Shown in pieces: positions 1-64,000 of a stretch of 64,000 nt of DNA (positions are counted from its first letter, which is position 1; each line of letters begins with the position of its first letter). Origin of the DNA: Pollenia angustigena (Eukaryota; Arthropoda; Insecta; Diptera; Polleniidae); NCBI GenBank assembly GCA_930367215.1, contig OV884058.1, forward strand, positions 219,398,208 to 219,462,207. The letters run 5' to 3'. The notes beneath the pieces were generated by a model. The model did not search any database. It was not told the origin of the DNA and saw nothing but the letters and a program-made list of their open reading frames with translations. The position numbers and the translations under genes are program-made.

Positions 1-229
1 AACAACAATAAACAGTGAGTTTATCTTTTCTTACAATCCCGACTACAATTGGTTGATTTTTTGTCAACTCTAAATGTAAAGTTATCCGGAAAAATCCGAT
101 TTCAGACTACGTTAAACTAAGTTTAACCTAATTGCACATCACAAAAATCTGGCCTTAATAAAATATGGAAAATTTAATTTTTTTGTTTTTAAATTATTTT
201 ATTATTGAAACATATTAAACAAAAAATAC
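1..229. other. AT-rich stretch, nothing recognised
   Basis: AT-rich non-coding DNA with short homopolymers. No ORF, TIR or repeat unit could be supported. Confidence 0.5.
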
Positions 230-1250
230 CATAAGCGGACGGGTGTCTGGTACTTTTTCGGAATTCGGCCCTTTTAGAAGAAGTCTGTATTTTTGAACTT
301 CTTTGGCACCCCATCTGTTTTTTAAACCAACAATCATAAAGAAAAGGAATATAAAAAATTTGTAACTTATCAAAAAAATATAATTTCGGTACTTTTTCAA
401 GGGGTAAAAATCGTACCTATTTTTGGTATCTGATATACAGTTAAAATAACTGTTATATTAATTTTTTGTAACATACCTGATATACTTGTTCACATACAAC
501 AATATACCACAAGATTTTTTTAATTGAAAGTTTTCATACGCTTTTTGTCGTATACCCACAATTATGTTACATACGACATAATAACGCATTAAATTTTGCG
601 CAAAAGTGGATATGAAACAACATAGCTTCGTAATATCTCATTAACCATAAGAGATAGAGACATGAGGATTGCGCAGATCGATTGGTCTGTTAAATTTTCC
701 ACAGGAAACGGTCTTATCTAATTTTTTTTGATTTTGTGATATACGACAAGATAACTCCGGCACGACGATATGTTGGTATTTTTAAGTTCTTCAACTGGTA
801 CTTTTTTTGAGTTTTCACTAATATTGTTCCCAGAAACATAAATTAAACATGCATAGTCCTGATAGAATAGGAATCTGCAAGAAGGGGCTATGTGGTACTT
901 TTTCCTAATACAAATAGTACCTTTTTTAATTTTCGCTAATATTGGACTTAGGAACATAAAAGTAAAAATTTAACATCCCTAAGAAGGAACTTTTTGATAC
1001 TTTTTTGTGCTTCAACTGGTACTTTTTGAATATTCGTAAGTATTAGCTCTAGAAACATAAAATCAAACATTCAAGTTCAGGTGTGAATTAAAATATGCAA
1101 GGAGGAGGTTTTTGGTACTTTTCCGTTTAACAACTGGAACTTTTTTTAAATTTCTTTAATATTGGAGCAAGAAATAAAAGATCAAACGTGGGATGTCCTG
1201 TGTGAATGATAATCTTTAAGAGGGAACTGAGAATCTGTGAGAGAAATCTT
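230..1250 (-). repeat. Relic of the GTACC-repeat element, minus strand
   Basis: The reverse complement matches the 51829-54737 element. Positions 230-480 match its right-hand unique part (phrases around AAAAAGTACCAGACACC and the GTACGATTTTTACCCC type). Positions about 780-1250 hold about four imperfect units of its 117-bp tandem repeat, each with paired GGTACTTTTT motifs and an AACATAAAAT phrase. Neither terminus is seen. It is non-coding, and small ORFs here are incidental. Confidence 0.65.
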
Positions 1251-1291
1251 ATTGGTACTTTTTCGTAATTTAATTGGTCATTATCGAATTG

Positions 1292-2630
1292 TTACACTGT
1301 GCTCGAAATTGACACTTTGTTTAGACAAGCCGGAAACATGGCGTTTAGCACAATTCGGGTACGCTGAAACCAATGATGGCCATCGTTTTTTTAGGTTAGC
1401 GCTTGTTTTTGAGATATACCGTTATTTCGGAAATGGAGGAGGTTGCACAACATATTTTCGCGTAACTCAAAAACGGTTAAGTTTATTGAAATTACTAGAA
1501 AAACCGAATTTCCCTTAAGAAAAGTAAAACTATTTTTGTTTTAGAAACATATTTTTTTTTTGGAAAAAAAATAATTATTTTTTTATCAAAATTTCGAAAT
1601 TTTTGTTTATCAAAAATTCAAAAAAAATAAATAATTTTTTGCAGACATATAACCAACGAAGCTGCAAACAAAACAAGCCATAAATGATTCTGTTTGCAAC
1701 TTTTGATTTTATTCACAAAAGTCGACAAATTTTAATTAATTTAAGAATTTAATAAAACGCAATATTTGTGTGGGAGACCCCCTAAGCAGTGCAGATAAGG
1801 GGAAAGTATGTCGCAAGAAAATGTTAAAGACAAAAAACTAAATGAGGTCGGTCATACGTTTTATCCCACTAGGGGCAACTCCTGGGTATTTATGGGACTT
1901 TTTCTTCAATATATCTCTAGTCTTCATTGAACATTTTGTATGGGAGCCCCCTTAAGGAATGGAGATAGCGCATAGGTACATATCGCTCATTTGCTGCAAG
2001 ACCGGCATAACTCAAAAAAATCCATTTCGAGATAAACGCATTTAAAGTTTTTGATTGGCTCAAACTTCTTAGAAAAAAAGATGACACATTCTCTTCAAAC
2101 TGGGAAAGTATAAGATATATAAAGATGAATTTAATACACAATATAAAGAAAAACAAAGCGACCAATTCTGCATCTCTAACTCAAAAATTTCATTTTTTGA
2201 GTTATGCCGGTCTTGCAGCAAATAAGCGATATGTTAGAAATAAATGATTGAAATGAAAAATAAAGTGCTGTTGGTCATACATTTGACCCATCTAGGAGCA
2301 TCCTTGGCACTGCAGGGGCCAAATTCAAGAATTTTATTAAGCCGCCATATTTGTATGGTTGAAATTCCTTAATTTGGCTGCTGCAGTGCAAAGGATGCCC
2401 CTAGATGGGTCAAATGTTTCTTTAGTTTTCTCAATAAGCTAAAGCGTTTATGAGTTACACGCACATATGTTGTGCAGCCTCCTCCATTTTCGAAATAACG
2501 GTATATCTCGAAAACCAGAGCTAACCTAAAAAAAACGGCTAGCATCACTGGATTCAGCGTAGCCGAATTAGGTTAAAACGCCAAGTGTCCAGCTTTTCAA
2601 AAAAAAGTATCAATTTCGAGCACAGTGTAA
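1292..2630. mobile_element. Foldback DNA element with ~190-bp inverted arms
   Basis: Both ends begin TTACACTGTGCTCGAAATTG when read inward. Homology between the arms continues for about 190 bases (1292-1480 versus 2445-2630), including GAGATATACCGTTATTTCG and a shared GGAGGAGG..GCACAACATAT block. The interior holds two further hairpins: 1978-2025 pairs with 2190-2235, and 2280-2330 pairs with 2375-2420. No convincing TSD and no transposase were seen. The 93-codon ORF at 1237-1518 lies across one arm and is probably incidental. Confidence 0.75.
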
Positions 2631-3524
2631 TTAACTAATGCCTGTATTCATAAAATTTTTTTAAATTTAATAAAAGTTTACAAAACATATTTTGAATACA
2701 AATTTTCTTTAATAAACATTTGTTAAATTTAATAATCGTTTATGCATACGGTGGTATATCTTTAACATATCGCCGGATTATCTAATTTTCTTGGGCATCT
2801 TAATTGCATGTTTTTAAATTAGTATGTATGTGTGTGTGTACATTAATGCCTTGTGGTAATAAACTTTGCTAGAGGTAAAAACGTTTTAACTATTCCATCT
2901 TCACTAAGTGTTGTTGCAACAGTGGAAACCTAAACCCCACTATTAATTTATGATATAAAACAAAAAATTATTCATGAATTTAATAAAAAAAAAAATATTG
3001 ATGTAAATACACTACAAATTTAAAATTTATAGAAATTGTATTCCTCCAACAAACATTTTATATTATTTCTTATTTAAACAATTTTTCAATCGAATGCCAA
3101 TTTTAATAAATTAATCAAAACAACGAACACATTTGTGTGCACAGAAAATTCTGTTACGCTGTTAATACAAATAAACGACGACTTGTTTGTTGTTATTTTG
3201 TTGAATAAAAGTTTGTCTTGCATTCCTAGTAAAAACTTCGCCTACAAAATAATCTGTTGAGAAATCAGGAAAAAGCCAAGTATTAGCTACAGTTCTACCA
3301 AAAGATCTAATGAATTTTACAAGAGATGTCACCAAAATGACGACCAATTTTAACTAAATGGTGTGAAAAGTAAGTTATTACTTTTATACTTAAAAGCATC
3401 TGAAAAGTTAGCTGTTATTAAAAGTTCCCAAAAAATAAATGAGTACAATTTACCTTCCAAAAAGGTGAATAGTCACTAGTAACAATTTACCTAAAAAGCA
3501 GTTGAGACCCAAGAAATTATGTCA
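2631..3524. other. AT-rich intergenic DNA
   Basis: AT-rich DNA with a short (TG)n run near 2827. No coding signal or TIR was recognised. Confidence 0.5.
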
Positions 3525-4405
3525 CATATACTGCGTTAAAGTTTGGTGTTAAAATTAAGCCAGATCGGTCCATAAAATATGGGCAAAAAGCCACGACTGC
3601 CTCTTATTCTACCCATAAGTCCCTTGCTCTTGTTGTTTTTTTTTTATTTCTTTTTCCGGTATATTTGTAGAACAGCAAGAGGCAAAGCTTCTAAATCAGG
3701 TACAAGCATCTTGACTATCATTACACAATCTCTCTAAAAAAAGGACGAGATTTGATAAGTGGGCGTGGCACTTCCCATACAAAAACATTAGAAATTTCTG
3801 TATATCTAGAGAAAGAAACAGCTTAAGTTTCCAAACTATTTACAAACATCTCGGTTATCAATACACAGCATACTACAAAATGTGGGCTAGATTGGTGAAG
3901 TGGGCGTGACAACAAAAAGTTTTTTTCTATATCTCAAGAAGGGTAAAAGAAAAATCATCCAAAGTTGGTTCAAATGGCTGGCCTTTTACTATAAAACCTC
4001 TCTAAAAATATGGATGGGATTGGAAAAGTAGGCGTGGCACTTCCCGTCACAAATTCCTGTATATCTAAAAAGCGGCAAGAGCGAAAGGTACACGCATCTT
4101 GGTTATCAATACACAACCTCTGACAAAATGTGGGCGGGAATAGTGAAGTGGGCGTGTCACTTATAATTCAAAGAGATTCTCGATTTATGACTATCTCGAA
4201 ACGGCAGGAGCCGAAGTTTTCAAATTAGATAGAAGCATCTTGTTTATCAATACGCAACATCCGACAAAAAGTGGGCGGTTTTGGAGAAGTGGGCGTGGAA
4301 CAAAATAGATTTATTTATAGCTTAAGAACAGTATTAATATAACTTTCTGTTCTTATCGCACCATGGTGAACGGTATATAAGATTCGGCATAGCCGAATAT
4401 AGCAA
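3525..4405 (+). repeat. Dispersed fly repeat with GTGGGCGTGGC subrepeats and terminal hairpin
   Basis: About five degenerate internal units of roughly 100-250 bases each carry a GAAGTGGGCGTGGCACTTCC-type core (near 3760, 3895, 4025, 4145, 4285) and a TTATCAATACACAAC phrase. The right end carries a perfect palindrome, GATTCGGC-ATA-GCCGAAT (4381-4398), also found at 45827 and 59026. The terminal hairpin suggests a Helitron/DINE-1 or mini-me-like non-autonomous element, but the class is inferred. A related scrap lies at 38930-39080. Confidence 0.6.
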
Positions 4406-5094
4406 TAGGATTTTCATGTTTAAAAAGCCCTTGACGCTCTTATTTAGGTAGCTCAGGTAGTAGAGAAGAAAGCTACTAAAATAAGTAGCAGAAGATTTTA
4501 CTGGGTTTTACTTAAAAAACTTTAAGCAATTGTGAATGTATGAATATTTCTACTTGCATGTATTTCTTTCTTTGCGTTTTTATTTTTTTTACCCTTCAGC
4601 GAAAACAAGCTTTTCTTTTGCTTTGCCACTCACTATTTTAATTAATGTTGTCATCATCTTTTGTACCAGGTTTTCTAACTGAAAATGTGTTTGTTCATTT
4701 ATGTTTTAATACTCATACATGTGCTTAAGCTTTAAACACACACAGACACAAACTTGCTACTTTGTATATGTGCGGGCAAGTGTGTTTTATTTTCAGTTAA
4801 TCCTTAATATTAGTGTTAAACGCACTTTGTTGTAGTTTAAAGCTTTTAAGACTTAAAGAAAGCTATTAAGTTGCAGCTTCGCTGAAAGGGGAATTTAAAG
4901 TAAATTTATGAATTTTAAGTTAAATGGTTTTAAAACTACTTTAACTGTGGCATTGAAGAAGTTTTTTAATTCATTTGTTTAAAATAAAGTAAAATATCCG
5001 ACGACTCTTAATTAACACTAGAACCGAACTAGATCTTAACTAAAACAGAACTAAGACTCAACTTTAGCGGAACCAGAGCAAGAATACAATAGCG
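4406..5094. other. AT-rich stretch, nothing recognised
   Basis: Non-coding and AT-rich. No ORF above background and no paired repeat ends were found. Confidence 0.45.
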
Positions 5095-5872
5095 GAGAGG
5101 GTAATTTGCGTTTGTGCTGATATTTGTAACACCCAGCGTTGGCATACTTTTTTTAAAATATGTAACTGCATATTAAGAAAAAAAAACTGATATTTACTTA
5201 AAAAAAACTGCACCCACCTCTTAGTATGCCGATCGATTCAGAATCATTTTCTCAGTCGATTTAACGATGTCCGTTCATCCGTTCGGCTGACTGTTCATGA
5301 AAACTTTCTGCTCAAAGTACAGATTTTGGTGATAATTTGACGGAATTTTGTATATAGACTCTAATTTCCACAAGGACCAAGATTATTGTAAATGGTGGCA
5401 ATCGGTACATAATTTCTAATAGCCTCCATGCAAACATCTTTTTGAAATTAAGTCTTTGTGGTCATAAACCATCTGCTTGGTAAAATATTAAGCTTGGTCC
5501 AAAATTATTTTGTTGTAATCTAAATCATCTTACCAAATTTGGCTGGAATCAGTACATATTTTACTCTAGCTCCGATACAAATTCTACACCCGCAAATAGC
5601 GACAATAACTTTTATGATAGCTACTCGTTTCGTATCCGAATATAGTGTAGGCTGGTCCTGAATTGAATACAGGTACTATGCAAACCTCCTTCCTAAAATC
5701 ACTTTGTGAGAAAAAATAATTAATTGATGAACCTTAATCTTAACCTCATAACACAATTTTTTTTATTAGCGAGTCCGTCCCATAGAGTGTACTCTCTCTT
5801 TCGAAAATTTTTCATTTTATTCTGCGGTTAAGGGTATCATACAGTTGACGTCGACTACTCTTTTTTTTCATA
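5095..5872 (+). mobile_element. Mini-me / DINE-1-like interspersed repeat
   Basis: Starts with a GTGCTGATATTTGTAACACC-type head. A conserved core about GATCGATTCAGAATC..GTCGATTTAACGATGTCCG follows, then GTCC-type proto-microsatellite sequence and a long unconserved body. It ends with a GGGTATCATACAG-type tail at about 5835-5860. The core plus (GTCY)n arrangement is what has been described for dipteran mini-me elements. Diverged relatives lie at 14450, 21487, 24790, 46600 and 57620. Confidence 0.6.
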
Positions 5873-5984
5873 TATGTAAAATGTGGCTTGCAATTAAATT
5901 AAGCCTGCAACTCTCAACTCAACAAGCTCTCATTATGAGCTAATAACATTTTAAAAAGTTTTAGTGTACATTACAATGCAAAAT

Positions 5985-6623
5985 CAAGGCGAATTTAACT
6001 ACAGGTGGTGGCTCAACTAAAACGATCTTAAAACAACAAAAGGCCCAACTATAATACGCTTAAGTTGCCTTAAGCAATTGTGCAAATACATATTAATCAT
6101 ATGTCTCAAACTATAATGAGCTAAAGGACAGTTTTTGTTAAGTTTTATTAATCTGTCATTTGCTTCAGCAAGTGCGAAACTGAGCGCACTTTCCGAACGG
6201 AAACAAATGTTTTTTGATTTTGCATTTGAGAGGCTTTTCTAAGGCCAATTCATCCCAGCTAATCTCGGTACAACAACAAGTACAATGATTGTAAAATCAT
6301 TGTACAAAGTCAAAAACAAAAATAAAACAAAACAGAAACAAAGATAATAAAAGAGAATAAACAATATTTTGACATCCAACAGTGATTTAAGCTTATATCA
6401 GCAGGGCTATTAAGACCACCTGTAATAAATTCGCCTTGGGCTTTTCATTCATTTTTGAGGGAAGCTTATGCATATTATAGTTGGCCCTTAAGGCTTTTTG
6501 CATTGCATTGTTAGTGTTAACGGCTCGCAATATCAACCATTTTTAGCAAAACACTAACACAACCAAAACACGTTGGTTCGAGCTGTCGAAGTGTGCCATC
6601 ATGCTTATACTGAATTCGCCTCA
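5985..6623. mobile_element. CAAGGCGAATT-family non-autonomous element (outer copy)
   Basis: The left end is CAAGGCGAATTTAACTACAG. The right end is a mutated AATTCGCCT terminus at 6623. It is flanked by TGCAAAAT (5977-5984) and TACAAAAT (6624-6631), an 8-bp TSD with one mismatch. The interior right part matches the 46994-47152 and 55588-55719 copies (phrase TTAGTGTTAACGGCTCG). It is interrupted by the inner copy 6240-6438. An 8-bp TSD fits the hAT or P superfamilies; no transposase is present. Confidence 0.7.
6240..6438. mobile_element. CAAGGCGAATT-family MITE nested in a relative
   Basis: A 199-bp copy with ends TAAGGCCAATTCATC and, read inward from the right, CAAGGCGAATTTATTACAGG. It is flanked on both sides by a perfect 8-bp TSD, GGCTTTTC (6232-6239 and 6439-6446). 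Its interior (AATCTCGGTACAACAACAAG) matches the partial copy at 29290. Confidence 0.85.
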
Positions 6624-6838
6624 TACAAAATTTTTGCATAAAGAATTCGGAAACTTGTACAAATTTAAAATGTTTTAAGCACCCTGTATTACACTTAGTT
6701 TTGACTTTGTCAATAACAATTTTTTTCACATACAATAAAAAATTTCAAAAAATATATTAAAAATTTTAGTAAAAATCAAAAAATTTTATTTAAAAAATTA
6801 ATTAAAAATAAATCCTTTGTTATAATTCCCAAAATAAA

Positions 6839-7771
6839 ATGTCTAAAATTTTGTCCTCTTTGCCCTCTACATGGTCAAAGTTTCTGCCATTTCTAAGCAA
6901 ACGCTGTTTTGGCACCGAAATCACGGGCAGTTGGAATGAAGCCCCGCTGTGCAAAGGTCGTCAAATGCTACAGGAGGAAGAAAAGTGCCATCCTAAACAA
7001 GCCAGTTGTTCCGGCAGCTTAAGTGCTTGCGGGAGAACTGATTGGCCCGAATGTGGGGAACCGGATGTAAACACCCCCGAGCATCTAAAATGTTGCTGTA
7101 GCAAAAATCTCAGTCGTTCACCCTGTGAAAAAACTGCCGAAAAGAAACGTAAGCACGAAGAAAAGAAGCCATTTAAATCCATGTGGGAAACATGTGGTAT
7201 AGAAAAAACCTGTCCCGCATTAGTGGCACGTCTAGATGACACCCACTACGAGCCTTCAAATAAAATAAAACGAATTTATACACAAACCTGGAAGACATGT
7301 GAACCCATGATAAGAAAACGTAAAATTTGTTGTTTTAATGAAATGTGCATGTTGCCACCCACGGAAATGAGAGCCAAAACTAAATGTCCTAAAACAGCCA
7401 TGGAACAGGATAGTGAACAGTTAAAAATCGATTATAACCTTTTAAAGAAGTGTCTGGAGAATGTCACAGAAAATCCAAATACGAAAAAAATAAATAAATG
7501 TCGGAAAATTGTAATGCCCTGCTGTCGCAAAGTGGCTAAAACTTTGAAGTGCCACCATAATCGCATGCAATCGAAGTGCTTAAAGGAATGTTGTCCCCAT
7601 CCCAGCTTTTCGGAATGTGATCATCCTTCTTTGAAACGGAGACCACCAGTCGAATGTCGTTGCTCGCATTTTGACAACCAATGTGATTCCAATCGATTTG
7701 CCATCCGCAAAAAACAGTTCAATATTCCGCCGCCTCTGCCTGCCTGGCCACCAAAGGAAAGACCAAAGTAA
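6839..7771 (+). CDS. Cysteine-rich protein, DUF1431-like (testis-type) candidate
   Basis: This is the only intact host-type gene seen: 310 codons, no intron. The start used is the first ATG of the frame, preceded by AT-rich sequence (ATAAAATG context). The protein has about 29 Cys (about 9%), with CC and CCC clusters (near residues 81-83, 161-162, 218-219 and 250-251). The N-terminus (residues 1-25) is basic and hydrophobic with no acidic residues and could be a mitochondrial-type presequence. The middle is Lys-rich, with repeated W-x-T-C elements at about residues 121 and 151. The tail is Pro/Trp-rich (PPPLPAWPP). No transmembrane segment is evident. The Cys pattern and tail recall the fly-specific DUF1431 proteins, many of which are testis-expressed; that assignment is from memory. 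Function is unknown; a sperm structural role is only an inference. The higher GC and codon regularity contrast with the surrounding repeats. The antisense ORFs at 6961-7242 and 7580-7804 are shadows. Confidence 0.85.
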   Translation: MSKILSSLPSTWSKFLPFLSKRCFGTEITGSWNEAPLCKGRQMLQEEEKCHPKQASCSGSLSACGRTDWPECGEPDVNTPEHLKCCCSKNLSRSPCEKTAEKKRKHEEKKPFKSMWETCGIEKTCPALVARLDDTHYEPSNKIKRIYTQTWKTCEPMIRKRKICCFNEMCMLPPTEMRAKTKCPKTAMEQDSEQLKIDYNLLKKCLENVTENPNTKKINKCRKIVMPCCRKVAKTLKCHHNRMQSKCLKECCPHPSFSECDHPSLKRRPPVECRCSHFDNQCDSNRFAIRKKQFNIPPPLPAWPPKERPK

Positions 7772-8412
7772 AAGGGAGTTAAATTCGAAAGTGCAGGATG
7801 CCAAGACCTTTTAGTGCTGGTTCACCCTCCTCAAGTTTTACCCGCCAAGTCTTGAGTTTTTAGAAGAGAGAGGAAAAGAAATAGCATTTTCTTTTTGCTT
7901 CCCTCCTAAAAGCTCAATACTTGAAAGCTAAAACTTGAAACATATGAACCAGCACTTACTTTGCATACAAATTTAAGATGCTTAAATGTAGAGGTTAAAG
8001 TATCTGCCAAATTTTTTGTCATTATATTTTGAGAATTATAAAATATGTAATTTAAAAAACTAATAAACAAATTTTAAGCATTCATACATTTACACACAGC
8101 AATATTCTGTAAATCTAAAATAACTATTCTGTGTTTTAAAGTTCACAAAAATATTCCCGTTTATACACCACATACTTTGAGGACCTGTTATCTTTAGCAG
8201 AACTACTTTTCAAATCAAGAAAAGCCGCGTTCATTTTAAGACAAATTTAACGGAAAATCTCCACAGATTTCAATTTCACTTGAATTCCAAAATATGATTG
8301 ATAATGTTTGATGAATCGAAAAGCATTTGCAAATTCAATAATAAAATTTTACTACGATTTAACAACAAAAAATTAATTAGTTGTCGTTTTTTGGGATTTT
8401 TTTTTTATCATA
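7772..8412 (+). other. Downstream flank of the cysteine-rich gene
   Basis: AT-rich sequence with a candidate AATAAA polyadenylation signal at 8062-8067, about 290 bases after the stop. No other feature is evident. Confidence 0.4.
8062..8067 (+). terminator. Candidate AATAAA polyadenylation signal
   Basis: First plus-strand AATAAA hexamer after the 7771 stop codon. In AT-rich DNA such hexamers occur by chance, so this is only positional evidence. Confidence 0.3.
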
Positions 8413-8414
8413 TA

Positions 8415-9602
8415 CAGGGCTGCCCATTTAGTGGTTTTAAACCGCCGGCTTAGCATGGATGTCAGCTGGAGTGTCATTAATTAAGTGAAAGGATTGCGAT
8501 TTACGTATATGAGTCACGTAAAAACCGGGAAACGCTTAAAACACTTGCAAAAGTGTTGCGTTATAGGTTGATTATGATCACCATAATCGGCCTACTGTTC
8601 AAGGAATTGCCAGGATTATAAGACAATTTGGAGTAATTGAATGCGTTATAGATGTGGTCAGGACTGTGCATCATAGCAATATGCGCACTGCCGAAAATAT
8701 CGCTTCTGTTAATGAAAGTGTGGCGGATAATCGGAATTTATCGATTCTACGGCATTCTGAGCTATTGGTCTTATTTAACAGCTTATTATGGCGTAGTTTG
8801 AATTTTGATTTGCACCTTCATCCATAATAAGAAAAACTCAGGCAACAATTAAGGTTAGAATGCCGTAGATATGCTGATTGGGTGGTAGAGTAACAACATG
8901 CTTTCGATGCTTAGTTTTCGAACAAAATTTTCTTCAGCGATGAAGATCATTTCTCACTAGGTGGTCAAGTCAAAAAGCAAAATTGTCGCATAAGAACTTC
9001 GGAGAACCTATAAGTGATTGTGGAAAAGCCAATGCATCGGGAAAAAGTAACAGTTTGGTGCACATTTTAGTCTAGAGATGTCATTGGGCCGTATTTGTTC
9101 AGAGTCCTATGGCCGTATTTTACCGAATTTGTTTGCCTTAAGTTGAAGATTATGAACTGGACAATATGTGTATAAGTGTATAATAAGACGTTGCCACGAG
9201 CCATACAGCATGATGGATTTTGGCTTTATTCCATGTGAAAATGTGAAAAAAACGCGAAATTTCATGTTTAAGCGTCGTTGATTTGCCATGATCATGCGAT
9301 TTAACGCCGTTAGACTTTTTTCTGGGGCTACGTAAAGACCCGTAACCACGCGGAAATTTTTAACGTTGGAACATTTTAAAACCAACTTTCGTCAAGTTAT
9401 CGCCGGGATACCGCCCGAAATGTGCGAAAAAGTCGAAAACTACCTCAAAGAGATCGACTGCGGCAACCAATCTAAATGACATTGTATTTCGTACGTTATG
9501 GCAACGTCCAAGCATTTAAATGAAATAAAAGTTTCATCGAAATCATAGCTTTATGTGTGTTTTATTTGAATTTAATTTTCAAACTGAAAAAAGGATATCC
9601 TG
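8415..9602 (+). mobile_element. Degenerate rosa-like (DD41D) mariner
   Basis: A 1188-bp element flanked by TA (8413-8414, 9603-9604). The ends are CAGGGCTGCCCATTT and, reversed, CAGGATATCC. A transposase reading is recognisable on the plus strand but broken by many stops and shifts: a HTH-side segment near 8540-8660, a FSDE[D/A]HFSLGG-like first catalytic segment near 8935, a VTVWC segment near 9050 and an LTPLDFFLG-like third catalytic Asp near 9300. Its 3' part from 9231 is duplicated at 16231. It cannot make an active transposase. Confidence 0.8.
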
Positions 9603-9604
9603 TA

Positions 9605-10540
9605 ATTTGTTAAATGTGAACATTGAGGCTTAAGTATTTTTAGCACCTCTCCCGCTCGTCGTTTATGAGCATTATGCATAAAGACTTGCATTTACACGCT
9701 CACAAGGTGCAATTAACTCAAGAACTAAAGCCTGTTGATCATTCCAAATGTCGTCAATGGTCAGAATGGTGGCAAGAAATGGCAACAGTGGATGATCAAT
9801 TTCAAAGAAAATCATCTTCAGTAATGAGGCGCATTTTCCCCTCAGTGGATACTTCAATAAGCAGAATTGCCGCATTTGGGCGAATGATAATCTAAGACTG
9901 ATTGTCGAAAAACCAATGCACCCACAAAGAGTGACTGTTTGGTGCGGTTTATGGGCTGGCGGCATCATCGGGCCGAATTTTTTCCGAAATGAGGCCGGTC
10001 AGGCAGTTACTGTGAATGGTGTTCGCTAACGTGAGATGATAACGAACTTTTTATGGCCCGAACATTAAATGTGGACGATATGTGGTTTTGATAGAACGGT
10101 GCTACTTGCCACACAGCTAACGAAACAATGGCTCTTTTGCGCGACAAATTCAATGGCCGTGTTATCTCACGTGGTGGGGATGTCTTTTGGCCGCCAAGAT
10201 CATATGATTTGACACAGTTGGACTTCTTTCTTTGAGGTTATTTAAAAGAAAAGATGTACATCGATAAGCCAGCAACAATTCAAGAGCTGAAGGATGAGAT
10301 AATTCGGCACATTAACGGCAAAGAACCTAAATTATGTCTCAGCGTCATCGAAAATTTGGACCATCGGATGGAGTCGTGCCGCCGAGGCCGCGGCGGCCAT
10401 TTGCCCGATATTTTGTTCCATACATATTTGAACCATAGCAATATTATCTTAATAAAAAGAAATGACAACAATTTCCTAAATAATTTGTGTTTTATACAAA
10501 ATCAACATCGGCCCTTAAAATCTAACCGCCCCTATTTTAT
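9605..10540 (+). pseudogene. 5'-truncated rosa-like mariner (B, unit 1)
   Basis: Broken transposase reading from the HKDLHLHAHKVQLTQELKP segment (9672) through FSNEAHFPLSG, HPQRVTVWCGLWAGGIIGP (about 9920-9970), a QDGATCH-equivalent segment with a damaged Asp (about 10095), WPPRSYDLTQLDFFL (about 10190) to GGHLPDILFHT (about 10400). It has several frameshifts and stops, including CGCTAACG at 10025 where unit 2 keeps CGCTATCG. The 5' end with the DNA-binding domain is missing. No complete TIR is visible; the 3' end is near 10540. Confidence 0.8.
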
Positions 10541-11093
10541 AAATTTAATAATTCCCCAAAGGCAAATAGAGTCCCAATAAAGCATTTTTCTTGCTCTCTA
10601 TACAAATTTCTATGTTCTTATTTCTTTTTATTTTATGAAAATTTATTTTGTGATACCATCACAAATATCCCATATGGTTGGCTTTAGAGAAAATGTTCTG
10701 TGTTTTGAGCGAAAAGTAAATCACTAGATTAAAGATGAGAGATTTTAACTTCAAATAATCCATAAATACTAGGGTATTAATCGATGTTTTGTATTAATCG
10801 ATTAATCGTGCAAAAAATTATTCGAGGCAAAAATTTAATCGATTAATAATCGAAAAATGTTATATTATTAGGTTAATCGAATAATTTTAATTTTGTCTAG
10901 TTTAGAAGTTTGAAAATAAGACCAAGAATTCTATTTTTTAACAAAAATTTTAATAAAAAAGTAACAACATTTAAGCTACGTTCACAATCAAAAAAACATT
11001 TTCACTTGGTGTTCATAATAGAGAATTTTGCTTCAAGAAAACGTTCGCAAATTTTAGCCACAACAATATTATGCATTTATTTTTATTTTTGTT

Positions 11094-11731
11094 AAAGGTG
11101 CATGTAGACGACATGTTTTTTACATCTGACTTGTCAACTTTTCAAGTCACATGTAATTGTTCATGTCTGTCAAAATTGCTGTTTTACATAAGGTTTATAA
11201 TATTCGGTCACAAACGTACATGTAATTTGCTTCTGACATTGTCTCTGTTTTTTTTTTGCATTGTTATTGCAGAAACCAAAGTAGTTCTCGGTTTCAAAAT
11301 AGCTTGCTGCCGCCAGGAAAATATTTATTTGCGCCGTAAAATAATTTAGCCATTTTAAAATTGTTTCTTTTATTTTAAAGATAATAATTTAGAATTTTAT
11401 AATTAAACGGTTTTTATGTATATATTTACATAAATTCTATTCAATGGTGAGATGAGCATACATATCTTGGTATTGTAAGATATTAACTTCAGCCGGCTAA
11501 TGATTCCGTCAATAGTTGACGCCGCTGCCAGTTTCTTCCCGGCATAGATTTCTGATGTCAGATGGTTTGTCAGAAGAAAATAGAGCACGCTCTTATTGAA
11601 ATTTTGTCAGATGACTTTGCGTCTGACTTTTACAGAAGCAAAGTAAAAGAGGTAACACACGACATGTATGTGTTTTGCAGTGGGAAATTTGACATGTCAG
11701 ATGACAAAAACATGTCGTCTATATGCTCCTT
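11094..11731. mobile_element. MITE with GACGACATGTTTTT ends (unit 1)
   Basis: The left end, AAGGTGCATGTAGACGACATG, and the right end, reversed AAGGAGCATATAGACGACATG, match over about 45 bases. It is non-coding. In unit 2 the first 13 bases of this terminus are deleted (18124). Confidence 0.65.
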
Positions 11732-12190
11732 AAGGTGTTATGATACTTGCTATTTTTTGTATTGGATTTTTTTAGGATTGACTGAATGAAACAACAAATG
11801 CGAGAAAGAACAAGAAATACAATTTGATAAAATGTAAACAAAATAAACAATACTGCCCACGTTTTTTCCCCACAAAAAACCGTCATAAAAGCTAAAAATC
11901 GCAAAAAAAAAAAGTTAAAAACCGTTTCTTTCGATCAAAAACTAAAAAAATTGGCAACAGTGCTAACAATTAATCTGGAAATGTCAATTTTAAGTTAAAA
12001 AATTTTATATTTTTTTTGACAGTCTTAGATTATTTATCGATAACACATGTATATTTGTTTGACATTTCAAGATTTTTTATGATATAATCATACTCTTTAC
12101 ACTTAGTCAGTTTTCCTATGCAAATATATTTGCACTGTTCTCCAATACAGAAGAAATTCAAAAAATAGCAAGTATCATAACAGCTTAAAC
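11730..12190. mobile_element. MITE with TGTTATGATACTTGC ends (unit 1)
   Basis: The left end, TTAAGGTGTTATGATACTTGC without its last base, and the reversed right end, TTTAAGCTGTTATGATACTTG, continue into CTATTTTTTG and CTGTATTGGA matches. It abuts the end of the preceding MITE, so the two may have inserted into each other or form one composite. Confidence 0.6.
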
Positions 12191-12865
12191 ATTTTGTTAA
12201 AAATTTCATTCAAAACTAAATAAAATTATTTTAAACGTCAGAAACAATTTCATACAAATTGTTGCTGAAGTTCTAGTTGACTTAACTTTAGTTACATTTT
12301 AAAAAAAATTTTAGTTACATTCAAGGCCCATTGAAAAGGTCTGCGCCAGAAGCCTGATGATCATTGTTTTCGTTCTTTTGAACTTTCAAAAGTTGTTTAC
12401 TTTTGCTTTGTATATGTGGTAGTAAGTTTTTGACAGCTCAAAAGAAAAAGTTTTTTGTTTTTGTACAAGTAAGCAGACCTGATAGATCGGCCTTGGTTAC
12501 ATTTTTGTTCTAAAAATGAAAGGAAAATATATGAAATACTTTGGGAAGAAAAAAGATAGAAGAAAAAATGAAATTGTTTTTTTGATTGTGAACGTAGCTT
12601 TAAACAAAAGGTTATAAAGCATATCCAATTTCTTTGTCCTTTTTTTTCTTTTCTAAAAATTGGAAGTCTTCCATTATACCGATTGAATCTCTTTTGGATT
12701 TTTTTAACCATTTTAATATGTTAAATAGTCTTGTAATAGTCTGGTAAAAGATTGTTTTCATTCGTCTCAAAAAAATCATCTGATTCAGTGTGGTAAAAGT
12801 CAGTACTCAACATTCTTAAAAATAATTTATTCCAAAACTCTTTGGTTTCAGTATTTGTACTATAC

Positions 12866-13242
12866 CAAGGCGAATTCATAAAGGTGACATTTTCCAGTCA
12901 TCTGTTTATTGTTTATTTTTTTTGTGTGTATACTGAATGTCAAGCTTTGTTTACATTTTGTGAAAAAATTAATTCAAATTTAAAATTCAATAAAAATTTA
13001 AATAGTTGAAAAAAAAACACTTATTTAAATTATATAAAACAAAAAAAATGAAAAAATATAAACACAAGAAATTAAAGATGCGTAAGGAAAACAAAAAAAA
13101 TTCCTTTTTTATGTTTTCAACAAATATTTTTGACATTCACTCTAACTTTTTACAAAAACAAAATACATAGTATTTTTCAATAAAAATGGATAGCTAGCAT
13201 AACTCTATCTCACGATGCGGTCACCTTTATTAATTCGCCTTG
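12866..13242. mobile_element. CAAGGCGAATT-family MITE (unit 1)
   Basis: A 377-bp copy with CAAGGCGAATTCATAAAGGT and reversed CAAGGCGAATTAATAAAGGT ends. It is flanked by GTACTATAC on both sides (12857-12865 and 13243-13251): a perfect 9-bp match, or an 8-bp TSD plus one base of ambiguity. Confidence 0.85.
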
Positions 13243-13251
13243 GTACTATAC

Positions 13252-13708
13252 TATATATCCGTGGCATTTTGACAAACATCTTAAGCAGAATGTACTAATA
13301 AAGCGCAGCTGTTTGCAGTGATTTTCTTCGTGTGTGACGTTTGGTGTCATTTTTATTGTTTATTTACTTTTTTTAATAAGGCATTTTGATATTTTCCGTC
13401 TCAATTCTAGCACCAAAACGCCTGTTGTTTTTTCTATTGTTTCATTGTTGTAGTACTGAGGTCACTTTGTTAATACATTTTGATCTTAAGTCAAGTTTAA
13501 AAAGTTGAAAAAAATGTTGTTAATCATACGATTGAAAAAGCCTTTTTGTTTGCGTTTTTAAAATTTTGTATTTTTAACGAAATTTTTCTTTAATTTTGGT
13601 TTATTTTATAATTTAATAAAAATTATTTTTTCACCGAGTTGTTTTAAAAACTTTTTTGCTATCTTATCTCGGCTTAAGATGTTTTGTCAAAATGCCACAG
13701 ATATGTAT
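13252..13708. mobile_element. MITE with CTGTGGCATTTTGACAAA ends (unit 1)
   Basis: TATATCCGTGGCATTTTGAC at the left and reversed TACATATCTGTGGCATTTTG at the right, with TIR homology to ACATCTTAAGC (about 36 bp). The same family at 23451-24759 is split by tRNA-like units. Non-coding. Confidence 0.7.
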
Positions 13709-13965
13709 TAAAAAATTGCTACTTGAAGGAAATGTTGCTAATTTATAAAATAGTAAAAGGGTATTTAAAACGTACCGGCTTGTTTTTTTACATAAAAGAA
13801 TAAAAATAATACTAAAAAAAAAATTTCGATTAATCGATTAATCGACATATGTAAATTATTCGAATTATTTGTTAATCGAAAATAAGCAATTTTAAATTAT
13901 TCGAACAGCTAGTCGATCAAAATTAATCGATTAATCGAACAACGGTTAATCGTTTGAATACCCTA

Positions 13966-14449
13966 ATGAAAACTTCCCATTTTCTATGCAAACATTTTAC
14001 GAAAAACCTAATTTTTTATTGCCAAAAATATTATGGTGTAAAAAATCGAACGAAATTTGTTGAACCGTTTTATTATGGGATTTTTCAACAACACACGAAC
14101 ATACAACATATCGTTACATTAAATCCAAAAAGGCGTAAGCGGCAAAAATTCAAAATCGACCTTTTGATTGATTATGACGTAAATGGGTTAATAGCATCAT
14201 AAGCAATCAAAATATCTATTTTGAAATTTTAGTCGAAAACGGTCTTTAGCTGAAATATTAGGTGACGGCATATGCATACATACATAAACTTCTAAGCTTA
14301 AAAAAATTAGAATAACGAAATGTTTAGTTTTCTGTCCAATTTGTTGAATGTGCTTTCATTTGGAAAATAAACCAAGCAGCCAGCATATCGCCCCGTCTGT
14401 CTGTTTTTACATCTAAGAGCATTTTTATACACATACTCTATTTTACACT
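13966..14449. other. Non-coding gap in duplication unit 1
   Basis: AT-rich. The 82-codon ORF starting at 13954 overlaps the hAT-like terminus, is identical in both duplication units and shows no recognisable domain. I do not call it a gene. Confidence 0.4.
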
Positions 14450-15142
14450 AATACACTACACCAATAGGGGTACAGTGGGTATTATACGTTTGTGGTGATG
14501 TGAGTATTTCAAAGAGTATTGTTATTATACCGATCAACTTAAAATAACTTGTTAAAGCGAACTTACGATGTCCGTCCGCCTGATTGGCTGTAAGCTTTCT
14601 GCGGCATCTCAGATGGCAATTTTGGCTATAATTTGGTGAAATTTCGTTCATAAGTTTTAATTGTCATAAGAACGAAGCATATTGAAAATGGTGAGAATCT
14701 TTCGATAACTTCGCATAGCGCACATACAAACTTCATTTCGGAGAAAAGTTTTCGCACACATTAACAGCGTTCTCGGCTTGTCACCAAATAGGGGGCTTTT
14801 TGTAATTTGGTATAAAAATTTTGTGAAAATCCCCATGGGATTTTTTGGAGAAAAAGCCACTTTTTTCGCTGGGGATTTTTGGGGATAATACACATAAAAT
14901 TAAAAAGGCCATTTGTGTAATCGGAAGACCGATCTGGTGCAGAGTTTGGAACAAATTTAAGTCTTTTTTGAACCAAAGTTTGTTTCATACCAAGGCGCTG
15001 TTGATTCGAAAATTTTTCAAGAGATTGCTGAAATAGTTCTAAATATAAATTCTGTACCAACAGTAACGCTTGCTTTGAACAAGTGCTTTTAAAAAATACA
15101 CACTTTAAAAATAACTCAGGTTGCTCAGACAAAATTTATTCC
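14450..15142 (+). repeat. Mini-me-like repeat (unit 1)
   Basis: Contains a GATGTCCGTCCGCCTGATTGG core, then a GCAATTTTGGCTATAATTTG body. Positions 15150-15340 add an extra family phrase (CTTCGCACTGCGTTAAAAG) that recurs at 28825. A diverged copy is at 24790-25470. The 123-codon and 78-codon minus ORFs here are repeat-derived and not supported as genes. Confidence 0.5.
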
Positions 15143-15342
15143 ATTTTCTCAAATGCTAAAGGCCGTGTCAAATACATCTTCCGCTAGCGTGAAGTTTCTG
15201 AATTTGATAGAAAAACGATTTATTGGAATTTAATTTGGCAAAATAAAAAATAAAATAAAAGAAAATTATACTACATGACTGTCAAAGCGCGCAAAAAGAT
15301 GCGACATGCCTAACTTTTTGCTTCGCACTGCGTTAAAAGCAG

Positions 15343-15862
15343 TGTTCGAAAATAAACACTACATTATTTACCATTCGGCTCCCATACCCAGGAACGATAT
15401 CTATTTTTTAATGATTGTGTAAACAAACACAACCCTTAATACCGCTCGTTACTATTTTCAAGAACGAGCCGAACGTTATGTAGTGTTCTGTTCTTCGTTA
15501 AAAAACAGAACAATTGTAGTGATACTGCAGACAATCATTATATTTTAATGTTCTATAGTGTTTCTTGTTTACATTGATAAAGAAATGAACAAACAAAAAA
15601 TTTAGGCAACGACCGCAGCACGATAAACACAACAGAAACGAACGAACATTAATGAGCTGATCCGAACACAATGAAGTTTGTAGTTTAAAAAAAAAAATAC
15701 CTAACGGAATTAAATGCTCTCATCTTTTGTTGAGTTTGATAAGAACATTAATATTTTTGTGTTTTTTAATAGTTCACTACACAAACACTATTAGCGTTTG
15801 TGTTTCCCACAAATCTACCAAACCGAACACTAAGGAGCGATATTAAGTGTTTATTTTCGAAC
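15343..15862. mobile_element. Foldback element, GTTCGAAAATAAACACT ends (unit 1)
   Basis: GTTCGAAAATAAACACTA at 15345 and reversed GTTCGAAAATAAACACTT at 15845-15862. The interior is rich in GAACGAAC and CGTTCTTG-type motifs that can also fold. No TSD was resolved. Confidence 0.55.
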
Positions 15863-16036
15863 TCAGCTTACATGTTCCATAACACTTTGAAAGATAGAAA
15901 TAAAATGAGTCTTATTGCAACTGTCAAAAAATCTAAATTAAAAATAGAGGTTGCATTCACACTAACGCACATGAACACGCTTTTGTTAAAATGCAATTCT
16001 GATCAAATTAAAAGTATGTAGGCCTCACCACTGGCC

Positions 16037-16230
16037 TTATTCTGTAATTCGCTAAAGCTAAATCTCTATCGCTAAAAATCTTTAAAGTTGATTTAGCGAT
16101 TTTTGGCTACGAATGCAGTACTGTAACGTGCATTGCTAAATTTGGCAATGCCATAACAATTTAATTCACCGCAATTTTAGCTTTTATTGTCATCACTAAA
16201 ATTTTTAAATTTTGTGCTCTCTAAGGCATT
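16037..16230. mobile_element. MITE truncated at the duplication junction
   Basis: Left TIR (TGTAATTCGCTAAAGCTAAA, then CTATCGCTAAAA) and body, ending abruptly at 16230. The complete copy with both TIRs is at 23074-23317. Confidence 0.85.
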
Positions 16231-16619
16231 CCATGTGAAAATGTGAAAAAAACGCGAAATTTCATGTTTAAGCGTCGTTAATTTGCCATGATCATGCGAT
16301 TTAACGCCGTTAGACTTTTTTCTGGGGCTACGTAAAGACCCGTAACTACGCGGAAATTTTTAACGTTGGAATATTTTATTAAAACCAACTTTCGTCAAGT
16401 TATCGCCGGGATACCGCCCGAAATGTGCGAAAAAGTCGAAAACCACCTCAAAGAGATCGACTGCGGCAACCAATCTAAAGGCGGTCACTTAAATGACATT
16501 GTATTTCGTACGTTATGGCAACGTCCAAGCATTAAAATGACATAAAAGTTTCATCGAAATCATAGTTTTATGTGTGTTTTATTTGAATTTAATTTTCAAA
16601 CTGAAAAAAGGATATCCTG
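16231..16619 (+). pseudogene. 3' fragment of mariner A created by the duplication
   Basis: Identical layout to 9231-9602, starting mid-transposase and keeping the right TIR (CAGGATATCC reversed, near 16610-16619). The left part is absent because the duplication breakpoint cuts here. Confidence 0.85.
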
Positions 16620-16621
16620 TA

Positions 16622-17558
16622 ATTTGTTAAATGTGAACATTGAGGCTTATGTATTTTTTGCACCTCTCCCGCTCGTCGTTTATGAGCATTATGCATAAAG
16701 ACTTGCATTTACACGCTCACAAGGTGCAATTAACTCAAGAACTAAAGCCTGTTGATCATTCCAAATGTCGTCAATGGTCAGAATGTTGGCAAGAAATGGC
16801 AACAGTGGATGATCAATTTCAAAGAAAATCATCTTCAGTAATGAGGCGCATTTTCCCCTCAGTGGATACTTCAATAAGCAAAATTGCCGCATTTGGGCGA
16901 ATGATAATCTAAGACTGATTGTCGAAAAACCAATGCACCCACAAAGAGTGACTGTTTGGTGCGGTTTATGGGCTGGCGGCATCATCGGGCCGAATTTTTT
17001 CCGAAATGAGGCCGGTCAGGCAGTTACTGTGAATGGTGTTCGCTATCGTGAGATGATAACGAACTTTTTATGGCCCGAACATCAAATGTGGACGATATGT
17101 GGTTTCGAAAGAACGGTGCCACTTGCCACACAGCTAACGAAACAATGGCTCTTTTGCGCGACAAATTCAATGGCCGTGTTATCTCACGTGGTGGGGATGT
17201 CTTTTGGCCGCCAAGATCATATGATTTGACACAGTTGGACTTCTTTCTTTGAGGTTATTTAAAAGAAAAGATGTATGTACATCGATAAGCCAGCAACAAT
17301 TCAAGAGCTGAAGGATGAGATAATTCGGCACATTAACGGCAAAGAACCTAAAATATGTCTCAGCGTCATCGAAAATTTGGACCATCGGATGGAGTCGTGC
17401 CGCCGAGGTCGCGGCGGCCATTTGCCCGATATTTTGTTCCATACATATTTGAACCATAGCAATATTATCTTAATAAAAAGAAATGACAACAATTTCCTAA
17501 ATAATTTGTGTTTTATACAAAATCAACATCGGCCCTTAAAATCTAGCCACCCTTATTT
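16622..17558 (+). pseudogene. 5'-truncated rosa-like mariner (B, unit 2)
   Basis: Second copy of 9605-10540, slightly less decayed in places: VNGVRYREMITNFLWPEHQM is readable at about 17030-17085, and RKNGATCH at about 17110 keeps Cys-His but has Asn where the family has the catalytic Asp. Frameshifts and stops remain, and the N-terminal DNA-binding region is absent. Inactive. Confidence 0.8.
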
Positions 17559-17984
17559 TATAAACTTAATAATTCCCCAAAGGCAAATACAGTCCCAATA
17601 AAGCATTTTCTTGCTCTCTATACAAATTTCTATGTTCTTATTTCTTTTTATTTTATGAAAATTTATTTTGTGAAAACATCACAAATATCCCATATGGTTG
17701 GCTTTAGAGAAAATTTTCTGTGTTTTGAGCGAAAAGTAAATCACTAGATTAAAGATGAGAGATTTTAACTTCACATAATCCATAAATACTAGGGTATTAA
17801 TCGATGTTTTGTATTAATCGATTAATCGTGCAAAAAATTATTCGAGGCAAAAATTTAATCGATTAATAATCGAAAAATGTTATATTATTAGGTTAATCGA
17901 ATAATTTTAATTTTGTCTAGTTTAGAAGTTTGAAAATAAGACCAAGAATTATATTTTTTAACAAAAAAAAAAGTAACAACATTT

Positions 17985-19634
17985 AAGCTACGTTCACAAT
18001 CAAAAAAACATTTTCACTTGGTGTTCATAATAGAGCAACAATTTCTTCTGTAACTACACACATTTTGCTTCAAGAAACCGTTCGCAAATTTTAGCCACAA
18101 CAATATTATGCATTTATTTTTATTTTTGTTAACGACATGTTTTTTACATCTGACTTGTCAACTTTTCAAGTCACATGTAATTGTTCATGTCTGTCAAAAT
18201 TGCTGTTTTACATAAGGTTTATAATATTCGGTCACAAACGTACATGTAATTTGCTTCTGACATTGTCTCTGTTTTTTTTCGCATTGTTATTGCAGAAACC
18301 AAAGTAGTTCTCGGTTTCAAAATAGCTTGCTGCCGCCACGAAAATATTTATTTGCGCCGTAAAATAATTTAGCCATCTTAACATTTTTTCTTTTATTTTA
18401 AAGATACCAATTTAGAATTTTATAATTAAACAGTTTTATGTATATATTTACATAAATTATATTCAATGGTGAGATGAGCATACATATCTTGGTATTGTAA
18501 GATATTAACTTCAGCCGGCTAATGATTCCGTCAATAGTTGTCGCCGCTGCCAGTTTCTTCCCGGCATAGATTTCTGATGTCAGATGGTTTGTCAAAAGAA
18601 AATAGAGCACGCTCTAATTGAAATTTTGTCAGATGACTTTGCGTCTGACTTTTACAGAAGCAAAGTTAAAGAGGTAACACACGACATGTATGTGTTTTGC
18701 AGTGGGAAATTTGACATGTCAGATGACAAAAACATGTCGTCTATATGCTCCTTAAGGTGTTATGATACTTGCTATTTTTTGTATTGGATTTTTTTAGGAT
18801 TGACTGAATGAAACAACAAATGCGAGAAAGAACAAGAAATACAATTTGATAAAATGTAAACAAAATAAACAATACTGCTCACGTTTTTTCCCCACAAAAA
18901 ACCGTCATAAAAGCTAAAAATCGCAAAAAAAAGTTTAAAACCGTTTCTTTCGATCAAAAACTAAAAAAATTGGCAACAGTGCTAACAATTAATCAGGAAA
19001 TGTCAATTTTAAGTTAAAAAATTTTATATTTTTTTTGACAGTCTTAGATTATTTATCGATAACACGTGTATATTTGTTTGACATTTCAAGATTTTTTATG
19101 ATATAATCATACTCTTTACACTTCGTCAGTTTTCCTATGCAAATATATTTGCACTGTTCTCCAATACAGAAGAAATTCAAAAAATAGCAAGTATCATAAC
19201 AGCTTAAACAATTTGTTAAAATTTTCATTCAAAACTAAATAAAATTATTTTAAACGTCAGAAACAATTTCATACAAATTGTTGCTGAAGTTCTAGTTGAC
19301 TCAACTTTAGTTACATTTTAAAAAAAATTTTAATTACATTCAAGGCCCATTGAAAAGGTCTGCGCCAGAAGCCTGATGATCATTGTTTTCGTTCTTTTGA
19401 ACTTTCAAAAGTTGTTTACATACACGTTTTTTCCTTTTGCTTTGTATATGTGGTAGTAAGTTTTTGACAGCTCAAAAGAAAAAGTTTTTTGTTTTTGTAC
19501 AAGTAAGCAGACCTGATAGATCGGCCTTGGTTACATTTTTGTTCTAAAAATGAAAGGAAAATATATGAAATACTTTGGGAAGAAAAAAGATAGAAGAAAA
19601 AATGAAATTGTTTTTTTGATTGTGAACGTAGCTT
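17985..19634. mobile_element. Nested GCTACGTTC foldback plus two MITEs (unit 2)
   Basis: Duplicate of 10973-12602. The inner MITEs lie at about 18125-18753 (left terminus partly deleted) and 18752-19212. A small insertion relative to unit 1 is present near 18035-18062. Confidence 0.6.
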
Positions 19635-19899
19635 TAAACAAAAGGTTATAAAGCATATCCAATTTCTTTGTCCTTTTTTTTCTTTTCTAAAAATTGGAAG
19701 TCTTCCATTATACCGATTGAATCTCTTTTGGATTTTTTTAACCATTTTAATATGTTAAATAGTCTTGTAATAGTCTGGTAAAAGATTGTTTTCATTTGTC
19801 TCAAAAAAATCATCTGATTCAGTGTGGTAAAAGTCAGTACTCAACATTCTTAAAAATAATTTATTCCAAAACTCTTTGGTTTCAGTATTTGTACTATAC

Positions 19900-20276
19900 C
19901 AAGGCGAATTCATAAAGGTGACATTTTCCAGTCATCTGTTTATTGTTTATTTTTTTTGTGTGTATACTGAATGTCAAGCTTTGTTTACATTTTGTGAAAA
20001 AATTAATTCAAATTTAAAATTCAATAAAAATTTAAATAGTTGAAAAAAAAACACTTATTTAAATTATATAAAACAAAAAAAATGAAAAAATATAAACACA
20101 AGAAATTAAAGATGCGTAAGGAAAACAAAAAAAATTCCTTTTTTATGTTTTCAACAAATATTTTTGACATTCACTCTAACTTTTTACAAAAACAAAATAC
20201 ATAGTATTTTTCAATAAAAATGGATAGCTAGCATAACTCTATCTCACGATGCGGTCACCTTTATTAATTCGCCTTG
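19900..20276. mobile_element. CAAGGCGAATT-family MITE (unit 2)
   Basis: Duplicate of 12866-13242 with the same GTACTATAC flanks. It was therefore in place before the segmental duplication. Confidence 0.85.
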
Positions 20277-20286
20277 GTACTATACT

Positions 20287-20742
20287 ATATATCCGTGGCA
20301 TTTTGACAAACATCTTAAGCAGAATGTACTAATAAAGCGCAGCTGTTTGCAGTGATTTTCTTCGTGTGTGACGTTTGGTGTCATTTTTATTGTTTATTTA
20401 CTTTTTTTAATAAGGCATTTTGATATTTTCCGTCTCAATTCTAGCACCAAAACGCCTGTTGTTTTTTCTATTGTTTCATTGTTGTAGTACTGAGGTCACT
20501 TTGTTAATACATTTTGATCTTAAGTCAAGTTTAAAAAGTTGAAAAAAATGTTGTTAATCATACGATTGAAAAAGCCTTTTTGTTTGCGTTTTTAAAATTT
20601 TGTATTTTTAACGAAATTTTTCTTTAATTTTGGTTTATTTTATAATTTAATAAAAATTATTTTTTCACCGAGTTGTTTTAAAAACTTTTTTGCTATCTTA
20701 TCTCGGCTTAAGATGTTTTGTCAAAATGCCACAGATATTTAT
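20287..20742. mobile_element. CTGTGGCATTTTGAC MITE (unit 2)
   Basis: Duplicate of 13252-13708, with a few substitutions at its right end. Confidence 0.7.
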
Positions 20743-21486
20743 TAAAAAATTGTTACTTAAAGGAAATGTTGCGCATTTATAACATAGTAAAAGGATATTT
20801 AAAACGTATCGGCTTGTTTTTTTTTACATAAAAGAATAAAAATAATACTAAAAAAAAAAATTTCGATTAATCGATTAATCGACATATGTAAATTATTCGA
20901 ATTATTTGTTAATCGAAAATAAGCAATTTTAAATTATTCGAACAGTTAGTCGATCAAAATTAATCGATTAATCGAACAACGGTTAATCGTTTGAATACCC
21001 TAATGAAAACTTCCCATTTTCTATGCAAACATTTTACGAAAAACCTAATTTTTTATTGCCAAAAATATTATGGTGTAAAAAATCGAACGAAATTTGTTGA
21101 ACCGTTTTATTATGGGATTTTTCAACAACACACGAACATACAACATATCGTTACATTAAATCCAAAAAGGCGTAAGCGGCAAAAATTCAAAATCGACCTT
21201 TTGATTGATTATGACGTAAATGGGTTAATAGCATCATAAGCAATCAAAATATCTATTTTGAAATTTTAGTCGAAAACGGTCTTTAGCTGAAATATTAGGT
21301 GACGGCATATGCATACATACATAAACTTCTAAGCTTAAAAAAATTAGAATAACGAAATGTTTAGTTTTCTGTCCAATTTGTTGAATGTGCTTTCATTTGG
21401 AAAATAAACCAAGCAGCCAGCATATCGCCCCGTCTGTCTGTTTTTACATCTAAGAGCATTTTTATACACATACTCTATTTTACACT

Positions 21487-22179
21487 AATACACTACACCA
21501 ATAGGGGTACAGTGGGTATTATACGTTTGTGGTGATGTGAGTATTTCAAAGAGTATTGTTATTATACCGATCAACTTAAAATAACTTGTTAAAGCGAACT
21601 TACGATGTCCGTCCGCCTGATTGGCTGTAAGCTTTCTGCGGCATCTCAGATGGCAATTTTGGCTATAATTTGGTGAAATTTCGTTCATAAGTTTTAATTG
21701 TCATAAGAACGAAGCATATTGAAAATGGTGAGAATCTTTCGATAACTTCGCATAGCGCACATACAAACTTCATTTCGGAGAAAAGTTTTCGCACACATTA
21801 ACAGCGTTCTCGGCTTGTCACCAAATAGGGGGCTTTTTGTAATTGGGTATAAAAATTTTGTGAAAATCCCCAGGGGATTTTTTGGAGAAAAAGCCACTTT
21901 TTTCGCTGGGGATTTTTGGGGATAATACACATATAATTAAAAAGGCCATTTGTGTAATCGGAAGACCGATCTGGTCCAGAGTTTGGAACAAATTTAAGTC
22001 TTTTTTGAACCAAAGTTTGTTTCATACCAAGGCGCTGTTGATTCGAAAACTTTTCAAGAGATTGCTGAAATAGTTCTAAATATAAATTCTGTACCAACAG
22101 TAACGCTTGCTTTGAACAAGTGCTTTTAAAAAATACACACTTTAAAAATAACTCAGGTTGCTCAGACAAAATTTATTCC
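21487..22179 (+). repeat. Mini-me-like repeat (unit 2)
   Basis: Duplicate of 14450-15142. Confidence 0.5.
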
Positions 22180-22379
22180 ATTTTCTCAAATGCTAAAGGC
22201 CGTGTCAAATACATCTTCCGCTAGCGTGAAGTTTCTGAATTTGATAGAAAAACGATTTATTGGAATTTAATTTGGCAAAATAAAAAATAAAATAAAAGAA
22301 AATTATACTACATGACTGTCAAAGCGCGCAAAAAGATGCGACATGCCTAACTTTTTGCTTCGCACTGCGTTAAAAGCAG

Positions 22380-22899
22380 TGTTCGAAAATAAACACTACA
22401 TTATTTACCATTCGGCTCCCACACCCAGGAACGATATCTATTTTTTAATGATTGTGTAAACAAACACAACCCTTAATACCGCTCGTTACTATTTTCAAGA
22501 ACGAGCCGAACGTTATGTAGTGTTCTGTTCTTCGTTAAAAAACAGAACAATTGTAGTGATACTGCAGACAATCATTATATTTTAATGTTCTATAGTGTTT
22601 CTTGTTTACATTGATAAAGAAATGAACAAACAAAAAATTTAGGCAACGACCGCAGCACGATAAACACAACAGAAACGAACGAACATTAATGAGCTGATCC
22701 GAACACAATGAAGTTTGTAGTTTAAAAAAAAAAATACCTAACGGAATTAAATGCTCTCATCTTTTGTTGAGTTTGATAAGAACATTAATATTTTTGTGTT
22801 TTTTAATAGTTCACTACACAAACACTATTAGCGTTTGTGTTTCCCACAAATCTACCAAACCGAACACTAAGGAGCGATATTAAGTGTTTATTTTCGAAC
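22380..22899. mobile_element. GTTCGAAAATAAACACT foldback (unit 2)
   Basis: Duplicate of 15343-15862. Confidence 0.55.
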
Positions 22900-23073
22900 T
22901 CAGCTTACATGTTCCATAACACTTTGAAAGATAGAAATAAAATGAGTCTTATTGCAACTGTCAAAAAATCTAAATTAAAAATAGAGGTTGCATTCACACT
23001 AACGCACATGAACACGCTTTTGTTAAAATGCAATTCTGATCAAATTAAAAGTATGTAGGCCTCACCACTGGCC

Positions 23074-23317
23074 TTATTCTGTAATTCGCTAAAGCTAAAT
23101 CTCTATCGCTAAAAATCTTTAAAGTTGATTTAGCGATTTTTGGCTACGAATGCAGTACTGTAACGTGCATTGCTAAATTTGGCAATGCCATAACAATTTA
23201 ATTCACCGCAATTTTAGCTTTTATTGTCATCACTAAAATTTTTAAATTTTGTGCTCTCTAAGGCATTTTAGCGATAGACATTTAGCTTTACCTAAGCGAA
23301 TTACGGAATACGAGTGC
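23074..23317. mobile_element. Complete MITE spanning the right duplication breakpoint
   Basis: The left TIR (TATTCTGTAATTCGCT..AAAGCTAAATCTCTATCGCTAAAA) pairs with the right end read inward (TATTCCGTAATTCGCTTAGG..AAAGCTAAATGTCTATCGC), about 40 bp with small gaps. The duplicated part ends at 23267. The remaining right TIR (23268-23317) is unique to this copy, so it marks the original right flank. No clear TSD. Confidence 0.75.
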
Positions 23318-23450
23318 AGCTAAATATATATAAACAAAAGTACAATTGTTTAGAAAACTTTAAAAAAACGACGAAGTCGTATGGGATGTCAAGTTTTTTT
23401 CTTAATACTTCTCATTTTCATAACACTTTTGATTCACACCATCACACTTT

Positions 23451-24759
23451 TACATATCTGTGCTATTTGACAAAACATCTTAAGCCAAATTTAAAAAGTT
23501 TAAAAAAATGTTGTTAATTATACGCATTTTCATTAGTATTGTGGTTATTTTGTTGAACTATTTATGGTTTTTAATCCAAATTTTTTTTTTTTTTAATATT
23601 TTTAATTAGGCTTAAGTTCATGAAATTTAATTTTTATTAAATTATTTTTGTGAAGAAAGGAATTTTACAACATGAAAATCAATTAAAATTGTTATTGATA
23701 ATCTTTCATTCTTGACGTGGCTCGGGCTCGAACCCTGGCCGGCAGGTTACCATGACATGTTTCGATCGCAACCACTCGATCTCCTCAGATGGATTTGCCG
23801 TCTTACACTCGCAGCCATCGACGACTGTTGACGTCACTAGTCAAACATCAATCCTTAAACCAAATTGTATTTTAACATTTGGTAGATCGAAATTTGCTTT
23901 CCTGAATGATTATCCACTCTACTTGATTGTACATGTTTTTTCCTTTACTTCTGTTTTTTCGTACTTTCGTCAAGAATTTTTCTTGAAGTCCAAGTACATT
24001 TTTTGTCTTTTCACTTTGTCTTTCTCTTTTCCGTTGACCTTTTTTCAGTACAACCTGAAGGACAAATAGAGCTCGTGCCTTAGCTTTAACAATAATTAGT
24101 ATTGTGGTTATTTTGTTGAACTATTTATGGTTTTTAATCCAAATTTTTTTTTTTAATATTTTTAATTAGGCTTAAGTTCATGAAATTTAATTTTTATTAA
24201 ATTATTTTTGTGAAGAAAGGAATTTTACAACATGAAAATCAATTAAAATTGTTATTGATAATCTTTCATTCTTGACGTGGCTCGGGCTCGAACCCTGGCC
24301 GGCAGGTTACCATGACATGTTTCGATCGCAACCACTCGATCTCCTCAGATGGATTTGCCGTCTTACACTCGCAGCCATCGACGACTGCTGACGTCACTAG
24401 TCAAACATCAATCCTTAAACCAAATTGTATTTTAACATTTGGTAGATCGAAATTTGCTTTCCTGAATGATTATCCACTCTACTTGATTGTACATGTTTTT
24501 CCTTTACTTCTGTTTTTTCGTACTTTCGTCAAGAATTTTTCTTGAAGTCCAAGTACATTTTTTGTCTTTTCACTTTGTCTTTCTCTTTTCTCTTTTGCTT
24601 ACTTTTTAAAAATTTTGTATTATAAACAAAATTTTTCTTTAATTTTGGTTATTTTATTATTTAATAAAAATGTTTTTTTCACCGAATTTTTCTTAAAAAC
24701 TTTTTTGCTATCTTATCTCGACTTAAGATGTTTTCTCAAAATGCCACAGATATCTATTA
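23451..24759. mobile_element. CTGTGGCATTTTGAC MITE split by tRNA-like units
   Basis: The left half (23451-23525) and right half (24601-24759) together match 13252-13708. Between them sits the 23532-24592 tandem insertion. The right half ends GACTTAAGATG..ATGCCACAGATATC. Confidence 0.7.
23532..24592 (-). repeat. Head-to-tail dimer of a ~560-bp tRNA-like repeat
   Basis: Unit 1 is 23532-24094 (563 bp); unit 2 is 24095 to about 24592, truncated. On the minus strand each unit has an A-box-like GATCGAGTGG (23772-23781 in unit 1) and a B-box-like GGGTTCGAGCC (23725-23735) about 46 bases apart, as in a tRNA-derived pol III promoter. The rest of each unit does not fold as a tRNA. Related copies lie at 38797, 42340 and 50961-51828. 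A SINE is possible, but the tandem arrangement is atypical. Confidence 0.7.
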
Positions 24760-24789
24760 CTTTAGTTTTTTACATGTATTAATAGAAAG

Positions 24790-25470
24790 CTTAATAGTGT
24801 AAAGAAGCCTTTAGTAAACTGATCGACTCAAAATCCCTTTCTAAAGCAATCTTTCATTGTCCGTCCGTCAGGTGGCAATTTCGGCGATAATTTGTTGAAA
24901 TTTCGTTCATGCGTTTTAATTGTATTATGTACATAAGTACGAAACGAATTGAAAATAGTGAGAATCTAACCATAATTTCACAAAGCGCCAATACAAACTT
25001 AATTTTGGAGTAGAGTTATAGCACACATAAGTATAAGTTTTGGGTATAAGTCCCAAAATATGCGGTTTTTTAATTTGTTTAATTTTTTCGCTGGGGATTT
25101 TTTGGGATAATTTATCATTATAAATGCCATTTGTGCAATTGCAAGACCGATTTGGTCAAGAGGTGGGTACAAATTTAGGTCTTTTATGTTCCAAAGCTTG
25201 TTTTTTACCAAGGCGCAGGTGGCTTGAGACCTTTTCAAGAGCTAGCTAAAATAGTCTTAAATTAGCTTTCTGTGCCACAGAATGAATTAGGAGCAGCAGT
25301 ATAAGCTATTCTTCGAACAAATATACACTTTAAAAATAATTCTGTTTGCTGTGACAAATTTACTCCATCTTCTCAAATGCTGAAGGCCATATCAGATACA
25401 ACTTCGTTGCGTTGCGTGACGATTCTAACTTTGACAAAAAAGCGAAAAGCAAAAGCTGTATGTTGTTTGT
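24790..25470 (+). repeat. Diverged mini-me-like repeat
   Basis: Parallels 14450-15340 in order: GATCGACTCAAAATC core, GTCCGTCCGTC run, GGCGATAATTTG body, TTTTTCGCTGGGGATTTTTT, AAGACCGATTTGGT. Diverged enough to predate the 7-kb duplication. Confidence 0.55.
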
Positions 25471-25535
25471 TTACAAATGTAGAAAAACGTTTGGTAATTT
25501 TTATATATAATTAAATTTTGATATTTTTTAATTAG

Positions 25536-25832
25536 CAAGGCGAATTCATACAAGGTGGTCTTATTTTGAAAACGTTTTGCAACACTGTTACACATTTTAA
25601 CGTTGTGTCAAAAATTCAAACAAAAATTTGATTTTGTTTTTAATTTTAAATTGTGTTTTTTAAAATGTTATAACTTAAAAAAGTTGTAAATTTCACAATT
25701 GTAATCGAAAATTATTGAATTTTGTTAAGATTCCCCCAGAACCAACAGGATGGTATACCATTTTGACACAAGGTTAGTAATCAGCTGTTGCTTACATAGC
25801 AAGATAAGTTCACCTGGTGTAAATTCGCCTTG
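25536..25832. mobile_element. CAAGGCGAATT-family MITE with perfect TSD
   Basis: 297 bp, with ends CAAGGCGAATTCATACAAGG and reversed CAAGGCGAATTTACACCAGG. It is flanked by TTAATTAG at 25528-25535 and 25833-25840, a perfect 8-bp TSD. It sits inside TTAATTAGGC-type sequence of the 560-bp repeat family. Confidence 0.9.
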
Positions 25833-25840
25833 TTAATTAG

Positions 25841-26459
25841 GCTAAAGTTCATCAAATATTATTTTCATTAAATTATTTTTATAAGGAAAGGAATTTTATT
25901 TGCAATTGCAACCACTTAATCTCTTCAGAGAGTTTTGCCGTTTAACACTCACAACCATTGACATCAAACATCAATCTTTAACAGTGTTGCGATTAGGATA
26001 CGAAAGATACATTTTTCGTATCTTTTTATGGCTTCACGTACCATGTATAATCCTGACATTTTTCGTATCTTTTGAATCTATATGCAAAATGTACTAAAAC
26101 TTATTAAGACTGATCATCGAAAGCGACTCAATACTTATACAATAGCAGCTTTCATAATGGTGTAAGAAAACATTAAGGAAGTTTCAACATACGATTCACC
26201 TACATCGTGGAATACAAGTAGTGCGCAGTTGTTCGGAGGAGATCTTTTTGATATAATCGCCTTGGTATTAATTAATATTATACAAAAATGAATTTGTTTC
26301 GATAACATCCAAAGATAGTTACATATAATTAATTTAACTAGTGTTCGCCTAATGGTCAAAATTCGACCATAAATTTTTTTGTTAATATGAAGAAAACATC
26401 ATCATCTAAGTATATATGAATTTATTTGTTTCGAGCATTTATTTTTTCCTCCAGAGTGA
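25841..26459. other. Remnant of 560-bp repeat, then AT-rich DNA
   Basis: 25841-25990 contains diverged 560-bp-family phrases (GGAAAGGAATTTTA, CACTTAATCTCTTCAGAG, CATCAATC). The rest shows nothing recognisable. Confidence 0.4.
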
Positions 26460-27060
26460 ATCGATTTGGCGAGGGACCAGCCTCCGGTTCATATTTTATC
26501 TTCTACGTGAGTTAATTTAAATTTGTAAGTTCGGTATAAAAAATACCAATTAAAAAACAAAAAATATCAAAAAGTCTCCTTTATATATTGTCATCAACTC
26601 AGGACGTTGTCCGTTTAATTTTATGTTTCTATGTCTAATATTAACGAAAATTAATCAAAGTACCTGCTATTAAACGAAAAATTACCAAAAAGCTCCCTTA
26701 CATGTTCTTATTCACCCAGTTTAATGTATAATTTTATCTTTATAGGTCGAATATTAACGAAAATTCAAACAGTTCCAGATGAAGAACAAAAAATACCAGC
26801 ATTTTTTATCTTATAGGTGATCACTCACTCAGGACCCTTCACCTATAATATTATGTTTCTAAGTTCAATATTATAGAAAATTTTAAAATTATCACATGAA
26901 GCATAGAAAAGCAAAAAAAAAAAGAAATTTAGTTTTCCGTATTTCCCCTTTCTTCTCCTCCTAGATGTTCGGTTGACAAACAAAGGAAGAAAGCGTTCTT
27001 AACCGTTTTGCCTGGTCCGATTTATACATAAGATTTATATAGTCGAAATACCGAAAACCG
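26460..27060 (+). repeat. Partial GTACC-repeat element
   Basis: Begins with a GATTTGGCGAGGGACCAGCC phrase shared with 51995 and 54597, then about three degenerate 117-bp units (CTCAGGAC..TTTAATTTTATGTTTCTA..AACGAAAATT). A further phrase, GAAAG(C/T)GTTCTTAACYGTTTTGCC, occurs at about 26990 and again at 27290. Confidence 0.6.
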
Positions 27061-27489
27061 GTTTCTGAAAAATGTCGAATAATCGATCACCCTAATTTTT
27101 TATTATTTGATAATTGAAAATAAATTTTTATTTATTTATTTTGCATCTGTGTTAGTAACAATTTTGAACGCTTATAAATCTGAAATTATTGAACAGATTT
27201 TAATAAAATATACATTGTGCACTTCTTTGAGTAAATACCTTTCAAATGGAGTATATTTTGTTCAAATCGGTTGACATACAGAGGAGGAAAGTGTTCTTAA
27301 CTGTTTTGCCTTAGCCAATTTATATATAGAAGATGTTTGCTTGTTGTATTTTTCAAAATTACATGCCTAATATTTATGATAAATATAAATAAATTAAATG
27401 TAAACAACTTTTTTTAAAAACAAGCTTTTATTTGAATGCGCTAAAAAGAAAAAAGAAATAGTTGTTTGCTTTAAAACTTTTACTATCAA
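27061..27489. other. AT-rich repeat edge, unclassified
   Basis: Contains a second copy of the GTTCTTAACTGTTTTGCC phrase (about 27290) followed by AT-rich DNA. No ends were defined. Confidence 0.35.
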
Positions 27490-27805
27490 CCTATAACATC
27501 ATTACACAATTTATATGATATAAAAGTTGTGTGTTTCCGCTATACATATTGGATTAAGAGCGGCCACTTTATTTTTCAAGTTGTTCTTAGCAAGCCCTTT
27601 CATTTGATACCCATATTGTAGAAGTGCATTAAAATAAGTAGTCCGCCATATCGGATTTAGAATGACGTCGTACAGTTTACCATGCATTGTCATCCAAACT
27701 GATCGCGTATACAAAATTTCAGCTCAATTGGTTAAAGATAACAGCTTCAAAATTGAGTTGCAAGATTCCAACCGAACAAACATACATACATACATACATT
27801 GTAAG
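27490..27805 (+). repeat. Possible LINE 3' tail ending in (CATA)n
   Basis: A conserved-looking stretch ending ATTTCAGCTCAATTGG..CAAGATTCCAACCGAACAAA, followed by (CATA)5 at about 27780-27800. A short microsatellite directly after a conserved tail is typical of RTE-type LINE 3' ends. No coding domain is seen, so the class is an inference. Confidence 0.35.
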
Positions 27806-27985
27806 TTAAATAAAAGCTTTAAAATGAATTTCTTTACAATATTCATTTAATATGAAGTAAAAATGTAATGTTAATAAATGTTAAAGGCTCAGTTAGCCGG
27901 GAGTAAAATAGTAACAGTAACCTTACCGTAAAAATGTAAGACCAATCTATTTCTTACAGATTGAAACGTAACATCTTACTTTAGA

Positions 27986-28485
27986 AAAACTAAAGATATT
28001 AAACCAAATAAAACTGTTAAAAGTCTTATAAGCAACAGTTCTACTTGTTTAATTGCACTTGCACTTGCCTGTTTTTTATCAAAAAGTAATTTCAATTTTT
28101 GGGAATACAAAATTTTAATTTCAAAAGATTTAGTTATTCGTTCTTAATTCTTTTGAAATTAAAATTTTGTATTCCCAAAAATTTAAATTACTTTTTGATA
28201 ATAAACAGGCAAGTTCACGGCCTAAAAAAACACTTAATTGACAACATACTTTTGTAAGTTGTTGTTGTTTTTATTTTGTTTTTCTTAACCTACTTACAAC
28301 TACAATTAATGTTGGGAAAATTTCAACTAATTGTAGTGGGGAATGTAAGATGAGATAAACCCACTGTTTATTGTTGATGTGTTTTGTTTAAACTTTGATA
28401 TTGTTACAAGTAGAACTGTTGCTTATAAGTCTTATACGTTTAACAGTTTTATTTGGTTTAATATCTTTAGTTTTTCTAAAAATTT
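27986..28485. mobile_element. Foldback element with nested hairpin
   Basis: The outer arms 27986-28052 and about 28404-28480 are inverted copies (phrases CTAAAGATATTAAACCAAAT and ATAAGCAACAGTTCTACTTG). Inside, 28067-28134 and 28150-28213 form a second hairpin (arms around TTTGGGAATACAAAATTTTA). Non-coding. Confidence 0.65.
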
Positions 28486-28599
28486 TATGGATGAAGTTTC
28501 CTGATGATCTGGCCTAAGCAACCAGTGAAATGCGCATAGGATAAGCTTATCCCATCAACAATAAATTTCAAGTGTTTTTATCAAGAATAAAAACTGGGA

Positions 28600-28950
28600 A
28601 TTAAGCACGAAAAACAAAATCTTTTGAAAGTTGAAATTGGACTTTTTTCGTACTGTATGTCAAGAATTTTTCTCGAAGTCCAAAGTACATGTTATAAAAA
28701 TAAAAGTTAAAAATGTTATTGGACGATTTATTGGAATTAAATTTGGCAAAATGAAAAATAAAATTGTACTAGCTGATTGTCAAAGCACTCAAAAAGATTA
28801 GACATGCCTAACTTTTCGCTTCGCACTGCGTTAAAAGTAGTTTAGGTGACACATTTCGTACAAGTAGGTTTGTATGTATATTTCATCGTTTATGGTAAAG
28901 CGAATCTTTAACGCAACGGGAAGCAAAAGTTTTATCTGACATGGCCATAA
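28600..28950. repeat. Repeat shared with the 15150-15340 segment
   Basis: Phrases CGATTTATTGGAATTAAATT, GACATGCCTAACTTTTCGC and CTTCGCACTGCGTTAAAAG match 15210-15340. An inverted echo of the last phrase lies at about 28905-28935. A small scrap (TTCTCGAAGTCCAAAGTACA) of the 560-bp family precedes it. Confidence 0.5.
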
Positions 28951-29289
28951 CACTTTTTAATACAATAAACATGTAACACAATATTACATTGCCTGATGAA
29001 TCAAAAGCTTTTGGCTCTAAAGTGTTTGAAATAATAAACATTGATGCATAATTATTTTTCTTGTTCGTTGCTTTTACGCAACTTTTTTTAGATATGTAAA
29101 ACTCAAAGAACTAAAAAAACCAATATACTTCTTTGAAATAAGTAAAAGTTTGCATATTCTTCATTTGACATTGCGGTTTTTTATTTATAAGGATCTGTAG
29201 GATTTTTGGGGACTAAAAATCGCAAATTGGGGATAAGCTATAAAACAAAACTGGGAACAATGCAGAAAAACCATTTATATATTTTAGCT

Positions 29290-29420
29290 CAAGGCGAATT
29301 CGTTACAGGTAATCTCGATACTACAACAAGTACAACTCGTATAAAATCATTGTACAATGCCAAACCCGGAACAAAGATAATTAACAAAATTTTGACATCC
29401 AACAATAATAAAGCTTAAAA
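29290..29420 (+). mobile_element. CAAGGCGAATT-family fragment, left end only
   Basis: CAAGGCGAATTCGTTACAGG followed by AATCTCGATACTACAACAAG, matching the nested 6240 copy. No right terminus found. Confidence 0.6.
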
Positions 29421-30702
29421 AAAATTTAAAAACTATTTGTTTCAAATTTAGAAACATTTTCCGTAACCGTTACAGTACTGACTAAAGTTGCAATTATGAT
29501 GGCATATGGGCTTTTGCCGGTTGTTTTTGATGATGTCATCTACAAATGAGTAGTGGAGTGTTGTATTTTGTGCTGCCATCTGCTTTTATGTAGTGGCGTT
29601 TTTTATTTTTAATGAATTGATGGGATTTATTTGCTGGCTTTTTATGAGAGGTGCCACACCAAAGTTAAACGCCGGTTAGTCAGGAAATTACAATGAAAAT
29701 TTAAGGAGAAGCCCATAATTGCCTTAATATCTCGAAAACTAATTTAAATAAAAAGATGATTCTTATGTCATTTTAAGGAGAATACTTCGGGCTTAAAAAT
29801 GTTGGGAAAAAATAGACGAAATCAAACATCTTAATATTTTTTGCTGATTTTTTTAGTAAAACACCTCTTGCTGTTCTTTAAAGACCTTGAAATTTTCAAG
29901 GAAATGCTTCTTTTTCTTTTGCAACCTTTAATGGCGGCAATAGTAAATTGCTAAAATTTTTGTTCAGATAAGTTCAGTTTTGACAATAAGTATCATATAA
30001 ACGCGGTTTCCAAGTGCCAGGCGATTTAATGTAAAGTAAAATGTACATAAAAATCACTCAGGTTTTTTGAGTGCTTTTCACATAAATTTTTCTCCACTAT
30101 CAATCGCCTGTCATTTGGAAACAGTACAGTAACCTCATAACTGGCGCTCCAAATAGGTTATACTCTTCAAAAGTTTGTCTATAAATGCATTAGTGTAGGG
30201 TATCATACGATTGGACTTGACCGATTACACATTTTACATGTTTTTTCGTTGATATAGCAGGGAAAAACTATTTCAGTGAAGTGGAAAATATGAATTTAAA
30301 AAATATTTTTCTATTTACAGATTTTTTCTTCTCAGTTTTCCGAATTCTACTTCAAGTATTTTCAATAGTGTGTGTGTGTGTGTATGTGTGTGTGGAAAAT
30401 GAAGTTGAAAAAGGGGTTAGTAAGTAAGCTTTTGAATATTATGGATTTTTGGTTCATGTCATAAAATTTTATTAAATTCTTATGCGTTATTGTCTTTTCT
30501 GTTTTTATGGCCAAAAATATGCATGTCTAGAGATGGCTGGATTAATGAAAGAATTAGAATAAACGAATGAGTGTTTTTGGTATTAAATTTTATGGGCATA
30601 TAAAAGAAAGCATTTTGAGTTTTTGTTTTAGTTATTTCAATAAAATGCAGAGTTGCAAGAATTTTGAGTAACTTTAACTAGTAACTTTAAGTAGGTTTCA
30701 AG
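29421..30702. other. Mostly unassigned DNA with one small hairpin and a TG microsatellite
   Basis: A small inverted pair occurs at 30010-30125 (GGTTTCCAAGTGCCAGGCGA versus its reversed partner) and a (TG)n run at 30367-30394. Nothing else was recognised; no coding. Confidence 0.45.
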
Positions 30703-32690
30703 CAAGGCGAATTGACTTTCAGGTGGCGTTGAAAACACAGCTGTTCTACTTTTTTCTTGCATAATTGGGTAGAGACATGTCAAAAGTTGTTAACATTTTC
30801 TTTTATAATTATGAAGAGATATGTCAAAAGATGTTTATGCTAAATTGTAACTGGAAGTTTTTGCAATAAAACGGGCTGAACAAAGAGCTGAACGGCACAC
30901 CAAAATGATATTGAAAGGTGAAACAAATTGGATGCTCCCATCAGTCGAAGAAAAGCTTAAGAAAAGGAGCAAAGAAGCCAAGATAAATAAATCAAAAAAG
31001 AAAAAAGATAAGCACAATAAAATATCCAAAATAAAGTCCAATAAAAAAGCGGAAACACTCTAGCTCCGAAGAGAAAAGAGAATCTAGGGATAGTAAATCC
31101 ACAATTGATGATAGTGAAAGTTCTTAATCGGAAGATGACAATAGAAGGCTTAAAAAATCTAAACTAAAAACTAGACCGAGTCCGAAAAGTAAGGTTTTAA
31201 GCAGTAGCGTTAGTGACAGCGATGTATCAGATGACAAAAATCAAAACTTTGTGGATTTGAAGAAAAGAGAAGAGCCACTACAACGAGATAGTTGGATGAA
31301 AGATGCTTTAATGTTAAAAACGTATTCACGGGAACGCACAGGAAGTAAGCCAAATGAAATAAAAAAACAAGTTGATGCGTACGACCCGGCAAAAAGCTCA
31401 ATAGAACTAAATCCCTATTGGAAAACGACAGGAACTGGTATACCCGCATTTAAGAAACCAAAAGATGACGATGACTACATTAGTACAAAATCAGAAAAAT
31501 CAATATATTTGCAAAGTTTAATTCAGTGTAAAGGATGAAAAAAGCAAAGAAACAAAAATAAATTCACTGAAAGCATGACGCCTCAGAGAAAAAAATTACA
31601 CGATGGCAGTGATGATGAGACTGCATATAATGAAGCTGTGCCGAAAGAGAAATAAAATGAAAAATCTTGCTCTTCTACATCAGAATTTTTTACTGACCAT
31701 CAAATGAACTAATTAGGAGCAAAAATACTTTAAGCTGAAATAATGTGCAATATGGAACTTGCAGATGAATTACGAAAAAAACTAGAAAAAGCACGCGCCC
31801 AAAGAAATATTTTTAAAGAACGACAAAAATCTCTTTATATTGAGAGTAACGATAACAGATCCAAATCAAAAGGCGATAAATCACTGATAAAGCGGGACAT
31901 ACTAGACCAGTTCCACTATCGAAAATACTGGATCCAAATGATTCATACGGCGGCAAGAAAAAACAACAGCAAAAACGTGTTTACACCCATGATGAAACTG
32001 GCGAAAGAGTTCGATTCTTTCCTGATGATGGTCGATATGATATAAAACAAATGTTTGAAAGAGAGAAGTAAACAAGTGTCTCTGATGCCAATTTACAGTT
32101 TGCAAATATTTCTGGAAAGCACAAAAACCTTTACGATGACATGGAAGATATTTTTGCCACCCAAAACGTAAGAATTTGGAAGTAGTTTTTATTTTATTAC
32201 GCCTTAAATGTAATTTTTATAATTTTTGTTATTTTTGTACATTTATATAATATAGAGAAATGTCAAAAGTTGTTTACAATTGAATTCGACTTGTTTACGT
32301 TTTTTGACATACCGACCAACTCAAGCAACAATAAAAAACAGTGTGGTTTTTCGTGTTGTTGACTTGTAGTCTCGCCGCCACCTGAAGTCAATTCGCCTTG
32401 ATTTGAAGCTAAATTAACAAAAAAGAAATCGGAGCAAATTCAAATACCTTTTCCAATATACTGCACACACATTCATATACATGTTCGTTTATTTATATAT
32501 TTTAAAGTTTTTTTTTTTTTAAATAATGTATGTGAATTTGTGTCAATAAATACCACATGTTTGTTTATTTTCCTTTTTGTTGTAAAACTCGGAAGTACTT
32601 CTTTATGCATACATGTGTGTTTAGTTGCCATAGCAGTATCTTTCACTTCCTTTATGTGTTATTTATCCTTTTGTAAGTAAATTCGCCTTG
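30703..32690 (+). mobile_element. CAAGGCGAATT-family element carrying a captured host gene fragment
   Basis: The left end is CAAGGCGAATTGACTTTCAG (30703). There are two candidate right ends. One at 32400 (reversed CAAGGCGAATTGACTTCAGG) is the best TIR match but has an imperfect flank (ATTTGAAG). One at 32690 is followed by GTTTCAAG, a perfect match to 30695-30702. The cargo is a broken CWF19L2-like coding region. No transposase is present. If the 8-bp TSD is real, the element is 1988 bp. Confidence 0.75.
30846..32173 (+). pseudogene. Captured CWF19L2-like spliceosome-protein pseudogene fragment
   Basis: Family role: CWF19-like proteins act with the spliceosome, in late splicing and lariat handling. 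Collinear segments are readable in shifting frames: a GETNWMLPSVEEKL motif, a Lys/Ser-rich tract, RDSWMKDALMLKT (about 31288-31326), ELNPYWKTTGTGIPA (about 31410), LGAKIL.AEIMCNMELADEL (31710-31770), KRVYTHDETGERVRFFPDD (31975-32030) and DDMEDIFATQNV (about 32138-32167). Compared with my memory of human CWF19L2, this covers the near-N-terminal to central region and lacks the C-terminal CwfJ (HIT-like) domains. Internal stops and at least one frameshift (near 31060; TAA at 31122) make it a pseudogene. Homology ends exactly at a GTAAGA donor-like sequence (32168-32173), which suggests DNA-level capture rather than retroposition. Confidence 0.8.
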
Positions 32691-32700
32691 GTTTCAAGAA

Positions 32701-32875
32701 AAATCAAAACGAATTTTTAAATTGTTAATTTTTGTTTGCTTTTTTTTATTCCAACATAGTCACACCCGTAACAATCCTGCTTTACATTTTAATTACTTTT
32801 TAAAGTACCAATATAAAAATTATGGTGCTCTAAAATACAAGAAGCCTTATTTTTATTCGTATTATTTTTTTTTTT
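32701..32875. other. AT-rich spacer
   Basis: Nothing recognised. Confidence 0.4.
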
Positions 32876-33170
32876 AAGTACAAAGTAGCGCAAAAGTTGT
32901 CACCCCATGTTCTCTGACTGTAATTTTTTTAATAAATGAAAAACTTAAGTTTTGATTTTGGATTGTGTTTATTTGATGGCTAAGTTTTTTTTTTAGTAGA
33001 AAATTTGTATCGGCCAAGATATCGCAGACAGTATGGACGACAATCAACCTTGCCTGCACTTCAGGCGAAAGGTTCTCGCATTTCTGACGGATATTCTCTT
33101 TGATGGCCTTACGAGTCTGATAGTTGCTGGCATATACTCTGATATAGACGCTAATGATAGACTTTAAAAA
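32876..33170 (-). pseudogene. C-terminal remnant of a Tc1/mariner transposase
   Basis: On the minus strand, a VYASNYQTRKAIKENIRQK reading (about 33135-33080) followed by CENLSPEVQARL resembles the post-catalytic C-terminus of mariner-type transposases (the YADKPxTxxxLKxNIR region). A candidate terminus, ACAAAGTAGCGCAAAAGTTG, lies at 32879. The catalytic part is not readable. Low-certainty family call. Confidence 0.45.
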
Positions 33171-33692
33171 AAACCTTACAAAAAGAAGTTTAGACTTAAC
33201 CGTTCTAGTCGATTTTGGCGCCCAGATTTGGTTGTAGTCGATTGTAGGTTGTGCAGTATGCTTCGTTGATCTATCCTGTTTGTACCTCTATTCTGCAATA
33301 ACAATTCGACCAGTTGAGTTGGAGAAGATCGTTATAGTTGTCGTTGGGCCCACAATGTGCCTCCAGCGGAAAAACCACAGAATACAGTAATTATGAGCTA
33401 GTAAAATGATTATTCGTGTGTTTTGTCTTATGTTTTTTTGTTTCAATGCCCCAGAAACTATAATTCTGCTTAATCACGTATTAACAGAGATGGAAATCCT
33501 CCTCGTCGCTCATGATGATATTCCATGAAAAGTTTACCTCCTCGTCGTCCTCAGAACCTATTGACGTGTATTTTGTATTCGTTTACTTGACAAATTTTAA
33601 AGCAGAACTGACATGAATTGTAAGAAAAATCTCGAGTAAACAATTTTTGTCTGAACATACGAGAAGTTAAACTTTTATTTTGCCATTTTTCT
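33171..33692. other. Unassigned sequence between transposon relics
   Basis: Moderate GC compared with the surroundings, no clear frame. It could be LINE 3' untranslated sequence; not established. Confidence 0.3.
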
Positions 33693-35560
33693 TCACCGAA
33701 GGTAAAAAGGTATATATATAATTTTGTCGTTCCGTTTGTTATTTCTACAACTTTGATCGTAGACCATATAAAGGATATATTCGGCTTCCCTGTGGGTTTC
33801 GTATAGATGTTGGTTCGATATTACGTTTGGCCAATGGATTCGCAGGACTCTCCTAAGACATCTGTTTACGAATGCCTGGATTCTGCTACTTACTCTTGCA
33901 GATGTATTCCATGTTTCGCACCTATAGAGCAATATAGATTTTACATTGGGGATGAATATACGTATTTTGGTGCTAAGTTTAATCTGTAATGATTTCCAGA
34001 CATAATCCAAGACTCCAAATGCTTGTCTTGCTTTTTACATACGATTATTTATGTCCATTTCGGAGCCTCCTGTGGATGTGAATATGCTACCAAGATAATT
34101 AAACAACACTACTTCTTCCAGTGGTGAATTGTCTAAAATTAGCGGTATTTCCAGCGTTTATGCGCAAGGATTTGGCTTGAGAGCTATAGACTACAAGACT
34201 GGCTCTTTTCGCGTACTCTTGTACCTTGTTTAGCTTGTGCTGCAAGCTGGACTGCTGATGCGTTAAAAGACATATGTCATCAGCGTAGTCAAGATCCTCT
34301 AGCCGGCTGTTGAAGCCCCAAGTAATACCGTTAGCTTCCTGAGTCGCAGCTATCATAATTGTGTCCAATACAATATTGAAAAGAAGAGGTGATAAGACAC
34401 ACCCTTGTCTTACCTCCGTATGGGCAGACCATCGTGTAAGATGCGACAGTAAGAATCGTCGTACATGGTTTCAATTAGATTTATCATTTTTGTAGGTACA
34501 CCTTTACATTGTAGTGCTTTCCATATTGCGTGGTGAGAGAGGGTTACGAAGGCCTTTTGAAAGTCTTTAAATGTGAGATTTAACGGCGTTCTCATCTCTA
34601 TTAATTGTTCCATAATGATCCTAAGGGTGTTTACATGGTTCACACATGAATAATTCGGTCTGAAGCCAGCTTGTTCTTTTCTGAGTTTGGGTTAGAGCGC
34701 ATTTGAAATTCTGTTATTGAGTATGTGTGCTATGACCTTATTGACCATACTCAGTAGAGTTATACGCCTATAATTGGAGCAATCATAAAGGTTGCCCTTT
34801 TTAAGCACATTGATTATTAATCCTTCTTTAAGCTCGGAAGGCAGTTCACCTGAATTCCAGAAGTTCTCGATGATAGGCAGGAGGAGTGCAGCGCTTATGC
34901 CTGGATCTGCATAGAGCATTTCTGGGGCAACATCATCCATTCCTGCAGATTTATTATTTTTCAGAGATGATATCGCGTCGCATATCTCTGATACGGAAGT
35001 TGGCAGAATGCTAATGTTATCTCTAGTCTCGTGGGATTCGCAGCTGCAAATGTTTTCATCCTGGGATGTCTGGTGTTCCGACAGTATATTTGTTTAATGC
35101 TGTACCCATACATCTAGCTGAGCTTGGCTGTTGGTGTGAGATATTCCATCTGGTCCAATGAGTGGTTTCCCTTTTGAAAATTTAACGTTCTTTCCTGTCA
35201 GTTTCCTAAAAGCGCCATATAGTTCTCTCGTTGTGTGAGTCGCTGCAGCAGTTTCAGCTTGAGTAGCAAAATCTTCTGCGCCGTTTATCGCATCTTGCGC
35301 ATTTATGTCCAATAGACTGTATCTTTTGCTTAATTCAAGTTTCAGTGACCTAGTTCGCGCAACGCGCTGCTGGATGAGCGCTGCTGAATGAGCGTACAGA
35401 TGTCATCAGTTATCCATGATTTCTTTGGTTCCTTTCTAGAGCCTATATGTTGGGACGCTGTTTCCAAGATTGTTGTTTTGACTTTCTTTCAGTATTCCTC
35501 CAAATTATTTATTAGCAAGGTCGCTGGAGTGCTTATTTCGTATATCGACTTGCATTAGTT
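33693..35560 (-). pseudogene. RTE-like non-LTR retrotransposon fragment (reverse transcriptase)
   Basis: Minus-strand reading broken into several frames. In order from the 5' side: linker with ASQHIGSRK and SKRYSLLDINAQDAI (about 35480-35290), RT core GMDDVAPEML (about 34940), YRRITLLSMVNKVIA (34780-34740), FKDFQKAF (about 34560; the family has DF.KAFD-like residues), the catalytic YADDICLL at about 34280, SILLYRCETWN (about 33930) and FVNRCLRRVLRIHWPN (about 33860-33820). The endonuclease domain and the far C-terminus are missing. The RT order and the SILLYGCETW..RCLR..WPN..SN tail fit the RTE/BovB clade. The 33720-33700 end carries a short TATATA tract. Confidence 0.8.
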
Positions 35561-36662
35561 TAGAGGTTTCAAACCTAGTCCGGCGTCTGAATAATTAATG
35601 CTTTAACTGGTGAAAAATATTGGAGAATTTTTTCTGTGTTCTTTTTATTAAACACCGCGAACAATGTTAATTTATTTAAACTTGACGTTTAAATTATTGT
35701 TGACTTATTGAAAATTTAGTTTTTTATTAGAACTAGGTTTGAGATGTTAAGTGAGTCAAAGAAATTTTGGGAACAAGTTCGTTATAAATAGACGTTTTTA
35801 CATGATTTGAAATTACTCAGTGTACCACATGAAGTGCACATAATCTTTGCAAAACTTGTTTTTTTTTTGAGTTTACATTTTTATGTGTTCACATATTTAT
35901 AAGTAAAATTTTTTTAAGAACACATTTGGCTGTGACTACATGCTTGGAAGTATTTGACAAATAACAACTCCATTCTCGTCATTGTTTTTGTGAAGAGAAA
36001 GAAAAAGAGTTTGTACCCTGCGGGAAATTTGTGTCAATTGTTTCAACAGACTGGAGCTGGGATTTGTGAAAATAGAACAGAAAGAACTCACTGGCTTATG
36101 AAGAACAAAAGGGTAGAAAAAGTAATGAATTACAGTACAGTCTTCACCGGCGATGTTACACATTTTTTTGGGACTTTCTAAAATGTGGTTCTTAAATTTA
36201 GTTCAAGGACTTGTGTTATTACTATTAATAATAGAACATTGTAGTTACTTACATTAAATACGTTTATTGAGAATAGATGTGTGTCTTGTCAAATGGTGGC
36301 TGTTAGGAGTCAATTGGCCCACTCCAATGACAACCCCATGGAAAAGTGATAGGTCCCATTAACATAAAGTGTTAGAACAAGAACCGGTCTCTAACACCAA
36401 AGGCCTATCACGGGACTACTTTGGTGCCACTTCACTTCCCTCTAGGGTACTGCCTCGAAAAAAATGTTCTTCCCATGTTGGAACAAAAACTTATTCGATG
36501 CAAATGTTGTAAAAATTGGCTACAAACTTAAACAAATTTGAGGCGAAGAAAAAACTTGGATAAAAACAATTCTCTAATACTTAAATGAAATCTAATTTAA
36601 ATTTTCTTAATTAATTGCATCAAACTGAATAACTTAGTTCAACAAAAAAAGTTTTTATTAAC
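35561..36662. other. Unassigned region
   Basis: AT-rich, with one GC-richer patch at 36295-36460 (phrases CAATTGGCCCACTCC and CACTTCACTTCCCTC) that looks repeat-derived but was not classified. Overlapping 75-codon ORFs on both strands at 35936-36181 are incidental. Confidence 0.35.
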
Positions 36663-37179
36663 CAACATTTTTAATTTTTCGAATTTATTCTATGAGCTGA
36701 ATTTCAGTTATGTATTTTATAAAGCTTTTTGTAATAGTTCTATTCCTTAAATTTTTCAGAAATGACTTTATACACTACCAGACTATTATATTGTATTTTC
36801 TTTTTACATTTTACCTTAGCCTTCCTTTGGAAAGCAATGAGGTATAGTGAATGTACAGAAAAATTTACATTTATTAGACACCAGCAGAATGTAATGCATT
36901 TTCTGGCCCGCTACGGCCTTCGTCAGCATTCTTTGTGTCTCACTGCATTACATTCTGCTGGTGTCTAATAATTGTAAATTTTTCTGTACATTCACTATAC
37001 CTCATTGCTTTCCAAAGGAAGGCTAAGGTAAAATGTAAAAAGAAAATACAATATAATAGTCTGGTAGTGTATAAAGTCATTTCTGAAAAATTTAAGGAAT
37101 AGAACTATTACAAAAAGCTTTATAAAATACATAACTGAAATTTAGCTCATAGAATAAATTCGAAAAATTAGAAATGTTG
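36663..37179. repeat. Near-perfect palindrome, 236-bp arms
   Basis: Left arm 36663-36898 and right arm 36944-37179 are reverse complements with only a couple of mismatches and no indels seen. The 45-base spacer (36899-36943) contains CTACGGCCTTCGTCAGC. The ORF at 36762-36968 is incidental. The structure would form a long hairpin in RNA. No TSD or known TIR was identified. Confidence 0.9.
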
Positions 37180-37257
37180 AATATAATATAAAGTAACCTT
37201 CGGAAGGAAATAATTCCCAGTTTCTATTTGTTTTTATTAACCCCAAAACTATTTATA

Positions 37258-38152
37258 ATGGGTGATTTTTTAGCTATTATGTTTTTGGCAACACTGGTTT
37301 AAACAACTGACGCACGTTTCGTGTTTTGATTCACTGTCAAACATCTTCAGTTTTGTCTAAAATGTAACCATGAATCTTACAAACGAACAACGCTTGCAAA
37401 CTATTGAATTTTATTATCAAAATGCGTGCTCTGTTAAGAAGGTTCATCGCGCGCTTCTTGTGTTCAGCGACGAAGCTAATTTTTGGCTCAATGGGTACGT
37501 TAATAAGCAGGAGTGAAGATCAGCCAGAAGCATTCAGAAAAAGTCACAGTTTGGTGCGGTTTATGGGCTGGTGGCATCATTGGACCGTACTTCTTCAAAG
37601 ATGATGCGAATCGTAACGTAACTGTGAATGGTGAGCGCTACCGTGAGATGATATCCAACTTTTTTTGCACAAAATGCATGACCTTGACTTGCATGACATG
37701 TGGTTACAACAAGACGGTGCCACATGCCACACAGAACGCTTAACAATGGACTTATTGAGAGGCGAGTTCGGTGAACATTTTATTTCACGTTCGGGACCGG
37801 TCAATTGGCCGCCTAGATCGTGCGATTTAACGCCTTTAGACTATTTTTTGTGGGGCTATGTTAAAGCTCCTGTCTATACACACATGCCCCCTTCAATTGT
37901 CGCATTGGAAGACAACATTGAAGCATTTATTCATAAGATACCGGCCGAAATGTTGGAAAGAGTATGCCAAAATTGGACTAAGCGCATGGACCATTTGAGG
38001 CGCAGTCACGGTCAACATTTGCATGAAATAATCTTCAAACATAAATTATATGGACCGTACTATCGATTCAAATAAAGATTTCATGCATTTTTCTGAATTG
38101 TATGTGTTTTTTTTTTTTTTAACTTTCCTATAGCCCTTAAAAAATCACCCTT
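37258..38152 (+). mobile_element. Internally deleted rosa-like DD41D mariner
   Basis: The ends are GGGTGATTTTTTAGCTAT and reversed GGGTGATTTTTTAAGGGC. TA precedes the left end and CA follows the right, probably a mutated TA. The start of the transposase (MNLTNEQRLQTIEFYYQNAC) runs into FSDEANFWLNG at about 37465 after an internal deletion of the DNA-binding region. A 136-codon ORF (37665-38075) keeps QQDGATCH and WPPRSCDLTPLDYFLWG with 41 residues between the two Asp, which is the DD41D spacing of the rosa group, and ends GQHLHEIIFKH. A stop at about 37517 and frameshifts make it inactive. Confidence 0.9.
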
Positions 38153-38796
38153 CATTATGTATTTCCTACCTAGAAAAACTCAACATGTTTTTCCCATCTC
38201 TTTAAAAAGAATCATTAATTTGATTTTCTAATGTACGACTATTTGCTGATATGTACAAATTTTTTTTCTTCCAACAGATTTGTATAATTAATCCTTGAAT
38301 ATTTTTTTGCATTGTTTCTTAATTTATTTACAGACTTGTAAACACAATAAATACGCACAAGAGAAACAACAGCATCATAATAAATTAACTTAATGATGTA
38401 TTCCCAAAGGTAAGAAAAAGAAGATTTTTATACCACAAATTCTGATTCGACTTGAATAAATAAATATCTCTACATTTGTATGTTTTATGCATGTGAACTC
38501 ATGTAGAAATATATTTATTTCCAAGTAATTAACTTAAGTTGACAAGTTGTTTGTGGCTGCTTTTTTCTCTCGGAATTTATTCATTTTCTTTTTAATGCAA
38601 AAAAAAGAGGAAAAAACACAACATCTTATAGTTTTTAAATTGGAGGTATTGAAGGAGTTAAACGTGTATTGAAACATTAGCATATTTGTAGGATGTGGGT
38701 TTCTAAAAAGCTTTGGTGATGCTCTTAATTTTACATAAATATGTATTTTTTTATCATTTTTCGAACTGAACGGCAAATAACTATCTTAAATTTAAT
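38153..38796. other. AT-rich intergenic DNA
   Basis: No feature recognised. Confidence 0.45.
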
Positions 38797-39080
38797 TAGT
38801 ATTGCGGTTATTTTATTGAACTGTGTATGGTTTTTAATTAAAGATATTTTAATCAGGCTTAAGTTCGTTGAATTTAATTTCCATTAAACTATTTTTATGA
38901 AGAAAGGACTTATAGATAATAATACACAACATCTTTCAAAAAGTAGGTTCAATGGGAAAAGTAGGCAAGGCGCCTTCCATACAAATACACATTAAATTTC
39001 TGTACATCTGTAGAACGGTTACAGTAAAAGCATTTAAATTTAGTACAAGATGGTTTGTTATCAAAACACGAAATCTGTTT
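38797..39080. repeat. Scraps of the 560-bp repeat and of the GTGGGCGTGGC repeat
   Basis: 38797-38908 matches the left part of the 560-bp unit (TTAGTATTGCGGTTATTTTA..AGGCTTAAGTTCG). 38930-39080 matches the 3525-4405 family (AAAGTAGGCAAGGCGCCTTC, CTGTACATCTGTAGAACGG). Confidence 0.5.
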
Positions 39081-39159
39081 TAAAAAAAATTTACTAATTT
39101 TATTTCGACGGGGGTGGAAAAGCGCACCGGGTTAAGCTAGTGATTAATACTTTACTTTA

Positions 39160-39771
39160 TTTCAACTCTGATCCATAGTGGGCGCTTCGCTTTCCACTGT
39201 TCTCCTCCATGTGATAGCTGGTCTTTCTCGACACCTTTTTTGATTCAACACTAATGCTTGTATAGTTATATCATCCTTTGGTTTACGTAACATATGGCCT
39301 ATCCATTTCCACTTCCGCTAACGTATTTAATGGCGCAATGGTTTCTGTTTTATGAGGTTCCATAGCTTTTTATTATATTTGGCCCAATAATCCTCATTTT
39401 ATAATCCTCTTTGCCGACATCTGTTTGCAAGGACTTGAAGGGTCCTAATTTCGGTTTGTGTTGCGTTTTAGGGTTCGCCGCCATAAAGGAGGGCGAATTT
39501 AGCATTGGAGTTGAAAGTTCTCAATTTCGTTTGCGTAGATACATAATTCTATCTTCAGACTTTGCTCAGAGTCCCATACGCAGCACGTCCTTTCTGCACC
39601 CCCGGTGAAAAATATCTTCCTTGGATCCACCAATCTCATAAAAATGCTGCCCAGGTATTCCAATGAGTTCAAGAATTCTATAAGACAGCCATTTATAGTT
39701 CTGAGATGGAGTGTTGTAATTATAATTATCGTTTTCCTCTCATTTATTTTCGTACCAGCTCTCTTTGCATA
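39160..39771 (-). pseudogene. RTE-like LINE fragment, C-terminal part
   Basis: Minus-strand reading, with shifts: a KINERKT segment after the RT palm (about 39750), SLEYLGSIF (about 39660), LWNLIKQ-like, then IGHMLRKPKDDITIQALVLN (about 39305-39245) and TWRRTVES (about 39205-39185), ending in a stop. The WIGH.LRK..DD and WRRTVE motifs mark the C-terminus of RTE/BovB-type ORFs. It supplies the part missing from 33693-35560 and may be the same family. It is cut on its 5' side at 39771 by a mariner. Confidence 0.75.
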
Positions 39772-39773
39772 TA

Positions 39774-41060
39774 AAGGGTGTCCACATTTGAAGCATCATC
39801 GGTCAATGGAAATCGCTACAGGGAGATGATCCGAAGCATTTTTGACTTAAAATTGTTGATTTAGACGTAGAGGATATGTGGTGGATGGTGCTACTGAGTG
39901 ACAACAGCAAGAGAAGCAATACACTGATAGAAAAATGCATCTTCATATTGATAATGCCCTTACATCAGAATTGGGACATCAATGTTACTACAAATTGCAT
40001 CAATGATGCAAAAAGTAACATCAATCCAATGACTAACGTCTTCGTACAATTTTGTCATTTTTTACGTGTCATCTACTTTATGACTATAGTGACATCAGTT
40101 CGATGCCACATTTTGTATATTATTAACATTATTTTCATGATTACAATGTATTATAAGAAGCAAAAATTCTTATATTCTATTTTTTTTAAATTATTTAGTT
40201 AAATACATCAAATTTTTAAAGTAGAATGATTGCGAAAACCATATGGCGCATGGTGCTGTTGTCTTCTTATTGAGAGTTCTGCTGTAAACAAAGGTCGTAA
40301 TTCAACAAACGTGAAACAAACATGTGCAACGGGTAAGTAAATAATAATATTCTCTCACTTTGACTTAAGTCAATTCTAATGACTTTGACTTAATGACAAA
40401 CTGTCATTAAATTGATGCTAATGTGTCCTTTCTCCGATGTACTGCGTCATCGTAATGAGGACATGTTCGTCATTTCTGTGATGCCGATGTGTCATCCCAT
40501 TGATGACATAATTTCATTTTGACCCTGATGACACTTTGGCCAAGCGATGTTAAGGGTGACATCACCATGATGAAAAGTGTCATGGGGTCAAAAACGAAGA
40601 CACTTTTCATAGTACTGATGTCAAAATACATCAGCGTTAGGACGCCTTTTCTTTCAGTGTAGATCTTTTGAAAGAAAAGTTCCAAAATCGCATTTTTTCT
40701 CGTAGAGGAGGAGTGATTTGGCCACCAAGATCGTGCGTTTTGACACTATTATACTATTTTTTGTGGGGTTTTTTTAAATCGAAAGTGTAGAGCAATAATC
40801 CCACAACAATTCGAGATTAAAAACAAGATTATCGAGCGGATATCAACCATTGACAAAAGTTTATAGAAAAACGTGATTGAAAATTTTGGTAAGAGATTGG
40901 GAGCCTTTCAATCAATATGGGGAGTAACTTGACCGACATCATTTTTAATTTTTAACCGGAACCTTTTTTGAAATAAACTAAAATAAAATTTTTTTAATAT
41001 CTCAAAACAAAACCTCTTTTTTGCTAAAATTAAAATGATACCTCAATTTTTGACACTCTT
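39774..41060 (+). mobile_element. Deleted mariner relic interrupted by another element
   Basis: The ends are AAGGGTGTCCACATTTG and reversed AAGAGTGTCAAAAATTG, flanked by TA (39772-39773 and 41061-41062). Broken transposase readings VNGNRYREMIR (about 39803) and, after the insertion, WPPRSC.LT..YYFLWG (about 40720-40770) with the catalytic Asp replaced by Tyr. About 547 bp remains when the inner 738-bp element and its duplicated TA are excluded. Confidence 0.75.
39922..40659. mobile_element. Non-autonomous element with CACTGA[T/A]AGAAAA ends inside the mariner
   Basis: The left end is CACTGATAGAAAAATGCATC and the right end reversed is CACTGAAAGAAAAGGCGTC. TA occurs at both borders (39920-39921 and 40660-40661). 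The right half is dense in GATGAC/GTCATC motifs that can pair with each other. The 108-codon ORF at 39876-40202 crosses the border and is incidental. Confidence 0.75.
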
Positions 41061-41062
41061 TA

Positions 41063-42022
41063 GATGAAGATATCTAAACAATATTCGCCATATAGATCTT
41101 TTACATGATTCTTATCCTCATAACATAATTTTGTTCTGGCGGTCCCACGGTTCTCTCGAAAATTTGACTTTAAATATTGTGGTTTGATGGACTATACTTT
41201 CCTTCTTTATTCTTATTTTTTAAGTCTTAATAAAGTTTGCAATCTTCAAATTTTGAGTTTGAAAACCAAAAAAAATGTTCCAATTATTGCAGGATTATTA
41301 TTAGTAAGAAACCACCCTGATTTTTTTCTAATCTTTAAAAAAGTTTTGTACATTATTTTTCATATCTATTTTTAATTCCTTTTGGCAGCCAAGATTTCAG
41401 TTTTCCTTCCCAACCCATGCAGTTAATTCAATGAGTTCTTTTACACCCAAAATGTTAAAACTCAATTGTTGTTTTTTTAGCTACTTAATATTTTCTTTTG
41501 TGACACGCTTAATATTATGTTTATTTCTCTATTCTTTTTATTATTTCATTTTAGTCTTTTCCATTATGAGATTCTATTCTCTTCTAAATTCATATTATAA
41601 GTATTTATTATTTTATTATCGTCTTATATTAACTTTGCAGATACAAATGCTGCAAAATGTTGTTGTACTTTTATAAATTATTTACAATTTAGTGACGCTA
41701 TTTTATTAGCAAAACAATAGAGGCAGCACAGCACGAACAACAACTACAACAATAAGACATCCTTTGTTGACATCATCCTGTTAGTTCTTGTTTGGTATTT
41801 AGGCTCTTCCTTTCGAACACACAATTGTTTTCACAAGATTCTTCTTAGTATTGTTAATAAGTAACTAAGAAATATTTCTTTTGTTATCTCATTTTGCTGA
41901 TCAGCTTTATTATGAGTATTTTCATCATCATGATTATTGCTAATGTCCTTATTATCACATACACACACACACACACACACGCACACACACCCACAAATAT
42001 ACACAGACACTGAAACATTACC
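41063..42022. other. Mini-me tail scrap, AT-rich DNA and a CA microsatellite
   Basis: 41110-41190 resembles the tail of the 5095-5872 repeat (CTCATAACATAATTTTGTTC, TCTCGAAAATTTGAC). A (CA)n run lies at 41958-41990. Otherwise nothing. Confidence 0.4.
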
Positions 42023-42339
42023 TACACAACAAACACGAAGTCAAGCCTTTGATATGAAATGACTTAATTATTTGACATCAAACACAATTCTCAAACGTTT
42101 TTCAATTGTTTCATTTAACATTTAAATTCAAATTGCTAATGATTTGAAAATAAACATTTGATATCAAATGTTTTATCAATTTGATGTCAAATGTTTGTCA
42201 AATGTTTGTCAAATGTAAAATTCAAATCAAAAATAAACTTGGCAATACTAAAGATACATTTTTTACTTTGTAGTTCCATGTGTTTTACTATTAAAAATAA
42301 ATAAATTAAAATAGATAATCATTCAAAGCAAATTTCGAT

Positions 42340-42700
42340 CTACCAAAGGTTAAATACAATTTGGTTTAAGGATTGATGTTTGACTAATGACGTCAGCAGT
42401 CGTCGATGGCTGCGAGTGTTAAACGGCAAGCCCTCTGAGGAGATTGAGTGGTTGCAATCGAAACATGTCAGGGTAACCTGTCCGTAAAAACGCCTGGGTT
42501 CGAGCCCAGATTGAGTCAAGAATGAAAAATTATCAGTAAATTTTAATTAATTTTCATGTTGTAAAATTCCTTTCTTCATAAAAATAATTTAATGAAAATT
42601 TAATTTGATGAACTTAAGCCTAATTACAAATATTAAAAAAAATTTTAATTAAAAACCATAAATAGTTCAACAAAATAACCACAATACTAATTATTAAAAA
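42340..42700 (+). repeat. Single 560-bp-family tRNA-like unit
   Basis: Plus-strand A-box-like GATTGAGTGG (about 42442) and B-box-like GGGTTCGAGCCC (about 42496), with the family flanks TCGTCGATGGCTGCGAGTG and ACCATAAATAGTTCAACAAA. Partial relative to the 563-bp unit. Confidence 0.65.
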
Positions 42701-42718
42701 TAAATTTGAATAAATTTT

Positions 42719-42946
42719 GTGAAAAATAAAAATTATTCGCGAGTAATTACAGTTATTAAAAATACGAAAAAAAAGGAAAATAAAACGGGAAAGTGGAGAA
42801 AGTTTGTTGAACGATCGCGGTGCTACAATCCTCAAAATAAAAGGGAGCCAAGTAGTTTGTCTTTCCAAGAATTAGAGGACGGAAAGAACATTATTTCATC
42901 TGTTAGCTATGGTGCCGAATGTTTATCTCACAGTTTATTTAAATAA
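42719..42946 (+). CDS. Small hypothetical ORF inside a foldback element
   Basis: 75 codons, Lys/Arg-rich at the N-terminus, then GKWRKFVERSRCYNPQNKRE and a serine-rich C-terminal half. I do not recognise it. Codon composition is a little less AT-rich than the surroundings (42790-42930). It is followed by AATAAA-containing sequence. It could be a captured exon or chance; no start or splice evidence. Confidence 0.25.
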   Translation: MKNKNYSRVITVIKNTKKKENKTGKWRKFVERSRCYNPQNKREPSSLSFQELEDGKNIISSVSYGAECLSHSLFK

Positions 42947-43214
42947 ATAATAAATTTAAATTAAAAACAATAAAATAATTTTTATTTATATTCCACATTG
43001 TAGTATAATCCACATTTGAAAAACATTTGAGAATTACGTTTGAAAGCAAGTTGAAAATAAAGGCATTTTTCAATTTGAAAATAATTTTCCCTTTTTGTTG
43101 AGAACGCTATGATTTTCAAATGATTTTCAAATCATTATCAAACGTTCGTTGTTTGAAAACAGGTTTGATTTCAAATCATTTTCAATTTGAAATCAAACCT
43201 CCGTGTTTGTTGGG

Positions 43215-43820
43215 TAGTTGCGTTTTAAGTACAAAATATTATTATTCATAAGATAGTGATAAAGATTTGTATAAAAACACTAAGTAGACTTATTAATATT
43301 TGTGTCTAAAGGAAGTCAAACAAAAGAAATAAACTTGCACACGCTTCATTCCTTTATTTTTTTTTTTTTTTTTTTTTTTCAAATGATTTTCGGAAATGAT
43401 TAAGATTCTTAAGATTTTTTTTTTAGTTTTTGTCGTCTTAATACTGACAGCAAATAAAATAATCATAATTAAATATTAGTTATCAATAAGCCAAATAATT
43501 GTAATATGCAGGACATGTCTTTCAAGATTTTAAATTGAAAAAGTGGCTAATTTGCATAAACACTCTCTAACAAATCTTTCTTTCTTACAATTTTTAAAGC
43601 TTACAATATAAAAAGTCATAGGAATTTCTAAAAAATTTAATTATGGAGTTTTCTTTTCTTTGCAAAAAAATTTTGGATTGTTAAGCACGAATACTTTCTT
43701 TTTCTGCATAAGCATTCGTCCGACAATTTAAAAGTATTTCGTGATAAATGGTGTAAAAGTTTCAAATAAAATAGTGTATGCCATACAAAATAGAATAGTG
43801 TTTTATGATTTTCATACATA
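43215..43820. other. AT-rich DNA with long poly-T
   Basis: (T)n tract at 43358-43379. No feature otherwise. Confidence 0.45.
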
Positions 43821-44614
43821 ATGGGTGATTTTTTAAGAGCTATAGGAAAGTTTAAAAAAAACACATAAATTTCAGAAAAATTCATGAAATCTTTATTTGA
43901 ATCGATAGTACGGTCCATATAATTTAATGTTTGAAGATTATTTCATGCAAATGTTGACCGGGGGCTTCTTTAATACCATGTGATATAAGGCCATGATGGC
44001 TTTATCTCTCATTCAATAGGGAGATAAAGCCTTTTGTTTTTTTTTTCATTTGAATGGGCGATAAAGCCATCATGGCCTTAACTCACATTAGCAATATTAT
44101 AAAATGGCCTTATCTCTCATTTCAGTTCCGGAGACACTAAAGTTAAGTATTGAAGTCTGGCTTCGCATACTAAAGTTTTTCTACGTGGCGGCCTGCGGCC
44201 GTGCTAAGGGGTTTTTCCTCCAGTAGGACGCGGCAGGTGGCTTCGTTGAATAAAGTTTTCCTGCGTGCGTCGCAAGAATAAAAAAATGTTTTTCAATGAT
44301 AACTAAGGATTTTCCCTTTTACTGATCTTCACTCCAAAATCGACAATTCTACATATTAACGTACCCATTGAGCCAAAAATGAGCTTCGTCGCTGAACACA
44401 ATTTGTCGATAAAAAAAAAGGATGAACTTTCTTAACAGAGCACGCATTTTGATAATAAAATTCAATAATTTGCAAGCGTTGTTCGTTTGTAAGACGATTC
44501 ATGGTTAAATTATAGACCAAACTGAAGATGTTTGACTGTGAAACAAAACACGAAACGTGCGTCAGCTGTTTAAACCAGTGTTGACAAAAACATAATAGCT
44601 AAAAAATCACCCGA
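43821..44614 (-). mobile_element. Deleted rosa-like mariner carrying a GC-rich foldback insertion
   Basis: The ends are GGGTGATTTTTTAAGAGCTA and, reversed, CGGGTGATTTTTTAGCTAT, with TA on both sides (43819-43820 and 44615-44616). On the minus strand the N-terminal MNRLTNEQRLQI reading (44502) and the C-terminal ..YGPYYRFK reading (about 43900) survive. In between, most of the transposase is missing or replaced by the insertion 43965-44330. Confidence 0.8.
43965..44330. mobile_element. Insertion with AAGGCCATGATGGCTTTATC inverted repeats and GC-rich module
   Basis: AAGGCCATGATGGCTTTATC (43989) is repeated inverted at about 44068. A further partial copy follows at 44103. Next comes a GC-rich block (GGCTTCGCATACTAAAG..GGCGGCCTGCGGCCGTG) that closely resembles the modules of 56741-57303. 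Borders are approximate. Confidence 0.55.
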
Positions 44615-44841
44615 TATTATAAAACAAATAAAATAGCCTAATTGTCATCATGGTACTTTGAATCCCTTTTTCTTTTTTCTAAAATATTACTCTTTTCCCA
44701 TATGTCTTATAATACAAAAATTTTAAACTCCATTATCTTTAAATGGCAAAAAATTATACACTATTGTTTTATTAAGGGGACGAAATATTGTACACACTGC
44801 AGGTTGTTGAAATCTACGCCATATAGCGGGCGGCAAATTGA
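44615..44841. other. AT-rich spacer
   Basis: Nothing recognised. Confidence 0.4.
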
Positions 44842-45811
44842 CTGAGGCATTATCTTATATCGAGAGATATAAGCATATATACGGATAGAAAAGCTGCCAT
44901 TGCAGCCCTGGCTGGTGTCTTCAGGACATCAAAATTAACTGTGGAATGCCAAATGTTTCTAATTGAGATGGCGAAACATTTAACGCTAACGCTGGCCTGG
45001 CTTACAGGCCACAGGGGGTGCCTGGGAAACCAAACAGCTGACAGCATGTCCAAACAAGGCTAATTGGCATTTTAATGGTTCGCTGTTTATTTCTTATCAA
45101 ATTTGAGTCGTATAGAAAGGCTCAGAAAAGATGGCAGGTTGTGAAAACCTGCTCGATGGCCAGGACTCTATGGCCTGGCTAAAGGGTTGCCAGGCGTCCT
45201 GGAATGGCCTGGATTGTCCAGTTTTTTGGTGTTGTCCAGGTTCCAGCTTAAATGTAATTTGTCCAGTTAAAAAACTTTATTTAATTTTGAAAAATTAAAT
45301 TTTTTATTAATTATATTTATTATTGTTTAGAACAAAATCATATACTAAGAACAAATTGTAAGGAAAAAATTTCTAATTTTCCGACTGACATTTAAATTAA
45401 TGAGATAGAGAGAGAGTTTTTCAAAAATGTGATAAAAATTTATCTCGTTTGTTAGTCATAGCAATACTGTATGTGCAAGCACTTAAGGTATTTCTGATAA
45501 TCTTTATTCACAAGAATCCATTCATATGACTAAATTTTGATGAAAGTTGCAAAATGTTTCAAACATTTTTGCTAACAACTAAAGTAAAAGAGTTTTTAAA
45601 TTCTTCAAATAACAATACAAAAAAATATATATATGTGGCTAAACAAAACGTTATTAGCCATGTTCGGGAAATCGAATTCGAGTGAAATCAAAATCAAACA
45701 TACTTTAAAAACAATCCAGTGTTTAAAGTTCATTAAATAATTTTGTTTTTTATGCAAACTTCATACTATGAGTACAGCGTATCTTCATTAGGACATATTT
45801 TACAATAAAAC

Positions 45812-46850
45812 AAGTTAGAGTGCTATATTCGGCTATGCCGAATCTTATATACCCTTCACCATGATGAGATAAGAACAAAAAGGTATACACATAAATAAAT
45901 AAATATTAATTGAGCCACGCCAACTTTTCATTTCGTCATGCCGAAGAATATAAAAAAACAAAAAATTTATATATGTACTTAAGCCCGTTTCCTCTTTTGC
46001 CAAAGTTGATGTTTAAAATTCGTTTTATAATCTGAAAATCGTATTTTAGAACATAAAAAATTAAATTAACAGCCTGTTCATGGATTTCGATCGTCATCGT
46101 TCGCATAGAAAATAACATTAAAAACAAAAACAAACTTCGAACAATATTCGAATTTTGTTTTTGTTTTAAATGTAATTTTCTATGCGAACGATGACGTTCG
46201 ATATCGTTAAACAGGCAGTAAAAAAAATTATTTTTCGTATTCGAACTGGCAATATCATCAGTCTCAGGAGACAACTTAACAACTCGGCTACGAATGCTTT
46301 TACTGAAGAAGCGTTAAATTAAAATATATTGAGTTTGTTTCTTTATATGAGCGACATATCATATACATGCATTAATGTGTATGCGTAAAATTAAACACAC
46401 TACAAATAAAATCCACCACTTGTAGTGAAGGGTATAAAAAACAACAAAAAAAAAACACATTACCAACACTGTATTACCATAGCCACTGTTTGACCGCAGA
46501 AACCAAAATTGAATTGGTTTGTATGGTATGTTTATGTCGTTTTGATATGGTAATGTCACGTCTAATTGGACCTTAAAAGGAAAAAATTGAGGCAGTCATG
46601 GTTTTTTACTTACATCTCAGCCATTTGTGGACCGATCTTGCTGAATGTGTGACATAAATGTATAATAACCAGGCCCCCATCATATATGGAGTCTTCGGAA
46701 AACCCATTTCAACGGACAGACGGACATTGTTAAATCAACTTCGCTCCTCATAAGGACCCAGAATAAATATACTTTATAGGGTCTAATATCAATATTATAG
46801 AAATGACAAACGAAATGACAAACTTATATATACCCTATTCGCCACCTATG
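45812..46850 (-). mobile_element. Mini-me/Helitron-like repeat, minus orientation
   Basis: Starts with AAGTTAGAGTGCTATATTCG and the hairpin ATTCGGC-TAT-GCCGAAT (45827-45843). It ends with the head region in reverse (ACAGACGGACATTGTTAAATC at about 46719, GACAAACTTATATATACCC at about 46838). Same family as 57620-59059. Confidence 0.6.
46083..46205. repeat. Hairpin with ~50-bp arms
   Basis: The arms contain ATCGTCATCGTTCGCATAGA and its reverse complement at about 46183-46200, around an A/T-rich loop. It lies inside the mini-me-like repeat and was probably a separate MITE insertion. Confidence 0.6.
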
Positions 46851-47004
46851 AAGGCTATAAAAACGGCGGTAATTTAAACAAAAATTTTACTGGAAATCTC
46901 CATTGATTTCAATATCACTCGATCCATAACATTGCTGCTTATGTACTTTTTTATTTGATTTAATTTAATATATACAAACTTGAATTTATATATACGGTGG
47001 CAAC

Positions 47005-47483
47005 AAAACAAAAATCACCGAAACAGCATATGTAAACGGCTCGAAATATCAACTATTTATAAATAAAATATTATGAAACCAAAACAAGTTGGTTCGTACT
47101 GTCGAAGTCAGCAGGCTTTTCGATGGCACTTGCAGTGAATTCGCCCTGATTATAATTTTGTTTTATGATATGACTGAATTTTAAGTGTTACGTTTCCTTG
47201 CTTTTGAAAATTTTTTTTATTGCTAAATAAAATCTGAAGTAAAATTTTATTTTTTCTTATAAACAAAAATCACCGAAACAGCATATGTAAACGGCTCGAA
47301 ATATCAACTATTTATAAATAAAATATTATGAAACCAAAACAAGTTGGTTCGTACTGTCGAAGTCAGCAGGCTTTTCGATGGCACTTGCAGTGAATTCGCC
47401 CTGATTATAATTTTGTTTTATGATATGACTGAATTTTAAGTGTTACGTTTCCTTGCTTTTGAAAATTTTTTTTTATTGCAAAT
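47005..47483 (+). repeat. Direct tandem duplication, 255-bp unit
   Basis: AAAATCACCGAAACAGCATA at 47011 recurs at 47266, and the copies run collinear to the GAAAATTTTTTTTATTGC phrase. Each copy includes the right part of a CAAGGCGAATT-family element (GTGAATTCGCCCTG). Near-identical copies imply a recent event. Confidence 0.9.
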
Positions 47484-47809
47484 TGTCCAGTTATTTTTTT
47501 AAAACCCAGGTGAATTTTTTCTATTGTCCAGTTATTTGACTCTTGGTATCTGGCAACCCTACCTGGCTATGACCGCGTGCTACTTGGATTTGGTAGGACC
47601 CAGATCAGGACGATTATATCGGACATAAAAAACAGTTTTCAATATGGTCGGCGACCATTGGTCGCCTTTAACAAAACTATTTTAACTAAACATATTTTAA
47701 CATATCGCACTGGTTCCTCTAAAGGGATTTAACTTGAAATTTATAAATTTTCAGTGGAGACAAAAAACTGTTTTATTTTTATATGTACTTTTTTACTAAA
47801 GGGTTTTTT

Positions 47810-48150
47810 AGAGTGTCACCGCTTTGAGTTGGCACCACATTTAACATCTGAAAGTTGCTTTTTGTTTAGTTTACTTTGAAATTTCATTGTGAATTGAATT
47901 ACACCAGAGCAAGGCGTGCAAATTGTTAAAATTTGTAATAAAAAAAATTCAGCGAATTAAGCCCATTTCTGGTTGAATGGGTACGTAAACAAGCAGAATT
48001 AACGCATTTGGAGTAAGAAGAATCCACAAGCTTTTGTCGAAACACCATAACATCCACAGAAAATAACTGTTTGGTGCGCTTTATGGGATGGCGAAGTCAT
48101 TGCCCCATATGTGTTCAAAAATTATGCTGATCAGCCTGCCATGTGAACGT
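47810..48150 (+). pseudogene. Rosa-like mariner fragment
   Basis: A possible end, GAGTGTCACCGCTTTG (47812), then the transposase segments AHFWLNGYVNKQN (about 47965), ITVWCALWDGEVIAPYVF (about 48065) and YADQPA. Stops occur within, and everything from the second catalytic Asp onward is missing. Confidence 0.7.
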
Positions 48151-49380
48151 AACCCATCCTGCGATTTTAGGTATAAGCCACTGCTACCACGTAATTCTAG
48201 AATACACTACAGTGCCTCTTTAAGGAGCCCATACCCTTGACAAAAGAAAACCATTTGAGTATTGTCAAACTTGCATCTCAACATAATCATCCTTCATCTA
48301 TTCATTTTCATCATAAATTCATCAGCCACTCTTCGTCCATTATACATGGACCAGGCGGGAGTTTTCATTCATACACGGTTCTTTCTGGTTAGGCGTTTGT
48401 CAATCATTTTCATCATTCATGGTGCTGTTGGGACGGCATACATTTTACTCAATCATTTTCATTCTGAATTCAAACTTCAAAGCTTGGTACACCACAGGTT
48501 GCATACACCTGTTTTAAGATGTATGATATACATCTTATATCCTTGCGCTAAGGAAGCAGAATTTTCCGTAGTGGATGTAACACCAAGACGTCTGACTCCT
48601 CAAGATGCTTAAAATTTGCCCCCTTAGAGGCATAGCACATCTCTCGGGGGGACGTCGTATCGACAACTGTGATAATGATTTACATGAGCACCTCCACTAT
48701 GACCTTATCTAATGGTGGATCTCAAGTACTTACCAAATGCCGTTGAGTGAGTGAAGGATCATTTGCACATACAGGTAGCAATTTCGAGTGAAGGCGGAGC
48801 TATCTAACCTCCAATGCTATTCACAAATCCAAGCAGCTTCTGTTGAATAGCACAGACCGAACTTTCCCAAGCATTTCTCGCAAGTAGCACACCTGGGGGC
48901 TACTCACTGAGGTACAAACTTTAACTCAATGAAGTCCATAGGACCCCAAGTATCTTTGTCTTTTGGAAGTTTGGCTCAACCAGGGAGCACTCAACTGATT
49001 TTAAAATATATGAGATTCCGAATAACGCCAGTATATTAATTAAAGCGCCGACGTTAAGTTAATAACCAAGGCAGAGTGTTCAATTTTTACCTTACGGATT
49101 TAAGAAGGATCCTTTAGATGATCCCTACAACCCCCGGGGGAAGTAAATAACCAAGGGAGAATGGTAAATTTTCGCCTAACGGATCCAAAAAGGATGTTAA
49201 ACCAAAAGGTGAAATATCCTTTAAAAGATCCCTACTACCCCCTGGGGGTTTTATCGACAGTAAAACCGGCAAATCTTAACTATCGCCGATATATCGGTGG
49301 CGGTTACATCCCTTATAAAAACCCTGTCCCTGCTCATTGCTTTAGATCTTCCAAAGGGGTTTTTTAAATTATTGTTTTTT
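48151..49380. repeat. GC-richer unclassified repeat region
   Basis: GC content is visibly above background, with phrases such as CTCGGGGGGACGTCG (48653) and CACCTGGGGGCTACTCAC (48889). A diverged direct repeat of about 100 bp lies at 49060-49250 (ATAACCAAGG(C/G)AGA.. to CCCCCGGGGG/CCCCCTGGGG). It may be a decayed LINE, but no domain is readable. The 116-codon ORF at 48262-48612 is not recognised. Confidence 0.35.
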
Positions 49381-50699
49381 ATGTTTTCAAAATAATCAAA
49401 ATTTATTTGAGTTAAATACATCTACTTTAAACTCTGGCAACAAAGTATCTTTAAGAAAATAATATATTTTCCTTTAAATACTTTATATAAAGTACTAAAA
49501 TAAATAAGAAGAACTTAAAACTCAAAGCAAAACACAACAATCTCTTCAAATTATAATAAGTGAATAACAAATTTATGGAAAATCAAAAGTTTTAAATTTT
49601 ATTAATATTTTTAATTTGCAGGCAAACAAACAAAAAAATCAACTACGAATAAGAAAACTTTAAAAGTTGTCTGGATACGAGTATTTGAATATTTGGAAAC
49701 AGGAGTATGAACAAGTGTAGCTGTGTTTGTATTTCATCAAGAATGCTGAACTCAAGTGGCTTCTTTACCAGAAAATTATTTTGCCATAAAGCGCTGAAAG
49801 TTAAATCAAAGTTGTTTAAAAACTTTAAGTCAATTACGTTTGGTAAATACTTTCTGTTTGATATGCTAAATGTCCAAACTCAAACCAATTTTCTTGAAAC
49901 GTCTCTTCTCCGCTATTTAAAATTTCTGTCTTCCCTATTTTGCTTTGTGTTACTAATTCAAATTAAAATTGATTTATTCATTGGTTAAGAATTTCAAGTT
50001 TCTAAGTACATCAAATTCTTGGGGGAAATATTTTATTTTATTGTAAAAAGATTTAAGCAAGAAAATGTTTTACTCGCTGCTCTATTTGATAAAGTTCAAT
50101 TAATTTTATTCTAAACGAAACATAAACAAGAAAGTTAAGTATCTTAAGTTTAAGCAAGTAAGAAAGGGTAGTCGTTTAAAACAGAACATGTGATACCCTA
50201 AATCACACTATCTTGAGAAAAATGTTACCCTAGATGACCCTCTTGGGTAGTAATGGATATTTATATAATTTATATACATCGATGTCTTCCGATTTGGATA
50301 AGCTTTCTTTTGAGCAAAAAAAAAAAACATTCTGGATAAAAGTAAATAAAATAAAAGTTTTAAATTTAAAAAAAATTTATGATATAAAAATTTTTTAAAA
50401 AAAAAACAAAAAAAAAATTTCGAAAATATTGATCAAATGGCTATCGAAGAGCTTGTGAAAAATTTTCCTAACACCAATAGGTACTAAGCTACATGGATGA
50501 GAAAGAAAACCTGTATGGCCAAAATGTCAAACTTTGACCCCCTCTCACTGAGAAACTTTTTGACCGATCTTGTGGAAAATGTGTGTCTAAACTACTATCT
50601 AATAGGACTAACCATGGTGTAAATTTCATCCAATTCGGACGACACCGATTTAAAAATTGGTTCACTTGACATGAAATCCCCCATATAAATTTCACTAGG
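49381..50699. other. AT-rich DNA, then dispersed-repeat sequence
   Basis: 49381-50190 is AT-rich with incidental ORFs. 50200-50699 has a repeat-like texture (GACCGATCTTGTGGAAAATG, CATCCAATTCGGAC) recalling mini-me bodies. No ends defined. Confidence 0.35.
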
Positions 50700-50960
50700 A
50701 AACAGTCATTTTGCGGTCTGGAATTTGACTGCACATTTTTACCAATTTGAGGTCGCTGATTTCAAATCGAATCTCCATTTCTTCTCTATAAGCCCTACTT
50801 TCGAGATATACCGTCCGAAATTCAGGCACTTTCACTACATATATTGAAAAGGGTTGACTTAATCCGAAACTCGGCACCAGTTTTATATTTAAGCCGTGCT
50901 TACATTATTTTTAAATTTGCCCTGTAGTTTCAGAGTTACTTTGAATTTTTGATAAATAAA

Positions 50961-51828
50961 TTAGTATTGTGGTTATTTTGTTGAACTATTTATTAGGCTT
51001 AAGTTCATGAAATTTAATTTTTCATTAAATTATTTTTATGAAGAAAGGAATTTTACAACATGAAAATAAATTAAAATTGTTATTGATAATCATTCATTCT
51101 TGACTGACCTGAGATTCGAACCCAGGCGGCTGGTTACCCTGACATGTTTCGATCGCTACCACTCGATCTCCTCAGAGGGTTTTGCCGTCTTACACTCGCA
51201 GGCGAAACATGTCAGGGTAACCAGCCGCCTGGGTTCGAATCTAATGCCAGCCGCCTGGGTTCGAATCTTCATAAAAAATAATTTAATGAAAATTAAATTT
51301 GATGAACTTAAGCCTGATTAAAAATATTGAAAATTTGGATTAAAAACCATAAATAGTTCAATAAAATTACCACAATACTAATTATTGTTAAAGCTAAGAC
51401 ACGAGATCTATGTGTACATTTGTCCTTCAAGTTGTGCTGAAAAAGGTCAACAGGAAAAAGAAAGACAAACATGAAAAAACAAATATGTATTTTGGACTTC
51501 AAGAAGAATTCTTGACAAAAAGTACGAAAAAACAGAGGTAAAGGAAAAACATGTATAATCATTCAAAAAAGCAAATTTCGATCTACCAAAGGGTTAAAAT
51601 ACAATTTGGTTTAAGGGTTGATGTTTGACTATTGACGCCAGCAGTCGTCGATGGCTGCGAGTGTAAGATAGGAGTGGTAGCGATCGAAACATGTCAGGGT
51701 AACCAGCCGCCTGGGTTCGAATCTCAGGTCAGTCAAGAATGAATGATTATCAATAACAATTTTAATTAATTTTCATGTTGTAAAATTCCTTTCTTTATAA
51801 AAATAATTTAATGAAAATTATATTTGAC
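50961..51828. repeat. Inverted and tandem copies of the tRNA-like 560-bp unit
   Basis: 50961-51200 is a minus-oriented unit (B-box reversed in GATTCGAACCCAGG). 51201-51395 is a plus-oriented partial with a doubled GCCGCCTGGGTTCGAATCT. 51396-51828 is another plus unit that continues beyond the GTACC element at 54741-54770. The plus copies keep GATCGAAACATGTCAGGGTA and GGTTCGAATCTCAGG. Confidence 0.65.
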
Positions 51829-52660
51829 TAGCATTTAACCCGCTACTTCGTTAGCGTCTCCTTTTTCTTCGTGGACATATTTTTATGCCAAAGTTTATTT
51901 TCAAAAAAGTACCAGGCACCTGTCCCCTTATTTTTTTTTAACGAACAACAATAAGTGTTAAATTTTTTGGATCTCTTTAATTTTGGATTTTTTTGGTTAG
52001 CGGAATCGATTTGGCGAGAGGACAACCTTCGGTCCAAAAGTCAGCTTTTTAGCTTCAAGAGTTTAGGATGTGCGATGATGAATCCGTCAGTTACTTTACA
52101 AATTTATATTATATAGAGATGGAGAAAAATGTTGAGAGAACAGTAACAAAATTAGGAACGATTTTCACACCTTAAACGTTTGAATTTCAAAAAAGGGGCA
52201 AACCTGTTTTGTATTTTTTAGATAAGCTAAAAATGTGATACAATATTTATTTACCCTTTTACACCCCAAAAAGGTCTTCCTTCAAAAAAGTACCAGACAC
52301 CTCTCCGTTTATTTTTTTTAATGAACAATAATTAGTATTAAATTTTTTGTATCTCTTTTTGTTTAGGAAATATACGGTTAGCGAATTGCTGATGTTTTTT
52401 ATCTCTTTTAGTTTAGGAGGTATGAGGTTCGCGGGATCGATATACATAGGTACAATTTTCACCCCTGAAACGTTCGAATTTCGAAAAAGTACCAAATTCG
52501 CATTTGTATTTTTTAGATAAGTAACAAATGTTATTTAATTTTTATTTCTATACGTATTGGCTTAAAAGCTAGATTTACTACCTAAAACGTTAAAGTACCA
52601 GACACCAATTTGCTTTTTTATTTAATGCACAAAAATAAATATTAAATTAAAAAAATTACC

Positions 52661-54075
52661 AGTTTATTTAAAAAAAAAATCCCTCTTACAGATTCTCATT
52701 CACTCAGGAGCTTGCATGTTTAATTTTATGTTTCTAGATCCAATAAATACGGATATATAAAAGGTACCAGTTAAAGAACAAAATAGTACCAAAAGCCCTC
52801 TTACAGATTTTCATTCACTCAGGACCTTGCATGTTTAATTTTATGTTTCTAGGTCCAATACTAACGGAAATTCAAAAAGTACCAGTTAAAGAACAAAGAA
52901 GTACCAAAAACTTCCCTCTTATATATTCTTATCCACTTAGGGCATTGCATCTTGAATTTTATGTTTCTAAGTCCAATAATAACGGATATTCAAAAAGTAC
53001 CAGTTTAATAACTAAAAAGTACCTATAAGCGCTTTTAGAGATTCTCATTCACTCAGAACCATGCACGTTTAATTTTATTTTCATTAGACCAACATTAGCG
53101 AAAATTTAAAAAAAGGACCAGTTAAAAAACGAAAAAGCACCAAAAAGATCTCTCTAACAGATTGTCATTCACTCAAGACCTTCCATGTTTAATTGCATGT
53201 TTCTGGGTCCAATACTAACGGAAATTCAAAAAGTACCAGCTAACGAATAAAAAAGTACCAATAAGATCCCACTTAAAGATTCTCATTTACACAGTATCGT
53301 GCATGTTTAATTTTATGTTTCTAGGTCCAATACTGACGGAAACTCAAAAAGTACCAGTAAATGAACAAAAAAGTACCAAAAACTTTCCTCTTAGATTCTT
53401 ATCCACCCAGGACCTTGCATGTTTAATTTTATCTGTCTATGTCCAATACCAACGGAAATTCAAAAAGTACCAGTCCAAGATTAAAAAAGTACCAAAAAGT
53501 TCACTCTTATAGATTCTCATCCATCCAGGGCATTGCATATTGAATTGTATGTTTCTAGGTCCAATACTAACAGAAATTCAAAAAGTACCAGTTAATGAAC
53601 AAAAAAGTACCAAAAAGTTCCCTCTTATAGGTTTTCATCCATTCAGGACATTGCATGTTTAATTTTATTTTTATAGGTCCAATACTAACGGAAATTCAAA
53701 AAGTACCATTTTATGAACAGAAAAGTACCAAAAACTTCCCCTTATGGATTCTTAACCACTCAGGACATTTCATTTTGAATTTTATGTTTCTAAGTCCAAT
53801 ATTAACGTAAATTCAAAAAGTACCAGTTAATGAACAAAAAAGTACCAAAAAGTTCCCTCTTATAGATTCTCATCCATTCGGGACATTGCATGTTTAATTT
53901 TATTTTTATAGGTCCAATACTAACGGAAATTCAAAAAGTACCAGTTAATTAACAGAAAAGTACCAAAAACTGCCCCTTATGGATTCTTATCCATTCCGGA
54001 CATTGCATGATGAATCTTATGTTTTTAGGTCCAACATAAACGATAATTTAAAAAATACCAGTTGTAGAACCAAAA
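52661..54075 (+). repeat. Tandem array, ~12 x 117 bp
   Basis: The anchor AAAAAGTACCAG recurs at about 52771, 52879, 52996, 53115, 53230, 53348, 53466, 53582, 53700, 53818, 53936 and 54053. Each unit has CTCAGGAC-type, TTTAATTTTATGTTTCTAGG and CCAATACTAACGGAAATTC phrases and a second GTACCAAAAA. Units differ from each other by several substitutions. The ORFs at 52831 and 53303 are parts of repeat units. Confidence 0.9.
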
Positions 54076-54673
54076 AGTTAAGTAAAATATCAAATTTCTC
54101 GTATTTCCCCTTTTTGGTACTATTTTCCCCCCATTAAAGTATAAAAAATTTCAGTATAATAGTGGCAGCCCATAATTTAGTACGAATATTTCAATAAATG
54201 GAGAAAAATGTTTTTTAAAAAAAGTACCAAAAATAGTTACGATTTTTACCCCTTAAATGTTCGAATTTCGAAAAAGTACCAAATTTAAATTCGTATATTT
54301 TTGTTAGGTTTCGAATGTGGTATTAATTTTGTTTCTATGTTTATTGGTTCAAAAGATAGATGGGGTGTCAAAAAAGTACTAAAATTCAGATATTACCCGT
54401 TTACTCCCAAATAGGGCCGAATTTCAAAAAAGTACCAGACACCTGTCCGCTTATTTTTCTAAAGAACAACGATAGGTATTAAATTTTTTTGTATCTCTTT
54501 TAGTTTTGGAGATATAAGGTTACCGAATTTTCCCGTTTTTACCCTTTTTTACCCCCTAAACATTCGAATTTCCAAAAATCCCGTCTTAGTGGATCGATTT
54601 GGGGAGTGACCAATCTCTGGTCCAAATTTCAAGTGTCTAGCTTCAGGCGTTTAGGCTGTGCGATGATGAATCG

Positions 54674-54710
54674 GTGAGTCAGTGAGTCAGTGAGTCAGTC
54701 AGTGAGTCAG
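54674..54710 (+). repeat. (GAGTCAGT)n microsatellite
   Basis: Five imperfect GTGAGTCA/GTCAGTCA units near the right end of the GTACC element. Confidence 0.8.
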
Positions 54711-54770
54711 TAACGTTACAATTTTATATATATAGATGATTAAAAATATTGAAAATTTGGATTAAAAGGA

Positions 54771-55069
54771 ATATTTAAAAAAAAAAAAAATGTTTTGTCT
54801 TTAAAAATTCGTGAAAAAATAAATTGCGACAATTATGTTAAGTTAAGCTTAACATAATTTCGAATCAAATGAGGTTTATTACATTGTAATCGGTGCACAA
54901 CCTTTGATTTTATTCACAATTTACTTAAAAAACTGATTATCGATTTCCATACAAAAACGATAAAACGCTCATGACACACACATATTTAAAATGTTATTTT
55001 TGTATGGAAATCGGTATTCAGTCTTTTCAGTAAATTGTTAACTTTTTTTTTGTTAACTGAATATGGTCA
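54771..55069. other. AT-rich spacer with a small inverted repeat
   Basis: ATCGATTTCCATACAAAAA (54939) and its reverse at about 54997-55015 form a weak hairpin. Nothing else. Confidence 0.4.
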
Positions 55070-55220
55070 ACCGTTTTCAAGTTCTTCCAATATATGTATG
55101 TAGTGAAAGTGCCTTAATTTTGGTCATAACGGTATATCTTGAAAAGTAGAGCGGATAGAGAAAAATCAGCGGATAGAGAAATCAGCGACCTCAAATTAGT
55201 AAAAATTTAATTCCAGGCAG

Positions 55221-55587
55221 CACAAAAAATTTGTTCCCTTGTGTTTTTTACATGGACCAACAACAAGCCAGACCGACATCGTTAGAATGACACAGTGACC
55301 ATCATCAGCTCAAACACCCTCCCGACTATGGTGGCGAATTATATTGACAAATTATTACTCCTATGCCCTTGCCAAAATTGGGTTCTTGCTGAATATTATT
55401 TTGAAACAAATGGCATTAAACAACCGATATTTTGTTAAAAGCTTATGGCATTTTCTTTTCTAAAAAAACTGTTACATGTGAATTGGCAACATTTTTAAAT
55501 GCTCCCTTAATTTTTAAGACGTGTTTCATATTAAACGTTTACAAAAGAACACAAATTTCGGCATTTAACAATAAAGTAAAATTAGCT
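55221..55587. other. Unassigned sequence
   Basis: A short GC-richer part (55250-55345) of unknown origin. No coding features were supported. Confidence 0.35.
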
Positions 55588-55719
55588 CAAGATAAATTCA
55601 ATTACAGGTGGTGGCAAGACTACAATCCAAAGCCAACAGAAACAACAGATGTTTTTTGTATTGCATTGTTAGTGTTTACGGCTCGAAACATGCCACCACA
55701 TTGTACTGAATTCGCCTTG
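55588..55719 (+). mobile_element. Short CAAGGCGAATT-family copy (132 bp)
   Basis: The left end is CAAGATAAATTCAATTACAGG (diverged). The right end reversed is CAAGGCGAATTCAGTACAATG. The body shares CATTGTTAGTGTTTACGGCT with 5985-6623. TSD not clear. Confidence 0.65.
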
Positions 55720-56402
55720 AGCCAGTGCTGCACTCATGCCCCTTTAATTAAAGTGAGTGTTGACATGTAGCATTTTTTAAAGGTAACATCGTCAGAAAAG
55801 AATGCTTTACACTTTGAAAATAACACATGTTTTTCAGAAAAGAACATAAAAAAATGTAAAAGGCGGAATAAATGCAGAATTTTACTCAGAAAAGAAAACG
55901 CCAATTAATAATCTTCAATATTTACAAACTTTGCAAGTATGCCTGCCTATAAAAGAAGGTTCTCAATATTTGATGTGTAAAGGATTTGTACCAAAATTAA
56001 ATCTCAAGTCGCTATTAACTTTGTTACTGTACTTTAAAAAAAAAATGGTTTAAAAGTAGACAATTTGCTTCACAGAAGCCCTCTTCCCCCCTGAAATACC
56101 AGCAACTTAAGTATATTTTCAATAATGAATTACATAATTTAATTTTAAAAGCCATTTTGTTTAAAAAACGCCTAAATACTCTTATAATAAATACCACTGA
56201 GAGTTTATTTGCAATACATTTCTTTGACCAATTTAATTTATTTGGCTTAAATTTTGTTTATAGAAGACATGTTGGAAGAACAATAGAATTTTAACAGGGT
56301 GTTTCAAAAATTTTAACTTTCAAAACCGGTTAACATTCCCACTGACTGCATTTTCCTCGTCAAAATCATTTTGTTTACCATAGAATTTAGGAAGTTAACG
56401 AA
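55720..56402. other. AT-rich DNA
   Basis: No feature recognised. Confidence 0.45.
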
Positions 56403-56637
56403 GGCCCTAATTATGTAAAACGCAACGCAACGCCAAGAATTACATTGAAAGCAGAAACAAAGCCATAAATATTTTGTAATTTTGTTGCTGCTTTCAACAG
56501 AAATTCACATTGCCTTTTAAAATTTTAAAACGGTACATGAACTTCTGTAGAAAGCAACATCAAAATTACAAAATATTTATAGCTTTGTTTTTGCTTTCAA
56601 TGTTATTCTTTGGCGTTGCGTTTTATATAATTTGGGC
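56403..56637. mobile_element. Foldback MITE, GGCCC[T/A]AATTAT ends
   Basis: About 100-bp arms. Left: GGCCCTAATTATGTAAAACG..AAAGCCATAAATATTTTGTA. Right, reversed: GGCCCAAATTATATAAAACG..AAAGCTATAAATATTTTGTA. The flanking GAA on both sides may be a 3-bp TSD. Non-coding. Confidence 0.8.
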
Positions 56638-56740
56638 CGAAATCTTTTACTTTGCAATACAATAAAAGAAAAAAATTTCAAACATTGTTCGTTAAACCGC
56701 AATCATAACGTGTTTGAATCAGTTAATCATGTATTAGAAG

Positions 56741-57303
56741 GCGGTATGAACTAAGTCCCCAATGAACTAACTCCCCAAACCCAAAATGAACTAAGTCCCC
56801 AAACGACTGTATGTGAAAAAACAACAACGATATTTGGGGACTTCGTTCACGTTTTTGGGGGCATCGTTCATTTTATTTTTTGGGGAGTTAGTACATATGA
56901 ACGCAGTCCCCAAAAAATAAAATTAACTAAACCCCTAAATTATTTTTTGGGGACTTAGTTCACTTTCATTAGAGGACTTTTTTCACTCTTGCGGCTTCGC
57001 TTACTAAAGCTTCTCTGAACAGGCGGCCTTCGGCCGGTATAACACAGACCGGCTTCGCTAACTAAAGCTTCTCTGTATAGCCTGCCTTCGGCCGGGCGCA
57101 AGGATTTTCTCCTCTATGGTATAACAAAGACCGGCTTCGCTAACTAAAGCTTCTATGTGTAGCCGGCCTTTGGCCGGGCGCAAGGATGCAGAGAAGCTTT
57201 AGTTCGGGTTTTTTCCATAAATGAATGACGTCCCCAAATTTGGGGACTTAGCTCATTTTGGGTTTGGGGAGTTAGTTCATTGGGGACTTAGTTCATACCA
57301 CCG
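56741..57303. mobile_element. Foldback element with ~60-bp TIRs, 9-bp TSD and GC-rich modules (MULE-like?)
   Basis: The TSD TATTAGAAG is at 56732-56740 and 57304-57312. TIRs of about 60 bp, almost identical, are built from repeated GAACTAAGTCCCCAA and GAACTAACTCCCC phrases. Inside are three tandem modules of about 75 bp: CGGCTTCGCTAACTAAAGCT..GGCCTTCGGCCGGGCGCAAG (about 57000-57190). A 9-bp TSD suggests the Mutator-like superfamily, but no transposase is present. Confidence 0.85.
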
Positions 57304-57312
57304 TATTAGAAG

Positions 57313-57619
57313 CCTGCACAGTTCCATTTCAGCACACATTTAAAACATCTAAAAATTTAAAACTTTTTACATTAGTGTTTTACATAAGTGTCTTTGTCAC
57401 AAACAATTACTGAAGAACAGAGTGGACGACCAATTTACATAAATGTGTAGGAGCAAAAAATAAATGCTTCACTATAGTGAAAGTGCGGGTAAAGAAAAAG
57501 CTTTAAAAAACTAACAAGGGAATAAAAAATACTTGCGGCAATAAGATTGGGAACAACAAATACACAAATTCTTTATTCTTTTAATGTGAATTTTGGATAT
57601 GTTTGTACTAAATGTTTTT
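57313..57619. other. AT-rich spacer
   Basis: Nothing recognised. Confidence 0.4.
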
Positions 57620-59059
57620 ATACCCTCGACCACAATTAGTTGTGAAGAGGGTATATTAAGTTTGTCATTCCATGTGAAACTTTTTTATTATTCATCTCAG
57701 ACCCCCATATATATTCTGGGTCCTTGAGTAATTCTAAGTCGATTTAGCCATGTCCGTCTGTCTGTCCGTCTGTCTGTCCGTCTGTTGAAAACACGCTCAC
57801 TTTCGAAAAACTCAAAGGAAATAAACAAACTTGGCGTCAAATTGCTTGTAGTTATCCTAAGCAGTTTGGGATTGAAATCCAGCAAAATCGGTTTAATAGG
57901 ATCTGAGCTATGCATCAAAATGTGGAACCACCACCTAAAAAAAATTGATAATTTTGTTACAAAAACTAACATAAATGGTGGAAAAATGCACAGAATGATA
58001 TAAGATTTCGCAACAGTTCGTTTTATTTAACTGGAAATCACGCTGTAAAATTTCTTGAAGATCCGTCCATGATTTACCCTAGGCCCGATATAAGCCCTAC
58101 CCCGGAAAACAGTATAGTTAGCCTAAAACCCTAACTAACAATGCTATCATAACAAATTTTGGCACGTCACAGTTAAATAGGACTAGAAATGAAACTCTTA
58201 AGTTTCGTGAAGATCGGTCCATAATTTACTATAGGCCCCATATAAAACCTACTTCCGGAAAACAGTTCAGTACGCCTTAATCCGTAAAAAATAATGCTAT
58301 CATAACAAAATTTGGTACATCAAAATTTTTTTGAACTAAAAATAAGACTGTGAAATTTCGTGAAGATCGGTCCATAATTTACCATAGGCCCAATATAAAC
58401 CTTACTCCCGGAAAACAGCTTAGTACGCCTAAAAACGTAAAAAAGAATGTTATCATAACAAAATTTGGTACATCACAGTTTTATAGAACTAGAAATGCCA
58501 CTGTGAAATTTGGTGAAGATCGGTGCATAACTTACCATAGGCCTGATATAAAGCCCAATCTGGTAAAATGATTAAATACGCGGTAAACTTTCTTCCAGTT
58601 TAGCTTCATATGGCCAGAAAAAATGTTATGCAATTTTGTGATATACGGTTCATAATTTTCCTCAGATTCCATTTTAGCAGCCTTCTGAAATTTACTGCAA
58701 ACGCTTTAACTAATTGCACCGCTGTATTGAAATTTATGTTTTTTAATACCAGAAATCGTTCTGCAGAATTTGGGATGAATGGTTCATAGCTTACCATGGC
58801 TTTTATATAATTTGTTCTCCTGAAAATCATTTAAGTTCAGCTTAAACTGATATTCTACTCAAACTTTTTAAAATTGATTCTGATTGTAGATCAATAATTT
58901 TATAAAGGTCTAAACCGCAACAAATTTTAATGCAGATGTCTGTTTTTACAAAGATTATAATAATAAATAGACATCATACAGATATGACTCCTAAAACATT
59001 CGAAGTGTCGGTGGAGGGTATCTTAGATTCGGCACAGCCGAATATAGCACTCTAACTTG
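57620..59059 (+). mobile_element. Mini-me/Helitron-like repeat, long copy
   Basis: Head TATACCCTCGACCACAATTA with a self-pairing TATACCCTC..GAGGGTATA. Then the CTAAGTCGATTTAGCC core and the (GTCY)n run GTCCGTCTGTCTGTCC (57749-57784). The body of four to five imperfect units of about 150 bp has GTGAAGATCGGTCCATAATT and AACAAAATTTGGTAC phrases. The tail is GGAGGGTATCTTAG and the hairpin GATTCGGC-ACA-GCCGAAT (59026-59043), then ATAGCACTCTAACTTG. The ORFs inside are incidental. Confidence 0.7.
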
Positions 59060-59488
59060 TTTATGTTAATTACATTGGTAATATTGTAAATAGTTATTCT
59101 TTGAGAACACAGTTATTTATATAGGTACGCACATATCGTAAACTCATTATCGATTTGACCAACCGACAATTGATAAAAGAAAAATTGAGTTAGGTATGAA
59201 GTATACATATTTTTGATGCCTTTTTCTGAATTAAAATCCGATTTCACGAAATTTGTTATGGTTTCTGAGATATTTAGCATTAATTTTGTTCCATATAAAC
59301 TATTTAAAAATGTATTTAGTATTGTTTTGCCCTACACACCACTGTTAGGAGAATGCTGCAAATTCCTCATACAAAACCTTAAAAATTTTACTCTTGATTT
59401 GCTTCATTGCCGTAATAAAAAAAAAATAGTTAAATCGAAATCAAAATAAAATGTAAACGCCTCAATTCACAGCAATAAGTATTTGTAT
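59060..59488. other. AT-rich spacer
   Basis: The 78-codon ORF at 59213-59449 has no recognisable domain and is probably chance. Confidence 0.4.
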
Positions 59489-60349
59489 TAGGGATTGCTG
59501 TTCGGTTTTAATCGAAATCGAAACCGCGGTTTTAATGCCTGCAAAACCGAAACCGAAAACCGACCAAAAATCCTCGGTTTTAGCATTTACTTTATATATA
59601 TATTTATGCTAAAAGAAATTGCAAATTAAACATAATACTCGTACTTCATACAAAAAACTTTATACATAACAGCCTGGAACAATGGCAAGGTATTTTAAAA
59701 TTCTTCAATTTTAAATAAATACTAAAGCGGCCCATACACTTGCAATATAATTGTTTATGCTATTCGCCATATTATTTTAATTTTGTCCTATATTATGCAA
59801 TAAGTCGCACAATGGTTTCATTCATTCAATAAAAATGTGAACATAACCTATGGGAATAACGCTGGGTCTCCGCGTATCAATTTTTTGCTAAGCATAAGCA
59901 AAAACGTCGGCAGAACAATAGCGTTATAATTGCTGATTATATTGCTGGAGAGCATGAAATTGCTTTGCCATAAACAAACGTACAGATAAATGACAACCCA
60001 TTTCACAGCATATTGCTAAGCAATCAGAAGAGCAATCATTGCGCAATGGATTGCCACTCATGGCAATATGCGGTCTAGACGTCGCAAATTTAATGGAGCA
60101 ATCAAATTTGACGTTTGCCGCAATACCAGGGGTAACATAAACAGCATTGTTCAATGTTGACAACACACTTCATTTTCTTTTCGTTGTGCAATAAAAATCA
60201 AAAGTCTTTTGATTGTTGCTAATATATAAACATATATGTAGTTTTACTTGGGTATTATCAAAACCAAAAACCGAACCGAAACCGACCGGTTTTAATCATT
60301 TTAAAACCGAAACCGTGGTTTCACATTTTACGGTTTTAATTAAACTCTA
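59489..60349. mobile_element. hAT-like MITE with AAACCG subterminal repeats
   Basis: 861 bp. The ends are TAGGGATTGC and reversed TAGAGTTTAA. A perfect 8-bp TSD, ATTTGTAT, is at 59481-59488 and 60350-60357. At both ends there are many AAACCGAAACCG / CGGTTTTAA motifs (59503-59585 and 60260-60340). No transposase. Confidence 0.9.
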
Positions 60350-60357
60350 ATTTGTAT

Positions 60358-60840
60358 GCAGCACGAAAGCAACTTTTTAAAAATATACTTAGAAAAGTGG
60401 CTTATGGGACACAAAACAATTAATTTCACTTTCAATAAAGTTCTATTAACGTTCATGAACATTTACAAAAATGAAATTTACATCTTCAAAATTTTGCCGG
60501 AAGCAGGATGAAAATACAAAAAAAAATCTGTCGCGTATATTTTTAGAAGACTTCATGTAAACCTTTATAGTCGTTTTTGTCCACTATGACATTTTTTTGC
60601 TTATGCACCAAAGCAATAATGAGCAGAGGATATTTCAAACAAGTAAACATCGGAAATTCTTTGCATGCGTTCGCTTCATACGACACACAAGTGAAGATGA
60701 CAAATTCTAGCCGACTTCAGGAGGTAATTTTCAAATACTAGGAGAAGAGGCAAATAATGTTTATTGTATTAAAAGGTTTTGAAAAAACAAGAACTGCCTT
60801 AAATTGTGCGATGAACAGTAACGCATAGCTATAGTCATTG
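60358..60840. other. AT-rich DNA
   Basis: No feature recognised. Confidence 0.4.
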
Positions 60841-60842
60841 TA

Positions 60843-61155
60843 TCAGGTGATTTTTTAAGAGCTATAGGAAAGTTTAAAAAAAAAACACACATAAAATTCA
60901 GAAAAATTCATGAAATCTTTATTTGAATCGATAGTACGGTCCATATAATTGAATGTTTGAAGATGAACTTTCTTAACAGAGCACGCATTTTGATAATAAA
61001 ATTCAATAATTTGCAAGCGTTGTTCGTTTGTAAGACGATTCATGGTTAAATTATAGACCAAACTGAAGATGTTTGACAGTGAAACAAAACACGAAACGTG
61101 CGTCAGCTGTTTAAACCAGTGTTGCCAAAAAGATAATAGCTAAAAAATCACCCGA
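60843..61155 (-). mobile_element. Rosa-like mariner deletion derivative (313 bp)
   Basis: TA on both sides (60841-60842, 61156-61157). The ends are TCAGGTGATTTTTTAAGAGC and reversed TCGGGTGATTTTTTAGC. On the minus strand the first about 29 codons (MNRLTNEQRLQIIEFYYQNA) are joined directly to the extreme C-terminal region. It is a MITE-sized derivative of the same family as 37258 and 43821. Confidence 0.9.
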
Positions 61156-61243
61156 TAGTTCAACACAAACATTTTGTACACACATCTGATTGTTATTGTG
61201 TGTTTGATTGTAAAATATAAAGGCATTCAATATGTATTTATAC

Positions 61244-61779
61244 CAGGGACAGTAACAGGTTTTCCTTTTTTCATAAAAGTCAGATGAAAACAGTTATTTT
61301 TGGATTTTTATTTTTTCGATCAAAAATAACAGTAATTTTTTGATTTTTATTTTTTTGAACAAAAATAAAAGTTATTCTCTAAATAAATGTGCGCGTTTTA
61401 ATAATTTAGATGACTTTAATAATTATTTTAATGTGCATAAGGAGTTCCAATGATAATTATACACTAAAATAAAAATTTAAGTCAACTAAAAATTATTAAA
61501 TCACGTACATTTCTTTAGAGAATAACTTTTATTTTTGCTCGAAAAAATAAAAATCAAACAATAACAGTTATTTTTGTTCAAAAAAATAATAATCAAAAAA
61601 TAACTGTTAAGTTTGATCGAAAATATAAAAATCAAAATTATAAAAATCAATATATTTTATCATTGACAAGTGCATGAGGAACAATATGGTATACTTGAAT
61701 CAGTTTTTCGACATTTACTTCTACATATATGCTTTTTTTTGTTTTAAAATTCCAATATAACTGTTATTTTCGGTCCCTG
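61244..61779. mobile_element. hAT-type MITE with palindromic AAAATAACAGTTATTTT repeats
   Basis: The ends are CAGGGACAGTAACAG and reversed CAGGGACCGAAAATAACAG. A perfect 8-bp TSD, ATTTATAC, is at 61236-61243 and 61780-61787. Subterminal AAAAATAACAGTTATTTTTG-type repeats lie in both arms, which pair over much of the element. The centre is AT-rich. Confidence 0.9.
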
Positions 61780-61787
61780 ATTTATAC

Positions 61788-62595
61788 ATTTATTCCATCA
61801 TTTACAAAAAAATTTCTATACATATTTTATTTTTACTAACAATTGAATAGTACTTCAAGATAAATGTTAAAAAAGAGCATGGTCATGCAATTCTATGGTT
61901 ACAGCAATAGCAATAATATTTGTAGTGACTTCAAAAATGGCAGAAGTTTTCATCAAATTTACTTTCGTTAGTTGTCATTTCGTTTTTTTTTTTTTTTTGT
62001 TAATGAAAAATCTACTTTTTGGATCACCCTTTATGAGGAAACAATGAAAAGCTGAAGACAAATAATGATGATGTCAAATTTTGTCTGAACAAGAAAAAGT
62101 TTTCTATTTTTTTTTTAATTCTTGGGGTTTTTTTATACATTTTTTGACACTTGTAGTTGATTTGGGTCTTTATTGTGCCAACAAAAGAAAATTGTACTTA
62201 ACTTAATATCGGTTTATAAAGTATGCAACATACAGTGGTCGATAAAAGTGTGGGCAACGTAAACATTTTATACCGTCACCACAATAGTGGACGGCGTATT
62301 AAGCGTTTGTGCTGATGTTCAAATGATGATGATGATCAAAAATACACAACACGTTAAAAAGTTCAAAGTTAACCAACTTTCTGGCGCAAACACGTCAAAA
62401 TATTTTGCATGTAGCTTGTTCTATGAAAATACACTAGTTTACCTTTTTTTGACAGAAGACGACAGAGCGCGTGCACACAAACTCGTGTTACATACTTATA
62501 CCTTTAAGATGTAAGACGGATTGAGTAAATTGTTTACATCTGGCAACAATATCAATTTACAATTTTAAAGAATGGCATTTCGAGGGCCTATATTC
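61788..62595. other. AT-rich DNA with a possible Tc1-like end and a mini-me head scrap
   Basis: TACAGTGGTCGATAAAAGTG at 62232 looks like a Tc1-type terminus but has no visible partner. 62265-62320 (ACCGTCACCACAATAGTGGA, GTTTGTGCTGATGTTC) resembles mini-me heads. The 75-codon ORF at 62287 is not supported. Confidence 0.4.
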
Positions 62596-64000
62596 AAAAT
62601 CCTCTATCTTAAAAAACACAACTTTTCAGGAGAGCCAAAAAACTGTTTTTTTCGCGTATTTCTTGAGTTATTAAAATTCGGTATTCTACAATACTTTTGA
62701 AATCTACTACTGAAGCTCACAGGTAATTGGTTCATAAAATTTTGCATTATTGGGGACCTTATGCGAGATAGAGGGTTTTGCTTCTCAAAAATATTCAATA
62801 TGTATGTATAAAAATGAAAAGATTGAGGGTTTTACATTTTAAAAAAAATTAATTATTTTGAATTTATTTATGCCATCTGTCAGTGTTTAACGTGGCTTAT
62901 TTAAGATAATGGCTAATAATACAACATAAGATGAAAAAAAAACTTTACAATTAACAACATTAAACAAAAAGATATAGCAAAAATTTTTTTTTTCTGCTTT
63001 TTTTAATATGTTTCGAGTTTGACGCTCTTCAAATCTCGCAAATTCTTCCACTTATTTGGTTGAATTGAAAGTGGAGCAGAATATAGAGGTTTCGGTTCAA
63101 TATTGTCTGTATAAGGGTTAATGAACGGAATCGATTGGCAAGTGTTTAGATTGATTTTTCAACTTAATCTCTATCCTAGCATGGGCATTTGCGTATGGCC
63201 TTTCTCTAAGAACTTCTGTTCAATAACTTTATTATTTTAAGCAACAAAATTGGATAGAGCATTAGATAAGTAACGGTTACGGTTTTGGTAGCCACATCCA
63301 TCCGAGTTTGTAATTGGCAATAAATCTGATAAGCAATACGTTTTTAAATGATTTATAATAAAGGAAACAAATACCGACGCGGACAAATCACCATTGATTT
63401 TGCTCCACCAATAGTTTGTTCACTGATGAGTACCTATATTATAAATAGTAAAACTGTGTACCTGAAGGCGTTGCTTAAAGTAAATTGCTGATGCATTAAT
63501 ATTTTGACAAAGTTTTACTGGTTAAGCGTCCATTGTAAAAACGTGACGTACACCAGTCTCAGCTGCAATTTTATCAATACTTTTTTCATACTGTACACGA
63601 TGTTTTTTTTATTAAACGTGTTGATTATATTCATCAGCTGATACTATTATGTAAGTTTATCACACGATAATAATATTTTAATTACATACGATTTAAAAAA
63701 TCCTATAAATTACTTATTTTTTGACAATTATATCATAGATGAAACTTTAAAAGAAGACACTTTTTAAGCAGATTCCAACTTTTACCATTTATTTTTATGC
63801 CATGGATATTATATTTTAATATTTTAATTATAATTTAGTTCAGAATCGGCTTTCGCTATTTTAATAAACCATTAAAAATGTCAAATTCATGTTCAGCTTG
63901 CAGAAAATAGTAAAACCCATGCATTGCAGGAACAAGTTATTCAAAAAGGTATTTAAAAATGTATTATTAGAAAAGATAGAGGGTTTTGCATTCGGAAAAA
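62596..64000 (-). mobile_element. Putative DNA transposon with CAAAAYCCTCTATCTT ends, running to the window edge
   Basis: CAAAATCCTCTATCTT at 62597 is matched in inverted orientation at about 63975-63990 (CAAAACCCTCTATCTT). A second inverted copy at about 62766-62781 makes a 185-bp terminal hairpin at the left. Between the ends lies a decayed transposase-like reading on the minus strand. Confidence 0.55.
62995..63650 (-). pseudogene. Decayed transposase-like coding region
   Basis: In one mostly continuous minus frame, with several stops: QYEKSIDKIAAETGVRHVFT (about 63585-63530), YFKQRLQVHSFTIYNIG (about 63480-63430), W..INGDLSASVFVSFII (about 63400-63360), SDGCGYQNRNRYLSNAL (about 63305-63255), NNKVIEQKFLEKGHTQM (about 63236-63186) and PYTDNIEPKPLYSAPLSIQP (about 63120-63060). 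The acidic SDGC.YQNRN and GHTQM blocks recall a large insect family of DDE-type, transposon-derived proteins, whose superfamily name I cannot fix. The frame contains TAA/TGA codons, so it is a pseudogene. Confidence 0.5.

Follow-up and report, generated by a model that had tools for sequence, protein, structure and literature searches.

A multicopy transposon with P-like ends carries a fragment of the host gene Cwf19l2 in Pollenia angustigena

A mobile unit of 1698 bp, made up of P-like ends around DNA of the host gene Cwf19l2, lies at positions 30703-32400 of the 64-kb stretch of the Pollenia angustigena genome that we analysed (the window). From left to right on the + strand, it is composed of a 160-bp P-like left end (30703-30862), recognized through a genome search with the left end and common to transposase-bearing relatives; 1296 bp of Cwf19l2 (30863-32158), delimited by alignment to the parent gene; a 74-bp filler (32159-32232), also found in a sister element beside an Rtf2 fragment; 15 bases; and a 153-bp P-like right end (32248-32400), where cargo-free relatives match. 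The left terminal inverted repeat (TIR; 30703-30728, + strand) pairs with the right one at 32376-32400; the two are 26 and 25 bp long, with a one-base indel between them, and a BLAST comparison of the inverted ends gave 37 columns at 86%. Beyond the right end, we noticed 274 bp of ectopic DNA (32401-32674) with 93% identity to C3:219061618-219061891 (L059), followed by 16 nt (32675-32690, + strand) that are identical to the terminal 16 nt of the family's right end and may be a stub left by P-type excision. The target duplication at 32400 is not exact (6/8); identical octamers, GTTTCAAG, instead form the left and right target-site duplication (TSD) at 30695-30702 and 32691-32698. The initial annotation had paired the end at 30703 with one at 32400 or 32690. 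The partner at 32400 stands as an inverted match and 32690 as the outer end flanked by GTTTCAAG, but the latter is only a 16-nt stub. A unit reaching 32690 has to be given up, as the mobile unit elsewhere corresponds to 30703-32400 and 32401-32690 occurs in none of the other element copies fetched.

We searched the fly's own genome (1.37 Gb, 31 contigs) with the cargo as the query. The 58 matches were grouped by hand into 29 places, namely the window, the parent (L012), and 27 further places holding element copies or fragments (L009-L036 except L012). The parent that the initial annotation had proposed to look for is present and intact on another contig (C4:22478803-22480959); the search for further loaded copies was likewise positive, giving the 27 loci just mentioned. 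The parent consists of one uninterrupted 718-codon ORF, intron-free within the ORF. Its protein aligns with human CWF19L2 from solved spliceosome structures in two stretches that span residues 5 to 718 (6id0_U, E 1.5e-105), and it contains both CwfJ C-terminal domains. The closest proteins come from blow flies, Calliphora vicina and Lucilia sericata, at 79-80% across roughly 80% of the length. PF04677 was found at two places in the genome, the parent and C5:231572058, the latter presumably the CWF19L1 paralogue. The captured part, parent codons 30-472, stops ahead of the CwfJ_C_1 domain, which is matched from residue 493. Compared with the parent, the window cargo contains stops and is identical at 1192 of 1292 aligned bases (92.3%), with three indels, and the family consensus differs at 74 of 1329 sites. 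The initial reading of a collinear but broken Cwf19l2 fragment, captured in Pack-type fashion by a short-TIR DNA transposon, was correct, including the identity of the gene. Capture, parent, and transposition are, in our judgment, virtually certain.

The loaded copies bear the marks of repeated insertion. Exact 8-bp target duplications surround 15 of the 18 copies that have both ends, L028 matches at 7/8 positions, and none was seen at L029 and L031; this count leaves aside the nine of the 27 non-parent loci that lack a usable end (L013, L015, L016, L017, L021, L025, L026, L030, and L036). In a chance control, 0 of 20000 random 8-mer pairs matched exactly. Ten copies have a 196-bp deletion in common and form one branch (support 99/94). 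Two members of this branch, L022 (C5) and L023 (C4), are the most alike of the copies: they are separated by one gap and by 3 substitutions in 1554 aligned bases, and have different target duplications; L023 additionally has a 220-bp insertion relative to L022. The rest of the copy tree is weakly resolved (13 of 25 inner branches open). The cargoes diverge from the consensus by 1.5-3.5%; the exception is L035, which was compared along a short part and diverges by 12.6%. The alignment and tree omit L036, a fragment of just 174 bp, and a second, partial copy at the place of L019 was counted with L019 as one place. The exact duplications and the near-identity of L022 and L023 on different contigs indicate that the loaded element jumped repeatedly and recently. 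Together, these data show that it spread by transposition with 8-bp duplications. The same ends also occur free of the cargo, as both ends at L039 and L051 and as the left end at L040 and L050. The element is a Pack-TIR, or Pack-TYPE, transposon: a host fragment lies between TIRs, its parent is identified, the ends exist without the cargo, and the cargo moves along with them.

The cargo was already broken when it spread: a stop at parent codon 292 is present in 24/24 and a stop at codon 443 in 25/25 of the copies covering them, the window copy included. The +2 frameshift of the consensus speaks less strongly for an early break than the stops do, because it sits in an A-run that varies among the copies. 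We counted 768 changes in 26 copies, L035 being omitted, and these were spread over the three codon positions as 263/242/263; synonymous changes numbered 164, compared with 150 +/- 10 expected. Since its spread, the cargo has drifted neutrally, and we saw no coding constraint. The two shared stops and the neutral drift rule out the whole cargo as a present-day protein; in the family consensus, the reading frame stays open over an N-terminal stretch before the A-run. Between the consensus and the parent, we noticed 26 synonymous changes against 16.6 +/- 3.5 expected, an excess that would be fitting for constraint on the parent's side. Polarization of the amino acid changes with three blow-fly proteins assigned 21 to the element and 11 to the parent, with 10 ambiguous and 4 facing gaps.

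To place the family, we turned to relatives with the same ends. The 160-bp left end gave 565 genome candidates, of which 40 were scored; L039, L040, L050, and L051 match positions 1-160 at 94-95%, and L041, whose match reached only base 137 of the left end, was not used further. For the right part, 40 of 549 genome candidates were scored, and the cargo-free relatives match from about query position 86-91 on. Behind the same left end, L040 encodes sequence matching PF21787 (E 2.5e-8) and the Drosophila P transposase (6p5a, E 3.3e-15); its THAP match is below the Pfam cut-off (15.6 versus 23.9 bits). Transposase pieces matching PF21787 were also found at the places of L050 (E 2.4e-15) and L051 (E 2.0e-11). 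The L051 element (C4:169520043-169523679, 3637 bp) has both ends and an 8-bp TSD, AACTTTTC, on either side. A TSD of 8 bp is also characteristic of hAT elements and is therefore not decisive for the superfamily on its own; hAT, which the TSD had first suggested, was set aside, as the coding sequence behind these ends is of the P type. The P-type transposase behind the same ends, combined with the 8-bp duplications, leaves little doubt that the family belongs to the P superfamily. The element itself would be moved by a P-type transposase encoded elsewhere in the genome. PF21787 has at least 141 matches genome-wide (150 of 237 candidates scored), some in long open frames. The exact end motif was in none of the examined DNA of the eight best transposase loci (L042-L049, with some frames of 870-884 amino acids), so that no autonomous partner was found there.

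The same lineage carries a second host gene. In two sister elements, L039 (C3:196679400-196684100) and L051 (C4:169520020-169523700), fragments of the replication gene Rtf2 lie antisense to the same P-like ends. The L039 pieces match PF04641 at collinear positions of the profile (E values of 3.3e-4 and 7.8e-5), neither piece reaching the curated cut-off; in the genome-wide profile search, the Rtf2 fragments scored above the cut-off. Besides the Rtf2 gene itself (C2:159005938-159006926), this search returned six matches, and five of them, at four places, adjoin P-like ends (C2:104953794, C4:169520496, C1:106598467, C3:196681074, and C3:196682153). L039 is an inverted dimer whose halves differ at 1 of 2229 bases. 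Identity of the fragments to the Rtf2 gene is low, about 73-76%, and the Rtf2 capture therefore looks older than that of Cwf19l2. A search of solved structures with an Rtf2 piece gave no useful result. A separate search of a phage collection gave no match, which is not informative.

The initial annotation had also described the homology as ending exactly at a splice donor-like GTAAGA, as if an exon edge had been captured. Homology to the parent covers 30863-32158, and GTAAGA (32168-32173, + strand) lies within the filler, with nine non-homologous bases in between. None of the 24 other copies covering the site has the GT, 22 of them reading GCAAGA, and the corresponding letters in a sister element that bears a different cargo are GCAACA. 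Exon-edge capture is ruled out by the intronless parent ORF and by a GTAAGA private to the window copy. As the motif is absent from the other copies, it is best read as a late mutation within filler DNA. The suggested comparison of exon structures could be made with the parent, and it favors neither DNA nor cDNA capture: there is no intron in the captured part, and introns therefore cannot tell the two apart. What endures of the first reading is Pack-type capture without the exon edge; new to it are the P superfamily, the amplification, the second captured gene, and a recombinant structure on the right side, where 274 bp are followed by the 16-nt stub. The 74-bp filler is common to the Cwf19l2 element and the Rtf2 element L039 (89%), in opposite orientations relative to the ends, and has weaker matches elsewhere in the genome. 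One match, at L052:2679-2743 (79%), lies inverted downstream of the Rtf2 gene.

We consider it probable, with good confidence, that the window holds a nonautonomous P-superfamily transposon ("Pack-P") in which Cwf19l2 replaced the P interior and that the window copy was later re-repaired. For the founder, we lean toward gap repair as the source of the original capture. A P-like element would have excised, leaving a gap, and the gap would have been repaired by copying, in the course of which the copying strand would have switched to the Cwf19l2 locus. The kind of event that we describe below for the right side of the window copy could be the route by which Cwf19l2 was taken up. There was no clear microhomology at either cargo junction.

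A possible but less probable origin is replication fork stalling and template switching (FoSTeST) followed by transposition, which would have placed Cwf19l2 in the element with no repair of an excision gap. This is the model to which Tan et al. 2021 (PMC8277862) assign multicopy Pack-TIRs; the 74-bp filler suggests serial switching. Against it, the 16-nt stub of the window copy fits excision repair better, though it records a later event, and capture by P elements under the gap-filling model is cited as experimentally shown (PMC8277862). It is improbable that the fragment came from mRNA, by retroposition or cDNA-templated repair, and was then amplified by the transposon. The captured part of the parent is intronless, so introns do not speak against a cDNA; the fragment is internal, however, with neither gene end and no poly-A at its 3' junction, it is joined to filler and P-like ends, and the window copy acquired DNA of another locus on its right side.

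On the right side of the window copy, the 274-bp stretch is low-copy DNA, with three genome candidates including the window itself, and is not a transposon family; its counterpart L059 lies 367 kb away and has no element there. Homology to L059 takes in the 8 bp directly next to the inner right end and reaches no further leftward. The octamer after this inner end, ATTTGAAG, differs from the TSD at 2/8 positions and from ATTTCAAG, the L059 octamer, at 1/8, leaving more than one possible switch point. The stub, a single case, agrees with the family right end at 16 of 17 terminal bases. Cleavage by the P transposase falls 17 nt inside the TIR, and the TSD is 8 bp long (PMC7776569); cleavage of this type can leave such a stub on the flank. 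From the arrangement of these sequences, we infer that the right side is likely a scar of gap repair after P-type excision. The element would have excised, leaving the 16-nt terminal stub at the flank, and the break would have been refilled by copying from an intact loaded copy. Copying would either have overrun into DNA resembling the stretch 367 kb away or have switched to such DNA, and the repair product would have been joined to the stub from P-type cleavage. The switch may have occurred via TTTCAAG, the part common to ATTTCAAG and GTTTCAAG; alternatively, the overrun may have been that of an ectopic copy inserted at ATTTCAAG.

An end bypass, in which a loaded element at an L059-like site moved by means of its left end together with a partial right end farther out and carried the 274 bp along, strikes us as unlikely. 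It would account for L059 homology that includes the 8 bp where the target duplication would lie and then stops leftward, and P-element transduction is on record (cited in PMC8277862). It would, however, require the 16-nt stub to serve as an end, L059 has no such stub, and the two targets, ATTTCAAG and GTTTCAAG, would agree at 7/8 by coincidence (the chance of 7/8 or more is about 0.0014). Insertion of two P-like elements into one 8-bp target, where the left end of the second (32409-32690) would have decayed, would explain three similar octamers in a row, but such tandem insertion is made highly implausible by the match of 32401-32674 to low-copy L059 DNA, rather than to a transposon family, and by L059 homology that passes uninterrupted through the supposed left end.

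Beyond repair of a single copy, one could speculate that this lineage serially captures genes via excision stubs and gap repair and that the amplified fragments, sense for Cwf19l2 and antisense for Rtf2, give rise to small RNAs acting on the parent genes. We regard this as very doubtful; if true, what began as a repair accident would now regulate a splicing factor and a replication factor in trans.

In plants, the uptake of gene fragments by TIR transposons is well documented; there, the Pack-MULEs belong to another transposase superfamily, with a 9-bp TSD and a long TIR. Like the element described here, Pack-MULEs hold gene fragments between TIRs and were amplified (cited in PMC8277862). For animals, Tan et al. 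2021 (PMC8277862) report 370 Pack-TIRs in 100 genomes, four of them multicopy and none of these in insect reference genomes; Ssk-FB4 of Drosophila melanogaster has four copies in populations. Ssk-FB4 and the frog Pack-hAT-N8_XT resemble our element in being TIR elements with a captured host fragment, a parent elsewhere, several copies, and distinct TSDs (PMC8277862). The frog example is on three chromosomes according to the same source, whereas the present element occupies 28 loci including the window, belongs to the P superfamily, and has a second gene in its lineage. Of the 370 animal Pack-TIRs, 323 are hAT or TcMariner (PMC8277862), and a P-superfamily case among the other 47 is possible.

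The Drosophila P element, as described in PMC7776569, has the same 8-bp TSD, a TIR of 31 bp compared with 25-26 bp here, and a transposase homologous to that of the relatives. Its cleavage 17 nt inside the TIR fits the 16-nt stub; its derivatives are internally deleted, whereas here the interior is host DNA (PMC7776569). The P-MITEs of Anopheles gambiae are similar in having P-derived ends around a non-P center, an 8-bp TSD, and many copies (PMC1562414). In that paper, we saw no host gene named as the source of the center (neither "captured" nor "gene fragment" occurs in its main text); here, the source and the breakpoints are known. Turmoil-1 of Caenorhabditis elegans is likewise an animal DNA element that took in protein-coding sequences, in that case coding sequences inside inverted repeats of a different element in a different animal (PMC2572040). 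Laboratory cases of P elements capturing DNA are cited in PMC8277862. In the literature, searched mostly at the level of titles and abstracts, we came across no naturally occurring element of the P superfamily in which a fragment of a host gene had been amplified. Animal Pack-TIRs are already known, and the published multicopy families that we saw are small and few in number. The fly element described here, a Pack element that is natural, multicopy, and of the P superfamily, is on sound grounds a new variant. It provides a natural multicopy case in the superfamily in which gap-filling capture was shown in the laboratory (per PMC8277862). The parent gene, the transposase-bearing relatives, and the sister cargo are all within one genome, and one copy seems to keep a later repair scar. 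The origin of animal Pack elements, by gap filling or by fork switching, becomes testable on real loci.

We also confirmed further CAAGGCGAATT ends in the window, where the exact 11-mer occurs 13 times. At L012:2177 on C4, the end of another CAAGGCGAATT element precedes the start codon of Cwf19l2 by 126 bp; the captured part begins at codon 30. We considered this end as a landing pad for repair; with 13 such ends in 64 kb, its adjacency to the gene may be coincidental. Within the window, a short CAAGGCGAATT element at 5985-6438 has no flanking repeat, and another at 25536-25832 has one of 8 bp. Those at 12866-13242 and 19900-20276, with a 9-bp flanking repeat, are one element that was duplicated. 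The window also contains a 7-kb tandem duplication (9228-16230 and 16228-23267, 97.8% identical) and about 12 tandem copies of a 118-bp repeat unit (52673-54078).
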